Assembly (NCBI RefSeq): GCF_014077505.1
Contig: NZ_JACGWA010000001.1
Coordinates: 372,001-436,000, forward strand
DNA: 64,000 nt
Reading direction: 5' to 3'
Source: Colwellia sp. BRX10-3
GTDB lineage: Bacteria > Pseudomonadota > Gammaproteobacteria > Enterobacterales > Alteromonadaceae
The position numbers and the translations under genes are program-made. Of this stretch, positions 1 through 64,000 are shown in pieces; position 1 is the first letter of the stretch, and every line of letters starts with the position of its first letter. The notes below the pieces were generated by a model, which saw nothing but the letters and a program-made list of their open reading frames with translations, was not told the origin of the DNA and searched no databases.

Positions 1-900
1 AGCGAGAACTATAGCGGCGACCTGGTTACTGTTACTATTCGAGCTGATATTTTCCCTCAAGAAAAAAAATGTTTCGCCGCTGATTATAAAAAATCAATGC
101 TGTTAACCCGCAGTAACATACTACACCGCGAACAAGCTAATATTGGTAACATTTATTCTATTGATCGAACATTGATCAAAAAACTCGCTAATAAAATACA
201 GCAGCAAGGCATATATTTAGATACTAAACTGGCCTTACAAACCAAAACTGAATTTTCACGCTATAACCAAAGTCTGCAAACACAGAGTTTAAAAAACTTA
301 ACCATGTCATTAGCGAATATGACGGATAGCCAATATGTTTTATTTTCAGAAATCCAAGATCTTTCTTTGGCGAACGACGAAAATAATGACTGGCAATTTT
401 GGCAAAAAAACATCTATCAACGCCAATTCAATATCGCACTTTATATTCACGACGGTACCACAGGTGAAAGAATTTTGGATAAGCACTACCAAAGCTCTGC
501 CCCTTGGGATTTCGATGATCGTAAACAAGTGGACGTAACTAGTCATAATTTTTGGCAGAGTGAGTACGGCCAACAAATTAGTGTAACTTTGGATGATATG
601 GTCAGTGATATTGATGAAAATATGATGTGTCAGCCAACCCAAGGCAGAATTGTACAAGTTCAAGGAAATTCAATTACTTTTAACTTAGGCAAAAGGCACG
701 GCGTTAAGGTAGGTGATAAATTCTCATTGTTGCATTTAAATAACTTTATTAGTGATGATAAACGCTCATATTCGGGTTTTAATATCAGCCCTTATAAAGT
801 TATTGTCACTTCTGTTAGTCAAGACAGTGCACATGCAACCACCGCAGAACAACACATATTGGACAATATTCAGGTCAATGATTTGGCGGTAAGATATTAG
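1..900 (+). CDS. flgT: Flagellar assembly protein T, 5'-truncated by window edge
   Basis: The reading frame is open from base 1, so the gene starts upstream of the window; 299 codons plus a stop are present. The visible part carries the stretch VTVTIRADIFPQEKKCFAADY near its start, followed by a middle domain and a C-terminal domain beginning around QGRIVQVQGNSITFNLG, which is the layout of FlgT. In Vibrio FlgT is a periplasmic component of the H ring around the flagellar basal body and helps anchor the sodium-driven motor; the signal peptide is lost outside the window. A later internal ATG at 97 is not a credible start because the conserved FlgT sequence lies upstream of it. No downstream gene continues the operon; the next 500 bases are empty. 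The family assignment is by sequence recognition, and no other flagellar gene is visible as context. Confidence 0.85.
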   Translation, partial: SENYSGDLVTVTIRADIFPQEKKCFAADYKKSMLLTRSNILHREQANIGNIYSIDRTLIKKLANKIQQQGIYLDTKLALQTKTEFSRYNQSLQTQSLKNLTMSLANMTDSQYVLFSEIQDLSLANDENNDWQFWQKNIYQRQFNIALYIHDGTTGERILDKHYQSSAPWDFDDRKQVDVTSHNFWQSEYGQQISVTLDDMVSDIDENMMCQPTQGRIVQVQGNSITFNLGKRHGVKVGDKFSLLHLNNFISDDKRSYSGFNISPYKVIVTSVSQDSAHATTAEQHILDNIQVNDLAVRY

Positions 901-1412
901 AGAACTTCATAGCGCTAGGCTTAATATAAGTTTGTTGATGTCCATACTAAATATATAACAGAGTGTTAGCTGTGCTACATATACAACACTTAATACTTAA
1001 TACTTAATAGTACTAATTTACCCGCGTTATGAACTTAATTAAGTAATACTGCCTACTATTAATACTTGGGTGATATTGGGTAATTGTGACATTGAAAGGT
1101 CAGCTATTAGCTTTTTGAAAGAAAAAATTAGTCTGTATATCTTTAGAAATACACATTAAAAAAAAGCTAATAAAAACGAAAGGCGAAAGCACTTGAAACA
1201 TCAAAATTTCTCTTTCAATTCCATTTGATAATAATTCAGTGTTACTAAAATAATATGGTTTAAAACTCTATATTTAAATTTGCGCTACTACTTTTAAAGC
1301 AACAGCCCTATTGAAAAATAAATATCAACTAATTGAAATTTGATGTTAATATTTTAAAATATTGAAAAACAACTGTTAACCTAATTGATTTTCTATTATA
1401 TTTTTCAATTAA
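901..1412. other. AT-rich intergenic stretch
   Basis: No gene or clear terminator is visible. Near 986-1010 the heptamer ttaatac is repeated about three times in tandem. The rest is AT-rich sequence leading to a degenerate tRNA. Confidence 0.5.
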
Positions 1413-1468
1413 GTCCCAGTAACTCAGTTGGATAGAGTACTAGCCTCCTAAGCTGGAAGTCGCAGGTT
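1413..1468 (+). pseudogene. tRNA-Arg(CCT) remnant lacking its 3' third
   Basis: Positions 1413-1419 give an acceptor 5' strand, 1420-1421 the TA of positions 8-9, then a perfect D stem (actc/gagt) around a D loop containing TTGGATA, and an anticodon arm with 5-bp stem and loop ctcctaa, anticodon CCT. The variable region and the start of a T stem (gcagg tt) follow, then similarity stops and the sequence runs into unrelated bases. No T-stem 3' strand, acceptor 3' strand or CCA is found, so this cannot fold into a tRNA. A second tRNA-Arg(CCT) lies 53 bases downstream. Confidence 0.75.
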
Positions 1469-1520
1469 TTTTATGTGCTATAGAGGGAGGGCACAAGTAA
1501 AAGGTAAATAAAAGTTCAAT

Positions 1521-1597
1521 CGAGGCGTAGCTCAACTGGATAGAGCATCCCCCTCCTAAGGGGAAGGTTGTGGGATCGTCCCCCACCGCTTCGGCCA
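1521..1597 (+). tRNA. tRNA-Arg(CCT), with unusual T loop
   Basis: A full cloverleaf can be drawn by eye: acceptor cgaggcg pairs with cgcttcg (one G-U), TA at positions 8-9, D stem gctc/gagc, anticodon stem tcccc/gggga with loop ctcctaa (anticodon CCT, reads AGG), variable loop aggtt, T stem gtggg/cccac, discriminator G and encoded CCA. The T loop reads atcgtcc in place of the usual ttcrany, so the conserved T54-A58 pair is replaced by A54 and T58. The overall stems are intact, so I call it a tRNA, but the T-loop change raises doubt about normal folding and modification. Confidence 0.75.
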
Positions 1598-1623
1598 TTG
1601 AGACATACAGCACATCCTGTACA

Positions 1624-1650
1624 TAAAAAAACCCCGCTGTTGCGAGGTTT
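1624..1650 (-). terminator. Bidirectional hairpin terminator between tRNA and small gene
   Basis: Stem 1630-1637 with 1642-1649 (one C/A mismatch), loop tgtt. Read on the minus strand the stem is followed by a run of about six T, the better terminator orientation, which would end the 49-codon gene at 1666-1815; on the plus strand it would end the tRNA transcript. Confidence 0.75.
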
Positions 1651-1665
1651 GTATTATTTAGTGAG

Positions 1666-1815
1666 CTAATTTACTAGCTCCGTATTTATTTTTTCTACTA
1701 CAACGTCCTTGTCGTCTGCTGCTGAGCCACTACTCAACAACGCTGATATTGCTAATATTAATACCGCTAATATTACCGTGGTCAGCTTAATTCCGCTTGA
1801 CGACGACTTGTTCAT
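1666..1815 (-). CDS. Small membrane protein, 49 residues, unknown function
   Basis: This short frame runs from ATG at 1815 to TAG at 1666. An AGGA Shine-Dalgarno core lies seven bases before the ATG, and a good terminator follows the stop. The product has a short polar N-terminus (MNKSSSSGIKL), one hydrophobic segment of about 18 residues (TTVILAVLILAISALL), then a small/acidic C-terminal tail rich in Ala, Asp and Val. It looks like a single-pass membrane protein or a small exported peptide. I do not recognise the family. The combination of ribosome binding site, hydrophobic segment and own terminator is why I think it is real; it is on the opposite strand from tkt and flgT and stands alone. 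Confidence 0.6.
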   Translation of the reverse strand: MNKSSSSGIKLTTVILAVLILAISALLSSGSAADDKDVVVEKINTELVN

Positions 1816-2126
1816 TACTTAATCCTATGTCAGGTTATATGTTATTAGTTTTATTGGTACATACAACCAATTCACACTATAGGATCTTCATTTCAATTTC
1901 AATAGCTTACTTTAAAAAACCAGTTATCATTGTACATTTATGCAGCAATATAATCTGAGAAATAAAAAGCCGATACCCATAAAGTAGTATCCTCTTATTA
2001 CCCTACGTCTAAATTAAGTTAAAAATAATCGCAGAAAAGTGCTAATTAAATTTGCAGTCGAGGGGTACTCTAGGTGAAAATAAGCGCAATTTATATCCCA
2101 CCAATTTTACAATTACTGGAGCAATT
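1816..2126. other. Intergenic region between small gene and tkt
   Basis: This gap should hold divergent promoters for the small minus-strand gene and for tkt. I see no confident promoter hexamers. An upstream in-frame start at 2052 exists for tkt, but the conserved protein begins at 2127, so I treat 2052-2126 as leader. Confidence 0.4.
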
Positions 2127-4112
2127 ATGCCGTCGCGTCAACAACTGGCCAATGCAATACGAGTTTTAAGCATGGATGCCGTGCAAAAAGCTAAATCAGG
2201 ACATCCTGGAGCCCCAATGGGTATGGCTGATATCGCTGAAGTTTTATGGCGTGATTTTCTAAAACATAACCCTAACGATCCACAATGGACTGATCGTGAC
2301 CGCTTTGTGTTGTCTAACGGCCACGGGTCAATGTTGATTTATTCGCTATTGCACCTAACCGGCTATGATTTACCGATGAGTGAATTGAAAAACTTCCGCC
2401 AGCTACACTCAAAAACACCAGGTCATCCTGAATACGGATACACACCAGGCGTAGAAACTACAACAGGCCCATTGGGTGCTGGTATGTCTAATGCTGTTGG
2501 TATGGCGATAGCTGAAAAAACTTTGGCTGCGCAGTTTAACCGTGAAGGTCATAACATTGTCGATCACAACACTTATGTGTTTTTAGGTGATGGTTGTTTA
2601 ATGGAAGGTATTTCGCATGAAGTATGTTCATTAGCGGGTACTTTAGGTTTAGGCAAACTGGTAGCTTTTTGGGATGATAACGGTATTTCAATTGATGGTC
2701 ATGTTGAAGGTTGGTTTACGGACGATACCCCAGCACGATTTGAAGCTTACGGTTGGCACGTGATTAGTGAAGTTGATGGCCACGATAGCGTGGCTATTGC
2801 TAATGCCATTGCAGAAGCAAAAGCAGTAACCGATAAACCTACGATGATTTGTTGTAAAACTGTGATTGGTTTTGGTTCACCAAATAAGTCAGGCACGCAC
2901 GATTGTCATGGTGCTCCATTAGGTGATGACGAAATTGCCGCTACACGCGAATTCCTTAATTGGGCACATGCACCATTTGAAATTCCAGCAGATATATACG
3001 CTGATTGGGATCAAAAAGAAAAAGGCGGTTCTGAACAAGCAAGTTGGAATGATAAATTTGCTGCTTACCAAGCAGCGCATCCAGCATTAGCTGCTGAGTA
3101 TGAGCGCCGAGTTATTAAAGGTGATTTACCTGCAGAGTTTGAAGAAAAAGCTAATGCCTACATTTTAGCATGCCAAGAAAAAGCTGAGAATGTTGCTTCG
3201 CGTAAAGCATCACAAAACACCATTGAAGTATTTGGTGCTATGTTACCTGAACTATTAGGTGGTTCAGCTGATTTAGCTGGCTCCAACTTAACTCTTTGGT
3301 CTGGTTCAAAAGGAATTCAAGATGATGCTGCTGGTAACTACATTTATTACGGTGTACGTGAATTCGGCATGAGCGGTATTATGAACGGTATTTCATTGCA
3401 TGGCGGCTTTATCAATTACGGTGCAACATTCATGATGTTTATGGAATATGCACGTAACGCTGTGCGTATGTCAGCACTAATGGGCATTCAAAACATTTTT
3501 GTTTATACCCATGATTCAATTGGGCAAGGTGAAGATGGTCCAACGCATCAACCTATTGAGCAATTAACTAACTTACGTACTACGCCTAACATGGTAACTT
3601 GGCGTCCAGCCGATGCTACCGAGTCAGCTGTAGCATGGAAAAATGCCGTTGTTCGCCAAAATGCGCCAACGTCGTTAATTTTTTCTCGCCAAGGTTTACC
3701 AGCGTTAAGTCGCACCAGTGCGCAAGTAGCTGACATTGCTAAAGGTGGCTACATATTAAAAGATAGCGTTGGCACACCAGAAGTTATCTTAATTGCTACT
3801 GGCTCTGAAGTGTCATTAGCACTAAAAGCTGCTGAAAGCTTAGGTGATAAAGTTCGCGTTGTTTCTATGCCATCAACTAATATGTTTGATGCCCAAGACA
3901 ATGACTACAAAGCATCAGTATTTCCACCAACGGTTACTAAACGTGTTGCAATTGAAGCCGCGCATACTGACTTTTGGTATAAATACGTAGGTTTGAGTGG
4001 CAAAGTTGTTGGCATGACTACTTTTGGTGAGTCAGCTCCTGGTAATGTGTTACTTGAGCACTTTGGTTTTACCGTTGAAAACGTAGTTAAGACGGTGAAT
4101 AGCTTAAACTAA
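2127..4112 (+). CDS. tkt: Transketolase
   Basis: The 661-residue product matches bacterial transketolase over its whole length. It moves two-carbon units between sugar phosphates in the non-oxidative pentose phosphate pathway, using thiamine diphosphate. Visible marks are the N-terminal [17 protein letters not shown] segment, the thiamine diphosphate/Mg motif GDGCLMEG with its downstream Asn, and the pyrimidine-domain segment [19 protein letters not shown] chose ATG 2127 ([15 protein letters not shown]) because it matches the family start and has CTGGAG a few bases upstream; an earlier in-frame start would add 25 residues of non-conserved sequence. It produces erythrose 4-phosphate, the substrate of the next gene, epd. 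A hairpin between the two suggests separate transcripts or partial readthrough. Confidence 0.97.
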
Positions 4113-4140
4113 TCTCGTTTATTACCGCCAAACGGTATTT

Positions 4141-4175
4141 ATAGCCAGTTAGCATATGTTAACTGGCTATATTTT
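4141..4175 (+). terminator. Hairpin after tkt
   Basis: Perfect 11-bp stem, 4141-4151 with 4160-4170 (atagccagtta/taactggctat), 8-base loop, then attttc. The T run is weak, so it may terminate or only attenuate transcription into epd. Confidence 0.65.
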
Positions 4176-4207
4176 CAAAAAGTTCGCTATCAATAAGATC
4201 CAAAAAT

Positions 4208-5221
4208 ATGTCAATTAATATTGCAATAAATGGCTTTGGAAGAATCGGCAGAAATCTTGTGCGGGCGTTATATGAAAATGGCAGAACCAACGAGTTTAGG
4301 TTAGTCGCCATTAATGAGCTTGCCGAACCTGAAGGTATAGCCCATTTACTAAAATATGATTCAACTCATGGTCGTTTTTCATTTTCGGTTCAACAAAGTG
4401 ATGGCAAATTATTTATTGCGGGTGACGAAGTGGCACTGAGCCATGAAGCCGAGTTAGCCGACCTGCCATGGCAACAACACAATGTCGATATTGTCATTGA
4501 TTGTACCGGTAAGTTTGGCAGTCAAGCCGATGGCCAACAACATATAAAGCAAGGCGCAAAAAAGGTCTTGTTTTCTCATCCTGGCACACAAGATTTAGAC
4601 GCGACCATTATTTATGGTATCAACCACCAACTACTAACACCTAACGAAAAAGTGGTTTCAAATGGCTCATGCACCACCAATTGTGTAGTACCTGTCATTC
4701 AGGTTTTGGATAAAGCATTTGGTGTGGAAAGTGGTGCAATTACCACCATTCACTCTTCAATGCATGACCAACAAGTCATTGATGCTTATCACCCCGATTT
4801 ACGACGCTCTCGTGCTGCAAGCCAATCAATAATACCTGTAGATACTAAACTTGCCGCAGGTATTGAGCGTATATTACCTAAGTTTGCTGGCCGCTTCGAA
4901 GCGATTGCGGTGCGAGTGCCCACTATCAATGTAACCGCTATGGATTTGAGCTTGAATTTATCGAGTGATGCAACTATTGTACAAATTAATCAAGCCATTG
5001 TTGATGCTCAAAACAATGGCTTAGCCGGAATTTTAGGCTATACCACCGAGCCGCTTGTTTCAATCGACTTTAATCATGACCCACACTCGAGCATTGTTGA
5101 TGGCAACCAAACACGTGTTAGCCACAAACGCTTAGTTAAATTACTTATTTGGTGTGATAACGAATGGGGTTTTGCCAATCGTTTACTAGACACCGCCTAT
5201 ACTATGGCGAAAGTAGGTTAA
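4208..5221 (+). CDS. epd: D-erythrose-4-phosphate dehydrogenase
   Basis: A 337-residue GAPDH-fold enzyme with the NAD-binding start [10 protein letters not shown] and the catalytic cysteine motif [13 protein letters not shown]. The segment [15 protein letters not shown] and the position directly before pgk separate it from ordinary glyceraldehyde-3-phosphate dehydrogenase (GapA has ASTTDNCL-like and TIHAYT segments) and mark it as Epd. Epd oxidises erythrose 4-phosphate to 4-phosphoerythronate, the first step of de novo pyridoxal phosphate synthesis in gammaproteobacteria; pdxA of the same pathway lies at 19747-20736. A gap of 72 bases to pgk suggests co-transcription, as in the known epd-pgk-fba order. 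Confidence 0.93.
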
Positions 5222-5293
5222 TTCGATATTATCAAGCCATTAAATTATTTAAAATTTACTTAACCGTTAAACTTCTACCAACAGGAAATAAAC

Positions 5294-6472
5294 ATGTCAG
5301 TAATCAAAATGACCGATTTAGCCTTAAACAATCAACGTGTGCTTATTCGTGAAGACTTAAATGTACCGATTAAAGATGGAAAAATCACCTCAGACGCTCG
5401 CCTAAGAGCAGCATTACCAACACTTAGAACAGCTTTAGAAGCAGGTGCTAAAGTCATGGTGATGTCACATTTAGGCCGCCCTACCGAAGGCGAATATAAT
5501 CCAGAATTTTCTTTACAACCCGTTGCAGATTATCTAAGTGCCGCACTTAACGTACCTGTTCGTTTAGTTAAAGGTTACCTTGATGGTGTCGACGTTAATA
5601 TTGGCGAGTTAGTCATTTTTGAAAATATTCGCTTTAATACAGGTGAACAAAACAATGATGATACCTTATCAAAAAAATTAGCCGCACTATGTGATATTTT
5701 CGTTATGGACGCGTTTGGCACAGCTCATCGGGCGCAAGCCAGTACACATGGCGTTGCAAAATATGCTCCTATTGCTTGTGCGGGACCACTTTTGGCCGGT
5801 GAATTATCAGCCTTATCAAAGGCACTTGATAACCCTGCCCGTCCATTAGTTGCGATTGTTGGCGGTTCGAAAGTTTCAACTAAACTAACCGTACTAGATT
5901 CACTAGCGGGTATAGTTGACCAATTAGTTGTTGGCGGCGGTATTGCTAATACTTTTATCGCCTCGCAAGGTCATAATGTTGGTAAGTCGTTATTCGAAGC
6001 CGATTTAGTCGATGAAGCAAAACGTTTAACGAAACAAGCCAACGACAATAACGGCTCAATTCCCGTGCCAACCGATGTTATTGTGGGCCAAGAGTTTTCT
6101 GAAACTGCGGTAGCAACACTTAAAAACGTTAGCGACGTTAACGACAGTGATATGATTTTTGATATAGGCCCCGAAAGCGCTAAAGCATTAGCAGAAATTA
6201 TCGCGAATGCAGGAACCGTAGTATGGAACGGCCCTGTTGGCGTATTTGAATTCGACCAATTTGGCAAAGGCACTGAAGTTATCGCTCGCGCTATTGCTAA
6301 TAGCAAGGCATTTTCAATTGCTGGTGGTGGTGACACCTTAGCTGCGGTAGATAAATATGATATTGCTGACCAGATATCCTACATTTCAACTGGTGGTGGT
6401 GCTTTCCTTGAGTTTTTAGAAGGTAAAAAATTGCCTGCAGTAGAAATTTTAGAAGCTCGCGCTAAAGGCTAA
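5294..6472 (+). CDS. pgk: Phosphoglycerate kinase
   Basis: 392 residues, typical length. It carries out ATP formation from 1,3-bisphosphoglycerate in glycolysis and the reverse in gluconeogenesis. Seen: N-terminal [16 protein letters not shown], the substrate-binding [12 protein letters not shown], the hinge segment [13 protein letters not shown], and the nucleotide-binding C-terminal WNGPVGVFE and GGGDTLAA motifs. An AGGAAA ribosome binding site lies before the ATG. A strong terminator follows, so epd-pgk ends here and fba has its own promoter. Confidence 0.97.
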
Positions 6473-6496
6473 CCTATCTAATATAAATTTTATCCT

Positions 6497-6540
6497 AAAA
6501 AGCTGACTGTACTTTAATGCACTGTCAGCTTTTTTATTTT
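6497..6540 (+). terminator. Rho-independent terminator after pgk
   Basis: Stem 6497-6507 with 6524-6534 (aaaaagctgac/gtcagcttttt) followed by attttc; ends the epd-pgk unit. Confidence 0.85.
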
Positions 6541-6911
6541 CACTTTACCCAATATAGTTATCCTTATAGTTGATGCAAACCTAAATCAACTGACCAACAA
6601 GTTACTTAATTTACGCTAAAATATAAAACCCAAAATAATGTGATTTCTTATTTTCTGGTACGTTTTGCAGTAAAATCATTAAAAAGCAGAATAAATATAT
6701 AAATGATCCTGATTAAACGCTGATTATTTTCGTAAAAAACACACAAAAGCATTAAATGAATAAGATATTATGTTTTTTAAAAAATATAGATAACTTTTTC
6801 TAGTGCAAATTACCAAATCCATCTGATATAATTACGATACGAAAGTGCTAAGTTTCACAATGAAACTTTTTAAAATCAATTTTGTCAATTTACAATCACA
6901 GGAGTTAGTTC
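6541..6911 (+). other. Leader region of fba
   Basis: A 370-base AT-rich stretch between the pgk terminator and the fba start. It must carry the fba promoter; I cannot assign hexamers with confidence. A CAGGAG ribosome binding site sits at 6899-6904. No small gene is apparent. Confidence 0.5.
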
Positions 6912-7976
6912 ATGGCTTTAGTTTCTATGCGCCAAATGTTAGATCATGCCGCCGAAAACGGTTACGGTATCCCAGCCTTTAACGTTAACAATTTAGAACA
7001 AGTTAGAGCTATCATGCTTGCTGCTAATGACACCAACAGCCCTGTGATTTTACAGGGTTCTGCCGGCGCTAGAGCTTATGCGGGTGCACCATTTTTACGT
7101 CATTTAATTTTAGCAGCAATTGAAGAGTTTCCACATATTCCTGTGGTAATGCATCAAGATCACGGCACATCACCTAGTGTTTGCCAACGCTCAATTCAAT
7201 CGGGTTTTTCATCAGTGATGATGGACGGTTCATTAATGGATGACGGTAAAACACCTTCAAGCTATGAATACAATGTTGACGTTACTCGTCGTACCGTTGA
7301 AATGGCTCACGCTTGTGGTGTTTCAGTTGAAGGTGAATTAGGCTGTTTAGGTTCGCTTGAAACCGGTGAGGCAGGCGAAGAAGATGGTATTGGCGCTGTG
7401 GGAATTTTAACCATAGAGCAAATGCTAACTGATCCTGAAGAAGCGGCTGACTTTGTTCAAAAAACACAAGTTGACGCTTTAGCCATTGCTTGCGGTACTT
7501 CGCACGGCGCTTACAAATTTACTCGCCCACCTACTGGCGATATATTAGCGATTGACCGTATTAAAGCGATTCATAATCGTATTCCTAATACACATTTAGT
7601 TATGCATGGTTCTTCTTCAGTGCCACAAGACTGGTTAGCGATTATTAATGAATTTGGTGGCAAAATTCCAGAAACTTATGGTGTACCTGTTGAGCAAATT
7701 CAAGAAGGTATTAAAAATGGTGTTCGTAAAATCAACATAGATACCGATTTACGTTTAGCGTCTACAGGGGCTGTTCGTCGTTTCTTGGCAGAAAATCCAA
7801 GCGAATTTGACCCACGTAAATTCTTAAAAGCATCAACCCAAGCCATGTATGATATTTGTAAGGCGCGCTACGAATCATTTGGTAGTGTTGGGCATGCATC
7901 AAACATTAAACCTATTTCTTTAGATAACATGTTTTTGCAATACTCTACCGGTAAATTGGACGCAATAATTAAGTAA
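6912..7976 (+). CDS. fba: Class II fructose-bisphosphate aldolase, Calvin-cycle subtype
   Basis: 354 residues. It cleaves or forms fructose 1,6-bisphosphate using a divalent metal. The N-terminus [19 protein letters not shown], the zinc/catalytic [19 protein letters not shown] segment, [12 protein letters not shown], and the C-terminal INIDTDLR block identify the class II enzyme of the subtype that protein family models call Calvin cycle subtype (TIGR01521 type), rather than the E. coli FbaA subtype. The location after epd-pgk is the standard gammaproteobacterial arrangement. A terminator follows at 8052-8090. Confidence 0.95.
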
Positions 7977-8051
7977 GTTATATAGCGCATTAATTGCCCT
8001 ATCTAACAAAGTACCGCTAACCTTTCAGTAGCATTTACCTGATTAGTTAAT

Positions 8052-8090
8052 AAAAAATCCGATGATAATTAATCATCGGATTTTTTTTGC
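8052..8090 (+). terminator. Rho-independent terminator after fba
   Basis: Stem aaaaaatccgatga/tcatcggatttttt around a 7-base loop, ending in eight T at 8081-8088. Confidence 0.9.
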
Positions 8091-8236
8091 CACTTTTTTA
8101 AGTTTACTTAACCATTAACATAACTAAATATATTCAAGAAACAGTGAGTAAACCGAGTAATTTATTAACAATTTAATGAAATTTAATTTGATGTTCATTA
8201 TAATCCCCCTTTTTATAACAATGCTTAGGATAAACA

Positions 8237-9067
8237 ATGGACACTATTCAGAATTGGCTTGTCGATAACCAACAAATGCTAATAGATTTTACGCTCAAAT
8301 TAATCGTTGCATTAGCTATTATTTTAATCGGTAAGTTTATCGCTAACTTGGTTCGAAATGGCGTAGTTAGAGTTATGCGTCACAGAGGCATGGATGAAGC
8401 GATTATCTCATTTCTCAGTAGCTTACTTTACGGTATGTTGTTCCTAGTTGTTATTATTACTGCTATTTCGCACTTAGGCTTTAACACCACGTCATTGGTT
8501 GCCATAGTCGGTGCTGCTGGTTTGGCAATTGGTTTAGCGTTACAAGGTTCATTATCTAACTTTGCCTCTGGCGTACTGCTTATTATATTAAAGCCATTCA
8601 AAAGTGGCGATTTCATCGATGTAGCCGGTGTTTCCGGTATTGTTGAAGAGATTCATGTTTTTTCAACAAAGTTAAGAACGGGTGACAATAAAGCCGTGAT
8701 TATTCCAAATGGAAAAATCACCTCTAGTACTATTACCAACTTTTCAACTAAGCCTGAGCGCCGCTTAGATTTAGTTATCGGTGTTAGTTACGACGCAGAT
8801 CTTGCAAAAACTAAAGCATTACTGACCAAGCTAACCAATGAGCATGAATTAGTATTAAAAGATAAAGATGTTGTGATCGGTGTTCAAGAGTTAGCCGAAA
8901 GCTCAGTAAACTTTGTTGTTCGCCCTTGGGTAACTTCCGCTGACTACTGGACACTACATCGCGATTTGCTTGAAAAAATTAAAGTAGCGCTAGACGATGC
9001 AGGCATAGAAATACCTTATCCACAATTATCATTACATGTAAGAAAGGAAGAAACGAATGAGTCATAA
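8237..9067 (+). CDS. mscS: Small-conductance mechanosensitive channel
   Basis: 276 residues, the size of E. coli MscS. It forms a homoheptameric inner-membrane channel that releases solutes on hypo-osmotic shock. Three hydrophobic segments are visible: about residues 17-38, 58-82 and 85-110. The last is the pore helix, rich in Gly/Ala (AIVGAAGLAIGLALQGSLSN), followed by the MscS beta domain (GDFIDVAGVSGIVEEI, IPNGKI) and an alpha/beta cytoplasmic cage. A TATAAT box at 8199-8204 is a plausible -10 element for this transcript, with no strong -35. The stop overlaps the start of the next gene by 11 bases. Confidence 0.94.
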   Translation: MDTIQNWLVDNQQMLIDFTLKLIVALAIILIGKFIANLVRNGVVRVMRHRGMDEAIISFLSSLLYGMLFLVVIITAISHLGFNTTSLVAIVGAAGLAIGLALQGSLSNFASGVLLIILKPFKSGDFIDVAGVSGIVEEIHVFSTKLRTGDNKAVIIPNGKITSSTITNFSTKPERRLDLVIGVSYDADLAKTKALLTKLTNEHELVLKDKDVVIGVQELAESSVNFVVRPWVTSADYWTLHRDLLEKIKVALDDAGIEIPYPQLSLHVRKEETNES

Positions 9068-9836
9068 ATTAATAGCAGCCGCATTGTGTTGTGTATCACT
9101 AGTATCGGTAGCAGAAGAAGCAACCGCTCCAAAAGTGAAGTCTCCTTATACTGCCTCGGCAGAGCTAGGTATGCTATTTAAAACAGGTGATACCAATAGT
9201 GCTGATGTTAAAGCGGGCTTTGATTTCACACACGAAGAAGCTGCTTGGAAATCGACAGTCACATTAGGCTTACTCGTCAAGAAAAGTGAGCAGGAAGATG
9301 ACAACGGTGAAGAGCATTTTACCACCAGTGATCAAAAATGGACTGCTGTTGGTCAAACTAATTATAATTTAGACAAAACCAGTCCAAATTATATCTATGG
9401 TAACGTTTCTTATGAAGATAATCGCTTTAGCAACTTCAAAAGCCAAAGTTCAGTCTCGACCGGTTGGGGTCGTCGTTGGTACGAAACTGAAAAAGCGACA
9501 TTAGATGCGGATATTGGTCCAGGTTATAAGCGCGATATTATTCGTGCAACTGATACTCAACCAGAAGAAACCAAAACTGCTTTTATTATTCAAGCACAAG
9601 CCTTATATAAGCGCGAGATAAACGAACATGTTTTATTTAAACAATTATTAGTAGCCAAATACGCGCCAAAAAGTGACGCAAATAGTACTTATAAAGCCAG
9701 AACATCAATCACCACAAAGTTGCTTGAAACGTTACAGCTTAAGTTTAGCTTTACGTTAGATTACAACACTGACGTTGAAGATGGCAAAGAAAATGTAAAT
9801 ACTGAAACAGCAATGACTTTGGTATACAGCTTCTAA
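9057..9836 (+). CDS. DUF481 (YdiY-type) outer membrane beta-barrel protein
   Basis: 259 residues with a short signal peptide (MSHKLIAAALCCVSLVSVAEE) and a C-terminus ending in VYSF, the aromatic end typical of outer membrane barrels. The alternating-residue strands and the segment PYTASAELGMLFKTGDTNS match the DUF481 family of salt-induced or YdiY-like outer membrane proteins. Its ATG overlaps the end of mscS by 11 bases and its AAGGAAG ribosome binding site lies within mscS, so translation is probably coupled. Function is unknown; the pairing with an osmotic channel suggests an envelope or osmotic role, which is inference. Confidence 0.85.
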   Translation: MSHKLIAAALCCVSLVSVAEEATAPKVKSPYTASAELGMLFKTGDTNSADVKAGFDFTHEEAAWKSTVTLGLLVKKSEQEDDNGEEHFTTSDQKWTAVGQTNYNLDKTSPNYIYGNVSYEDNRFSNFKSQSSVSTGWGRRWYETEKATLDADIGPGYKRDIIRATDTQPEETKTAFIIQAQALYKREINEHVLFKQLLVAKYAPKSDANSTYKARTSITTKLLETLQLKFSFTLDYNTDVEDGKENVNTETAMTLVYSF

Positions 9837-9870
9837 GTATTAATTACAGCTAAGTTACAACACTTTTTAT

Positions 9871-9905
9871 AAAGCCAGCACGTTTAACACGCTGGCTTTT
9901 CTATT
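9871..9905. terminator. Shared terminator between convergent genes
   Basis: Stem 9871-9879 with 9891-9899 (aaagccagc/gctggcttt), then ctattttt. It serves the plus-strand DUF481 gene and, less well, the minus-strand permease gene ending at 9907. Confidence 0.7.
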
Positions 9906-9906
9906 T

Positions 9907-10686
9907 TTAAGTCAGCATCCTCTTATCCCTTTTTAGACCGACTTTACTTATTAGCCTAAAAACTACAGCACTCAACGCTAATGTCGCAACAATGGTTGCT
10001 CCGCTAGGTAAATCAAAACTCGCTGATAAATACAAACCTAATAAATATCCCACTAACCCCACGCCATAAGCCCAAAGTAATACGCGCTTACCCTGCAACT
10101 TATTAATGGCTAACGCTGGCAGAATTAAGGTACTAAATACTAAGTAAACCCCAACCAGTTCAACCGATAGCGTTATCACTACTGCGAATAATAGATAGAA
10201 CGCTGGGCCGTCTAATATTTTAGGCTTATAAAATAATACCCCGAGGATCGCACTATAGATAATTGTTGGCAGCAGCAGTTGCTGCCAACTTACCCAGAGA
10301 ATTTGTCCTGACATAAGTTGCTTAAGCAGCTCAGCGCCATGCGGATCACTAGACAGCAACAGCATAGCTGTCACGGCTGATAGAACGTAAAAACAACCTA
10401 TCATAGCTTCCAGCTCTTCTGCCATATACTTAGCCAACCAAGCAATAATACCTGCTCCAGCTAAGGCAAATAGCGCTGGCATCCAAACGTTTGCATAAGC
10501 AAGTTCAGCAATGTCATGATCCATACGTACAACAATTGCCCCTAATGCTGCAATTTGTGCTATGGCTAAATCAATAAAAATAATGCCACGTTTTAATACT
10601 TGTTTACCTAATACAACATGGGTTGAAAGTACTAGTACACCGGCAGCAAAGGCCGGTAACAATATGGTGAGTAATTCATAATCCAT
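9907..10686 (-). CDS. Zinc/manganese-type ABC transporter permease (ZnuB-like)
   Basis: 259 residues with about eight hydrophobic segments, of the ABC-3 metal-permease family. Typical marks are LSTHVVLGKQVLKRGIIFIDLAIAQIAALG near the start and YLVFSTLILPALAI late. ATG 10686 is preferred over the in-frame GTG at 10695 because AAGG lies eight bases before the ATG, and the GTG would fall inside that site. It follows the binding-protein gene by 24 bases. No ATP-binding subunit gene is present on either side, which is unusual, so the ATPase must come from elsewhere in the genome. Substrate is inferred as Zn or Mn from the family. Confidence 0.88.
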   Translation of the reverse strand: MDYELLTILLPAFAAGVLVLSTHVVLGKQVLKRGIIFIDLAIAQIAALGAIVVRMDHDIAELAYANVWMPALFALAGAGIIAWLAKYMAEELEAMIGCFYVLSAVTAMLLLSSDPHGAELLKQLMSGQILWVSWQQLLLPTIIYSAILGVLFYKPKILDGPAFYLLFAVVITLSVELVGVYLVFSTLILPALAINKLQGKRVLLWAYGVGLVGYLLGLYLSASFDLPSGATIVATLALSAVVFRLISKVGLKRDKRMLT

Positions 10687-10710
10687 CGAGGGCACCTTAA
10701 AATTGTGCTG

Positions 10711-11622
10711 TTATTTTTGTGTATTATTTACTTTAATCAGTAAATCTAACACATTGTCATACAGGCTAAATAAATCGGTACTTTGCTCATTACCTCCGAC
10801 CGATAATGGCAGCACAATAACAGGTAAACTAGATTTTTCAGCTAACCATTTTGCGCCACGTTGATCTTGATAGGAAGCTATTATAATGGCTGAAATGTCA
10901 CCTTTCCCAGCTTGTTTTAATAAGCTTGCAAGATGACTACTGGTTGGAGGTAAACCCGGTTTCGGCTCTAAATCAGCTACCTGCTCAATACTGGTAAAGT
11001 TAAATAAATAGCGAAAACTTGAGTGATAGGCAATGACTTTCATGCCTTGTAAATGACTCACTTTTATTTGCCACTTTGACATAGCTAGCTGCCAACGCTC
11101 AGCAAAATTTTCCAGTAGCTGTTGATATAACTCACTTTGCTGTGCATCTAGCTGAATTAACTTACTTGTTAATGCCCTCGCAATATCCAGCACACGCTGT
11201 GGCGAAAAATGTACATGTGGATTACCCGAACTATGAACATCGCCCATACTGCGGTCGACATTACTCACTTGATCTAATGTTTTCACATGTTCGGCTGCAA
11301 AAAATAAGCCTTTGTCTGTACTACGCACTTGCGCATTGGCTGCTTTCATTTGCAACATAGGTAACCAACCTATTTCTAAGTCAGCACCCGCGCAGATCAC
11401 AAGATCTGCTTGGCGCATTTTAGCAATCAAACTAGGACGCGCTTGCACTTGATGTGGATCTTGCATCGCTGTGGTTGCCGAGTATATTCGTGCATCAGGT
11501 GCTAGCTCTTTTGCTAAAGCAGCATACTCAGGCTCGCAAGTGAAAATATTCATTTGCGCTAAAGCACTGTGGTTTAAGGTCAATAAAACACTGCTTAATA
11601 GTAATTTAAAATTGATGCGCAT
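10711..11622 (-). CDS. Metal ABC transporter substrate-binding protein (ZnuA-like)
   Basis: 303 residues from ATG 11622, with a signal peptide (MRINFKLLLSSVLLTLNHSALA). The mature part has the cluster A-I fold signature: FTCEPEYAALAKELAPDARIY, a likely first metal His in MQDPHQVQARPS, a second in GNPHVHFSP, a third in VIAYHSSFRYLF, and an acidic ligand region near the end. Such proteins deliver Zn or Mn to the ABC permease. The long His-rich loop seen in many ZnuA proteins is missing. I reject the longer in-frame start because it would precede the signal peptide. Its start overlaps the upstream outer membrane protein gene by 17 bases, showing tight operon coupling. Confidence 0.88.
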   Translation of the reverse strand: MRINFKLLLSSVLLTLNHSALAQMNIFTCEPEYAALAKELAPDARIYSATTAMQDPHQVQARPSLIAKMRQADLVICAGADLEIGWLPMLQMKAANAQVRSTDKGLFFAAEHVKTLDQVSNVDRSMGDVHSSGNPHVHFSPQRVLDIARALTSKLIQLDAQQSELYQQLLENFAERWQLAMSKWQIKVSHLQGMKVIAYHSSFRYLFNFTSIEQVADLEPKPGLPPTSSHLASLLKQAGKGDISAIIIASYQDQRGAKWLAEKSSLPVIVLPLSVGGNEQSTDLFSLYDNVLDLLIKVNNTQK

Positions 11623-12853
11623 TATGTGCTCCCATTGCCATAACATATTGCAAAGTAATAACATTGTCATTTTCTGCATTTTCAAAGCCAATATTGCTTT
11701 GATGGCTAAACTCTACTCTGACCGTAGAAAAATGGCTATTATGCCAAGCAACACTGAATTCAGTTTCTTTAAGCGTTTGTTGATCAAAGTGCTCTTCATG
11801 TTGCAGCTGGCTATCTAACTGTCCGTACCGTAAGCCTGCTGACCAATTAGGTGAAAACTGATAAACACCACTGACATACCAAGCTTGGTGATAATCTTTA
11901 GCACTATTTTCTTCCTCATCATGTTCTTCTTCAGCAAACGCTTCATGAAGCTCAGGGACCATAAAATCACTGACTCTGAAATATTCAGCACTTAATGTTA
12001 AATGTTGATATTTATAATTACCATTAGGCGCCCATTTGTATACAAAATCAGTCACAAAGGTATTCTTACCTGTGTAGCTCGCTGAGTGAGCATGTGCATC
12101 TTCACCAGCTTCTTCTTCATGAGCTTCGGGGGTTAATTGGCCGTTTGCATTTCGTAAATAACTCACGCCTAATTGCCATGAACTTTCAATGTTGAGATCA
12201 CCACCAATTTTTGTAAACGCGGTATAAACCCCAGTACTGTCAAACTCTCTTTCACCTGTTTCATCTGCAGCTCGCAAGCTTTCGCCAGCAAAAATTTCAG
12301 CACCCATGGTCCAATACAAATCTGTTGGTGCTATATAACTAACTCTCAAACCATCATCGAAATAATGACCACCTAAAAATGCTCGATAGGCACTTGGCCT
12401 GCTAGTAAAAGCATCAGAATGAAGGTGTTGATTATTTAAATAGCCAATATCCGATAAAAACCGGCCTGCACGAACAGTAAAGCCATTAGGCAATGCCATG
12501 GTTTGAATGAAAGCTTCTTCGATATTAACTTCGCTTTCACCGTTATGTGATTCAAATACTGTGGTGAGTTTGCCAAAGAACATATCATCGATACTGGCAC
12601 TAAATGCCAATTCAGTTTCACCTAACCCAAAACCTTCAGCTCTTTCGGTCATTAAGCGATCTTCACTTTGATAATAACCATCTAAAACCGCACTAACCGT
12701 TAGATTAGAAAGTGATGGTGTTTGTGCGAAAGAAAGCGTGGAGAAAGCGCCTGATAATATTAAGGCTGCACTTACTTTAGCCGGCAAAAAAATAGCTAAA
12801 GAATCTGGTGTGCCAGCGGATAAGCGGGGTGGAAAAAATTGAAAATTTTTCAT
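11606..12853 (-). CDS. Outer membrane barrel protein of metal-uptake cluster, His/Glu-rich loops
   Basis: 415 residues from ATG 12853, with a long N-terminal region and signal peptide ending in LSFAQ. The mature sequence is beta-barrel-like and porin-like (aromatic/Gly alternation, start LTVSAVLDGYYQS). Two stretches look like acidic, histidine-bearing surface loops: EAHEEEAGEDAHAHS and EAFAEEEHDEEEN, with a third HEEHF near the end. No TonB box or plug domain is visible. It is the first of three genes running into the ZnuA-like and ZnuB-like genes, so I infer a role in passing zinc or similar cations across the outer membrane. I do not recognise a named family. Confidence 0.7.
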   Translation of the reverse strand: MKNFQFFPPRLSAGTPDSLAIFLPAKVSAALILSGAFSTLSFAQTPSLSNLTVSAVLDGYYQSEDRLMTERAEGFGLGETELAFSASIDDMFFGKLTTVFESHNGESEVNIEEAFIQTMALPNGFTVRAGRFLSDIGYLNNQHLHSDAFTSRPSAYRAFLGGHYFDDGLRVSYIAPTDLYWTMGAEIFAGESLRAADETGEREFDSTGVYTAFTKIGGDLNIESSWQLGVSYLRNANGQLTPEAHEEEAGEDAHAHSASYTGKNTFVTDFVYKWAPNGNYKYQHLTLSAEYFRVSDFMVPELHEAFAEEEHDEEENSAKDYHQAWYVSGVYQFSPNWSAGLRYGQLDSQLQHEEHFDQQTLKETEFSVAWHNSHFSTVRVEFSHQSNIGFENAENDNVITLQYVMAMGAHNAHQF

Positions 12854-12951
12854 TTTGAAAATCTCTAAAATAATTAAACACGAATACAAAAGCCCCCATG
12901 CCGGATTGGCAAGTTGGTTAGGTAAAAATACAAATTGTTAAATAATTGCTT

Positions 12952-13242
12952 TTAGAGAGTTACGGGAGGTGCGCGACTTTGGTAAGTAACACTATGGGAT
13001 AGTGCTAATATCGGTTGAGCAGTATGTGTTACTTCTACCTGCTGCTTAATAAAGTCAAAATTGGCGTCTTGCTGAGGTAGTACTTGATCGAATTGATGTT
13101 GGTGGAAGCACAAAGTACAGTGCTTTTTAGCACCTTCATCAATATGTTCAACACTATGTGCAGCAGCAGCCACAGACAATACAAGCAAGATAGCACTAAG
13201 CCAAATTGCGATATGTCGTCTGTTAGTTACTGAAAAGTACAT
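12952..13242 (-). CDS. Small Cys/His protein, probable periplasmic zinc chaperone of the uptake cluster
   Basis: 96 residues. An N-terminal hydrophobic segment (IAIWLSAILLVLSVAAAAHS) acts as signal peptide or anchor. It is followed by a metal-site-like motif KKHCTLCFHQHQFDQ with two cysteines and two histidines. The rest is short and low in features. Similar short proteins beside zinc ABC genes in Shewanella and relatives are annotated as zinc uptake chaperones or DUF2946-like; I assign it there by resemblance and position, 98 bases upstream of the outer membrane gene. I see no convincing Zur operator before it. Confidence 0.6.
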   Translation of the reverse strand: MYFSVTNRRHIAIWLSAILLVLSVAAAAHSVEHIDEGAKKHCTLCFHQHQFDQVLPQQDANFDFIKQQVEVTHTAQPILALSHSVTYQSRAPPVTL

Positions 13243-13415
13243 TTGTGCTATCCATTGAATGATGAACCAAATTCGACATTAGTGTACGCGACTTACAACT
13301 TATCTTGCAAGCAGCACTACTGCCGTTGAACACAATTAATGGTGCTTTTATCGCAAGAGTGATGCTTAATCACATTCACTTCAAAATTCGCTTCAAGCTT
13401 GAAAGGTGCTCAGTA

Positions 13416-14225
13416 TTACTTATTTTGCGCAGAAATTAACTCATAAGCTGCTTGAATGTCTTGCGCTTTTTGCTTTGCAGTTTCCATCATTTCAGGTGGT
13501 AAACCTTTCGCTACCAACTTATCAGGATGATGCTGAGACATAAGTTTACGGTAAGCTTTTTTAATTTCACCTGGTGAGTTTTGATCAGAAACGCCTAACA
13601 CTTTATAGGCATTTTCAAGTTGCTTGCCTGATTGCGCAAAACTTTGATTTGCGCCACCTCGACCTTGTTGATGAAAATTAGCCCCCGCAATAATCATCTC
13701 TAATAATTTATCTAACTCTTGAGCTGAGTAGCCTAAACCATTAGCTATTTGATGTAATGCTTCACGTTCATCTTCATCGAGACGGCCGTCAGCGAATGCC
13801 ACTTGAATTTGAATTTCTAGAAACAGTAATAATAAGTCTTGACGATTTCCTACAGCAGATTTTAATTCGGTTAACCGCTCAGTAAGTGGAAAACCGGTGG
13901 TTTTTCCATCCCTAAATGCATCTTGAGCTTGTTGACGAAGTGCATCTTTAAGCCCCAACTTATCCATATAGGCATTGGCAAAGGCAATTTCATGTTGCGT
14001 AACCTGACCATTAGCCTTTGCGATATAGCCCATGACTGAAAAGCTACTATAAAAAAATGTTGCTTGACGTTCGGCATCACTTTTAGCGCCACCTAAAGAA
14101 TTGAAGTTTAGACCTATGCCTTTATCAAATCGATGTCCGAGCCATGCACCCAACAGTGCACCAAAAATGTTCTTACTCAGCATTAAACCAAATAAAAAAC
14201 CTAAAACTTTACCCCAAATTTGCAT
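13416..14225 (-). CDS. djlA: Membrane-anchored J-domain co-chaperone DjlA
   Basis: 269 residues from ATG 14225 (MQIWGKVLGFLFGLML); the earlier in-frame TTG adds only four residues. A single N-terminal membrane segment with glycines (GALLGAWLGHRFDKG) is followed by a TerB-like helical domain (about 55-180), a Gly/Gln-rich linker and a C-terminal J domain (about 205-269) with the HPD motif in SQHHPDKLVAKG that stimulates DnaK. This is the DjlA layout. It lies downstream of murU by 36 bases on the same strand, so it may be co-transcribed. Confidence 0.92.
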   Translation of the reverse strand: MQIWGKVLGFLFGLMLSKNIFGALLGAWLGHRFDKGIGLNFNSLGGAKSDAERQATFFYSSFSVMGYIAKANGQVTQHEIAFANAYMDKLGLKDALRQQAQDAFRDGKTTGFPLTERLTELKSAVGNRQDLLLLFLEIQIQVAFADGRLDEDEREALHQIANGLGYSAQELDKLLEMIIAGANFHQQGRGGANQSFAQSGKQLENAYKVLGVSDQNSPGEIKKAYRKLMSQHHPDKLVAKGLPPEMMETAKQKAQDIQAAYELISAQNK

Positions 14226-14261
14226 CGTAAAACTCAATAGTTGATTAAATATAAAATTATT

Positions 14262-14963
14262 TTAAATAGTGTTTAGCTTAGCTAAACGTTCAGGTGTACC
14301 AACATCAGTCCAAGCAGAAGCTATAATACTCGCTGATACTTTGTTCTGATCAGCGGCAGCTCTTAACATCGGTGCTAAAGGCTGCACTACTCGTTGCGAG
14401 ATTAATTCTCCCGGCTCTGTTGCCGTATATTGCTTAAAGAAGCTTTTTCTATAGAGGGCAATACCACTAAAGGTATAGGTCTCTTGATTGTTACTTTTGG
14501 GATTAACCAACATCCCCCTAGCTACTTGAAAGTCACCACTTAGATTATGCTCTGGATTTTCAACTAACAGCAAATGCGCGTTGCATTCAACAGATAATAA
14601 TGGCAGCTCGCTTAAATTAAAGTCGCAGTAAATATCGCCATTAATCACCAAAAAAATATCATTTTCATGTTCAGCCAACAAAGGCAGCGCTTTAATAATA
14701 CCACCTGCAGTTTCCAATGCGACAGGCTCTTCACTGTAGCTTATATTCGCCGAAAATTGCTTGCCGCAGCCAAGGTAATCTACAATTTTTTGACCCAACC
14801 AAGCATGATTAATCACAATATCGTTAATACCCGCCGCAACTAAGTTTTTTACGTGATGTTCAATCAGCGGTAATCCTTTGACTTTGAGTAACGGCTTAGG
14901 GCAATTATCGGTGAGTGGTCGCATTCGCTCACCTCGCCCTGCGGCTAAGATCATTGCTTTCAT
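14262..14963 (-). CDS. murU: N-acetylmuramate alpha-1-phosphate uridylyltransferase
   Basis: 233 residues, a sugar nucleotidyltransferase with the N-terminal signature MILAAGRGERMRPLTD and KPLL, the metal-binding Asp in LVINGDIYCD, and the C-terminal WTDVGTPERL. Position directly downstream of amgK (gap of 35 bases) identifies it as MurU, which makes UDP-MurNAc from MurNAc-1-phosphate. The amgK-murU pair forms a peptidoglycan recycling route that bypasses de novo UDP-MurNAc synthesis and gives fosfomycin tolerance in Pseudomonas. Confidence 0.9.
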   Translation of the reverse strand: MKAMILAAGRGERMRPLTDNCPKPLLKVKGLPLIEHHVKNLVAAGINDIVINHAWLGQKIVDYLGCGKQFSANISYSEEPVALETAGGIIKALPLLAEHENDIFLVINGDIYCDFNLSELPLLSVECNAHLLLVENPEHNLSGDFQVARGMLVNPKSNNQETYTFSGIALYRKSFFKQYTATEPGELISQRVVQPLAPMLRAAADQNKVSASIIASAWTDVGTPERLAKLNTI

Positions 14964-14998
14964 GAAATATTTTCCAAAATTTAATCCAATTGATGAAA

Positions 14999-16000
14999 CT
15001 AAGTTAATTTTTTTAGTGCTGGTATAACCCGTTGAGTAACCAATTCGTGCAAGAAACTGAGTTTATCATATTGTGCGCTAACATCTTGTATGTAGGCTAA
15101 AGTAAGTGGAATATCAGCTAAATAGCCTGACTTGTTGTCTCTATGATGTAAGCGCGCAAAAATACCACTGGCTTTTATATGGCGTTGCAATCCTGTTAAA
15201 TCAAACCAATATTGCCACTTTTCTTTAGTAATATTTTCATCAGGGATAAAGCTTTGTACTTGTTGACGATAATTTTCCATTAACGGCGTTATTAACTCGT
15301 TTGGCCAACGCACATAGCAATCTCTTAATAATGACACTAAATCATAAATAACAGGACCTTGTACAGCATCTTGAAAATCAATAATGCCAAGTTTATCATT
15401 ATCTAACAGCATAATATTTCGACTGTGATAATCGCGATGCATAAATACTTTAGGTTGCTCAACAATGGCGGAAACCAAAAATTCAAAACAAGCGTTTAAA
15501 TCTAATTTCTCATCAGCGGTTAAATAAATTTCTAAGTGTTTATCTAATAACCATTCACTAAATATTGCTAGTTCAGTGTGGATAAATTGTTCATTATAAT
15601 CTGGCAATTTAGCCACTAATGCTGTTTTACATCTAAGCATTTTGTTCAGTTCAATTATCGCTTTGGCATAATGCTGCTGCATGTTTTCATTTGATAGCCG
15701 ATCAGCCAATACAGTATCGCCAAAGTCACTAAGACAAAGAAAACCGTTTTTAAGGTCTGCCGCTAAAATGTTAGGCACATTCACATCAACTACTTGCAAA
15801 ATATTCTGCACATCTACAAATGCTTGATTATTTGATAATTTTACCGGTGCATCAACTGCAATATAGCTTTGGTTTTGATAGTCAAAACGAAAGTAACGTC
15901 GAAACCCAGCATCCCCTGTTAGCGGTATTAGTTTAATATTCTGTGTCGAGAAATGACTTTCTAGCCAGTGTAATAAATCTGTAGTTCTTAAGTTATTCAA
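14999..16000 (-). CDS. amgK: N-acetylmuramate/N-acetylglucosamine kinase AmgK
   Basis: 333 residues of the aminoglycoside phosphotransferase-like kinase fold. The N-terminal LTGDAGFRRYFRF, the catalytic loop FMHRDYHSRNIMLL and the metal-binding IDFQDAVQGPVIYDLVSLL are diagnostic. It phosphorylates MurNAc (and GlcNAc) at the anomeric position for MurU. The only start that keeps the conserved N-terminus is TTG at 16000; no in-frame ATG lies upstream. A TATAAT sequence on the minus strand at about 16019-16024 could be its -10 element. It is divergent from lptD with 145 bases between. Confidence 0.9.
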   Translation of the reverse strand: MNNLRTTDLLHWLESHFSTQNIKLIPLTGDAGFRRYFRFDYQNQSYIAVDAPVKLSNNQAFVDVQNILQVVDVNVPNILAADLKNGFLCLSDFGDTVLADRLSNENMQQHYAKAIIELNKMLRCKTALVAKLPDYNEQFIHTELAIFSEWLLDKHLEIYLTADEKLDLNACFEFLVSAIVEQPKVFMHRDYHSRNIMLLDNDKLGIIDFQDAVQGPVIYDLVSLLRDCYVRWPNELITPLMENYRQQVQSFIPDENITKEKWQYWFDLTGLQRHIKASGIFARLHHRDNKSGYLADIPLTLAYIQDVSAQYDKLSFLHELVTQRVIPALKKLT

Positions 16001-16145
16001 TGAAAGATATCTCTAAAAAAATTATACTGCCAATATAACTAATTAGCAGGCTAATGAAAATTGCTATATTATTATTGCCATTAGCGGTAAAATGCCGCCC
16101 TGAATCTAGGCTTTGTATTTTTCAAGTTAATTACCCGGACCATAA

Positions 16146-18425
16146 ATGCGTTTTCCCTTAAACAAAATTTCCTTTCTCTGCCTGATATTTTTTACATTTG
16201 GTAGTAAGGCGCAAAATATTGAAGCAAATACAAATATAGCCAATCAGTGTCCAATTCCATTTTACGCCAATATTGCCGACGAAACAGATAAGCAGGCGAA
16301 TGATAACTACACTATTTTATCTTCGACCTCACGTATCAAAAAAGGTGAATATGCCACATTCACTGGTGGCGTTACCTTGTTAAATCAAGATAAATCCATT
16401 GTTGCTGACCAATTATCAGTTAACCGCAGAACATCTACGGTCGACGCCAGTGGCGACATTCACTTTCAAAATAAAGGCATAGATATTTTTGCCGACTCTC
16501 TTAATATTAATCAATTACAAAAAACGACATCACTCACGGCAACCTCATATCAATTAAATGGCTCTGCTGGCCATGGTAGCGCGAAAGAAATTAATATTAA
16601 TGGCAATGGTAAAACCCTGAGTTTTATAGACTCAAGTTTTACCACTTGTTACGATCCGGTGCCTGATTGGCAAATGCGAGCTAGTGAAATTAACATTTCA
16701 TCAGATAAAAAATCGCTCGAAGCTTATCACGCACGCTTTAGCCTTTTTGATGTACCGATTTTATATGTTCCCTATTTAACCATGCCGCTCAGCAATGATC
16801 GCATGTCAGGTTTTTTATACCCCAAAATAAGCACCTCGAAGAGTTCAGGTTTAGAAGTTGAAACACCTTATTATGTCAATATTGCAGAAAACATCGATGC
16901 GACTATCACGCCACGTTATATGTCAGAAAGAGGTACGCAGTTAATTACTGAATTAAGATATTTAGATGGCTTACAATCAGGCCAAATTGATATTGAATAT
17001 CTTAATAAAGATAAAAAGCTTATTAGCAATGATGACTCTCGATACTTAGCACGACTGCAGCATATTGGCACATTTTCAGAGCGGTTTAGAGCTCACGTTG
17101 ATTACACCACCATTAGTGATGATAATTACTTAGTGGATTTGGGCAGTAGTCAATTTAATGCCAATGACGCCTATTTGTATCAAATTGGTGAACTTGCTTA
17201 CTTTGCAGAAAACTGGCAAACAACCATAAAAATGCAAGATTTTGAACTACTGGGCAATCATCAGCAGAGTTACAAAACCTTACCGCAAATAGAAATGAGT
17301 GGTCAGCAAACCTTAGATGATTTTGATGGTATTTTTGATGTCTATACTGAGTTTTCAAATTTCGACACGGCAGATAAAACAAAACCAACCGCCCAAAGGT
17401 ATCATTTAGAAGCCGGCTTGTTATACCCCATGGTGACTCCTGCATGGTTTTTAAATTCAGAATTTAAAGTGCTTCAAACCAACTACAGCCAAAAAAATAT
17501 TAGTAGTGACAGTCGGTTAGAAAAAGACATCAGCAGAACTTTACCAAAAATACGTTTACATGGCGGCGTAAATTTTGACCGTAATATGGCCTTATTTAAT
17601 AAAGACTATAACCAAACATTAGAGCCACAATTACAATATCTTTATATTCCAGATAAAGATCAAAACAATATTGGTATTTACGACACAACAAACTTACAAG
17701 ATGACTTTAATGGCTTATTCCGTGACCGTCGTTTTAGCGGCATAGATCGCATAGCACAAGCCAACCAAATATCTTGGGGGATAACAAGTCGACTTTTAAC
17801 TGCAGAAAATAATGAAGTGCTGCGCTTTAGTTTAGGGCGTATCGTTTATTTAAATGAGAGCAACTTTGACAATAGTGATCAAAATTCCTTAGTAGATAAA
17901 TCAGCACTTGCGGCTGATATATTTGTCCACTTAAGTCGTAATTGGCAGTTTAGTTCTGATATTCAGTACAATACCGATTTAGGCGTTACCAATAAAAGCC
18001 AGACAACATTAGATTATTTATTTTCTAATAATCAAACAATTCAATTGAACCATCGCTATGCTCGTGATGTCTCAGGAGAGTCATTAGAGCAAATGTCATT
18101 AGCCACTAACATCAAGGTTGCACAACGTTGGCAGTTTGTGGGTCGATTTACACAAGACTTACAAGGAAAGCGTAGTATCGAAAGTTATGCCGGTCTTGAA
18201 TACAGTAGTTGCTGTTGGGGTATTCGTTTTACTTACCATCGCAATATTAATTCAAAAATTGACGACAGTGGTAACATAAACGAAAATCGAGATGCATTTG
18301 ATAGCAGTTTTAATATTCAATTTGTATATAATGGTATAAATAGCAATAAATCTTCCAACAGTGTTGGAGATATGTTTAATTCAAGTATATTTGGCTATAA
18401 ACGCCCTTACTTCCTCAATAACTAA
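16146..18425 (+). CDS. lptD: LPS-assembly outer membrane protein LptD
   Basis: 759 residues. LptD with LptE forms the outer membrane translocon that inserts LPS in the outer leaflet. Seen: signal peptide (about 1-22), an N-terminal OstA/beta-jellyroll domain (about 50-200) and a large C-terminal barrel. All four conserved cysteines are present: C35, C168 and the adjacent pair C689-C690, which form the disulfides needed for function in E. coli. It heads the classic operon lptD-surA-pdxA-rsmA-apaG-apaH, with surA 20 bases on. Confidence 0.95.
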   Translation: MRFPLNKISFLCLIFFTFGSKAQNIEANTNIANQCPIPFYANIADETDKQANDNYTILSSTSRIKKGEYATFTGGVTLLNQDKSIVADQLSVNRRTSTVDASGDIHFQNKGIDIFADSLNINQLQKTTSLTATSYQLNGSAGHGSAKEININGNGKTLSFIDSSFTTCYDPVPDWQMRASEINISSDKKSLEAYHARFSLFDVPILYVPYLTMPLSNDRMSGFLYPKISTSKSSGLEVETPYYVNIAENIDATITPRYMSERGTQLITELRYLDGLQSGQIDIEYLNKDKKLISNDDSRYLARLQHIGTFSERFRAHVDYTTISDDNYLVDLGSSQFNANDAYLYQIGELAYFAENWQTTIKMQDFELLGNHQQSYKTLPQIEMSGQQTLDDFDGIFDVYTEFSNFDTADKTKPTAQRYHLEAGLLYPMVTPAWFLNSEFKVLQTNYSQKNISSDSRLEKDISRTLPKIRLHGGVNFDRNMALFNKDYNQTLEPQLQYLYIPDKDQNNIGIYDTTNLQDDFNGLFRDRRFSGIDRIAQANQISWGITSRLLTAENNEVLRFSLGRIVYLNESNFDNSDQNSLVDKSALAADIFVHLSRNWQFSSDIQYNTDLGVTNKSQTTLDYLFSNNQTIQLNHRYARDVSGESLEQMSLATNIKVAQRWQFVGRFTQDLQGKRSIESYAGLEYSSCCWGIRFTYHRNINSKIDDSGNINENRDAFDSSFNIQFVYNGINSNKSSNSVGDMFNSSIFGYKRPYFLNN

Positions 18426-18445
18426 TTAAAAGAAATTTACGTTAC

Positions 18446-19747
18446 ATGAAAAATTTATTTAAATTATTACTTCTTAGCTCAGTGCTAATTGTAAGCTCAC
18501 TTGAACAAGCCCAGGCCGCAGAAGTTGAACTAGATCGAGTAGCCGCAGTGGTTAATAGCGGTGTGGTATTAGAATCTGAAGTCAAAGATTTACTCGCTTC
18601 AGTTACCCTACAAGCTAAAAAGAATAACCAAACATTACCATCAGATCGTGCTTTGCGTATCCAAGTAATAGACAAGTTAATTAATGACGCGATAATCGCA
18701 CAGCTAGGTGAGCGCATGGGCATTCAGATCAGTGATGCTCAGCTTGATGAGACCTTGTCTAATATGGCAAAAGAGAATAAGCAATCACTTGAATCATTTC
18801 GACAAGCGCTTATTTCAGATGGTTTAGATTATGAAAAATATCGTGAAAGTGTCCGTAATGAATTAATTTCAGGTGAAGTTAGACGCGCTAGTTTACGTCG
18901 CCGCATATATATATCACCTCAAGAAATCGCCAACTTATTGTCAGTTATGAAAGAACAAACCAATGCTGATGTAGAGTACCGTTTAGGGCATATATTAATT
19001 GAGTTCCCTAATAATCCTAAGCAAGCTGATATCAGTGCCGCGAAAGTTCGTGCCGAGAAAGTTCTTGAATTATTAAATGATGGTAGCGACTTTACAAATA
19101 TTGCCATGACTTCGTCTGGCGGCGGAAATGCCCTTGAAGGTGGTGATTTAGGTTGGAAAACTATTAATGAAATCCCAACTTTATTTTCTGAATTAGTCGA
19201 TGGTCAAGAAAAAGGTAGTATTTTTGGTCCAATCCGTACTGGTTTAGGTTTTAGTATCGTGAAGTTAGTCGATGTTCGTGGTCGTCAAACCGTAGAAGTT
19301 GAAGAAGTAAAAGCAAGTCACATCTTGATTGAACCTTCTATTATTCTCAGTGAAGCTAAGGCAAAAGAGTTATTACAAGGTTTTATCGATCAACTCAATG
19401 CAGGTGAAGCCGACTTTGCTGAACTTGCTAAAAAGCACTCTGATGGTCCAACCTCAGTGCGAGGTGGTGATTTAGGCTGGGCAGATCCTGGCAAATATGA
19501 TCCCGCATTTTCTGAAGCATTGGCACGCTTAGATATCGACGAAGTGGGTAAACCTTTTCGTACATCATTTGGTTGGCACATTGCTAAATTAACCGGCCGT
19601 AGAACTTTAGATGCCACTGAGCAAATGAATGAGAACCGCGTCTATCAATTACTTTACAACCGTAAATTTGGTATGGAAGGTGCACGTTGGATCAAAGAAT
19701 TACGCGACGAAGCGTACATAGAAATAATCCAAACAGGTAAAAAATAG
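18446..19747 (+). CDS. surA: Periplasmic chaperone and peptidyl-prolyl isomerase SurA
   Basis: 433 residues with a signal peptide ending AQAAEV, a SurA N-terminal chaperone domain (about 25-170), and two parvulin domains (about 175-280 and 290-395, with GGDLGW and HILIE motifs in each). SurA escorts outer membrane proteins, including LptD, to the BAM complex, which fits its position right after lptD. The stop TAG shares one base with the GTG start of pdxA. Confidence 0.96.
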
Positions 19748-20736
19748 TGTTAAAAAGAATTGCAATAACACCAGGAGAGCCTGCAGGTATCGGCCCAGAT
19801 CTGATGATAAAAGTAGCTCAGCAAGATTGGCCAACGCAAATTGTTGCTGTCGCTTCTCCTGAGTTATTAACTGCAAGGGCGAAACTATTAAATTTGCCGC
19901 TTAACATTAAGCTTTATAACGCTAATGATGAAGTAACTGCGCACAAAGCAGGAACATTAATTGTATTGCCTGTGCCATTAAATGATGTTTGCCAACCGGG
20001 TGTACTTAATGCCAACAATGGTCATTATGTTGTTGAAACATTACGTATTGCGAGTGAAAGAAACATTTCAGGCGAATTTGATGCCGTAGTTACCGGCCCA
20101 GTACATAAAGGCTTGATAAATAAAGCCGGCATAGCATTTAGTGGGCATACAGAATACTTTGCTCATCAAGCAAACTGCTCTGACGTAGTGATGATGTTAG
20201 CTACAGAAGGCTTAAGAGTTGCTCTAGTAACAACGCATATCCCTTTAGCCTATGTATCTAAAGCTATTACACACGAAAGACTGCAAAAAGTAGCGCGCAT
20301 ATTACACCAAGATTTGATCAATAAATTTGGTATCCCTGATCCTAAAATTTATGTCTGTGGTATAAACCCGCATGCGGGTGAAGACGGCCATCTAGGCCGC
20401 GAAGAAATTGATGTAATGATCCCCGCTTTAGACGAATTACGTTCAGAAGGCATGAATCTTATTGGTCCTTTACCTGCTGATACTATTTTTCAAGCTAAAT
20501 ACTTAGATGATGCCGATGCTATTTTGAGCATGTTTCATGACCAAGGTTTACCTGTACTGAAATTCAAAGGTTTTGGCGCTTCGGTAAATATTACCCTAGG
20601 ACTGCCATTCATTAGAACATCTGTTGATCACGGTACCGCTTTAGACCTAGCAGGTACCGACAAAGCTGATGTTGGCAGTTTTATTGAAGCGATAAACACG
20701 GCAATAACATTGGCTAACAACCATGAAAAAGATTAA
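19747..20736 (+). CDS. pdxA: 4-hydroxythreonine-4-phosphate dehydrogenase
   Basis: 329 residues, typical of PdxA, which oxidises 4-phosphohydroxy-threonine in pyridoxal phosphate synthesis. Marks are [13 protein letters not shown] at the start, [34 protein letters not shown] and [12 protein letters not shown], which together hold the metal-binding histidines. The start is GTG at 19747, overlapping the surA stop by one base, consistent with translational coupling. It works downstream of Epd, encoded at 4208-5221. Confidence 0.95.
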
Positions 20737-20754
20737 TTCGAGCAAAAAAATACT

Positions 20755-21576
20755 ATGAGTAAAAATTCCCATTTAGGTCATCAAGCTAAAAAACGCTTTG
20801 GACAAAATTTTTTACATAATGAAGCTATCATTAGCGATATTGTTGACGCCATCAACCCAGAGCCAGGTGAAAACTTAGTTGAAATTGGTCCAGGATTAGG
20901 CGCACTGACCGAGCCTGTTATAGAACGTGCAGGTCACCTCAGTGTAGTAGAATTAGATCGAGATTTAGCACATAGATTGCGCCATCATCCATTTTTGGCA
21001 CCAAAATTAACTATCTATGAAGAAGACGCCTTAAAATTTGATTTTGCTCAATTAGCGAATGCTGAAAAACCATTACGAATTTTTGGTAATTTGCCATATA
21101 ACATTTCAACCCCGCTTATCTTTCATCTACTGACGTTTAAAGACAAAGTTAAAGATATGCACTTTATGCTACAAAAAGAAGTCGTACAACGTATGGCATC
21201 AGGTGAAAACTGTAAAGCTTTTGGCCGTTTGTCAATCATGACACAATATCAATGCCAAGTTATTCCAGTGATGGAAATAGGCCCAGAAGCCTTTAAACCA
21301 GCACCAAAAGTAGACTCGGCTATCGTCAGGTTAATACCGCATAAAATCATTAAAAACCCGGTTAAGGATATTAATGCATTAAATAAGGTCTGTTTAGCGG
21401 CCTTTAATCAGCGTCGAAAAACCATTCGTAACAGCTTTAAAAAACTAATATCTGTCGAGCAGTTAACTGAATTGGGGATAGATCCCGGACTACGTCCAGA
21501 GAATTTAGCCTTAGCCGACTTTGTTATGTTAGCTAACTTTGTTACTGACAATCCAATAGCACTTGACGATGAGTAA
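20755..21576 (+). CDS. rsmA: 16S rRNA (A1518/A1519) dimethyltransferase
   Basis: 273 residues (also called KsgA). It dimethylates two adenines in the 3' terminal helix of 16S rRNA late in 30S assembly. Seen: [11 protein letters not shown] at the start, SAM-binding [13 protein letters not shown], acidic VVELDRD, and catalytic NLPYNIS. It lies 18 bases after pdxA, and its end overlaps the apaG start by eight bases. Confidence 0.96.
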
Positions 21577-21961
21577 TAACAACATAGCAACAACTGCTAA
21601 CATTCAAGTTTCAGTAGTTAGCGACTATATTGCACAGCAATCTGTCGAAGCTGAGCATCAGTTTGTTTTTAGTTACACCATTACTGTTACAAATAACGGT
21701 GAAGAAACGGTACAACTACTAAGTCGTTATTGGTTAATTACCGACGCTAATGGTGACTCTAGTACCGTGACAGGTGAAGGAGTTATCGGCCAACAACCTT
21801 TTATTAAAGCAGGCCAAAGCTTTACTTATACTAGCGGTTGTATATTGAAATCTCCGCTAGGTAATATGCAAGGGCACTATCAGATGCAAATTAACTCTGC
21901 AACCTTAGTTCAAGTTGAAGTTCCGCTATTTCGATTAGCAAAGCCCAACATATTAAATTAG
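21569..21961 (+). CDS. apaG: ApaG (Co2+/Mg2+ efflux-associated) protein
   Basis: 130 residues from ATG 21569. This is a single fibronectin-III-like beta-sandwich domain; seen are the segments [22 protein letters not shown] and GEGVIGQQP, typical of ApaG. Its biochemical role is unsettled; mutants in Salmonella affect Co2+ resistance and Mg2+ efflux. A TTG six bases upstream is also in frame, but ATG 21569 lies in the ATGAGTAA overlap with the rsmA stop, so coupled translation is likely and no separate strong ribosome binding site is seen. Confidence 0.93.
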
Positions 21962-21970
21962 AGATCGCTA

Positions 21971-22789
21971 ATGGCAGTTTATTTCGTCGGTGACATTCAA
22001 GGCTGCTACAGCGAACTAGATGCTTTATTAACTCAAGTAGGATTTTCAAACACTAGCGACCAACTTTATGTCGCTGGTGACCTAGTTGCCCGCGGACCTA
22101 ACTCCCTTGAAACATTACGCTTTATTAAGTCGATCAACCAAAATGCTAAAGTAGTTTTAGGGAATCATGACTTACATTTACTTGCCGTTTATCACGGTAT
22201 TAAAAAAGTAAAACAGCAAGATCAGCTATCGGCATTATTAGCCGCACCCGATGCAGCAGAGCTCATGCACTGGTTAATTCAACAGCCGCTTATTCAAAAA
22301 CTACCCAATGAAGAAACGTATATGAGCCACGCTGGGCTCTCACCACAGTGGACACCACAACAAGCACTTAAACAGGCTAAAATAGCGCAGCAACATTTAA
22401 CCTCTTCAGCAAGTCACACTTGGTTGAGAAAAATGTATGGTGAACAGCCTACAAACTGGTTAGAGGCAGACGATGAACTCAGCCGTTTTAGATTTACCAT
22501 CAACTCGCTAACCCGTATGCGCTATTGCTTAGCTGATGGTAGTTTAGACTTTAGCTGTAAAGAAAGCCCTAGCAATGCACCAAAAGAATTATCACCTTGG
22601 TTTGAATTTCAGCATATTAGCGATAATACTCAATGGGTATTTGGTCATTGGGCTGCTTTAATGGGACATTGCCAAGCTAATAATATATACGCACTAGATA
22701 CTGGCTGTGTTTGGGGACAACACATGACTATGCTTAGGTGGCATGATAAAAAAATATTTATCGAACAATCGCATAAAAATCTAAGATAA
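21971..22789 (+). CDS. apaH: Bis(5'-nucleosyl)-tetraphosphatase, symmetrical
   Basis: 272 residues. ApaH cleaves diadenosine tetraphosphate and related alarmones, including Np4 caps on RNA. The metallophosphatase motifs are GDIQGCYSELDALL, GDLVARGPNSLETL and GNHDLHLLA, with late metal ligands in FGHWAAL. It is the last gene of the lptD operon, nine bases after apaG. Confidence 0.95.
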   Translation: MAVYFVGDIQGCYSELDALLTQVGFSNTSDQLYVAGDLVARGPNSLETLRFIKSINQNAKVVLGNHDLHLLAVYHGIKKVKQQDQLSALLAAPDAAELMHWLIQQPLIQKLPNEETYMSHAGLSPQWTPQQALKQAKIAQQHLTSSASHTWLRKMYGEQPTNWLEADDELSRFRFTINSLTRMRYCLADGSLDFSCKESPSNAPKELSPWFEFQHISDNTQWVFGHWAALMGHCQANNIYALDTGCVWGQHMTMLRWHDKKIFIEQSHKNLR

Positions 22790-22955
22790 AGTCTAGCATT
22801 AGTTTAAAAAGTAATTTAGCTTGTTATACTAGCGATAATACTTATCTACTTTCCTTTGTAGTCTAATAATAATTAACGTTCACACGCATTTATATTTCAG
22901 TTTATTAATTATAGTGTGATCAAATAATGATTTAATTTATATATTGGTGGGATCT

Positions 22956-24974
22956 ATGAAATTAACCGTAGCAATGAAAATAATTGGTGGTTTTGCCATT
23001 ATTTCACTTTTACTCATTTTAACCAGCGTAATATCATGGAATAGTTTAAATACTATTGGCGATGCTACAAAGCAGCAAGATGAACTTGCAATACCTACAT
23101 TAAAAGCAAGTAACAAATTAGCTAACGATCTAACCGGTATTGGCAACCTAACTCTGCGCGCATATTATCAAACAGAATTAGCACCGCTTAGAGGAAACTA
23201 TAACGCTTTTGATGCTGACAAAAATAACTTTAGAACTCACCTAACGAAATTAAAAAGTATCGTTCAGAACGAAGCAAGCTTAATCGCTAACTTGCGTAAA
23301 GTTGATTCCGTTTACAGTAGCTTAGAGAGCGAAATCGATAAGGTACTTAGTAATCGAAAACTTGCAATAGAACAACGCCTCGCTCTAGCTGACAAGATAG
23401 ACATAATCGAGGAAAAAGCAGACGATACTGCGACTATTTTACTAGATCTTGGCGACCACGAGCTCGCATCAACAAAGTTACAACGTGCTGTTAGTTTAGC
23501 TGAACGCTTAGAGACTTTGCTTAATAGCATTGTTAGTTCATCTTTTGAATATCGTGAATTAAAAGATAAACAGTCAGCATCATTGGTCACCAGTGAAATT
23601 GAAAACACTTTTAATGATATTAAAAAGTCAGTTAAAGATGTGGTTAATGAGTTAAATTTACAAGACATGGCTGGTATTGCAGATGAATTAACTGATAGTT
23701 TTTCAGCATTAGAAGATTACATCACCGGCAGTGATAAAATTTTTGCTAATAAAAATAACCAACTAAACGCCATTGCAGCTGCAACTGTGAGTTTGAAATT
23801 AGCAGAAGATGGCATTAGTAGCGCTAATGCAATATTAGACACGCAAGTCGACCTAGCCAATAAAACAACAATCGCAACAGGCGCTTTAGTTGAAAAATCT
23901 GTTTCTGACGGCACTCGCAACACCTTAGTCATTACCCTAGTTTCGATTACCTTGGCAATTATCATAGCGTGGATAACGTTAACCAGCATTACTCGCCCTT
24001 TAAAGCGCGTAAACGAAATGCTCAATGTCGTCGCTTCTGGTGACTTATCTCGCAAGTTAGATGAAAGTGGTAATGATGAGTTCGCTCAGCTTTCACGTAA
24101 CTGCAACTTATTAATAGATAGTTTACGAAGCTTAATCCAAAGTATTGTCAGTCGCTCGACCCAACTAGCAACAGCGGCAGAGCAAACTTCTGCAGTAACC
24201 GCTCAAAGTACGACGGCAATAGAAGAGCAACGCATGCAAGTAGAACAAGCGGCCTCGGCGACCACCGAAATGAGCAGTACGGCACAAAGTGTGCTATCAA
24301 GTGCCAATGACGCCTTAGGCGAAATCAAGCAAGCAGATGACGAAGCTGAGCGTGTTAAAGTTATTTCTGGTCGTAACCGTCAAACTATTGAGCTATTAGC
24401 TAATGAAGTAGAATCTGCCTCGCAAGTTATCAATAAATTACAACAAGATAGCGCATCAATCGGCGGCATTCTTGATGTTATCAGAGGCATTGCAGAACAA
24501 ACCAACTTATTAGCACTAAACGCTGCTATAGAAGCAGCACGTGCTGGTGAACAAGGCAGAGGCTTTGCCGTAGTGGCTGATGAAGTAAGAACGTTAGCTA
24601 GCCGAACTCAAGAATCAACCCAAGAAATTCAAAATATGATTGAAGTGCTGCAAGGCGGTGCTGAAAAAGCCGTTTCAGTTATGGATGCAGGCAAAAAACA
24701 AGCGACAAACTGTGTGGAACAAAGCATTCAAGCCGAACAAGCACTTGATACTATTACACACGCTGTACATGAAGCCTTTGATCGTAGTTCGCAAATAGCA
24801 ACCGCGGCTGAAGAGCAAAGCGTGGTTGCCCATGAAATAAGCGAAAATTTAGAATCAATTGTGGCTATTGCTGAACAAACGACAGCTGGCTCTAAACAAA
24901 CTGCAGAATCAAGCAGTGAAGTTGCCCGCTTAGCTGAAGAATTACAACAATCGGTACAAGAATTTAAGCTTTAG
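22956..24974 (+). CDS. Methyl-accepting chemotaxis protein
   Basis: 672 residues from ATG 22956, with GGTGGGA upstream as ribosome binding site; an in-frame TTG twelve bases earlier is less likely. A first membrane segment (about 9-30) is followed by a helical periplasmic sensor of about 280 residues, a second segment (about 315-338, [20 protein letters not shown]), a HAMP domain ([13 protein letters not shown] and on) and a long coiled-coil signalling domain with the conserved hairpin tip [24 protein letters not shown]. It relays a signal to CheA/CheW. The ligand cannot be told from sequence. No other chemotaxis gene is near. Confidence 0.93.
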
Positions 24975-25066
24975 TTATCATCAGAGTTTAAATAGCATAA
25001 AGAGCTTAATGTCTAATAGTTATGGTGTTTTCTAATAATCATCGACCAATCAAGTAGTTAACTTAT

Positions 25067-25100
25067 AAAGGCTTCTGAATTTATTCAGAAGCCTTTATTT
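25067..25100 (+). terminator. Rho-independent terminator after chemoreceptor gene
   Basis: Stem 25067-25079 with 25084-25096 (aaaggcttctgaa/ttcagaagccttt), then atttttg. Confidence 0.85.
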
Positions 25101-25219
25101 TTGCAACTATCAACCGCTGCATCACTAGTATCGCCAAAAATAGATCTAATTATCAGTATTATCCAGATAAAACACTTCAGCAGATAAATTTTCAATCAGT
25201 AGATTAATAACTCTAACTA

Positions 25220-25248
25220 TTGACAAGCTATAGCAATGGGTTCAAAAT
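25220..25248 (+). promoter_or_regulatory. Candidate sigma-70 promoter for the B12 riboswitch transcript
   Basis: TTGACA at 25220-25225 and caaaat at 25243-25248 with 17-base spacing. The -35 is perfect and the -10 matches four of six. The start would be near 25255, just before the aptamer's P1 strand at 25265. Confidence 0.55.
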
Positions 25249-25264
25249 TGCGGCTCAAAATTGC

Positions 25265-25411
25265 TTAGGTGCTCGATATTTATACGTTAACAACGTAAAA
25301 ATTAAGAGATAATCGGGAAGTTAGTGACTTTGCTATACGCATAAGTCTGACGCTGCCCCCGCAACGGTAATACTTTGTTAATTACAAAGTTAAGCCCGGA
25401 GACCGGCCTAA
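25265..25411 (+). promoter_or_regulatory. Cobalamin (B12) riboswitch aptamer
   Basis: Conserved cores appear in order: cgggaagttagtg (the AGGGAA...GGTG element), gctgcccccgcaacggta (the B12-box-like core), and aagcccggagaccggcc. A short P1 closes it, 25265-25269 (ttagg) with 25407-25411 (cctaa). The btuB gene begins 116 bases downstream. These riboswitches bind adenosylcobalamin or related forms and reduce expression of B12 uptake genes. The location and core elements make the call firm; the exact ends are estimated. Confidence 0.93.
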
Positions 25412-25500
25412 ACAACATAGAATTATTTGCAGTGCGGTGGGCGCTACGGAAATATAATGACATTAGCTTCAATTTAGCTAAATCGTCAGTAATCTTCCGT

Positions 25501-25524
25501 ACCTCCCTCAAAACTTTTGAGGTG
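25501..25524 (+). promoter_or_regulatory. btuB: Hairpin sequestering the btuB ribosome binding site
   Basis: The Shine-Dalgarno gaggtg at 25519-25524, four bases before ATG 25528, can pair in two ways: 25506-25511 (cctcaa) with 25517-25522 (ttgagg), or 25501-25505 (acctc) with 25519-25523 (gaggt). This fits a translational expression platform for the upstream riboswitch. A larger imperfect stem, tacggaa near 25446 with ttccgta near 25496, precedes it. Confidence 0.65.
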
Positions 25525-25527
25525 ATC

Positions 25528-27525
25528 ATGTTCTCTTATTTACGCTATTTATTTATAATTTTCCCTGTGGCTATGCCCACTTTTGCACAAGATGAACCTG
25601 CTTCTGATGAAGAACTCGAAGTTATCGAAGTTGTAAATGATCAAAGTTTCAACTCACCTAATTATCAAGTGTTGCAGCGTGAAAGTTTTGTCCATTCATC
25701 ACAAACCCTTGCTGATATTTTACAATCTGTTAATGGTATTCAAATTCGTCAAATAAGTGGTATTGGTAATCCTGTCTCAGTTTCTATTCGAGGCTCGAGC
25801 AGCAAGCAAGTACAGCTCTATATTGATGGTCAACTTATTAATGATAGTCAGTTTGGTGGTTTTGACTTAAACCAAATTCCTACTGAACAAATTGAAAGTA
25901 TTGAAATTAGCAAAAACCAAGCCATTGGCACTGGCGCGACGCCCATTGGCGGCGTTATACGCATCAACACTTATAATCCGACTGAAGACACCAGTAAGCT
26001 AACATTAGCCACAGGGTCATTTGGCTATCGTGAAGCTAACATATTATTTAATAAAGCCTTTAAGGCTCATAGTCTGTCATTTGGTGGCCATTATGTTCAG
26101 AGTGACAATGATTATGACTTTCTTGTGCCGCAAAGTTTTGAAGATAGCACCAAGTCAGATGTACAAGCATTAAGAAATAATGAGTTCACCAAGAAGACTC
26201 TGTTTATCAATGATATTCTTCAATTTGGTCAACATCAGATCAGATTAAATCTCCAATACAATGATCAAGACAAACACTTGCCCAACTATCGCAATAACTC
26301 TCCTGAAAATAGCTCAGCCTTAAACTCAGACAACATTCGCTATAGTTACCAGCATCAATGGTTAAGTAATTCATCTTGGTTAGATTCAATAGAGTTTGAA
26401 GCTTATGCTGAAGACAAAGACGAACGTTATATTTCGAGCCAAGACTCAGTAATATTTGATATCAATAATTATAAAACCAACAAGCAACATATAGGCTTTA
26501 AACCACTACTGACTTGGCATACCTTTAATCTGATACCTTTTATCAGTTTCAATAAACAAAAATTTTCCTCTGTTAGTCAACATAATGGTCAACCAACACA
26601 ATGTAATGGTATTGGTTCATGTGATATTTCGGCAAAACAAAAAAAATTCAACCTAGGTTCTCGTCTAGAGTGGCAACCCGTGTCATTGCCTATGGAAGCT
26701 TACGTATTGATCAGTAATTTACGTGAAGAAAACTCAAACACGGCACGTAATCAGCCCGATGCTGAAAAATTTCAAGACAATGAAACTTACTTAACCACCG
26801 AATTAGGCTTAAGTGTTAAACATGAAAATTATAAAATTACCGCCAACTTAAGTGACGGTGTAAGAACACCAACACTATACGAATTATTTGGAGATCGCGG
26901 CTCTTTTAAAGGTAATGACAATTTACTTCCTGAAGAAGCCAAGACACTTTCAGTTGGGGGTCAATATAATGATAAAAAGCTGTCAATATCATCTTCCGTT
27001 TACCAACAAAAATTAGAAAATTCTATAGTCGCTATTTTCAATTCAAGTAATGTTGGCAGCTATAGTAATGTCAGTGATGCAAATTTATTAGGCTTTGAAA
27101 TCCAAGTTAATTATCAATTATTTGATGCACTATCCTTATCGTTACAAGCGAACCTAATTGACAGTGAAATTGAATCTGACTTTGTCGCATTTAATAATAA
27201 TAAGCTACCGGGCATCTATCATCAGCAATACAGCGTCGCGCTAAAATATAAAGTAAATAAAGCATGGCATATGTCATTTAAAACCAGTCAAGACAAAGAC
27301 TTGTACTTCAATCTTATTAACAGATTTCAAAATGACGTTAGTCACTTTGGTAACGGGAATCCAGCCAACCGCACAGTATCTGATCTGTCAATATATTGGA
27401 AACAAGACAAGCATCGCGTGTCTTTCAGTGCCAACAATCTATTTAATGATAAGTATCAAGATCTTGCGAACAGAAGATCGCAAGGTCGCAGTTTACAAAT
27501 AAAATACACAATCGAGGGATTATAA
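25528..27525 (+). CDS. btuB: TonB-dependent vitamin B12 receptor BtuB
   Basis: 665 residues from ATG 25528. An earlier in-frame start at 25375 would lie inside the riboswitch and is rejected. Signal peptide ends near FAQ (residue 21), a TonB box-like ELEVIEVV lies at about 30-36, then a plug domain (QTLADILQSVNGIQIRQISG, VSIRGSSSKQVQLYIDGQ, IESIEISKNQAIG) and a barrel of TonB-dependent receptor type with the late motif VSFSANNLFNDKYQD. The riboswitch identifies the substrate as a corrinoid. The C-terminus extends a few residues past the last strand (IKYTIEGL) rather than ending in an aromatic residue. Its stop TAA is immediately followed by the ATG of the lipoprotein gene. Confidence 0.93.
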   Translation: MFSYLRYLFIIFPVAMPTFAQDEPASDEELEVIEVVNDQSFNSPNYQVLQRESFVHSSQTLADILQSVNGIQIRQISGIGNPVSVSIRGSSSKQVQLYIDGQLINDSQFGGFDLNQIPTEQIESIEISKNQAIGTGATPIGGVIRINTYNPTEDTSKLTLATGSFGYREANILFNKAFKAHSLSFGGHYVQSDNDYDFLVPQSFEDSTKSDVQALRNNEFTKKTLFINDILQFGQHQIRLNLQYNDQDKHLPNYRNNSPENSSALNSDNIRYSYQHQWLSNSSWLDSIEFEAYAEDKDERYISSQDSVIFDINNYKTNKQHIGFKPLLTWHTFNLIPFISFNKQKFSSVSQHNGQPTQCNGIGSCDISAKQKKFNLGSRLEWQPVSLPMEAYVLISNLREENSNTARNQPDAEKFQDNETYLTTELGLSVKHENYKITANLSDGVRTPTLYELFGDRGSFKGNDNLLPEEAKTLSVGGQYNDKKLSISSSVYQQKLENSIVAIFNSSNVGSYSNVSDANLLGFEIQVNYQLFDALSLSLQANLIDSEIESDFVAFNNNKLPGIYHQQYSVALKYKVNKAWHMSFKTSQDKDLYFNLINRFQNDVSHFGNGNPANRTVSDLSIYWKQDKHRVSFSANNLFNDKYQDLANRRSQGRSLQIKYTIEGL

Positions 27526-29007
27526 ATGTTAACAAGTTTTAGAAAACAATTACTGCCACTAAGTTTAGTGATCGGAACAACTATACTTGCAGGCTGTGGT
27601 GGCGGCTCAGACAGTAATGACGCTCCACTAGTTACCGGTGCAACTAGCCCTATCGTTGAAGAGAATACAACATTAGTTAGCAACTATAATGCAACAGATG
27701 CTGATGGCGATGCCATAACCTTGTCTTTAAGCGGTAGTTCCAGTAGTTTGTTTACTATCACACAAGCCGGTGAATTAAGCTTTTTAAACGCCCCTGATTT
27801 TGAAAATGGCGATGTAGGTCCTTTCGCCGTAACTATTATTGCTACTGACGACAGTAAAAAACGTTTAACGGGCGAGTTATCCGTTCAAGTAACGGTTGGT
27901 GATGTTAAAGACACACCTTCGTTTGCCGTTGTGCAAACGGTTGCACCTGATTATTCAGGCTCAGAAGTCGTTACATTAGATCCCTCAACACAATTAGTGA
28001 CTAAAGGTTATTACATTAAAGATGGCTCTGACTACACGGTACGTAGTTACAATAAAGACGTTTTTCATATCGGTCGTTTCTTTATTGACACAATATCAAA
28101 ATATAATGCAGATGCCCTTGATACTGAAATCTGGACTTATACTACACAAGATAATGGCGATTCTAGTTCACGTAATCCATACGATATCGTTTCGGTAAGT
28201 GAGACTAAGGCCTATATTTTGCGCTACGGTTCAAGCAAGGTTTGGATTGTAAACCCACAAGCAACCACAGCTGAAGACTTTAAAATTGGCGAATTAGATC
28301 TTGACGCTTATATAGATAGCAATAATAGCAATGGTACACCTAACCCTGCAGCAGGTGCTGTGGTCGATGGTAAATTATTTATTGCCTTACAACGTTTGGA
28401 TGACTCTTATGCACCAAATACGGCTTACATTGCTGTTTTTGATACTGAAACCGACCTAGAAATAGAAACTAACGCCAACGCTGATGACGCAGTTATGGGC
28501 ATTCCTTTAGTGGGTATAAACCCACTTGATAACAGCATTGTTAGCAAAGATGGCATCGTTTATGTAACGACCCGTAACTCATACACAGACACTGATTTAA
28601 CTTTCAGCCGTATTGAAGCTATTTCAGCAAGTGATTACAGCTTGAGCACAGTATTGACTGCTGCCGATATAGCCGGCAATTCAGGTAGTTTTATTGGTTC
28701 AAGTGTGATCGTTTCTGCAACAAAAGGTTATTTCGTAGCTGGTGAAACTTTTTACTCGCCTTATCGTGTACTTTCAACTGTTTACAGCTTCAATCCAACA
28801 ACTGGTGCTATTGCTGATGAAGGACTAGTAGATACGGGTTCAGAGCAAATAAGCCATATTAATTTAGATGCCGCGAATTACCTTTGGATCAGTGTTAGCA
28901 ACCCAACTAATCCAGGTGTTGACGTAATAAATACTGAAACAAATATAAAAGCGCTACCTAGATTTGCCACTGATTTAAACCCAACGGCCATTGCATTTAT
29001 CGAATAG
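27526..29007 (+). CDS. Surface-type lipoprotein, cadherin-like domain plus probable beta-propeller; BtuG-like candidate
   Basis: 493 residues. The signal peptide ends in the lipobox LAGC (Cys24) followed by GGGSDSN, a flexible lipoprotein tether. Residues about 40-125 form a cadherin-like domain (NATDADGDAITLSLSG, LFTITQAGELSF, VTIIATDDS). From about 135 to the end, repeats resembling propeller blades recur: KAYILRYGSSKVWIVNP, KLFIALQRLDDSYAPNTAYI, IVYVTTRNSYTDT, KGYFVAGETFYSP, YLWISVSNPTN. It starts directly at the btuB stop, with gaggga as ribosome binding site, so it shares the B12-regulated mRNA. In Bacteroides, BtuG is a beta-propeller surface lipoprotein that hands B12 to BtuB. I infer a similar role; I cannot test homology here, and convergence or another envelope function remains possible. 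Confidence 0.65.
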   Translation: MLTSFRKQLLPLSLVIGTTILAGCGGGSDSNDAPLVTGATSPIVEENTTLVSNYNATDADGDAITLSLSGSSSSLFTITQAGELSFLNAPDFENGDVGPFAVTIIATDDSKKRLTGELSVQVTVGDVKDTPSFAVVQTVAPDYSGSEVVTLDPSTQLVTKGYYIKDGSDYTVRSYNKDVFHIGRFFIDTISKYNADALDTEIWTYTTQDNGDSSSRNPYDIVSVSETKAYILRYGSSKVWIVNPQATTAEDFKIGELDLDAYIDSNNSNGTPNPAAGAVVDGKLFIALQRLDDSYAPNTAYIAVFDTETDLEIETNANADDAVMGIPLVGINPLDNSIVSKDGIVYVTTRNSYTDTDLTFSRIEAISASDYSLSTVLTAADIAGNSGSFIGSSVIVSATKGYFVAGETFYSPYRVLSTVYSFNPTTGAIADEGLVDTGSEQISHINLDAANYLWISVSNPTNPGVDVINTETNIKALPRFATDLNPTAIAFIE

Positions 29008-29038
29008 TAAAATGCGAACTTGATAATGCATGAATAAC

Positions 29039-29066
29039 AAAACCGCTTTACAGCGGTTTTTTTATT
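29039..29066 (+). terminator. Rho-independent terminator of the btuB operon
   Basis: Stem 29039-29046 with 29053-29060 (aaaaccgc/gcggtttt), then a T-rich tail ttttatttttg. Confidence 0.9.
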
Positions 29067-29409
29067 TTTGAGCAACTAACTAACAATATGCCAAAACAGT
29101 ATTAACGTTAAATTCAGCTTTATCAGACACGAAATATCTGTGCGACACAAAATGCCTGTTTAAACTCATTCAACCTAAGGTGACAAATTAATATTAAATA
29201 CAGATAAGCTTATCGCATTAATAACTAAACTATTGCGCGGAAAAATCAAAAGCACGAAACATTAAAAAATTAATCATTAGGTCTCACTTTTTGATAAAGT
29301 AAAAACACTCAGTCTAAACATCACTTATTCATAGCGAAACTTTACTTATAAACAAGTAATGAAAAGACAATGTTATGACAAGACAACTGTGAATCAACAA
29401 GGAAAATGC
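29067..29409 (+). other. Leader region of the cobalamin-binding protein gene
   Basis: 343 AT-rich bases that must hold the promoter of the next two genes. I find no riboswitch core elements, so B12 control here, if any, is not by a second aptamer. CAAGGA at 29397-29402 is the ribosome binding site for ATG 29410. Confidence 0.5.
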
Positions 29410-30222
29410 ATGACTTCAGTTCCTGAACCTAAATGGCCAGAGCGAATTATCTGCTTAACAGAAGAAACGACAGAAGCACTTTATCTTATGGGGGAAGACC
29501 ACCGTATTGTTGGCATTTCAGCCTATACAATGCGCCCAGAACGCGCTCGAAAAGAAAAAACAAAAGTCAGTGCTTACATAACTGCAAGAACAGATAAAAT
29601 ATTATCGCTAAAACCAGATTTAGTTTTAGCATTTTCTGACATGCAGGCTGATATCGTCGCAGACTTGATTAAAGAAGGTATACAAGTTCACTGCTTTAAC
29701 CATCGCAGTATTAGCGAAATTCTGCAGATGATACGCACGTTATCGGGCTTAATAGGCCAGCCAGAAAAAGGCGAAAAACTTGTCACTGATATGCAAAACA
29801 ATTTACGTAGAATTAAACAACAGGCGGAAAAATTACCCGTGCGACCAAAAGTTTATTTTGAAGAATGGTTTGACCCCATTATCACAGGAATTGGTTGGGT
29901 AAGTGAGCTGATAGAAATTGCCGGCGGAATAGATTGCTATCAAGAATTTTCAACACAATCATTAGCAAAAAACCGTATTGTGGCTGATGCCAGTGACGTT
30001 ATTGCCAAACAACCAGATATTTACATTGCCTCTTGGTGCGGTCGTAAATTTGATCAAGAAAAAGTAACATCTAGAGTCGGTTGGCAAGACATACCCGCCA
30101 TAAAAAATGGCGATATTTTTGAGATAAACTCGACCGATATCTTACAACCAGGGCCTGCAGCACTAACCGATGGTGTAGAACAATTGGCTGAAATTATCAA
30201 ACAATGGGCTGCACGCGCATAA
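29410..30222 (+). CDS. BtuF-like cobalamin-binding protein
   Basis: 270 residues from ATG 29410; an upstream in-frame start at 29359 lacks a ribosome binding site. The protein resembles periplasmic cobalamin-binding BtuF-type folds (helical backbone protein of cluster A): PERIICLTEETTEALYLMG, IVGISAYTMRPERA, LKPDLVLAFSDMQADIVADL, and a C-terminal NGDIFEINSTDILQPGPA. Oddly, no signal peptide is visible in either start choice, so its location is uncertain. Cytoplasmic homologues are common in proteobacteria and their job is unclear. It ends one base before the start of a giant sensor kinase gene, so the two are almost certainly co-translated. Confidence 0.82.
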   Translation: MTSVPEPKWPERIICLTEETTEALYLMGEDHRIVGISAYTMRPERARKEKTKVSAYITARTDKILSLKPDLVLAFSDMQADIVADLIKEGIQVHCFNHRSISEILQMIRTLSGLIGQPEKGEKLVTDMQNNLRRIKQQAEKLPVRPKVYFEEWFDPIITGIGWVSELIEIAGGIDCYQEFSTQSLAKNRIVADASDVIAKQPDIYIASWCGRKFDQEKVTSRVGWQDIPAIKNGDIFEINSTDILQPGPAALTDGVEQLAEIIKQWAARA

Positions 30223-30223
30223 T

Positions 30224-33200
30224 ATGTTGAAATTTTTGCGTAATAAAAAAGCCTTATTGGCTTTATTCTGTCTATTAACTTTACTTATTAGCCGCCAAAG
30301 CACAGGGCAAGAACTCGAAAAAGTTTCCATTCAATTCAATTGGTTTCACCAATTTCAATATGCGGGTTACTATGCGGCAAAAGAACAAGGCTTTTATCAA
30401 GAGTTAGGATTAGATGTAGAGTTAAGAGAACGCAAAGAAATAGGTGCCATTGAAGATTATATTATTGAGGGTAAAGCAGATTATGGCATAAATGACTCTA
30501 GCTTAATCATTGCTAAAAGTCAGGGTAAACCTGTCGTTATTGTTGCACAAATATTTCAGCATTCCCCCACAACTATCACAACATTGCGATCTTCCAGCAT
30601 CGCCAGTCCATTTGATCTGATTGGTAAGCGCATCATGGTAGATAAAAAATGGAAAAACTTTGCCCCGATTACTGCCATGCTAATGCAAGCAGAACAAGAT
30701 ATGTCAGCGTTTACTTGGCAAGAGAAAAGTGGCAGCTTTGCCGCATTAACACTTGGTGAAACCGATGCTATTTTAACTTATAGCACCAATGAGCCGTTCG
30801 AGTTTGAGCAAGCAGGTATTGATATATTAACTATTAGCCCTAGAGACTACGGTATTGATTTTTATGGTGACAGTCTTTTTACCAGCGAGTCAGAGGTTAA
30901 AAACAATCCTCAACGTGTACAGGCTATTCGTCAAGCAACCATTAAAGGTTGGCAGTATGCACTTAACCATCAAGCAGAAATCATTAAGTTAATTGAAGAT
31001 AAATATAATAGCCAAGGAAAGTCTCATCACCATTTAGTTTTTGAAGCCAACGAAATCAGTAAAATAATTTTAGCTAAATTTATTCCTCTGGGTTCAATCA
31101 CTAGAACCCGTATGGAAAAAATCAGTGAAATTTATCACCAACTTGGCATGATAGATACGCCTTTTATACCCCATAATTTATTACTCGAAGATGCCCTAAA
31201 CAGCTTTGCACCTAAGCACAGTACCTTCGATAGTAGCACCTTGTTAATTATCATGATGATATTGATATCATTATTATTAATTTTTTCTACACTGCTACTA
31301 CCAAAAATAATTAGCCAACAACGCCTAGCCTCATTTATGGCATCGCGCAAATTTCCATTCATCGTACATTCCATATCGATACTCAATATTGCGATTATAT
31401 TCACTGTTATTTACCTGACACTGCAAGATGATGAAAAAATCACCCGAGCCAACATGCAAAGGAACCTTGAATTTGTGGTCGAAGCAACAAAAACTCGACT
31501 CCATGATTGGATCAGCGAACAAGAAAGGTTATTAAAACAAATAGCTAAAAATGACATTGTGGTCAAACTTACTAGAGAATTGCACTTGCAGTCGGCGTTA
31601 AACGAAACGCTTAGAACGTCAGAATCCACACAAAAAATTCGTCAATATTTTCGTCAAAGTAGCATTGAAGGAATAGACTTCTCCATTATTAGCTCTGAAC
31701 ACATCAACATTGGTTCTAATCGTGATGAAAACTTAGATAAAATCAACGTAATAGCACAGCAACATCCCGATATTATCGCAGCTGTTTTTGCCGGAGAAAG
31801 TCACTTTGTGCCACCAAAAAAACTGGATGTATTAGGATCATTAAGTAACCCTAACAATCCCATAGACCAATACAGTATGTTTATGATCACGCCGATCATT
31901 AATGATCGTAATCAGGTTATTGCGGCATTGTCTATGCGAATTCAACCTAGTGGCCAAATATCTAACATTATGCAGCAAGGCCGTATTGGCGACTCTGGCG
32001 AAAGTTATTTAGTCAGTAGACAAGGACAAATGCTTTCCAGAAGTCGTTTTGAGACTGAATTTGCTGCAATAAGCTATTTTCAAGCATTCAGTAAAAGCAA
32101 ACAGCCCATCGCACTTAAAGACCCACAAATAAATCTAATGCAACACCCTGATACGGTTATTGATGGTCAGCAATTACCCTTCACATTTATGGCAAACCAC
32201 CTCGTTAATAGTGCCCGTTCAGATAACATTAGCTTAATTACCAGTAATAAAATAACCAGTAATGTTTTGGGATATAACGACTATCGTGGTGTATCCGTTT
32301 TTGGCGCTTGGTTATGGGACAATAAGTATGGTTTAGGCATCACAACAGAAATCAACGCAAATGAAGCCATGTCTGGGGTAAATTCACTGCGTAACAAATT
32401 GATGTTAATTGCTTTTATCACTCTGTTATTAACCTTAACATCGAACATATTTACCATTTCTGTCGGACAACGTTCAACAAAATATATGCGCCGTTCAAAA
32501 GAAGAACTAGAGCAACTGGTGGTAAAGCGCACGGTTGAATTACATCAACGTGAACGAGCATTGTGGGAGTTATACGAACATGCGCCAGTCGCATATGCCA
32601 CGTTAAACGCGCAAGGTGTGTTTATTAAGCACAACTCTGCATTTGCGCATATGTTTAAGCGACCAAGAGAAACGTTTACGTCCTTAAATTGGCAAAACTT
32701 TGTTGCGCCAGCGCATTATGTACATAAAATATTTCAAACTAAATCTCACCCTTTAAAGTGTGAAATTCCAGTAGATATTAACGATACACAAACGATAGAC
32801 ACCATGTTGTCTGCCCTCCCTGTTTATAATGAAGTTGAACAGTTAATTGAGGTGCGATTAACATTAATCGATATTACGCAAAGAAATGCAGCCCAAGCAC
32901 AATTTACCGCGTTAATGGAGTCAGCACCTGACGCCATATTAATGTTAGATAAACATCGAGAACACAGCATGGTCAATTCACAAGTATTAACCATGTTTGG
33001 CTATGAAAAATCTGAGCTGATCGGTGAAAAAATTGAGCAACTATTACCCGAAGAAACAAGTTTACATATTTTTGACCAAATACTGCATGAGTCAACGCCA
33101 GAAAAACAATTACTCGAACTTACCGGAAAGCGAAAAAATGGCAGTGAGTTCTCTGCAGAAGTAACGGTTAGCGCACTTGATATCCATAATGAGCGTTTTA

Positions 33201-35860
33201 TTGTTGCCATTATTAGAGATATTACCGAACGTAAACTGCATGACGCAGCATTAGCTGAACACATTATATTCCAGCAGGCATTGGCCGATACCATTCCTTA
33301 CCCAATATTTGTTAAAGCCCCTGACTCAACATTTACTAACGTAAACAAAGCTTACGAACAAACCTTTAATGTTAAACGAGAAGATATTATTGGCAAAACG
33401 GTACTCGACTTACACTATTTACCCTTAGCAGACCGCAAAGCCTATCAAGCGGAAGATACTGAAATTATTGCCTCAATGGGTATGGTACGAAAAGAAATTT
33501 CGCTTGTTTATGGCGATGGGTTAGCCCATACCACCATGTATTGGGTAAAAAGTTTTGCAAAGGCTGATGGCAGTGCTGGCGGACTTTTAGGCACTTTTGT
33601 TGATATCAGTGAACAAAAAATGGCAGAGCAAACACTCGCCCATGCAAAATCTTTAGCCGAAGATGCGGTTAAAGCCAAATCTAACTTTTTAGCTAATATG
33701 TCGCATGAAATTCGCACCCCCATGAATGCCATTATTGGTATGTCGGCGTTAGCACTAAAAACTAACTTAACACCAGAGCAACAAAATCATATTGCTAAGG
33801 TTAATCTTGCTGCCGAATCATTAATGGGTATCGTTAATGATATTTTGGACTTTTCAAAAATTGAAGCTAATAAACTTGATATTGAAACAATCCCGTTTTG
33901 CTTAGACGATATTTTAGATAATCTCAGTAATATGTTAGTTGATAAACTTAACGAAAAACAAACTGAGCTGATTTTTGATATTGATAAAAACGTGCCGCTT
34001 AATCTAATTGGTGATCCGCTACGCCTTGGCCAAATACTCACCAACCTCGGTAGCAATGCGGCTAAATTCACTGAAAAAGGTGAAATAAAAGTCCACGTTT
34101 CATGCCTTAATAAGCATGAAGATAAGGTAACGTTAAAGTTCTCTATTTGTGATACCGGCATAGGGATGAATACACAGCAACAAGAGAAATTATTCCAATC
34201 TTTCAGTCAGGCCGATTCATCAACAACTCGAAAATATGGTGGCACAGGTTTGGGATTAGCCATATGCAAACGCCTTGTTGAATTATTAGGTGGCGAAATA
34301 TGGCTTGAAAGTGAAGAAAATAACGGTAGTAAATTTCATTTTACACTTAGCTATCGAAGCCAGTCGCTAGAAAATATTGAATCTAAAAAATCTAACTTAA
34401 CTTCGATAACAGGTTTGAAAATTGCCTTAATAACAGACAATGAAACCTATCAGCCAATTTTACAGCGAATTTTAAAATCATTCGGTTTTAAGGTCGAAAA
34501 CTATCACTCTGTCGCGCAGGCATTACCTAAACTAAAACAGCAAACCAACACTTTTGATGCCTTGTTATTCGACCTTATAAATTGCAGTGACAATAAAAAC
34601 TGCAGCGATATTGGGTTAATTCGAGCTGCCAATATTGATTTACCCATATTACATATTCTGCCAAATAAACGAAAAATGTCGGTACTAGCACTCGAAGGAG
34701 ATGAAAAGTATTCCACCATTTTTAAACCGATAACGACCTCAAACTTACTTGACAGCTTATTGATAGCTTTAGGCTACGAAAATCTGCGAAGTGTTAAATA
34801 TAATTTATTTGATAACGAAGCACCTTCTGCAATAGACACACTGCAAGGTGCTAAAATATTACTCGTTGAAGATAATGAAATAAATCAAGAATTGGCCACT
34901 GAATTATTAAATAATCATGGTATTGAAGTGGTGGTAAGCAATAATGGCCAAGAAGCAATAGAGCGCATTAATAATGAACACTTTGACGGTGTATTAATGG
35001 ATTGCCAAATGCCCGTTAAAGACGGCTACACCACCACGCGAGAACTCCGTCAAGATCCACGATTTATCGATTTACCTATTATCGCTATGACTGCCGATGT
35101 GATGGCAGGCGATCGTGAAAAAGCTTTAAAATCAGGAATGAATGAACATATTGGTAAGCCGATCAACACCAGTGAATTATTTGTAAAGTTGGCACAATGG
35201 GTGACACCAATCAATTCATATAACTCACATAAAAAAAACAGTAACAACGACGATAGCGCCCTGTTATTAACACAAGCAAATAAGCAAATTACTCTCCCTG
35301 ACCTTAACGGTATCGATATAAAAGCAGGTTTAGCGATAGCGGAAAATAATCACGAACTTTATCAGCGCTTATTACTTAAATTTAAAGACCACTATGCAAA
35401 TGCGATAGCACCTATAGAAGCAGCATTAAATAAAAATGATTTTGCCACCATAGAGCGTCTAGCACACACCTTGAAAGGTGTAGCTGGCAATATTGGTGCT
35501 ACGCAGCTTTATCAGCTTTGCCAATTATTAGAGAGCAGTGCTAACCAACACAATATATCGCCATTGATTTTAACACAATGTCAGGATGAACTAAGTCGTA
35601 TTCAAGTGGCATTAGCCGCAATAAATCATTCGGTGTCAGCAGAGATGATTTTCAATATTTCAACCTGTAAAACCCTTATTGCGCAATTAAAAATTGACGT
35701 AGATAATTATGATGTTTCCGCTATCGATACCATTCAAACTTTATTATCAATGACTCAACAGCAAGCCTACCATCAACAACTGAAAAACATTATGGCAAAA
35801 GTTGAAGTTTATGAGTTTGACGATGCCGCCATACTACTAAAAGAAATTATAATTGAGTAA
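30224..35860 (+). CDS. NMT1-domain hybrid sensor histidine kinase with phosphorelay domains
   Basis: 1878 residues. Signal/anchor at about 8-28; an NMT1/THI5-like periplasmic binding domain at about 33-310 ([20 protein letters not shown]); membrane segments at about 342-362 and 383-403; a Cache-like periplasmic sensor (about 405-725); a third membrane segment (about 728-750); three PAS domains (about 777-890, 891-1005, 1013-1135); HisKA with His1161 in [16 protein letters not shown]; HATPase with DTGIGM and GGTGLGLAI; a degenerate receiver (about 1396-1515, TDN in place of the acidic pair, and no Thr/Ser at the switch position although Asp and Lys remain); a full receiver (about 1543-1660, phospho-Asp1593 in LMDCQMP); and an HPt domain with His1748 in [12 protein letters not shown]1 domains bind thiamine pyrimidine-type or other small ligands. 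The output regulator is not in the window. Pairing with the BtuF-like gene points to nutrient sensing. Confidence 0.9.
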
Positions 35861-36013
35861 TCAACTAATAACGCATAAGCCTAATTTTTGACAAGCTAAT
35901 AACCTCAGAAATCATAAGAAATATACCACTACATGTTTGCTAAATTGTATTGTTGATAACGATGATTGAACCATAAATATCAACACCAAATACCTAGTTT
36001 AGCGAGGTAAGAT

Positions 36014-36050
36014 CAAAAAAAACATCTACCCAATGGGCAGATGTTTTTTT
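36014..36050. terminator. Bidirectional terminator between kinase and nuclease genes
   Basis: Long hairpin of a-rich and t-rich arms around catct/agatg with loop near caatggg (36014-36050). The convergent genes on both sides would both end here. Confidence 0.85.
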
Positions 36051-36161
36051 AATGAATTTCGCTAAATTAAATTAACAGTGATAATTCAGCGTGTTTCCTC
36101 TAGATTACTCATGTCAGTAGCAAATCTAAATAAGACAGTTTGCTCACTGATTATTCACCGC

Positions 36162-39100
36162 CTAATTATTTAGCGGCTCTGGGTATAAAGCTTCCAAAGT
36201 TAGGGTTACATCACTGTAATGACGCTCGCCGCGTAATCTTATATACCAAGTACCTGAACTGGGTAAATCCATCACACAGCTTTCTTCATTGCCAGCTAAC
36301 TTAGGGCGACAATCAAACTTCTGTGTATTAGGTTTTTTACCTGCTCGAACATATAAATCAACGTTACCTGCGCCACCCATAATTTTAGCGGTAAAGCTTA
36401 CAGACGTTTCTGGTACTTCAAATTTAAAAGTGCTCCAGCGTGATTTTGTGCCAAGGTCTGTATGCACTTCTTTCACTGAAATAAGTGGCGTTACACCCTC
36501 AATTTCAACTAACACAGGATCATGGTCGGATGCGCGATAGGCATTACTGTCGTACATAGTAACTAGCTGCTCGGCATTTTTATATTCCATGTTGTAATCA
36601 AGAATAGTCGGCTCATCAGCATTGATATGCCATTCAGTAACATCAATCACTTTTTCGCTTAATGACGTTGACGTCAAAGCATGATCTAACGTGCCAATTT
36701 CTCCTCGGTAAGCGTAGCTATACGCCATATCGCCGATAAACTGTTGAGCAAGGTTAGTAAAACCAGCATTTTCAATGGTTTTTACCGGGTCTTCTTTACT
36801 GTAAGCATTCAGATCACCGATGATTAATATATCATCATCTGCAATACCGGTTGGATATGTCGCTAACCAAGCCGTGATCGCTTCTGCCGCTTGAACACGT
36901 CGTAGGTTATAACAACCTTGGCCATCAAGCTTATCTTCATTTTCAATGCCACCACTGCTTGAACAGCCTTTAGAGCGAAAGTGATTGATCGCTACGGTTA
37001 AACGCTCGCCCGTTTCAATAGCTCTGAAAGATTGCGCCATAGGTGGACGGTTATGATATTCAAATGGGAATGCAGTTAAATAAGCAGTCGTACCAAATTC
37101 AGTCACAGCTTTATCATTGTAAATCATCGCCACCTTAATGCGATCACCACCGAGAAGTTCTACTCCCGTTGCTGCATCAGCAGGAATATTTGGATTAACA
37201 AAACTGTAATGAACATTAGCCGGTGCCACAAGGTTTAACCCGTGAACTAAATCTTGGATGGCGCTATGCTCACCGAAACCGTCATTTTCCATTTCAAGTA
37301 AACCAACTATATCGGCATCCATCTTGGTTATAGCCGCAATTATTTTACTGCGCTGACGGTCAAACTCTTCAACACTATCTGCGCCTCTTGACGTAGGGAA
37401 ACCACCACCTAAACCATCACCATTAAAATAATTTAATACGTTAAAACTTGCGATACGCAGGTTGCCGCTAGCTAGCTCAGGTGCATCAGTTCTCAAATTA
37501 ACACTCTCAAACGTCGGCGGTTCAACAGGAATAATTCGATAATTACCAAAACTATAATCCACTACACCGGTTAACGCCGTTACCGTATCTCCAGCACGTA
37601 ACGTATTTGCTGCTGATAAGCCATTGGTTGGGTAGATGATATTTTTAGGGTTTGAACCATTAACACCATCATCAAGCGTGACTTTATTTAGGACATTTTG
37701 AGCCGCTAAAGCGCTATACTCAGCTGAGGCTGGAAGATAGATATTGGTTGGTACATACAACCGACCATTTGATAAAGCAACTTCACCGTAACGGCCTAGA
37801 CTGTAGTTGTCAGTGACGGTTAGCGTATCAGAAATAGTGACTAACATGCCTTCGATGCTTTCCCGTGCTTCACTCGAACTAAACGGTAAAGTTAAATTGC
37901 TGGCTAATACGCTATCAACACCACAATCTAATGTAGCTTCTGTTGCATTGATTTGTGTTTTGCCATAACTTTCTGAGATGCTACCAATTACCCTAACGAT
38001 AGTATTTACCGCAGGATATTCGCCGCTGCTCAATGCAACAAAAATGCCTTCTGATGTTAGTGGGTCGGCATCTTGATCAATAACTTCTTCTTGCATAAAA
38101 AAGCCGTTTAGCGCAGGAAAACTACCCGTTACTACACCTTCAATAATATGCGCTTCACCAACTAATGGTGATGAAAATTCTGCACCTTGCACAGCGCTGA
38201 TTAACGTTGCTGGGGAAGTACATTCGCCAATAAGGCTAATAGGGTCTTCGCCACCATTGCTTTCGTGGCTGCCGATAAAGTCAAAGGTGTTATTAGCATA
38301 ACCATCCCATTCCAATGCAGGGTCAAAGATATCATCAATGATGGTATCGCCCACGCTTATTGAGCTTTTGCGCACTAAAGTATTATCTTTGGTACTTTGT
38401 AAATCACTGCCCCATTGTGAGCCAGGATCTTCACCAACACGGCCGATTGAATCGATGACAACATTATCTTTATATAATACATATGCGTCATCGCCGTTAT
38501 GGCTGACTGAGTTGGATATTTGGTTGGCAACGTCAAGTATTGCTGAAGCCGCAGCAGAATTAGCAATCACATAAACGCTATTCCCAGCAATTACACCGTC
38601 AAGGTTAATCATGGTTGCTGACGTACTACCATTGCTAAAACGGCCTAGTTGATAATTGCCCGCGCTTAAATCGACGGCATTTCCAGAAGGGTTATAAAAT
38701 TCTAGCGCTTTGTTAAGGCTACTGCCTTCAATGTACTCAGAAATGAAAATTTCTGGATTAATAACGACGTGCTGACCTAAGTCTGAAAATACATCTTTAC
38801 CAAAACCGGTCCATTGCTGTGCAGGATCAAAGGCATCATCGATAACGGTGTCGCCAGAGACAACGCTGCTGTTGCGACGTAAAGTATTGTCTTTGGTGGT
38901 ATAAGTATCACTACCCCAAGCAGAGCCTGGGTCTTCACCAACAAGTCCGAAAGAATCTACTACTTCGTTATTTTTATACAATACGTAAGCGTCATCACCA
39001 TTATGGCTGAGTGAGCCACTTAATTGATCAGCAAGACTTTGCACCGCGTTTGAAGCTCTTGAATTTGCAATGACAAATGTGCCATTTCCAGCGACGATAC

Positions 39101-40211
39101 CATCCAAGTTGATCATTGATGCGGTTGTGCCACCGTTACTAAAACGACCTAATTGGTAATTGTCAGCCGTTAAATCTATTTCACTACTTGAGGCATTATA
39201 AAGTTCTAGTGCTTTGTTATAACTGCTGCCTTCAACATATTCAGAAATAAACAAGGCGCTTGATGATGGTGTGCCAGTATCGCCACCACCAGTATCTCCG
39301 CCGCCAGTATCTCCACCGCCGGTATCGCCACCACCAGTATTTCCTCCACCTGCACCAGTACAAGCTTCGGCGCTAAACAATAAACTTACCCACTCAGGAT
39401 GATCAACAAAAGGGTTACGGTTACCTTGATATTCATAAATGCGGTTATGTCTGTTTTGCTCTGTAGCATCAACAGGGTCTGCAGCATGCCATTCAAGTAA
39501 TCGACATAAACGACCAATTTCGCTGGCGCCAACAGCCGTTAAACGGTCAACAACTTGTAAATCAGGCGTTGCATCGAAACCTTCATAACGCGTATCCATA
39601 TAGAAAACCATACGGGCCACATCACCTTTAACTGAATCTCTAGGTTCAAAAGAGTCATTATCAACTCTATTTGCCGGCGCTTCAGACAAAGGGGCATCGC
39701 TGTTATCAAAATCTAAATTTCCGCGCGACGAATTCACTGAAATATCGGTAGGACGTAAATGATGAATATCGGTATAAGCTTCTAAACTTGAAGCTGAAAA
39801 ACCATGACTTTTTGGCCAAACATGCTCACGGTTCCAGTTATCTGGGTTGGTGCTTTGCGAACCGCTACCATTTGACATTTTAGGTAATGAAATGCCGCTA
39901 TAAAGTAAAATTACGTTAGCTGTATTAGCAGGGTCTTCATCAGTTTGAGTTAGGGCCGACCACACTTCTGAATAAGATAAGTTTTTGTGGTTTTGGCTGA
40001 TTGCACTGGTTATGTTTGTTTTTATTTCGCTTGCTAACAAATTATTGTTAATTGCCGCAAAAACATCAGCATAGTAATTTCCATCATTAAAACTGCCTGC
40101 ATCGGCAACTTTATCTAGTGGCGGGCAGTTAAAACATGCATCGGTAATATCACTAGCTTGCGCTAGCGATGCACAAAAATAAGCAAATATTATAGGGGAT
40201 TTTAGTTTCAT
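36162..40211 (-). CDS. Secreted dual nuclease: endonuclease I domain fused to ExeM/NucH-type nuclease
   Basis: 1349 residues with a signal peptide (MKLKSPIIFAYFCASLAQA). Domain order: endonuclease I (about 40-280) with the NREHVWPKSHGF and DIHHLRPTD motifs; a linker of GGGDTG repeats; two tandem lamin-tail domains (about 319-483 and 486-650), each starting FISEYxEGSS; an OB-fold-like segment (about 660-830); an endonuclease/exonuclease/phosphatase domain (about 918-1245) with LRIASFNVLNYF, IIGDLNAYS and ASDHDPV; and a C-terminal PPC-type beta domain (about 1250-1343). ExeM/NucH proteins degrade extracellular DNA, giving phosphate and loosening biofilms. Having an EndoI active site in the same chain is a notable fusion. 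It probably leaves the cell by the type II secretion system, as known for ExeM; that is inference. The start is supported by its signal peptide. Confidence 0.88.
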   Translation of the reverse strand: MKLKSPIIFAYFCASLAQASDITDACFNCPPLDKVADAGSFNDGNYYADVFAAINNNLLASEIKTNITSAISQNHKNLSYSEVWSALTQTDEDPANTANVILLYSGISLPKMSNGSGSQSTNPDNWNREHVWPKSHGFSASSLEAYTDIHHLRPTDISVNSSRGNLDFDNSDAPLSEAPANRVDNDSFEPRDSVKGDVARMVFYMDTRYEGFDATPDLQVVDRLTAVGASEIGRLCRLLEWHAADPVDATEQNRHNRIYEYQGNRNPFVDHPEWVSLLFSAEACTGAGGGNTGGGDTGGGDTGGGDTGGGDTGTPSSSALFISEYVEGSSYNKALELYNASSSEIDLTADNYQLGRFSNGGTTASMINLDGIVAGNGTFVIANSRASNAVQSLADQLSGSLSHNGDDAYVLYKNNEVVDSFGLVGEDPGSAWGSDTYTTKDNTLRRNSSVVSGDTVIDDAFDPAQQWTGFGKDVFSDLGQHVVINPEIFISEYIEGSSLNKALEFYNPSGNAVDLSAGNYQLGRFSNGSTSATMINLDGVIAGNSVYVIANSAAASAILDVANQISNSVSHNGDDAYVLYKDNVVIDSIGRVGEDPGSQWGSDLQSTKDNTLVRKSSISVGDTIIDDIFDPALEWDGYANNTFDFIGSHESNGGEDPISLIGECTSPATLISAVQGAEFSSPLVGEAHIIEGVVTGSFPALNGFFMQEEVIDQDADPLTSEGIFVALSSGEYPAVNTIVRVIGSISESYGKTQINATEATLDCGVDSVLASNLTLPFSSSEARESIEGMLVTISDTLTVTDNYSLGRYGEVALSNGRLYVPTNIYLPASAEYSALAAQNVLNKVTLDDGVNGSNPKNIIYPTNGLSAANTLRAGDTVTALTGVVDYSFGNYRIIPVEPPTFESVNLRTDAPELASGNLRIASFNVLNYFNGDGLGGGFPTSRGADSVEEFDRQRSKIIAAITKMDADIVGLLEMENDGFGEHSAIQDLVHGLNLVAPANVHYSFVNPNIPADAATGVELLGGDRIKVAMIYNDKAVTEFGTTAYLTAFPFEYHNRPPMAQSFRAIETGERLTVAINHFRSKGCSSSGGIENEDKLDGQGCYNLRRVQAAEAITAWLATYPTGIADDDILIIGDLNAYSKEDPVKTIENAGFTNLAQQFIGDMAYSYAYRGEIGTLDHALTSTSLSEKVIDVTEWHINADEPTILDYNMEYKNAEQLVTMYDSNAYRASDHDPVLVEIEGVTPLISVKEVHTDLGTKSRWSTFKFEVPETSVSFTAKIMGGAGNVDLYVRAGKKPNTQKFDCRPKLAGNEESCVMDLPSSGTWYIRLRGERHYSDVTLTLEALYPEPLNN
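38255..39258 (-). repeat. Two diverged tandem lamin-tail domain copies
   Basis: Within the nuclease gene, about 38756-39258 and 38255-38755 encode two lamin-tail domains sharing NYQLGRFSNG, MINLDG, SHNGDDAYVLYK and GEDPGS motifs. They reflect an old internal duplication. Confidence 0.85.
39273..39345 (-). repeat. 18-base tandem repeat coding GGGDTG linker
   Basis: About four copies of an 18-base unit encoding GGGDTG, preceded in the protein by a GGGNTG copy. It links the endonuclease I domain to the lamin-tail domains; copy number is likely to vary between strains. Confidence 0.85.
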
Positions 40212-40341
40212 TATTATTCCTATTGGTAGTATTTCTCATAGTATTTCATGACTAAATGTCAAAAATATTACAACCTTCAACAGAGCACTACATCTAATCA
40301 ATTTAATCTGTATCCAGCCTGAAATATCTCATAACCTAACC

Positions 40342-40469
40342 ATCTGGTCAAATTTCAATCGACTTTTTATAGAAATATAAATAGATATACTACTTATAAT
40401 TAATCGTATTTTTAAAAAATGCTATTGCACAATTTATTACTTGACCATTTGTACAGTATTTGACCAGAT
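40342..40469. repeat. 12-bp perfect inverted repeats bounding a 128-base segment
   Basis: atctggtcaaat at 40342-40353 and atttgaccagat at 40458-40469 are exact inverted copies, 104 bases apart. The interior is AT-rich without a reading frame. It might be a miniature transposable element remnant or paired operator half-sites; no clear target duplication is seen. Confidence 0.4.
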
Positions 40470-40782
40470 TTATAGCTATTGAATTAGAGAATATTATTTA
40501 CCGCGATAGGTGCTTAAGATAGTAGAGTTTTATAAAGGAGGAAGTGCCGTATTTAAGTCACTATTGGATGAAACGTTATGATGAGTTATACCTGTTGAGT
40601 CCTAGTCCATATTGTGGAGACTAATTTTGAATTTGAGATCGTTAAGGTTGTAAAATGGTTAACATACCTGACGAATTCAACAATGTTGGCTGAAAATCCA
40701 GATATACACTTTCTTTTTAACTTTCATTTAACATTCAGCCTGTATTCTTATTATCACCAGAGTGACCAAAAGGCTCAACCTT
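40470..40782 (+). other. Intergenic region before the amidohydrolase gene
   Basis: AT-rich sequence with an aaaggagga stretch near 40538 that resembles a ribosome binding site but leads to no sustained frame. A 64-codon open frame at 40614-40808 overlaps the next gene's start and has no support. Probably the promoter region of the next gene. Confidence 0.35.
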
Positions 40783-42327
40783 ATGAAAGTGATAAAAATA
40801 TATCTTAAGCGATTATCCAAGCTGCTAATTTTCTGCCTGTTTAGTATCATGGTGATAATCAGTATTGGTTTACTACTACCCTTAACAAATTTTTCAGCCG
40901 GTCAAACGTACCAAACATTAGTTATTAATAATGTTTCAATCATTGATGTAATCAATGGCACAACTATTCCAAACCAGAACATTCTCATTCAAGATAATTA
41001 CATTAAAAAAATATCCACAGTACCTCTGATCACAAACAAGAACGCAGTTGTTATCGATGGTTCAAATCAGTTTGTTATGCCTGGTCTTTGGGATATGCAC
41101 ACTCACTTTATGCACCATTCCCCTGAACTGCATTTTCCGCTGCTAATTGCCCACGGCGTGACCCATGTACGTGAAATGGGTTTTGGTTCTCCTGCTGAAG
41201 TAAGTCCTGATGAAAGCATTCTCATGTCCCTAAAAGATCGTGATCAATGGCGTAGTCAAATCAGTAATCAAAAGCTTATTGGTCCTTATATCAGCACTTC
41301 TGCAGTCTATCAAATCGAAGAATTCGGCGACATATGGGATAATGAAGACCAAATCCCCCCTTTTGAAACTATTCTTAAAGTTTTTACAAAACTGGAAAAA
41401 AGCGGTGTCGATTTTATTAAAATAACACTAGAAAACAATCCACCGAAAGAATTTTTTTATGACATTATGACTGCTGCAAACCAAGTAGGATTAAATGTAG
41501 TAGGACATAAGCCACGAAAGGTATCTGCCATTGAAGCATCAAACCTTGGTATGAAAAGTTTTGAGCATGCCCGATTTATTATCTATGAAAGCTCTTCATT
41601 AAGAGATACTTACCTCAATGGTTCATTTAAGGGCAAAGGCACTCAAGATGAAATATATAGTGAAATGATTAACAGCTATCAACCTCGCTTGGCAGAAAAT
41701 ACCTTTAAAGCATTTAAAGGTAATGATACTTGGTATTGCCCAACCCATATTACAAGACGCTGGGAAGCGCGCTATGATGATGAAGCTTATATCAATGATG
41801 AACGTCTAAAATATGTGCCTTATTTACTGCGTACTTTATGGAATATCGATGCATTTATGCTGGGTAGAAAGGAGTCGAGCAAAGTATCTAACGACTTCTA
41901 CAAACTTGGTTTAACTATAACTAAGCAAGCCCATGAAGTAGGCATAGGCTTGTTAGCAGGTAGCGACTCACCAGATCCTTATTCATTTCATGGCAGTGCA
42001 CTTTGGGATGAACTATTAGAATTTGATAAAGCAAAAATAGCCTCCAAAGACATTTTGAAGATAGCGACGATTGATTCCGCACAATTTTCAAACCAGCAAA
42101 CGCAATTTGGTAGTGTTGAAGAAAATAAAATAGCCGATCTATTGTTACTAACTAAGAACCCTCTCGATAGCATTAAAAATATCGAATCTCTTGAAACCGT
42201 TATTGTACATCAGCAAATATTTGCTCAAAAAGATTTTACTATCATGAAAAACTATGTTGCTGAGATAGCAACAAGCTGGGCATTTACCAGTGCGCAAGTT
42301 TGGCTGACAATAAAGTCATTTTTTTAG
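40783..42327 (+). CDS. Membrane-anchored amidohydrolase
   Basis: 514 residues from ATG 40783; a GTG 21 bases upstream is also in frame, but AAAGG sits before this ATG. An N-terminal hydrophobic segment (about 12-35, LLIFCLFSIMVIISIGLLLPL) anchors it or is a signal peptide. The rest is an imidazolonepropionase-type metal amidohydrolase: GLWDMHTHFMHHSP (metal HxH), VVGHKP, FEHAR, and a late acidic metal ligand in GLLAGSDSPDP, then the small composite beta domain (KIADLLLLTKNPL). The substrate cannot be inferred; such exported enzymes often act on peptides or cyclic amides. It lies before a serine hydrolase pseudogene, possibly once a partner. Confidence 0.82.
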   Translation: MKVIKIYLKRLSKLLIFCLFSIMVIISIGLLLPLTNFSAGQTYQTLVINNVSIIDVINGTTIPNQNILIQDNYIKKISTVPLITNKNAVVIDGSNQFVMPGLWDMHTHFMHHSPELHFPLLIAHGVTHVREMGFGSPAEVSPDESILMSLKDRDQWRSQISNQKLIGPYISTSAVYQIEEFGDIWDNEDQIPPFETILKVFTKLEKSGVDFIKITLENNPPKEFFYDIMTAANQVGLNVVGHKPRKVSAIEASNLGMKSFEHARFIIYESSSLRDTYLNGSFKGKGTQDEIYSEMINSYQPRLAENTFKAFKGNDTWYCPTHITRRWEARYDDEAYINDERLKYVPYLLRTLWNIDAFMLGRKESSKVSNDFYKLGLTITKQAHEVGIGLLAGSDSPDPYSFHGSALWDELLEFDKAKIASKDILKIATIDSAQFSNQQTQFGSVEENKIADLLLLTKNPLDSIKNIESLETVIVHQQIFAQKDFTIMKNYVAEIATSWAFTSAQVWLTIKSFF

Positions 42328-42367
42328 CATTTAATCATATTACCTCCGTTTTACCTTCATCTTGTAA

Positions 42368-42856
42368 AGTATCCTTAATGATGAAGTTAAAGGAACTATT
42401 TATGCAAATAGTCGCTTGTTCAGTAAATTAGACATGAATGACACTAGCTTTTATGTTGAACCCGAGCGTGCTAGTCGCCTAGCTGCTATGTACAGTAATA
42501 ATTGGTTTGGTAGCACAGCCAGAAAATGGCCTTACTAAAATACAAGCGGCTGAATCAGAGAGAAGTGTTTTAGTCTTAACCGCTGCAGACTATTCTAAAT
42601 TTGTAAACTTGCTGATGACGCCAGGATCTTATCCTGATATTGTGAGTAAAGAACATGCAGCCCTAATGGCCACAAGTCAATGGCCACAAGTCAATTGCCA
42701 AAGGAAATTCCTAGCATAACAGAGCATTACTACAGCAACTCAGGTTACCGCTTCGGCATAAGTAATACTTAAGTAAATAGAGTTTTTATTGGACAGGTAA
42801 AGCCGGCAATAAAATATTGGAAAAGGAACTAATACCTATGGTTTATAACTGGTTAG
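42368..42856 (+). pseudogene. Serine hydrolase (beta-lactamase family) pseudogene, multiple lesions
   Basis: Fragments in three frames read as one class C beta-lactamase-type hydrolase. Frame one (42368 on) gives FSKLDMNDTSFYVEPERASRL then stops at about 42536. A shifted frame from 42504 gives LVAQPENGLTKIQAAESERS and LTAADYSKFVNLLMTPGS. A third frame after a 14-base tandem duplication (42665-42692) gives LPKEIPSITEHYY, and a last piece near 42793 gives FYWTGKAGN, which resembles the C-terminal KTG-like box of the family. The N-terminal half with the SxxK serine is missing. It therefore has a 5' deletion, an internal frameshift or deletion, the duplication and 3' decay. The call rests on the run of family-like motifs in order. 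Confidence 0.75.
42665..42692 (+). repeat. 14-base tandem duplication causing frameshift
   Basis: aatggccacaagtc occurs twice in direct succession (42665-42678 and 42679-42692). Removing one copy restores the frame from LMATSQ into LPKEIPSITEHYY of the hydrolase pseudogene. Confidence 0.85.
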
Positions 42857-42862
42857 AGCTGC

Positions 42863-43615
42863 GTGAAAATACTACTCGTTGAAGATGATATCGACATAGC
42901 TGCCAGCATTGCCGATTACCTCGAATATCAAGCAATGAGCGTAGATTTTGCTTACAGTGTTGAGCAAGCAAAAAATTTATTGTCAAATACGACCTTTGAT
43001 TTGATCATAATGGATGTCAATTTGCCAGATGGCAATGGCATCTCGTTATGTCGTGAACTTAAGCAAGAACATAAAATTAAACAACCAATTTTGTTTCTTA
43101 CCGCCAGAGGTGTATTAGCAGATAAACTTAAAGCTTTTGAATCAGGCGCAGTTGACTACATGGTAAAACCCTTTTCGATGCAAGAATTATTGGCTCGAAT
43201 AAAGGCGCTTAATGCCCATATTAATAGTCAGGAACAATTTGAGATTTCACTTGGACCGCTATCTGTTTGTATTCAAAGTGGCGCAGTTAACTATAAGTTA
43301 CCTCATGGTTCTCAACATGAGATACAACAGATCCAATTGCATAGCATAGGTTTAAAACTGCTGATTGCCTTGATGCGTAGTCACCCAAAACCGTTAAGTA
43401 CTGATCGTCTTTGCGCCATTATCTGGCAAGATGAAATACCTAAAAGTAATCCGCTAAAATCACACATCTCACAGATTAATTCGCAATTTGTACGTTATTC
43501 AGAGCAAAAAATTATTACCTCGATACGTGGCATAGGTTACCAATTGTCAGTTCCCGATATAGAACAAGCAATTGTAGATCAAGTCAGTGAAAACAAAGCA
43601 GGTTCTAATGACTAA
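42863..43615 (+). CDS. OmpR-family response regulator
   Basis: 250 residues from GTG 42863. The receiver domain (about 1-118) begins MKILLVEDDIDIA with the acidic pair, phospho-Asp51 in IIMDVNLP, Thr in LFLTARG and Lys in YMVKPFS. A winged-helix DNA-binding domain follows (about 128-235; LKSHISQINSQFVRY, IRGIGYQL). It overlaps the kinase gene by eight bases. Its targets are unknown; the upstream amidohydrolase/pseudogene pair is the nearest candidate. Confidence 0.92.
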   Translation: MKILLVEDDIDIAASIADYLEYQAMSVDFAYSVEQAKNLLSNTTFDLIIMDVNLPDGNGISLCRELKQEHKIKQPILFLTARGVLADKLKAFESGAVDYMVKPFSMQELLARIKALNAHINSQEQFEISLGPLSVCIQSGAVNYKLPHGSQHEIQQIQLHSIGLKLLIALMRSHPKPLSTDRLCAIIWQDEIPKSNPLKSHISQINSQFVRYSEQKIITSIRGIGYQLSVPDIEQAIVDQVSENKAGSND

Positions 43616-44834
43616 GAAAAGCTTGGCCTCTGTACTTAAATTTCAATGGTGGCTACATACTTCTTTAACGAGTTTATTCTTCATCGCCGTCACTTTTTTC
43701 TTCCTATTTTCTATGGAAGATTACTTTCTTGAAAAACAGCTCATTGATATTAGTAATATTGTTGCTGTTAACAAATCGATTAAAGGCATACCTAGCCATA
43801 TTCAAATCTATTCAGCTACTGAAGCACCAAAAGCTTGGCTTGATCAACTAACGCATTTGGCGCAAAACGATGCAATAGAACTAAACAACCCGCAAGGGAA
43901 TACGATACATATACTGCGCTCAAAGTTTAGTAACAGCAAAGAAGTGTTCATATTGGCTTTAGATACCAGTAAAACAAATTCTATTGCGTCGATATCTAAT
44001 AAGCTGCTTATTATGATTTTACCTTGGATTATCATATTTTTAGCAATAGCATCATTTTTAGCAAAAAAATTCATACGCGAACTACAAGAGCATTTCAAAC
44101 AACTATTAACCACCATCAAGCAAAGTGAATCTCCCATAGCATTAGCGCAATTTTCTGAGGCTCAATCTATCGATGAGCTAGCACAATTTGGCCAGTTATT
44201 TTCTCAAGTGTGGCAGCAAAAAATTGATATACTCAGCCGTGAAAAACAAGGTTTAGAATATCTTAGCCATGAGTTGCGCACTCCCATTCAATCATCACTG
44301 GCAACTTTAGAATTATTAGCACTTAAAACCCAAGATAAAAAAGCCATTGAACGATTAACTCGCTCACTCAACCGAATGACACGTTTGAGTAACACTATTT
44401 TATATTTGATGGAGTCAGAACAATTACTACCGACTTATCAAGTTGATGTGGTTCAGATATGCCAGCAACTTGTTGACGAATTAACACCATTGGCAGAGAT
44501 AAAGAAACAAACAATTGCTATTAATACGATGGTATTAAAAACGCCGGTAAATATTGTTGCGATAAAGGAAGTTATTGAAACGTTATTATCTATCTTATTA
44601 ACGAATGCGCTCCAGCATAGTAACAACAGTCCAATTACTATTACTATAAACCAAGATAAAGTCAGCATTAAAAACGAATTAAAACAAAGTATATCGTCGA
44701 AACCTGTGCTCGATCAGCAAGGGTTTGGCATTGGGTTGACTATCGCTCAACGGCTCGCTAATAAATTTAACTTGCAGTTAGATATCGTCTATAACGAACA
44801 AAATATAGCCATCGCGACCATTTCAAATAGATAG
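43608..44834 (+). CDS. Sensor histidine kinase
   Basis: 408 residues from ATG 43608, which overlaps the regulator's stop; an in-frame GTG at 43587 is less likely. Two membrane segments (about 15-37 and 125-145) flank a short periplasmic domain of about 90 residues. Dimerisation box with His221 in LSHELRTPIQS, then an ATPase domain with a recognisable but weak N box (TNALQHSNNSP) and G2-type FGIGLTIAQRLA. It pairs with the preceding regulator. The signal is unknown. Confidence 0.9.
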   Translation: MTKKSLASVLKFQWWLHTSLTSLFFIAVTFFFLFSMEDYFLEKQLIDISNIVAVNKSIKGIPSHIQIYSATEAPKAWLDQLTHLAQNDAIELNNPQGNTIHILRSKFSNSKEVFILALDTSKTNSIASISNKLLIMILPWIIIFLAIASFLAKKFIRELQEHFKQLLTTIKQSESPIALAQFSEAQSIDELAQFGQLFSQVWQQKIDILSREKQGLEYLSHELRTPIQSSLATLELLALKTQDKKAIERLTRSLNRMTRLSNTILYLMESEQLLPTYQVDVVQICQQLVDELTPLAEIKKQTIAINTMVLKTPVNIVAIKEVIETLLSILLTNALQHSNNSPITITINQDKVSIKNELKQSISSKPVLDQQGFGIGLTIAQRLANKFNLQLDIVYNEQNIAIATISNR

Positions 44835-45073
44835 TTAAAATAACTGCAAGATACTAATTTACTTAAGTTAATTTCACTCAATGCTATTATTACCACTAAC
44901 AAAAACTAACGGTTGATTACTCATTAATAAACAATCAAATGTTTAATTTTATCTTGTCTACACCCGACACTTTAAAATCAAGTTTTAATAGATACATAAA
45001 ATTATACAGCTGAGTCTTTATTCGTCACTTTAATTAAGCAGTCATTATTCAAGTTTTTATGCCGAATTTAATG

Positions 45074-46747
45074 TTAGAAATCTGCAGCGACTTCAAACTC
45101 TAACTTACTATGATTAATCGGATGCGATAACGACAAATATTCTGCATGTAAATGTAATCGTTCAGCTTTCACGCCATAATGATCATCGCCAACAATCGGC
45201 ATATTTAAGCCCAACTTATGCGCACAGTGCACTCTAAGTTGGTGAGTTCGGCCGGTTTTAGGAAACAAATGTAGTCGCGTAGTGTTATTTTTTCGCTCCA
45301 ACACTCGCCACGTGGTTAGCGCGTGTTTGCCGTGTTGATAACAAACCAATTGTCGCGGTTTATCATCAAAATCTAACGTCAGTGGTAAATCAATGCTACC
45401 AACGTCTTCGACTACGTTTCCTGCAACCAAGGCGACGTAACGTTTCTCTATAGTGCGTTCAATAAACTGTTTTTGCAGCGCTTTATGGGCTCTTTTATTG
45501 AGAGCAATAATTAAGAGTCCTGAAGTCGACATATCTAAACGATGGACAATAAGCGGCCCAGAGGCTTGAGGAAATTGCGTTTTAATACGCATATAAACCG
45601 AATCTTCTATATTTTTACCTGGCACAGATAAAAACTCGGCAGGCTTATTTACTACCAACATATCTGAGTCTTGATAAACTATGGTTAAGTCTTTACCAAG
45701 TGCGGGATTGATCAACAGCGGATTATCATCAACCTGCAAACCTTTAAGCATATGAGATAAAATTGGCTGGCATTTACTGTAGCATGAAGGGTAGTAGTTT
45801 TTATGCTGTCGAACGGCCGATTTTGGCGCAGCGCCCCACCAAAACTCAGCCATAGCAATAGGGATTAAGTTATGTTGATAAGCGTACTGCAATAATTTCG
45901 GTGCAGCACAATCACCTGCGCCAGCCGGTGGCATATGTTCAGGTAGTTCGGCAAAAATAGCATTTAAATCTTTCGTTTCGCCAATGGCATTGAGAAAATC
46001 ATATTGAGCAAAAAGTTTTTTCTGTAAATGTTTTGAACGTGATTTACGTAATTTCTTTAACTTGTCAATTTCACTGGTGAGTTGGCTTAAGGCTTGTTGC
46101 AATAATTCGACTTTGTTTTGCCCATTTTGTTTGAGCGCTTGCAATTGCTTTTTCTCTTGAATGCTTTGCCCTGCCAACCTGGTTTTTAACTGCTCAAATT
46201 CATGTTCATTAAGTTGCCCAACAGCTTCACAGCGTTGCTGTTTTCTTTGCAGACGACTCGCCACGATTAAACGTTGTTGCGCTGATAATGCTTGTTGGAA
46301 AGTTGCTGTTGCTTCACTAAGTTCTTTATTGATAGCACTTAGCTGCTGACTACTTTCTAACTGCTTAATATCCGCGTTTATATTGTTAATAATGCGATTT
46401 TCAGCTAAGAATGCTGAGTCTTGTAATTGCATATTAGAAACTGCTGGTACAAAATTAATCTCAGTTGATTCGCTTTCAAGTTGTCCCGAAAATGCACTTA
46501 GAAACCCGAGCTGTTGCAGGCTATTTTGCACCACTAATACGCCAAACATTTTACCCGCACTGACATCATCCGCATCGGTGTTGTCCAACCATGGCGCTAG
46601 CATTTCAAGCTGTTGCTGTAACTGCTCAACTGCCGCTATCGCTAAAGGTTGTGGTTGATAATAAAAGGGGAAAGTAAACTTTTCTGGCAGCGTTAAAAGG
46701 TCAATGGACTGAGAAAACAACGTAAAACAGGGAGTAAGGTTTGTCAT
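45074..46747 (-). CDS. RluA-family RNA pseudouridine synthase with long N-terminal region
   Basis: 557 residues. The C-terminal part (about 340-550) is an RluA-type pseudouridine synthase: catalytic Asp in HRLDMSTSGLLIIA, KRYVALVAG, and KTGRTHQLRVH. The N-terminal 300 residues are Gln/Lys/Leu-rich and probably coiled coil (about 130-260), followed by PEHMPPAGAGDCAAPKLLQYA. Similar long forms occur in Vibrio and Shewanella. The target uridine, in rRNA or tRNA, is not predictable. No ribosome binding site is evident before ATG 46747. Confidence 0.88.
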   Translation of the reverse strand: MTNLTPCFTLFSQSIDLLTLPEKFTFPFYYQPQPLAIAAVEQLQQQLEMLAPWLDNTDADDVSAGKMFGVLVVQNSLQQLGFLSAFSGQLESESTEINFVPAVSNMQLQDSAFLAENRIINNINADIKQLESSQQLSAINKELSEATATFQQALSAQQRLIVASRLQRKQQRCEAVGQLNEHEFEQLKTRLAGQSIQEKKQLQALKQNGQNKVELLQQALSQLTSEIDKLKKLRKSRSKHLQKKLFAQYDFLNAIGETKDLNAIFAELPEHMPPAGAGDCAAPKLLQYAYQHNLIPIAMAEFWWGAAPKSAVRQHKNYYPSCYSKCQPILSHMLKGLQVDDNPLLINPALGKDLTIVYQDSDMLVVNKPAEFLSVPGKNIEDSVYMRIKTQFPQASGPLIVHRLDMSTSGLLIIALNKRAHKALQKQFIERTIEKRYVALVAGNVVEDVGSIDLPLTLDFDDKPRQLVCYQHGKHALTTWRVLERKNNTTRLHLFPKTGRTHQLRVHCAHKLGLNMPIVGDDHYGVKAERLHLHAEYLSLSHPINHSKLEFEVAADF

Positions 46748-46924
46748 GGCGATATAATCATGAAATGTTCAATAAGGCAATAAATCGAGATGATAACATA
46801 TTCAGTGTTCTGTCACTCAATAACCTCTGCAAAGCGAAACAAGATTAAAATAATGATAAAATCATTTAATGAGCCAAATTTTAAAAGGCTCACACATGCT
46901 AATTTATTAAGTTAATAGGTAAGA

Positions 46925-48052
46925 CTAAAAACCCATATTAAACATGGCTAAAACCATTTCGCCATCTTGATGCAAATGATGATAAATAAAATCAAACGCC
47001 ATATCGTTACCAAAATAATAACTAACAAAAATGTCTATTTCATCTTCACCTTTATCAAAGGCAACGTTTAATAAACCTATGGTTAGATTTTCAAAGCCAC
47101 TATAGTCAACACCAACAGCAAAAGCATTTTGATCTAATACGCCTTCAATGGTGTGGTCTGCAGCACTGGTAAAAAATGGTCCACCACCAAAGCCATTAAT
47201 AATGGTGCCCGAAACATAATTATACGAAGAGCTAAAGGTGAAGTTATTTAACGTATAACTGGCCAAAACGCCATAAACGTCACCGTCTGGGCCGGTATGG
47301 TTATCGCTATTATCTGATTGCTTTCCAAATTGCGCGCCAAATGAGAAATCATCAAATTCAACCATAGCCTCAAGGTAGAAAAGGTCGGCTAAATCATTCG
47401 CTTTATAATACCAAGTTTGTAAGGCTACATTATCAAAGCCTTGATACACAATGCCAAATACGTTGACACCAGCACTGTCGTTAAGGTCAGTAAATTTTTC
47501 TGGTTTGTCGCTATCAACCCCAGACCATTTCGTTAAATGTGCCGCATAAACTGTAGTATCAGCAATATCAGTGTTAGTAACTAAAACACCTGAAAAGGTA
47601 TTTGGCACCATGCGAATATCATCCATATCAGCATGAGGAGAGTCAAAACCAAAACGCCCTACTTTAACTTCTGTCGCAGCGATATTTGCCTGCAAATAGG
47701 CTTGTCCTAAAATGGTATAGCTATCACCGTTAGAGGCAAAAAAATCACTATTATCATCGTGAAATAGTTTTTGTGTTGCATATAAACTGCCTGCTGCACT
47801 GATACCATGCCAACTTCCACTGCTATAATTTAGCGCTGCACCCACGGCTGAACCTTGAGCACTAGCCTCATTTTCGTCATTAATTGAAATATAACCCAGG
47901 CGAACACGTCCAGAAAAACCAGTATTTGAAACGTCAGAAATAACGACAGCACTTTGTATTTCAGTACTTTCAGATGCATAAACATAAGTAGAAAAAGAAC
48001 TGGTGATGGCAATACAAGCAATAACTGCTAATGGCTTTTTAAAAGTATTCAT
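46925..48052 (-). CDS. Outer membrane porin, Opr-like
   Basis: 375 residues with a signal peptide (ending VYASES). Long beta-strand-rich barrel (GRVRLGYISINDENE, LGQAYLQANIAATEVKVGRFGFDSP, NVFGIVYQGF, SFGAQFG) with a C-terminal FNMGF, an outer membrane end. The VGRFxxDSPHADMDDIRMVPNTF segment resembles OprD-like or Campylobacter-type porins. It should be a diffusion channel; its solute preference is unknown. A short hairpin follows its stop. Confidence 0.75.
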   Translation of the reverse strand: MNTFKKPLAVIACIAITSSFSTYVYASESTEIQSAVVISDVSNTGFSGRVRLGYISINDENEASAQGSAVGAALNYSSGSWHGISAAGSLYATQKLFHDDNSDFFASNGDSYTILGQAYLQANIAATEVKVGRFGFDSPHADMDDIRMVPNTFSGVLVTNTDIADTTVYAAHLTKWSGVDSDKPEKFTDLNDSAGVNVFGIVYQGFDNVALQTWYYKANDLADLFYLEAMVEFDDFSFGAQFGKQSDNSDNHTGPDGDVYGVLASYTLNNFTFSSSYNYVSGTIINGFGGGPFFTSAADHTIEGVLDQNAFAVGVDYSGFENLTIGLLNVAFDKGEDEIDIFVSYYFGNDMAFDFIYHHLHQDGEMVLAMFNMGF

Positions 48053-48347
48053 GTCTGAGGTTAAGAATCGGGTAAAAGTGCGGCAAATATAGAGATTAAA
48101 TTAACCAGAATCAATATTTAATAAAAAATAACATCATAATTAAGCTTATTAATGACAATTAATCGCTGCCGTCTGAATCGCTGGATATAAAAAATAAGTA
48201 TAACTATTATTCAGCACAGATAATTTATCTATCACCTAAATTGAAAGCTCTTTATTTACGCTTTTATTGAACTATTCAGGAGGTTTACTCTAACGTCTAA
48301 ACTACAGTAAGCGCTTTAATTGATTAACCAATTTTCATTCACTTAAG

Positions 48348-48632
48348 TTATTTAATTAAGCTTACACCTGCGACTTCTAGAACAGTTTTAGCCTCGGCTC
48401 GCTCAATAATTTTTACTATAGTCGTTTGAATAGTCTCGTCTTTTCGCACATCACCGGCACTAGAGAATTTTTCTTCCTGAGCATCAGCACCTGCTTCTAA
48501 AACAAAACTAACCACCACTTGTGATGCGCAATTTTCAGATTCACCAAAATATGCCAAGGTAATTTGAGGGTAGCCTTGAAAACCAGCCTTAACTTTTTTT
48601 GCTATTCGTTTTGTTGATTTATCTAAATTCAT
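48348..48632 (-). CDS. Small conserved-looking protein, 94 residues, unknown
   Basis: Start ATG 48632 (MNLDKSTKRIAKKVKAGF) is preferred over 48662 because GGATAG lies upstream and the basic helix starts there. The sequence has a Lys-rich N-terminus, then alternating strand/helix content (QITLAYFG, CASQVVVSFVLEAG, TIQTTIVKIIERAEAK, VLEVAGVSLI). It has no membrane segment or signal peptide. I do not recognise it. Codon use is like its neighbours and the frame is clean, so it is probably real. Confidence 0.6.
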   Translation of the reverse strand: MNLDKSTKRIAKKVKAGFQGYPQITLAYFGESENCASQVVVSFVLEAGADAQEEKFSSAGDVRKDETIQTTIVKIIERAEAKTVLEVAGVSLIK

Positions 48633-48662
48633 AATATCTATCCAGAAGAAGTATATGCCCAA

Positions 48663-49268
48663 TTAATGGACTGATTATGTTGACTAAAATATGCTGCGAA
48701 AACAACATTAGCTAGCAATTAACCGGCTAGCTAATGCTGGTTGCTAGTTTGCATTACTTTTTAGCCATTGACTAATGATGTTTGTAATATAGTTAATTGA
48801 TGTTTATCGCCGACTAGTTTTGGCCACAAATTTAAATTCACGCCAATAGTTTTGTATCTGCCTTATTTCAGTGCATTTTTAAGTTACTATTTCAAACAGG
48901 TTTACCCGCGAAAAACGACAGTAAGGAAAGTTAAATACAACTACGTAGGCCGACTGAATAGTTAAATAAGTGATTGCTAAAATGGCTAAGCTGTTAATAC
49001 ATGTTAACTACTAGCCTGACTCAGTATGAGCATTCATTAAGACTTAGAAACACTTAAAACTGAGTAGATACTACTTGGCCATTTTATAAACATAGTTTTA
49101 TTATGCTATTAAATTGCACCCTCCCAATAAAAGTGTTACACATTGTAAAAGATTAAAAAAATGTAAAAGATTCAAAATATTATTATTTTTAAAGTTATTA
49201 CATGCTCGATTTTTTCGCAATAAACCAAAAGACTATGCATTATAGATATGGGTTAAAGTTTATATTAT
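48663..49268. other. 605-base intergenic region with a 10-bp stem hairpin
   Basis: No gene. A perfect inverted repeat, cattagctag (48706-48715) and ctagctaatg (48727-48736), lies near the left end. The right part is AT-rich and holds the direct repeat tgtaaaagatt near 49142 and 49160. It should contain promoters for the unknown small gene and for the diguanylate cyclase. Confidence 0.5.
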
Positions 49269-50384
49269 ATGGATACAGCAGTTCCGAGTAATAACAAGCA
49301 GACTGATAATAGAGAGAAGTTCTCCCATTTTTTGATGTCGCAATGCTTAAACGTTAGGCGTGGGGCTTTAACAGCCGGATTACTCTTATACCTAGCATTT
49401 GCCATTATGGATGTAGTTAAATTCCCCAGTGAAATATACATATTAACACTAACATCTAGGCTAGTTTTAGTGATACTGCCCTTATTGTATTTAAATTGCA
49501 TATATTGGTTCAACCCCCCGATAACGATACGTTCAAACATATTATTAATGTTGTTTATCTACTTGGCTGTGGGCTTAAATCACACCTTTATCTATTATCT
49601 TTCTGACATAAATGGTTTTTCATTTTCTCAGCTTGGTTTAATACTCATTATAATGTTTGGCTGCTTACTTATGGTTCTGCCGATCAAACCTGCAGCCATA
49701 GCCACTGTGATTATTCTCTGCGTATTTGCAGCGGTAAATATTCACTTAAGCCACCCATTAACCGACTTAATATTCACGCTGGTAATTTTGATTTTTGTTG
49801 CAACTATTTGTCTTCTGGTTAATATAATCGGCCAAAAAACGCTCTATAAAAATTATTTATTAATCAATCGCCTTTACAACGAATCAATAACAGACGGATT
49901 AACAAAACTCAACAACAGAAGATCATTTCAAGAGCAAATAGAAAAATTAAACTCGATTGCCGTGCGTGACGAAGTTACCCTGGGTTTAATTTTTGTTGAT
50001 GCAGATTATTTTAAAATAATCAACGACTCTTGCGGTCATAGCATAGGTGATGAGGTTTTAAAAAAGCTAGCTCGCGTAATAGATGAAAAATGTCGTCGTA
50101 CTGAAGATATTGGCTTTCGCATAGGTGGCGATGAATTTGCAGTGATTCTCTATGGGGTAAATAGAGCAAAACTTGAAGAAACATGTTTAGAAATAGTCAA
50201 AGATGTGGCAAATTTAAACTTGAAGAATAATGGCAGAATCCTTAAAACGTCAGTCTCTGTCGGAGCAGCGTTAAAGCCTAAAAGTACTAGAATATCCAGT
50301 GATAAACTGGTTAAATTAGCTGACGAATATTTATATGAAGCAAAAGAAAATGGCAGAAACCAACACTGTTTAAAAACTATTTAA
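49269..50384 (+). CDS. Membrane diguanylate cyclase (GGDEF)
   Basis: 371 residues. About six hydrophobic segments fill residues 33-200 as an integral membrane sensor. The catalytic domain (about 210-371) starts DGLTKLNNRRSFQEQ and has intact GGDEF at 286-290, plus an inhibitory I-site RxxD at 277-280 exactly five residues before it. It should make cyclic di-GMP and be product-inhibited. Monocistronic; the signal is unknown. Confidence 0.93.
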   Translation: MDTAVPSNNKQTDNREKFSHFLMSQCLNVRRGALTAGLLLYLAFAIMDVVKFPSEIYILTLTSRLVLVILPLLYLNCIYWFNPPITIRSNILLMLFIYLAVGLNHTFIYYLSDINGFSFSQLGLILIIMFGCLLMVLPIKPAAIATVIILCVFAAVNIHLSHPLTDLIFTLVILIFVATICLLVNIIGQKTLYKNYLLINRLYNESITDGLTKLNNRRSFQEQIEKLNSIAVRDEVTLGLIFVDADYFKIINDSCGHSIGDEVLKKLARVIDEKCRRTEDIGFRIGGDEFAVILYGVNRAKLEETCLEIVKDVANLNLKNNGRILKTSVSVGAALKPKSTRISSDKLVKLADEYLYEAKENGRNQHCLKTI

Positions 50385-50622
50385 CAACTGTTCCATAGTC
50401 GTTACTGATACCTAGTATTGAGTATTTGATGCTTAAAATGCATGTAATTTAATACAGTTTATCTAAACAAAAGCAGCGGTTAGCGTTTTAATGTTTTATG
50501 ACTTAATGAATAACTTTTAGGTAGCTAGATAACCTATCATTGTAACTTAGGAATTTACTTACCTACACAATGTAAAATCGCATCAAGCTATACTAGCATC
50601 GTTAAACCTCAGTTTTTCTATA

Positions 50623-50874
50623 TCAGCGCTGTTTATACTGCGTTGGGCAGTAGCCTCTTGAAATGTCAGGGCTTCTAAGTTTGAGATGTTTTGTCGAGCG
50701 ACCAGACACTCTTTTACGCCAGAGCTTAAAGCTATTTGGCTTTAAATGACTGCGCATAAATTTAATAACTTCGGTCTCTTTCATATTAAATTGTTGCTCT
50801 ATAGCTTCAAATGGAGTTCTGTCTTCCCAGGCCATTTCTATAATTCTTGATTCTTCACTGACGAACAATGACAT
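50623..50874 (-). CDS. TIGR03643-family protein
   Basis: 83 residues from ATG 50874, with AGGG upstream. The core SRIIEMAWEDRTPFEAIE, EVIKFMRSHLKPNSFKLW and RVSGRSTKHLKLR matches the TIGR03643 family of small helical proteins usually found beside Fe-S photolyase/cryptochrome genes. It is 227 bases downstream of such a gene on the same strand. Function is unknown; longer in-frame starts add a hydrophobic piece that the family lacks. Confidence 0.85.
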   Translation of the reverse strand: MSLFVSEESRIIEMAWEDRTPFEAIEQQFNMKETEVIKFMRSHLKPNSFKLWRKRVSGRSTKHLKLRSPDISRGYCPTQYKQR

Positions 50875-51101
50875 AAAAAACCCTAAGCATAATAATGTTG
50901 GCAAATACTGAGTAAAGCTATACGAATACGCGACAATAAAAGACCAATTTACAGTCATATATTTTGCTAACTTTACGCTGAATAAAACCTAAATCAGAAC
51001 GACTTCATTTATAATTTTCACTAACTTATCTAAGCTTATTTAACTTAAAGAACGACAACGGCAGAAAATAGTTTAATTACCGTGCAAGCTTTCTAGGCAA
51101 T

Positions 51102-52652
51102 CTACAAACTATCTAAATCACTTAATAATTCGGCCGCTTTTTCTCTGATCTCAATTTTTTGCGCCGGCGCCATTTTATCCCAGTTACGAATAGGAAAGCT
51201 CATTCTATGGTTCGACGTAAACTTGTCATAATTTTGGTCAATAAAATTCCAATACAAACTATTTAACGGACAAGCATTCGGGCCGAGTTTCTCTTTCACG
51301 TTATATTGGCAACCTTTGCAGTAATCACTCATTTTATTAACGTAGTTACCGCTAGCCGCATAGGGTTTTGTGGCAATCCAACCACCGTCTGCAAAAAGTG
51401 CCATGCTACGCGTATTAGGTAATTCGACCCACTCAATAGCGTCTATGTAGACGCCTAAATACCAGTCATCTACTTGGCTTGGTGATATGCCAGCAAGCAA
51501 AGCAAAGTTTCCGGTGATCATGAGTCGTTGAATATGGTGTGCATAGGCATGTTCTAAAGATTGCGATATTGCACTTTTTAAACAAAGCATCTTGGTATTA
51601 CCATGCCAAAAAAAGTCAGGTAAGTTACGGTTAGCCTCTAAAAAATTTTGCTCAGCATAGTTAGGCATATTTGCCCAATACATGCCCCTAACATATTCTC
51701 GCCAACCTAAAATTTGCCTGATAAATCCTTCAATTTGAGCCAGTGTTATGCTTCCAGCTGAGTTTTGATAAGCAGCAAGTGCTGTTTGAATAACCTCCAT
51801 TGGATTGAGCATTTTACAGTTCAATGAAAAACTTAGACGCGAGTGGTATAAGCTCCAAGCATAGGGCGACGCGACTGTCATCGCGTCTTGAAAATCACCA
51901 AAATTAGGCAGCTGATGTTGGCAAAAAAAGTGCAGTAATGACAAGGATTGTTCACGATTAATCGGATAAGCAACGTTGGGAGACTCTTTTCCGATGGTTT
52001 TAATATTGTGATTTTTTATCCGCTGTAGATAGTGCTCAGCTGAATTATCAAACACTAGCGGTTTAGGAATAAGTTTGAGATCAGCTTTTTTAAATGATTG
52101 ACGGTTATTAGCATCAAAGTTCCATGCATCACCCTCTGGTTTTGAGCCCTTCATCAAAATTGAAAAACGCTTGCGCATATAACGATAAAAGTTCTCCATT
52201 CTTACATGTGTAGCAGGTTGAAAATGGCTTGATAACTCATCAAATGGCAGCAAAAAGTGCTCACTGTCGGCTTCAATAACCGGTAAAGTTAGTAGATTTT
52301 TTATAGCCTTTAATTGTGTACGTAATCGGTATTCATCGGGTCGCTGAAAAGTAAAGCTTTCGCAGCCATAGCGTGCAACTAACGCTTCAATCAGTGCGGT
52401 AAGGTCTTGATACATTTCAGTATCATCTAAAGTTAAGTAACAAACCTGATGGCCTTTACTTTCGAGCTGTTGGGCAAACTCAGCCATGGCGGTAAAAAAA
52501 GCGGTTATTTTTTGTACATGGTGCTTAGTGTAGTTGGCTTCTTGATAAAGCTCAGCGATGACATAAACAACATCTGCATCAACATGTTCATACCAACTGT
52601 GCATAGGATTAAGCTGATCGCCTAATATAAGCCTGAGATGTTTTGCCTTCAT
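51102..52652 (-). CDS. Fe-S cluster (6-4) photolyase / cryptochrome family protein
   Basis: 516 residues of the bacterial FeS-BCP class. The N-terminal Rossmann-type antenna domain starts LRLILGDQLNPMHSWY, and the helical FAD domain has ILGWREYVRGMYW and ITGNFALLAGISP. Four cysteines at 357, 445, 448 and 461 have spacing 88, 3 and 13, identical to the [4Fe-4S] ligands known in Agrobacterium PhrB (350, 438, 441, 454). These enzymes repair (6-4) photoproducts using light. Neighbours are DUF2256 upstream and TIGR03643 downstream, the usual module. Confidence 0.93.
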   Translation of the reverse strand: MKAKHLRLILGDQLNPMHSWYEHVDADVVYVIAELYQEANYTKHHVQKITAFFTAMAEFAQQLESKGHQVCYLTLDDTEMYQDLTALIEALVARYGCESFTFQRPDEYRLRTQLKAIKNLLTLPVIEADSEHFLLPFDELSSHFQPATHVRMENFYRYMRKRFSILMKGSKPEGDAWNFDANNRQSFKKADLKLIPKPLVFDNSAEHYLQRIKNHNIKTIGKESPNVAYPINREQSLSLLHFFCQHQLPNFGDFQDAMTVASPYAWSLYHSRLSFSLNCKMLNPMEVIQTALAAYQNSAGSITLAQIEGFIRQILGWREYVRGMYWANMPNYAEQNFLEANRNLPDFFWHGNTKMLCLKSAISQSLEHAYAHHIQRLMITGNFALLAGISPSQVDDWYLGVYIDAIEWVELPNTRSMALFADGGWIATKPYAASGNYVNKMSDYCKGCQYNVKEKLGPNACPLNSLYWNFIDQNYDKFTSNHRMSFPIRNWDKMAPAQKIEIREKAAELLSDLDSL

Positions 52653-52746
52653 ACATTTACCTTATTCATTATTTTAATATTTTAATTTAGCGCTGAGCTC
52701 AGTGATGATTTTATTTATAAGTGCAGGTCTGAGTTTAGTTCTTATT

Positions 52747-52917
52747 TTAGTTATTAATTGCGTTATGGGTTGAGTTAAGTTTCGGGCGCTTGTTGCTCCG
52801 ACATCGCTCTGAGCAATAAAGCACACTACTCCAACATGCCTGCCATTTTTTCCGCCATACAAAATCTTTTTCGCAGGTAAGACAGCTTTTATGGGGTAAC
52901 AATAATTTTTTATGCAT
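52747..52917 (-). CDS. DUF2256 small zinc-ribbon-like protein
   Basis: 56 residues from ATG 52917, too short for common gene finders. The core KSCLTCEKDFVWRKKW, then CW and YCSERC, matches DUF2256 with its paired cysteines (CxxC and CxxxC), probably binding zinc. A GTTAGG site lies before the ATG. It is 94 bases upstream of the Fe-S photolyase gene; this family is regularly found with photolyase/cryptochrome genes in marine gammaproteobacteria. A longer open frame on the same strand in another phase (52674-52862) is a shadow. Confidence 0.85.
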   Translation of the reverse strand: MHKKLLLPHKSCLTCEKDFVWRKKWQACWSSVLYCSERCRSNKRPKLNSTHNAINN

Positions 52918-52937
52918 GACTTACCTAACTCACTTTT

Positions 52938-53120
52938 CTAACGACTTATATTTTTTCGTTTTACTCGCCTTTTAGTACTTCGAACATGCTTTGATAAAAT
53001 GCGTTGACTCTCTTTTTTGGTACCTAATCGTTGTCGAAAGCCCCAGAGTAAGTCGCGGGCAATTTTTCCTGTTTCATTGATATCAACCATAGGCAAAGGA
53101 TAGGTTTGGCGCAACTGTTC
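52938..53120 (-). pseudogene. C-terminal stump of a photolyase-like gene
   Basis: An open stretch bounded by stops encodes EQLRQTYPLPMVDINETGK, then WGFRQRL, KKESQRIL and a basic tail, which looks like the C-terminal end of a FAD-binding photolyase-family protein (the family's TYPxPIVD segment). There is no start or upstream domain, and a TAA interrupts the frame just before it. It adjoins DUF2256 and an Fe-S photolyase, where an intact photolyase gene would be expected. Assignment rests on a short region. Confidence 0.55.
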
Positions 53121-53464
53121 TTATTGGGATATCAAACAAAGATTCAAACACCTAGTTAAAGATTGCAATGACCGAGATTAACATCGAATTGGAGCGCATA
53201 TAATGCTTTACGGCCAATAAAAGGGTCATAGTAAATTTTTATGAGGTAATCACTGTCACTAAAATAGGGCTATTACTTATGTTCTAAATGGATTTGCGGC
53301 TAGGTTTAGTCGTTGGCTAGATGTTTAGTATAGGGGATCCAAAATGGTATTAATTAAATTTTCAATACCATTTTGAATAAAATGGAGAGCTATAATATTG
53401 TATAAAACTAGCAATATTTTTTATTATAGCCAGTGGCTAATGTTTGTAATTTAACAAAAATTAG
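53121..53464. other. Intergenic region with decayed sequence and an inverted repeat
   Basis: Between the photolyase stump and the Mur ligase end. A 37-codon open fragment at 53156-53269 (minus), containing YYDPFIGRKALYALQ, may be part of another decayed gene; I cannot assign it. Inverted repeat 53341-53351 with 53364-53374 lies further on. tagccagtggcta near 53430 is a weak hairpin after the Mur ligase stop. Confidence 0.4.
53341..53374. repeat. 11-bp perfect inverted repeat
   Basis: aaaatggtatt at 53341-53351 and aataccatttt at 53364-53374, 12-base loop. There is no T run, so not a good terminator; role unknown. Confidence 0.6.
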
Positions 53465-55183
53465 TTAAGACTTTTCAAGTAACAGTTTAGTGATCTCTTC
53501 TCGCTCAGATAACACCATCAATAACGCTAAATCATCGGCTTGCAGCTGTTCTACAATATGCTTTGCGCCCGCAAACGGGCTACTAAAAGTAGAAATATCG
53601 CATTCGTTCATACCATGTTCGAGCGCGGTATCAACAATTAACTTAGGTACTTCACCTAACTCCCTGCCACGTAAATACGGCTCCACCTCAGCAGCAATAA
53701 TAAAATCAGGCTTCATTTTTAACGCAGTTTTTGTCAAGTTGATGATTTCGGTGTCAGTTCTATCGCCCGCGTGACTTAACATTAAAAATTTGCGCTGTGC
53801 TTGTATGTTTGCCGTAGTGACAGCCATGGCCTGCATGCTATGAACATTGTGAGCAAAATCCATGATAACTTGCGCATTATTAATTTTAAATTGATTGCCT
53901 CTGCCAGGGTTGTCTTCACTATTACTGGCAAAAATTGCTAACGCTGCTGTAATTGCTTTGTTCTGAATACCTAAACTTTTCGCTAAACCAATTGCCCCAA
54001 GTGCATTTTGAATATTGTGTAATGCCGCGCCGTTAAGGGTCATCGGAATATCGTTAACTGCGATAATAGTCGACTCTTCATGCTGGTCTAAATACACCAA
54101 ATGTTGATCACGCACAAAACAAACAGCGCCACCCTTTTGTTTATGTTGCTGTAATGTTTTATTGTTTTCATGCAAAGAAAACCAACACTTATTCACCGGT
54201 AATTCAGGCGCCAAGGCCACTAAATATTCATCATCGGCATTAAGCACTAACGTACCTTTGCTTTGTCCGTTATTCAGTAAGCCTTTAGCAACAACTGCTT
54301 TCGCTTGGGCCAGGGCAGAAACGGTGTTAATACCGTATTGCCCTAAATGATCTTCTGCAATATTGGTGATTAAAGCAGCGTCGACATTATCTATCGGTAA
54401 TCCCCGACGTAAAATACCGCCGCGAGCAACTTCTAAAATAGCGGTTTGGGTATCAGGGTGGCGTAATAACATTCTTGCACCGCCTGGTCCTGAATAATCG
54501 CCGTGATCTATAATGTTATCACCCACCCGAATAAAGTCGGTTGAGGTTACACCACAACATTTTCCTGCTTGCTCAATAATTTGCGACATTATACGCACAC
54601 TGGTCGATTTACCATTAGTGCCAGTTACATAGGCAAGCGGTATCGATTTGTATTTTGACCAATTTATGCTTGATGGTTCAGGGAGTTCAGTTATTGGCCA
54701 ACACTGCGCTGTGGTGCCATAACCTAATGAAAACTCATCATCGTCAACCAAATAAACAATGTTGTTAGCTTTTGACTGTTTAATTAACTCAAGCAGTTTT
54801 GGATTAACTTCTTCCGCTATAGTCACTTTTAAGCGTGCTATTGCTACTGATATTTCTTCTACATTCGGGGTGTTAGTTAATTCTTCGCAAGTTAGCTGCC
54901 ATGCTAATTCATTTAAATCACAGGCAGCATAAAGCGCATCCATAGGTGCACTAATGGCAATAGTGATTCCGTCTTCGAAGATACGCGAGTAGATTTTTTC
55001 GTTTGACCAATCAACCGCTTTAAGTAACCTGTTGGCATAAATAGACCAAATATTTACCACAACAAGTTTATCAATACCGGAGACAAAAGCATCAATGATA
55101 GCGCCAGGTTGATCTGATAATAAATTTTTACCGGTCAGTCGACGATTATCATCTAAGCTTAGTGTTATATTTTCTCTGTTCAT
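53465..55183 (-). CDS. Mur-ligase-type cyanophycin synthetase paralogue without ATP-grasp domain
   Basis: 572 residues. Residues about 1-170 have no recognised ATP-grasp signature. A Mur ligase core follows: P-loop GTNGKST at 188-194 (Lys192), TNIAEDHLGQYG, HNIQNALGAIGLA, and the C-terminal NPGRGNQF and DFAHNVHSMQAM, all aligning with the C-terminal half of CphA. The intact P-loop implies real ATP-dependent amide ligation. It is 139 bases downstream of cphA on the same strand, so it is likely part of cyanophycin synthesis. It resembles the CphA-prime type proteins seen in Acinetobacter clusters; the reaction is not known to me. A long inverted repeat separates the two genes. Confidence 0.8.
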   Translation of the reverse strand: MNRENITLSLDDNRRLTGKNLLSDQPGAIIDAFVSGIDKLVVVNIWSIYANRLLKAVDWSNEKIYSRIFEDGITIAISAPMDALYAACDLNELAWQLTCEELTNTPNVEEISVAIARLKVTIAEEVNPKLLELIKQSKANNIVYLVDDDEFSLGYGTTAQCWPITELPEPSSINWSKYKSIPLAYVTGTNGKSTSVRIMSQIIEQAGKCCGVTSTDFIRVGDNIIDHGDYSGPGGARMLLRHPDTQTAILEVARGGILRRGLPIDNVDAALITNIAEDHLGQYGINTVSALAQAKAVVAKGLLNNGQSKGTLVLNADDEYLVALAPELPVNKCWFSLHENNKTLQQHKQKGGAVCFVRDQHLVYLDQHEESTIIAVNDIPMTLNGAALHNIQNALGAIGLAKSLGIQNKAITAALAIFASNSEDNPGRGNQFKINNAQVIMDFAHNVHSMQAMAVTTANIQAQRKFLMLSHAGDRTDTEIINLTKTALKMKPDFIIAAEVEPYLRGRELGEVPKLIVDTALEHGMNECDISTFSSPFAGAKHIVEQLQADDLALLMVLSEREEITKLLLEKS

Positions 55184-55215
55184 ATATACCCAAACGACTT
55201 CAAGATGTGAGTTTC

Positions 55216-55296
55216 AGAACGCCTGAGCGAATCAAAACCCTTTGTGCACCTTTTGATTAAGAGATGCACAAAGAACATGGTTTGCTCAGGTGTTCT
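55216..55296 (-). repeat. Long imperfect inverted repeat between cphA and Mur ligase genes
   Basis: Arms 55216-55248 and 55265-55296 match in about 24 of 33 positions; blocks agaac, cctgagc and ctttgtgca are exact. The loop is 16 bases. A second smaller pairing (aatcaaaa at 55230, ttttgatt at 55251) overlaps it. The adjoining cccaaacgacttcaagatg looks like an intergenic repeat motif common in marine gammaproteobacteria. Confidence 0.65.
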
Positions 55297-55322
55297 AAAG
55301 GTTTAAACTTTTTTAGCTGAAA

Positions 55323-58142
55323 TTAATCACTGTCTTCATCGTGTTCAGATACCACACGCACACCTCGTTCATCAGTAACAATTCGCATGCCTGTTTCTAA
55401 GACGAAGGTATCTGGCTCTGTAGTTTCTAACATAGAAACAACGGTTTGACGTGCTGGTTTAGCTTCTTCGTGTTCAGATTCATTAACCCCATTGAAGTTA
55501 ATAATTTGCTTCCAACAACGGGTTATAGCATCACCAAACACCATTAATAAGTCATCAGTACTGGCTAATTCAAGGCCTTTATTAATGGCCTCTACTTCAT
55601 CTGAAATACAATATATTTGCGACTCTTTAATGCCTTCAGCTCTTAATGATGCCGCTAACATTTGTGGCACTTCATCTGAATCACGGCCACGTCGATCATC
55701 ATCAGCCTTACAAATGTAGATATCGAAATGCCCGGCAGCAGCTTTAGCAATATTAACGATATCTTCATCACGACGATCTCCTGGACCTGCTAACACAGTA
55801 ATACGTTTACCATTAACTTCTAATTTGCTGGCTAACTCGCTCATACAACGCACACCATCAGCATTATGGGCGTAATCAAGTATCACTCTAAAGTTATGTT
55901 CATCAAACACGTTCATTCTGCCTGGTGCTTGATAAAAGGTTGTGGTGAAAGTTCTTAAACCTTGTTGAATAGCATCTAACGGCTTACCTAAACAATAAGC
56001 TAAGCCTGCTGCAAACATAGCATTTTGCACATTGTGTAGTGCTTTACCTTCCAAGGTTGCCGGAATTAAATGCGTCCAGAGTAGCGGAATATGAGTACCG
56101 TTATCAAAAATGGTGATCATGTCACCGTTGATACCTTTCTCTAATACTACTGCTCGACCGCCAGCACGAATATGCTCGCGTACTAAGCTATGACCGGTGT
56201 TCATGGTGACATAGCATAAATGTTTAGCTTTAGTGTGATCAGCCATTTTTAAACATAGTGGATCATCAGCGTTGAGCACAACACTATCTTTGGCAACTTC
56301 AACAACAATACGTTTAATTTCAGCTAGTTGTTCAAGGGTATCTATGCCTCTTAGTCCAAGGTGATCTTCTTGCACATTAATACAAGCGGCTACATCACTT
56401 TCTAAATAGCCAAGGCCTGAACGTGCAATACCACCTCGGGCGGTTTCTAATACGGCAATATCAACAGAGGGATCACGTAACACAATTTGAGATGAAACTG
56501 GCCCCGTCATATCACCTTTAACAGATAACTGACCATCAACATAAACCCCATCGGTAGAGGTCATACCGACAACATGTCCGGCATTTTTTAATATATGAGA
56601 TAGCATTCTAGAGGTGGTAGTTTTACCATTTGTGCCTGTAATACCTGCAATAGGAATACGCGTTGGTAAGGCAGGCGGAAACAGCATATCAATCACTTTT
56701 CCGGCAACATCTCTTGGCTTACCCTCACTTGGGGCGACATGCATTCTAAAGCCTGGTGCCGCATTAACTTCAACAATACCGCCACCAATATCTTTGTAAG
56801 ATTGAGTGATATCAGCAGTTAAAAAATCAACCCCGCCAACATCTAAACCAACAGCTTGTACAGCTCGTTCGGCCATCGTTTTATTGTCAGGATGAACCAC
56901 ATCGGTCATATCAATTGCCGTGCCGCCGGTAGATAAATTTGCAGTCGCACGAAGGTAGAATATTTCACCTTTTGGTAATACCGTTTCTTCCGTAAAATCT
57001 GACTCTTCTAATAAGCGCATAGCTTGGGTATCTAGCTCTAATTGCGTTAGTACCTTTTCATGGCCAACACCTCGGCGTGGGTCTTCATTGATAATATCAA
57101 CCAATTGACTAATCGTATTAACGCCGTCGCCAATAACATGGCCAGGTACACGTTTAGCTACCGCGACTAATTCACCATTAACCACTAACATGCGGTGATC
57201 TAATCCAGTCAAAAACGACTCAACTAACACCGCACGGCTTGTGCCATGCTCACGCGCAAAGGCAAAAGCGGTGATCACTTGATCTTCAGTCGTTAGATCA
57301 ATAGATACTCCGCGACCATGATTAGCATTTAATGGTTTTAATACCACAGGATAACCAATACTTTTTGCCATTCTCACGGCTTGTACATCAGAATAAGCCA
57401 TACGTTGCTTAGGAACAGGCAAACCCAGATCATTTAATAAATTATGGGTGTCTTCTTTATCGCAGGAAATTTCCACTGCTATGTGTTTAGTTTCACTAGT
57501 AATAGTGGCTTGAATGCGCTGCTGATATTTACCATGACCAAATTGAACCAAGCTATATTCATTTAATCGTAACCAAGGAATATCACGTTTTTCTGCAGCG
57601 TCAACAAGTGATTGTGTACTAGGACCAAATTGTTTGCGTTGCGCAAAGCGAATAAAGTCGGCCATCTCTTGTTGAAAATCAAAATCATCTTCAATAGTGG
57701 TTTGCAACTCGGTTTTAATGTTTTCAGGCATTAATGAAATTAATAACTTTCGAGCTAATATCGCGGCTTCAAGACCTACATCTCGTTGCTTATACTGGAA
57801 AACCATATTGTATTCGCCTGGATTCCCTGTACTTCGAGTCTTACCAAAAGTAACTTCAGTACCTGCTACACATTGCAGCTCGAGCGTAACATGCTCCCAA
57901 ATATGAGCAATCCAAGTGCCTTCGTCTTCTTTCAAACGCCTGATAAAGCCACCGGGCTCACCATAAGAACAACCGTGTTGATCTAAACTTGGCAGGTTAG
58001 TGATTAATCCATCAATAAAATCAGCACCCAATTTAACTGAAGGATATTTTTCCAAAATACCTATATCTACAATGTGGCGAATCACTGGAAAATGAGCGTA
58101 AACATTAGGGCCAACATAAACGTTGGAAGAGAGCATTTTCAT
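55323..58142 (-). CDS. cphA: Cyanophycin synthetase
   Basis: 939 residues, within the usual CphA size. It polymerises Asp and Arg into the storage polymer cyanophycin. N-terminal domain (1-165) starts MKMLSSNVYVGPNVYAHFPVI; the ATP-grasp domain (about 200-475) has PVVLKPLNANHGRGV and VEVNAAPGFRMH; the Mur ligase half has P-loop GTNGKTTTS with Lys507, INVQEDHLGLRG, HNVQNAMFAAGLA and DYAHNADG. An AAGGAAA site precedes ATG 58142. A terminator after cphB and its own leader of about 180 bases suggest independent transcription from the breakdown genes. Confidence 0.95.
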   Translation of the reverse strand: MKMLSSNVYVGPNVYAHFPVIRHIVDIGILEKYPSVKLGADFIDGLITNLPSLDQHGCSYGEPGGFIRRLKEDEGTWIAHIWEHVTLELQCVAGTEVTFGKTRSTGNPGEYNMVFQYKQRDVGLEAAILARKLLISLMPENIKTELQTTIEDDFDFQQEMADFIRFAQRKQFGPSTQSLVDAAEKRDIPWLRLNEYSLVQFGHGKYQQRIQATITSETKHIAVEISCDKEDTHNLLNDLGLPVPKQRMAYSDVQAVRMAKSIGYPVVLKPLNANHGRGVSIDLTTEDQVITAFAFAREHGTSRAVLVESFLTGLDHRMLVVNGELVAVAKRVPGHVIGDGVNTISQLVDIINEDPRRGVGHEKVLTQLELDTQAMRLLEESDFTEETVLPKGEIFYLRATANLSTGGTAIDMTDVVHPDNKTMAERAVQAVGLDVGGVDFLTADITQSYKDIGGGIVEVNAAPGFRMHVAPSEGKPRDVAGKVIDMLFPPALPTRIPIAGITGTNGKTTTSRMLSHILKNAGHVVGMTSTDGVYVDGQLSVKGDMTGPVSSQIVLRDPSVDIAVLETARGGIARSGLGYLESDVAACINVQEDHLGLRGIDTLEQLAEIKRIVVEVAKDSVVLNADDPLCLKMADHTKAKHLCYVTMNTGHSLVREHIRAGGRAVVLEKGINGDMITIFDNGTHIPLLWTHLIPATLEGKALHNVQNAMFAAGLAYCLGKPLDAIQQGLRTFTTTFYQAPGRMNVFDEHNFRVILDYAHNADGVRCMSELASKLEVNGKRITVLAGPGDRRDEDIVNIAKAAAGHFDIYICKADDDRRGRDSDEVPQMLAASLRAEGIKESQIYCISDEVEAINKGLELASTDDLLMVFGDAITRCWKQIINFNGVNESEHEEAKPARQTVVSMLETTEPDTFVLETGMRIVTDERGVRVVSEHDEDSD

Positions 58143-58321
58143 AGTGATTTCCTTTTATTACTCTAACGAGAATTTTTTATTATTTGTTATTGGGACTACG
58201 CTATACGCGGTCTAGAAAAGATAACACGCTTTGAATAGGGAACATACTACTTGAGAGAATATTTTATTGAACAGAAGAAGGGAATATTGAAATATGCTTT
58301 AAGTTATTGTAATAAAATAAT

Positions 58322-58347
58322 AAAACCCACCAAGAAATAGGTGGGTT
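58322..58347 (-). terminator. Terminator after cphB, separating breakdown and synthesis units
   Basis: On the minus strand the stem aacccacc/ggtgggtt (58340-58347 with 58324-58331) is followed by ttattatttt. It lies 13 bases past the cphB stop and before the cphA leader. Confidence 0.85.
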
Positions 58348-58359
58348 CTACTAGAAAGT

Positions 58360-59184
58360 TTAGCTTGCTGGTGTAGCTATTCTTTCGTTGATACAGTAAG
58401 TTGCACCTGGTCCAAGCACATGTAATTTAAGGCCAATTAAGGTAATAGCTTCGCCTCTATTAGCATCTGCCATTGAACTATGCGATAAGTCTGAAGGATC
58501 AACTACCGTTATGCTGCCATGACCAACCACTTCTAAAACCCCTGTTGGGTCAATAAAAGCAGCAGTATTTTCACAAATACCCAGGCCTGAAGCAAAAGGG
58601 TTATAAGAAATTGCTGAAAGCAAACGGCCTAAGCGGTTTCTTTGGCTAAAATGCTGGTCAATAATGACTTTATTAATTAAGCCCATGCCCGGTGCAAAAG
58701 TAACCCCTTCTTCATTAGGTAACGCACCTGTTCGGCCGCCAGCGATCATATGTTCTGGCATAATGGCTGCACCTGCAGACGTACCTGCAACATGCACACC
58801 ATCCGCATTACGTTTACGAATACTTTGTGCTACTGGTGTGCCGCCTAAAATTGTAGACAAGCGTAATTGATTACCACCGGTAATAAAAATACCCGTGGCT
58901 TTATCCAACTCAGCGAGGTATTCATCACTATTAGCTTCTTCACGATCATTAATCGGCAAAGAAATTGCTTTTTGCACGCCTAATTCATGAAAAACATCTT
59001 CGTAATTGGATCCTGTTTCTTCAAGTTGTGAAGCGGTCGGAATAATAACAATATATGCATTTTCTCCACCACAAAGCTCAACAAAACGTTGTAGAATTAT
59101 AGGATCCTTTACGCGCTCTTCTGCCCCCCCGATAGGAATTACAAATCCCCGTTGTTGACCATCAATTGTTTTAGCTGGACACAT
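58360..59184 (-). CDS. cphB: Cyanophycinase
   Basis: 274 residues, a serine exopeptidase of the S51 family that cuts cyanophycin to beta-Asp-Arg dipeptides. The nucleophile Ser136 lies in VAGTSAGAAIMP, with GGAEER near the start and ITGGNQLRLS and IIDQHFSQRNRLGRL as family motifs. No signal peptide, so intracellular. AGAGGTAG before ATG 59184 is a good ribosome binding site. The start is eight bases from the iadA stop, so the two share a transcript. Confidence 0.95.
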   Translation of the reverse strand: MCPAKTIDGQQRGFVIPIGGAEERVKDPIILQRFVELCGGENAYIVIIPTASQLEETGSNYEDVFHELGVQKAISLPINDREEANSDEYLAELDKATGIFITGGNQLRLSTILGGTPVAQSIRKRNADGVHVAGTSAGAAIMPEHMIAGGRTGALPNEEGVTFAPGMGLINKVIIDQHFSQRNRLGRLLSAISYNPFASGLGICENTAAFIDPTGVLEVVGHGSITVVDPSDLSHSSMADANRGEAITLIGLKLHVLGPGATYCINERIATPAS

Positions 59185-59192
59185 ATCTACCT

Positions 59193-60380
59193 CTATTCAA
59201 ATGTACCTTTGATAATTGTCTGATTATTTTGCTTGTGCCATACACCTTGCGCCATCACATCAGTAATTTCATATTTTTCATTCATCACTAATAAATCAGC
59301 ATCAAAACCAACGGCAATTTGCCCTTTGTTTTTAAAGCGCAAAATATTAGCAACATTGCTCGTTAACATAGGAAGAACTTGCTCCAGTGGTAAACCTTTA
59401 CGTAAAGTTTCCACTAAAGTTTCTCCTAAGGTACTCGCTCGACCAAAATCCATATGCACTAATTCACCTTGAGGGTCAAAACAAGGCAAGCAACCTCCAC
59501 CATCCGAGCTAAGGGTTATTTGTTCTAAAGGCAATTGTCTTTCAACCGCCATTTCAATCGCGTCAGAGGCTTCCCAACCTGGCTGAGCTGTGCCAGCAGG
59601 AAATGCCGTAAGGTCAATATGACAACCTTGAGATAATAATTTGCAGCTATCTTCAAACAAAGCTTTATTGCGATTAACATGGGTTGGATTAAACACCCGC
59701 GCTGGCAGTTCAGTGTCTCGAATCGCTTGTTCAATTAAGGCTAAACGTTTTTCACCGTCGCCTAAATGAAAATGAATAATACCCGCTTTACCTGTCATTA
59801 AGCCCGCGACATGCGTTTCACTGGCAAGGCGGATCACTTCTTCAAAGGTTGGTTGGCTAGAACGATGATCGCTTATTGCAAACTCACCAATACCAATAAC
59901 TGGCTCAAGAAAAACGATATCTGACTTAGCACTGCCCGTTATTGTGGTTAAAGGATAATGATATCCACCTGTCCAACAATAAGCAGACATACCTTCCTCA
60001 CGTAGGCCATAAACTCGACTTAACAAATTTTCAGTACTACGGGTAGTATCATCAGTGCCGAGCAAACCAACAACGGTAGTTACACCAGCATGGGTAAATT
60101 CAGTGAGGCCAACAGGTGGCACTTGCGTAGCAAAACCTGCCTCACCACCACCACCGGTAATGTGAGCATGACTATCAATAAAGCCTGGTGTTAACGTCGC
60201 ACCGTCAAAATTAATAACATTAACGTGCCACTGTTTAGGAATATCTAGCTGCCCTGTTCCATGTTCATAAATTGCTGCAATTTTATTACCTGCAATCAAA
60301 ACATCTTTAATGCCGAGGGGCGTAGGTGCGTAAATATTTACATTACACAATAATTGGAGCATTGGTTGGCTATTTTTCAT
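59193..60380 (-). CDS. iadA: Isoaspartyl dipeptidase (beta-aspartyl peptidase)
   Basis: 395 residues of the amidohydrolase fold. It splits beta-Asp dipeptides, here probably beta-Asp-Arg from cyanophycinase, to free Asp and Arg. Metal ligands: His71 and His73 in DSHAHITGGG, then FHLGDGEK, PTHVNRN and LSSDGGG. In E. coli IadA the bridging residue of the two-zinc site is a carboxylated lysine in IGVKCAISDHR; here the matching segment is IGIGEFAISDHRS, with Glu166 near that place. No clear ribosome binding site precedes ATG 60380. It leads the breakdown unit iadA-cphB. Confidence 0.93.
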   Translation of the reverse strand: MKNSQPMLQLLCNVNIYAPTPLGIKDVLIAGNKIAAIYEHGTGQLDIPKQWHVNVINFDGATLTPGFIDSHAHITGGGGEAGFATQVPPVGLTEFTHAGVTTVVGLLGTDDTTRSTENLLSRVYGLREEGMSAYCWTGGYHYPLTTITGSAKSDIVFLEPVIGIGEFAISDHRSSQPTFEEVIRLASETHVAGLMTGKAGIIHFHLGDGEKRLALIEQAIRDTELPARVFNPTHVNRNKALFEDSCKLLSQGCHIDLTAFPAGTAQPGWEASDAIEMAVERQLPLEQITLSSDGGGCLPCFDPQGELVHMDFGRASTLGETLVETLRKGLPLEQVLPMLTSNVANILRFKNKGQIAVGFDADLLVMNEKYEITDVMAQGVWHKQNNQTIIKGTFE

Positions 60381-60934
60381 GATATTTTAAGTGACGTTCT
60401 ATTTAGCTTAACTTATTAATTATTTTAAATAATAAAACATAATAGTTAGTAAACTAAACCGACAATGAGAACAGTGAGAAAGATTGAAAAAGATTATAAC
60501 ACAGTTGATATTTTACCACCAAGTATCACTATACAATCATCTTGATTATTTAAAGCAGCATCCGCATTTAATTTACTCTAGATTAATGCCCATTGAACTT
60601 ATATCAATTGCAGTAACAATCTAGCCCACTTATGTCTCTAAAAAAGAATTAAGAGTCAAGTATAAAGCATTAAACAACATTGATGGAATTATTAAGATAA
60701 ATCTTAGTAAAAACAGTGGCTTTGCAGTTGAATACTGACCACATATTGATTGCACTGATTTAACTTGAAATACATTATATGGCGATAAGGTATTTTAACG
60801 ATATTTAAAATGGCTTAAAACTAAAATTTAACTAGCACATACGGTTAAGTTTTCATTAGAATGCAGCAATAATTTCTATTGTAACTATCGCTAACGAGTA
60901 CAAGCTACTCGTTAGTCATTTTGAGGAAAAGCAC
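60381..60934. other. Divergent promoter region of iadA and putA
   Basis: 554 AT-rich bases with no gene. It should hold both divergent promoters; none is convincing by eye. The only strong structure is the inverted repeat at 60891-60915 in the putA leader. Confidence 0.5.
60891..60915 (+). promoter_or_regulatory. putA: Perfect hairpin in putA leader
   Basis: ctaacgagta (60891-60900), loop caagc, tactcgttag (60906-60915): 10-bp perfect stem followed by tcatttt and then the gagg ribosome binding site at 60923. It could be an attenuator, an operator or an mRNA stability structure. Confidence 0.6.
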
Positions 60935-63900
60935 ATGCTTTTTAATGGTTCGTTTATCTCAGATTGCCCTACTCGTCAAAAAATTCGTGAATTTTACCGA
61001 ATTGATGAGAATACAGCGGTAGATCATATTTTACCCCTAGCTGAAGTTAATGTTAGTGCCAGAAGTAGGGCTTGGGAAAGAGCGCGTAAAATGGTGTTAA
61101 AAATACGCCATGACCAGTCAGGTAACGGCGCAATAGATGCATTATTAAATGAATACTCATTATCAAGTGAAGAAGGTGTGGTGTTGATGTGTTTAGCCGA
61201 AGCTTTGCTTCGTGTACCAGACAAACATACTCAAGATACCCTTATTCGTGACAAAATTTCTCAAGGCCAATGGAGTACACATCTTGGCAGCAGCGAATCA
61301 CTGTTCGTTAACGCTTCTTCATGGGGCTTATTAATTACCGGTGCTATGGTCAATTATGCTGATAAACGCAAGCAAGACAGCTTTGGTTTATTGAAAAAAA
61401 CCATTGGCCGTTTAGGCGAACCCGTTATTCGTAAATCCATGAACTATGCCATGAAAGTCATGGGAAAACAGTTTGTGATGGGCGAAACGATCGTTGCGGC
61501 AACAGAACGTGCAGCTGAAAAAGAGCAAAAAGGTTATGTCTACTCTTACGATATGCTCGGCGAAGGCGCGCGCTCAATGGACGACGCTAACCGTTATTTA
61601 AAAGCGTATCAAGATGCGATAGAAACCATTGGTAAAGTGGCACGTGCTTCAGGAAAAAACAACCCGCGCAGAGTACCTGGTATTTCAGTTAAACTGTCCG
61701 CTATTCATCCCCGTTATGAATTTACCCACAAAGCACGTGTGATGGCTGAAATTGTGCCAAAACTTAAAGCCCTATGCTTGCAAGCAAAAAACTACAATAT
61801 TGGTTTAACGGTTGATGCTGAAGAGTCTGAGCGCTTAGATGTATCGCTAGATGTCATTGAAGCGGTATTTAGTGATGACGACTTAGCTGGTTGGGATGGT
61901 TTTGGTATTGCATTACAAGCGTATCAAAAACGCGCAATTTTCGTGGTTGAGTGGTTACGTGAATTAACCTTACGTGTTGACCGAAAAATGATGGTGCGCT
62001 TAGTAAAAGGTGCTTATTGGGATACAGAAATCAAAAATGCTCAAAAAGATGGCCTTAAGCATTTCCCTGTTTTCACCCGTAAGTCTTCTACTGATGTTTC
62101 TTACCACGCCTGTGCGAATAAATTATTAGAATATAGAGATTCTATTTATCCACAGTTTGCCACCCACAATGCTTACACTGCAGCAACCATTGTTGAATTA
62201 GCCGGTGATGATAAAGAAGGTTTCGAATTCCAATGCTTACATGGCATGGGTGATTCGTTGTACGACCAAATTGTGTCACTTGAAAGCATTCAATGTCGCA
62301 TTTACGCGCCAGTGGGTCATCATGAAGACTTATTAGCCTATTTGGTCCGACGTTTATTAGAAAATGGCGCTAACTCTTCTTTTGTAAACGCTATCGTTGA
62401 TGAGTCGCAGCCGGTCGAGTCTTTACTTGAAGATCCCGTTGAAAAAACCCAACGTTTAAAAGATAAATATAATCACCAAATCATCACCCCCATTGCACTC
62501 TATCATGACGCAAAAGGTCTTGGCCGTGATAATTCTAAAGGCTTAGACTTAACCGACATTAATGTCATTACGCCATTAAAAGCATCTTTAGATAACTGGT
62601 TTGAAGCAAACGAGCTCAAGAGTAGCGACATTCCCACAGGTGCTGTTGCCGTGATGAATCCAGCAAATCACAATGAAATCATTGGCTTTCATCATCATCA
62701 CAATAAAGACGACATGCTCGCGATGATAGATACCGCGCAAACAGCTTTTACCTCTTGGTCACAAACGCCGGTATCTGAGCGTGCCGACTTATTGTGCCGT
62801 GTGGCCGATATTCTGGAACGTCATACTGATGAGCTTATCGCTTTATGTATTAAAGAAGCCGGTAAAATTGCCCAAGATGGCATTGATGAAGTACGTGAAG
62901 CGGTTGATTTTTGTCGTTATTACGCACAACAAGCGGTTGAAGTTGCCGCTGATGAACGCTTAGAAGCGCGTGGTGTTGTACTTTGTATCAGCCCGTGGAA
63001 TTTTCCATTAGCGATATTTTTAGGCCAAGTTGCCGCCGCTATTGCCACCGGTAATACGGTATTGGCTAAACCTGCTGAACAAACTAGTTTAATTGCCCTG
63101 CGTACCATTGAATTAATGAAATATGTTGGGCTACCGGAAGGCGTTGTCCAAGCGGTTATTGCTCGCGGTAGCGAAGTAGGCAAGGTCATTATTCCTGATG
63201 CGCGTATTCAAACCGTGATGTTTACGGGATCTACTGAAACCGGCACTATTATTTCACAAACCTTGGCTGATAGAGGTGGCGACCAAGTGCCACTTATCGC
63301 CGAAACGGGCGGCCAAAACTGCATGATAGTTGACTCTACTGCCTTGCCTGAGCAAGTAGTAGATGATGTTATTTCTTCTGGCTTTCAATCGGCAGGTCAA
63401 CGCTGTTCAGCGCTTCGTGTATTGTTTTTACAAGAAGATATTGCTGATGATGTCATTACCATGCTCAAAGGCGCCTTAGCTGAATTACATGTCGGCAACC
63501 CAGAATATTTAAGCACAGATATAGGTCCGGTGATTGACCAAAAAGCACTAGATGCACTTAACGCGCACAGTGATTACATGAAAGGCAATGGTAAATTGTT
63601 GTACCAATGCGCTATTGGCAATGAAATAACCGATAACGTGGCTGCAAACGAGCACTTCTTTTTTGCACCACGACTTTATGAAATTGACGATATTAGCGTA
63701 CTTAAGAAGGAAGTATTTGGTCCTTGTGTGCATGTGGTGCGCTTTAAAGGCAGCGAAATAGAAGCGGTTGTAGATAAAATTAATGGTACTGGCTTTGGTT
63801 TAACCATGGGTATTCATACCCGAATAGAGCACCGTGCTTTTGAGTTAGCCAAACTATCTCGTGCAGGTAATGTTTACATCAACCGCAACATGATTGGCGC

Positions 63901-64000
63901 TATTGTTGGCGTACAACCTTTTGGTGGTCGTGGCCTTTCAGGTACAGGACCAAAAGCCGGTGGACCCAATTACTTAACCCGTTTAGTGATAGAAAAAGCC
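60935..64000 (+). CDS. putA: Bifunctional proline dehydrogenase / glutamate semialdehyde dehydrogenase PutA, 3'-truncated
   Basis: 1022 codons are present and the frame is open at the window end. TTGAGGAAA precedes ATG 60935. The proline dehydrogenase part shows PRRVPGISVKLSAIHPRYE, GLTVDAEESERLDVSL, LVKGAYWDTEIK and THNAYTAATI (about 225-480); the aldehyde dehydrogenase part (about 560 on) shows CISPWNFPLAIFLGQ, TGSTETGTII, AETGGQN and SAGQRCSALR with the catalytic Cys. Together they convert proline to glutamate with FAD and NAD. The N-terminus starts MLFNGSFISDCPTRQK with no ribbon-helix-helix DNA-binding domain, unlike E. coli PutA, so it probably does not repress its own gene. Confidence 0.96.
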   Translation, partial: MLFNGSFISDCPTRQKIREFYRIDENTAVDHILPLAEVNVSARSRAWERARKMVLKIRHDQSGNGAIDALLNEYSLSSEEGVVLMCLAEALLRVPDKHTQDTLIRDKISQGQWSTHLGSSESLFVNASSWGLLITGAMVNYADKRKQDSFGLLKKTIGRLGEPVIRKSMNYAMKVMGKQFVMGETIVAATERAAEKEQKGYVYSYDMLGEGARSMDDANRYLKAYQDAIETIGKVARASGKNNPRRVPGISVKLSAIHPRYEFTHKARVMAEIVPKLKALCLQAKNYNIGLTVDAEESERLDVSLDVIEAVFSDDDLAGWDGFGIALQAYQKRAIFVVEWLRELTLRVDRKMMVRLVKGAYWDTEIKNAQKDGLKHFPVFTRKSSTDVSYHACANKLLEYRDSIYPQFATHNAYTAATIVELAGDDKEGFEFQCLHGMGDSLYDQIVSLESIQCRIYAPVGHHEDLLAYLVRRLLENGANSSFVNAIVDESQPVESLLEDPVEKTQRLKDKYNHQIITPIALYHDAKGLGRDNSKGLDLTDINVITPLKASLDNWFEANELKSSDIPTGAVAVMNPANHNEIIGFHHHHNKDDMLAMIDTAQTAFTSWSQTPVSERADLLCRVADILERHTDELIALCIKEAGKIAQDGIDEVREAVDFCRYYAQQAVEVAADERLEARGVVLCISPWNFPLAIFLGQVAAAIATGNTVLAKPAEQTSLIALRTIELMKYVGLPEGVVQAVIARGSEVGKVIIPDARIQTVMFTGSTETGTIISQTLADRGGDQVPLIAETGGQNCMIVDSTALPEQVVDDVISSGFQSAGQRCSALRVLFLQEDIADDVITMLKGALAELHVGNPEYLSTDIGPVIDQKALDALNAHSDYMKGNGKLLYQCAIGNEITDNVAANEHFFFAPRLYEIDDISVLKKEVFGPCVHVVRFKGSEIEAVVDKINGTGFGLTMGIHTRIEHRAFELAKLSRAGNVYINRNMIGAIVGVQPFGGRGLSGTGPKAGGPNYLTRLVIEKA

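Follow-up and report, generated by a model that had tools for sequence, protein, structure and literature searches.

The DNA analysed here, referred to as the window, is a stretch of 64,000 nucleotides from Colwellia sp. BRX10-3, which belongs to a contig of 1.14 Mb in a genome of 3.87 Mb; positions are counted from its first letter. It carries a cobalamin riboswitch, a gene for a TonB-dependent receptor (btuB), a gene for a lipoprotein and a terminator-like hairpin (Table 1). Since the riboswitch stands ahead, the two genes abut and the hairpin comes after them, riboswitch, receptor and lipoprotein make up a single closed unit. The preliminary description of this DNA had stated that the start codon of the lipoprotein abuts the btuB stop and that one B12 riboswitch lies over both genes. 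Both statements were borne out, as ATG 27526 follows directly, and in the same frame, the TAA at 27523-27525, and the aptamer was matched by RF00174 well above its cut-off. The promoter-like site in front of the aptamer is suggestive by its position only, since the region contains 10 sites of this type where chance alone would give 15.7. The program-called btuB start, TTG 25375, was rejected, as it falls within the aptamer; ATG 25528 is the reasonable choice and leaves a gap of 102 nt. The receptor begins with a signal peptide, as judged by eye.

Table 1. Features of the btuB-lipoprotein unit in the window
Feature	Position	Strand	Basis or remark
Promoter-like site TTGACA-17-CAAAAT, immediately 5' of the aptamer	25220-25248	+	Position suggestive only
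Cobalamin riboswitch aptamer (RF00174)	25250-25425	+	68.6 bits, cut-off 31.5, E 7.8e-15, full model
btuB, divergent partner-type TonB-dependent B12 receptor, 665 aa	25528-27525	+	Plug and barrel domains, tree
BtuG-like propeller lipoprotein, 493 aa	27526-29007	+	
Signal peptide with lipobox LAGC, predicted lipidated Cys24 (codon 27595-27597)	27526-27597	+	
Cadherin-like spacer domain, residues 31-123	27616-27894	+	Cadherin_5 E 0.12, below cut-off
Predicted seven-bladed beta-propeller domain, residues 133-492	27922-29001	+	AlphaFold2 model, structure comparison
Terminator-like hairpin closing the btuB-lipoprotein unit	29039-29069	+	9-bp stem, then T-rich tail

One other cobalamin riboswitch was found in the genome. 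It leads btuD-like, btuC-like, cobA and btuF-like genes, of which cobA alone scores above its NCBIfam cut-off, and these genes would supply the remainder of the import path. Closer to the unit, the ORF 29359-30222 encodes a BtuF-like protein (Peripla_BP_2), but it was rejected as the partner BtuF, because no signal peptide was recognised by eye and the other btuF-like gene sits with the btuCD-like genes. Its homologues, 91-93% identical, are located beside a second riboswitch-led cluster in two related loci (L033, L034). The adjoining ORF 30224-35860 encodes a hybrid histidine kinase of 1878 aa with an N-terminal NMT1/THI5-like domain, PAS, receiver and Hpt domains and a sub-threshold Cache match.

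The lipoprotein and its predicted fold

The signal peptide of the lipoprotein ends, as had been claimed, with the lipobox LAGC at residues 21-24. A lipoprotein signal, which is one of the criteria for BtuG, is predicted on this basis for the window's protein, and the lipobox pattern, as we defined it, was present in 52 of the 54 homologue ORFs scanned. Asp at +2 was seen in only three of these 52; by the textbook sorting rule, scarce Asp at this position favours outer-membrane sorting. The earlier claim of a cadherin-like domain was less firmly borne out. The N-terminal stretch matches portions of large proteins in other genomes with E down to 2e-13, but the Cadherin_5 match stays below its cut-off and the AlphaFold2 model has a pLDDT under 50 for residues 1-131. 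The spacer is missing from many homologues: proteins of 489-497 aa, like that of the window, were found at 16 of 26 loci and proteins of 394-456 aa at the other 10, and in one locus (L110, 6454-8028) a Calx-beta domain precedes the propeller, replacing the cadherin-like one.

In the window's propeller no Pfam or NCBIfam family was found above cut-off, the NCBIfam scan covering the lipoprotein of the window only. Among the homologues scanned, the Pfam matches were sporadic and marginal. Reg_prop reached 20.5 bits in one of them (L118; cut-off 20.4), and DUF5074 (PF16819), which we take to be the Pfam family that includes BtuG, gave 27.1 bits in 1 of 31 members (L078; cut-off 27.2, E 2.8e-6), while the remaining matches had E of 3e-4 or worse. 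In the window's genome DUF5074 had no match at E up to 1.

The AlphaFold2 model, made with seven sequences, is an all-beta propeller over residues 133-492 with pLDDT mostly 70-94, which agrees with the blade-like repeats read from the sequence in the preliminary description. The structure prediction proposed there gave a seven-bladed propeller, the number of blades being our own reading of the strand list, in which the last strand closes the first blade. In a Foldseek search of 350,542 PDB chains, BtuG chains occupied ranks 1-9 (E 6e-12 to 2e-10), followed by NirF, Lp49 and XusB. In the VIA-align 2 comparison with the PDB the eleven best rows were all BtuG (Z 29.1-32.1, rmsd 2.8-3.0, 304-314 residues aligned), and next came 6-phosphogluconolactonases and a YVTN propeller at Z 27.8, with XusB at 26.4. 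The 3dsm and BT2095 entries were identified as BtuG with the help of the accessible text of PMC6143338 (eLife 2018).

Since propellers are common and resemble each other, the comparison was repeated with a distant homologue from a Bermanella MAG, 37% identical and the most distant among the related loci collected. The replicate model was poorer (mean pLDDT 62.5). Its nine best Foldseek hits and its eleven best VIA-align 2 rows (Z 22.6-24.5) were all BtuG, YncE being next at Z 22.2, within a tie of the lowest BtuG row. The proposed likeness to BtuG is thus seen in the main model and in the replicate, where the lead lies within ties, and a seven-bladed propeller most like BtuG, the fold criterion for BtuG, is what the modelling predicts. 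From a viral structure library only generic propellers were obtained among the best 50 matches listed.

Conservation was not enriched on the candidate ligand face (top loops 0.458 over 103 residues, bottom loops 0.467 over 52, p 0.63), the blade faces having been assigned by us from secondary structure only; conserved single polar residues at the blade tops (N217, D169, N332, R290 and R233) are suggestive only. The propeller domains in a 31-row alignment (A3) are acidic in all 31 cases, with net charges of -12 to -59. Acidic propellers would suit a cationic ligand; marine proteins are often acidic. The face of BtuG is described as negative in the accessible parts of PMC10404256 and PMC6143338.

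Sequence links to BtuG and XusB

The study that defined BtuG used a BLASTP E of 1e-10 as its criterion of sequence similarity. Searched against the PDB sequences up to E 1, the window's protein did not match BtuG, nor did a PDB sequence search find BtuG with the member most BtuG-like by Pfam (L078). Judged by these searches, the family falls outside this criterion, and for this reason we call the protein BtuG-like and not a member of BtuG. A profile of the gammaproteobacterial rows alone reached BtuG at E 0.06-0.22, and after addition of three XusB/DUF4374-type Bacteroidota rows at E 0.0017-0.0025. These matches are weak and cover one or two blades, and unrelated proteins outscored BtuG in all three profile searches (a designed propeller and protocadherins in one, two-component-sensor propellers in the two others). 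Proof of BtuG identity by sequence was dropped, given the lack of a single-protein match and the weakness of the profile matches; with E about 0.002 at best, the homology to BtuG may be called suggestive.

Among 72,556 plasmid records searched by tblastn with the propeller domain, two gave a match, both from Bacteroidota (Phocaeicola, E 4e-7; Prevotella, E 2e-8) and both over about a quarter of the query. The two plasmid ORFs (L121 and L122, respectively) are lipoprotein-like and stand right behind a TonB receptor, with no cobalamin riboswitch at either locus. Against the PDB, the Phocaeicola protein found XusB at E 9e-8 and nine chains which we read as BtuG at E 0.005-0.025. The depositors call these nine 'surface layer protein' or 'YncE family protein', and our assignment was made from their entries. 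Neither XusB nor BtuG was found in the PDB with the Prevotella protein, which shares 57% identity with that of Phocaeicola. No DUF4374 match was listed for the members scanned or for the two plasmid proteins, though that of Phocaeicola matches XusB. When the plasmid records were searched with btuB, no match appeared at E 1e-20. In the Phocaeicola massiliensis plasmid record (68-6825), the XusB-like lipoprotein and TonB receptor lie directly behind ORFs which by eye look NRPS-like and PPTase-like.

BtuG, XusB and the gammaproteobacterial family plausibly share a TonB-receptor-propeller ancestor, while for a link to BtuG itself the direct evidence comes from predicted structures and not from sequence. 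The preliminary description had spoken of an independent or distant system; of the two, distant common descent is the likelier, short of proof, and independent origin the less likely.

Pairing with the receptor and exchange with classical BtuB

The propeller domain is encoded in 26 of 295 genomes of the same family, distributed over nine genera. In 55 further family genomes (81 minus 26) whole-protein matches covered the N-terminal cadherin-like or signal part only, and these were dropped from the counts. Carriers numbered 11 of 394 in the order sample, 22 of 369 in the class sample and 1 of 349, the window's own genome, in the phylum sample, for which the share belonging to other classes was not given; the samples overlap and each includes the window's own genome. 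The carriers, among them Cognaticolwellia aestuarii, Colwellia polaris, Colwellia hornerae, Pseudoalteromonas aurantia, a Psychrosphaera and the Bermanella MAG, span at least Alteromonadales and Oceanospirillales. Relatives of the lipoprotein are scattered across Gammaproteobacteria.

The gene neighbourhood was compared in the window and 54 fetched loci (26 + 28), two of which (L115 and L119) are one gene split between contigs sharing 151 bases, so that 54 distinct genes are represented; one genome with a short contig (G032) and fragments in two others (G449, G454) were left out. A TonB receptor gene is located directly upstream, on the same strand, in 54 of the 54 distinct genes. The scripted count gave 52 of the 54 fetched loci, the misses being an over-extended ORF overlapping its receptor (L104) and the contig-end part of the split gene (L119). 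Since a TonB receptor stands directly upstream of every homologue examined, as the survey of relatives suggested earlier was meant to establish, the pairing is more than chance. The identities of lipoproteins and receptors are correlated (r 0.93 over 52 pairs), and shared ancestry alone would give likewise.

A cobalamin riboswitch was found 5' of the receptor at 48 of the 55 loci, that is, the gene stands beside btuB in a cobalamin-riboswitch operon, which is a further criterion for BtuG. Of the seven remaining loci, three are cut by contig ends (L101, L114, L119), one is L120, and in three (L044, L045, L046) btuB and the lipoprotein stand behind a btuF-like gene and others, where extending the search by 5 to 5.5 kb past the DNA fetched at first still gave no cobalamin riboswitch. 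In another locus (L107) the order is riboswitch, btuB, lipoprotein, btuF-like, btuC-like and btuD-like, the last three all scoring under their NCBIfam cut-offs.

At L120 (4161-7572) a gammaproteobacterial TonB receptor which groups with the Bacteroidota receptors of L121 and L122 is followed by a propeller-type lipoprotein and has no cobalamin riboswitch. The match to this locus is weak (E 8.5e-10 and 7e-11), and against the PDB its lipoprotein found neither BtuG nor XusB. Since the receptor groups with Bacteroidota and the riboswitch is lacking, L120 is probably a different system outside the main group, possibly a transferred XusAB-type one; it was kept in the adjacency count.

Cobalamin riboswitches were present in all 17 genomes of the genus. 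Twelve of the 17 carry a classical, solo BtuB and the other five a partner-type receptor, none having both and none neither. The lipoprotein was found in the same five genomes (16 of the 17 were searched for it); the seventeenth (G1019) has no partner-type receptor, and no lipoprotein was seen at its classical locus (L168). Absence of the gene next to btuB in relatives had been named as an observation that would speak against the original reading, but since these 12 genomes have a different, solo BtuB, their lack of the lipoprotein does not refute it. Across the family, 134 of the 269 genomes that lack the lipoprotein have classical BtuB, against 1 of the 26 that encode it, at a threshold of E 1e-60, which was chosen after seeing the gap from about 1e-63 to 1e-49, with four candidates scored per genome. 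The single exception (G281) has the pair and classical BtuB together, so that the two kinds of receptor are able to occur in one genome. Shared ancestry is not taken into account in the Fisher p of 1.5e-6 for the family or in the odds of 1 in 6188 for the genus; both arrangements occur in five of nine genera of the family. We regard this exchange with classical BtuB as the strongest indication that the pair performs the function of BtuB.

For 135 of the 295 family genomes the searches gave no lipoprotein and no classical BtuB at E 1e-60 or better; these genomes may have other types of BtuB or be independent of B12.

By the equivalog model TIGR01779, the window's receptor scores 88 bits, below the cut-off of 599.7, and the classical BtuB of sister genomes, with 412 bits, is below it as well. 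Since both receptors miss the cut-off, the BtuB name here rests on riboswitch, operon and replacement. In the receptor tree a long branch separates the nine classical receptors from almost all of the partner type. The deep forks are weak, and one partner-type receptor (P_L117) falls weakly (46/65) on the classical side, where the tool warns of long branches meeting.

Proposed role and relation to known systems

We consider it likely that the lipoprotein is a BtuG-like corrinoid-capture lid which works with a divergent BtuB dedicated to it. The predicted fold, the lipobox, the operon, the riboswitch, the constant pairing and the exchange for solo BtuB are shown by the analysis above; corrinoid binding, contact with BtuB and an outward-facing position are inferred. 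In Gammaproteobacteria the protein would correspond to BtuG, as a seven-bladed propeller anchored by lipid in the outer membrane. Upon B12 limitation, the lipoprotein and its own BtuB would be made from one riboswitch-controlled unit. By analogy with BtuG, the lipoprotein would most likely be exposed on the cell surface rather than in the periplasm, in contact with BtuB as a lid; one face of the propeller would capture cobalamin or other corrinoids and pass them to BtuB for TonB-driven import, which the BtuF-like and BtuCD-like proteins of the second riboswitch would complete. BtuG itself, as given in the accessible text of PMC10404256, binds corrinoids in the central cavity of the propeller and forms a lid on BtuB.

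The sidedness of the lipoprotein could be the opposite. Most gammaproteobacterial lipoproteins face the periplasm, and with this default orientation the protein would sit on the inner leaflet of the outer membrane, take B12 leaving BtuB and hand it to BtuF. The genomic evidence for a role in B12 uptake is shared by this arrangement, and the rare Asp at +2 fits outer-membrane lipoproteins of either face. The Bacteroidetes lipoprotein export signal, to our knowledge, would not be expected to work in Gammaproteobacteria; that signal is called exclusive to Bacteroidetes in the accessible text of PMC6143338. However, BtuG and XusB act outside the cell (accessible parts of PMC10404256, PMC6143338 and PMC13142918) and the variable cadherin-like or Calx-beta spacers resemble surface spacers. 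Candidates for an export route are also encoded in the genome, namely a type II secretin (548 bits against a cut-off of 351) and a Slam-like protein (33.4 bits against 22). We regard the periplasm-facing arrangement as rather unlikely.

It is still less probable that the propeller binds no B12 and helps to fold, assemble or gate the divergent BtuB, in the manner of BamB in barrel assembly. The constant pairing with the partner-type receptor and the correlated identities would be expected of such a helper, though shared ancestry alone suffices for the latter; the ligand face is not enriched in conservation and BamB appears in the Foldseek list at ranks 21, 26 and 28. On the other hand, BtuG outranks BamB in the structure comparisons, and an assembly factor for a single receptor would be odd under a vitamin riboswitch. 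Kinship with XusB-like proteins keeps a non-B12 ligand possible in principle, but import of a non-cobalamin compound such as a siderophore, as by XusAB, with BtuB a misnomer, is very improbable, since in spite of a receptor far below the BtuB equivalog cut-offs and of XusB-like, siderophore-type proteins as the closest named sequence relatives, the riboswitch at 48 of 55 loci, the btuFCD-like genes in the L107 operon, the replacement of classical BtuB by the pair and the position of L120, with its Bacteroidota-type receptor and no riboswitch, outside the main group all argue against it.

The lid reading finds no precedent in the class in the sources consulted. In the accessible text of PMC6143338 (eLife 2018), no BtuG was present outside Bacteroidetes among 313 gut genomes, and BtuG is described as exclusive to that phylum and tied to gut competition. 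The accessible parts of PMC8941943, PMC13398666, PMC13142918, PMC11287211 and PMC3228920 contain no mention of a gammaproteobacterial BtuB-propeller pair, and in PMC12751083 neither the phylum nor propeller terms occur. A literature search, with preprints and most subscription papers outside its range, gave no report of such a pair among the matches listed, and the only match for BtuG together with Gammaproteobacteria concerned the BAM complex. The earlier remark that the system is not described for this group is in line with the accessible text of PMC6143338 and, among the matches listed, with this search. As a whole, the observation holds up, and the interpretation given in the preliminary description is supported.

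On balance we lean towards a wider interpretation, to be taken as a whole, in which BtuB with a BtuG-like lid would be a second form of the gammaproteobacterial B12 receptor, scattered in the class and swapping repeatedly with solo BtuB; the module would come from an ancient common TonB-receptor-propeller ancestor or have been exchanged between phyla, and the lid pair would be adapted to very dilute B12 in seawater and sediment. If true, lid-type vitamin receptors would here have their first known example beyond Bacteroidota. A gammaproteobacterial family that is paired with BtuB behind the same kind of riboswitch and stands in for the E. coli-type BtuB suggests that capturing B12 with a lid is a more general answer to vitamin scarcity; it offers separate lineages for comparing a TonB receptor with and without a lid, and a system for asking how a gammaproteobacterium would put such a lipoprotein on its surface.

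Among known systems, the closest solved fold is that of BtuG (BtuG1-3 of Bacteroides thetaiotaomicron; PDB 3dsm, 8bmy, 8ptd, 8blw). Like BtuG, the window's protein is a predicted lipoprotein with a predicted seven-bladed propeller, encoded beside btuB under a cobalamin riboswitch. It differs in having 13-18% identity in structural alignments with no clear sequence match, in its host, a gammaproteobacterium and not a member of Bacteroidetes, in which no Bacteroidetes export signal is expected, and in the cadherin-like spacer often (once Calx-beta) present in its family, and corrinoid binding is putative here. XusB (DUF4374), which works with XusA, is likewise a propeller lipoprotein directly behind a TonB receptor and is linked to the family via intermediate sequences. 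Its ligand, however, is a siderophore (accessible text of PMC13142918), it ranks lower structurally (Z 26.4 against 29-32 for BtuG), and its plasmid-borne relatives lack the cobalamin riboswitch of the window's family. The E. coli YncE, YVTN and 6-phosphogluconolactonase-like propellers have the same general seven-bladed fold, with lower Z scores of 25.4-27.8 for the main model and a near-tie for the replicate (22.2 against 22.6-24.5 for BtuG). The classical BtuB of E. coli type, found in the sister genomes, is like the window's receptor a riboswitch-associated outer-membrane B12 receptor, but no propeller lipoprotein was found in its fetched loci, its TIGR01779 score is 412 bits against 88, and in the tree a long branch sets it in a group of its own.
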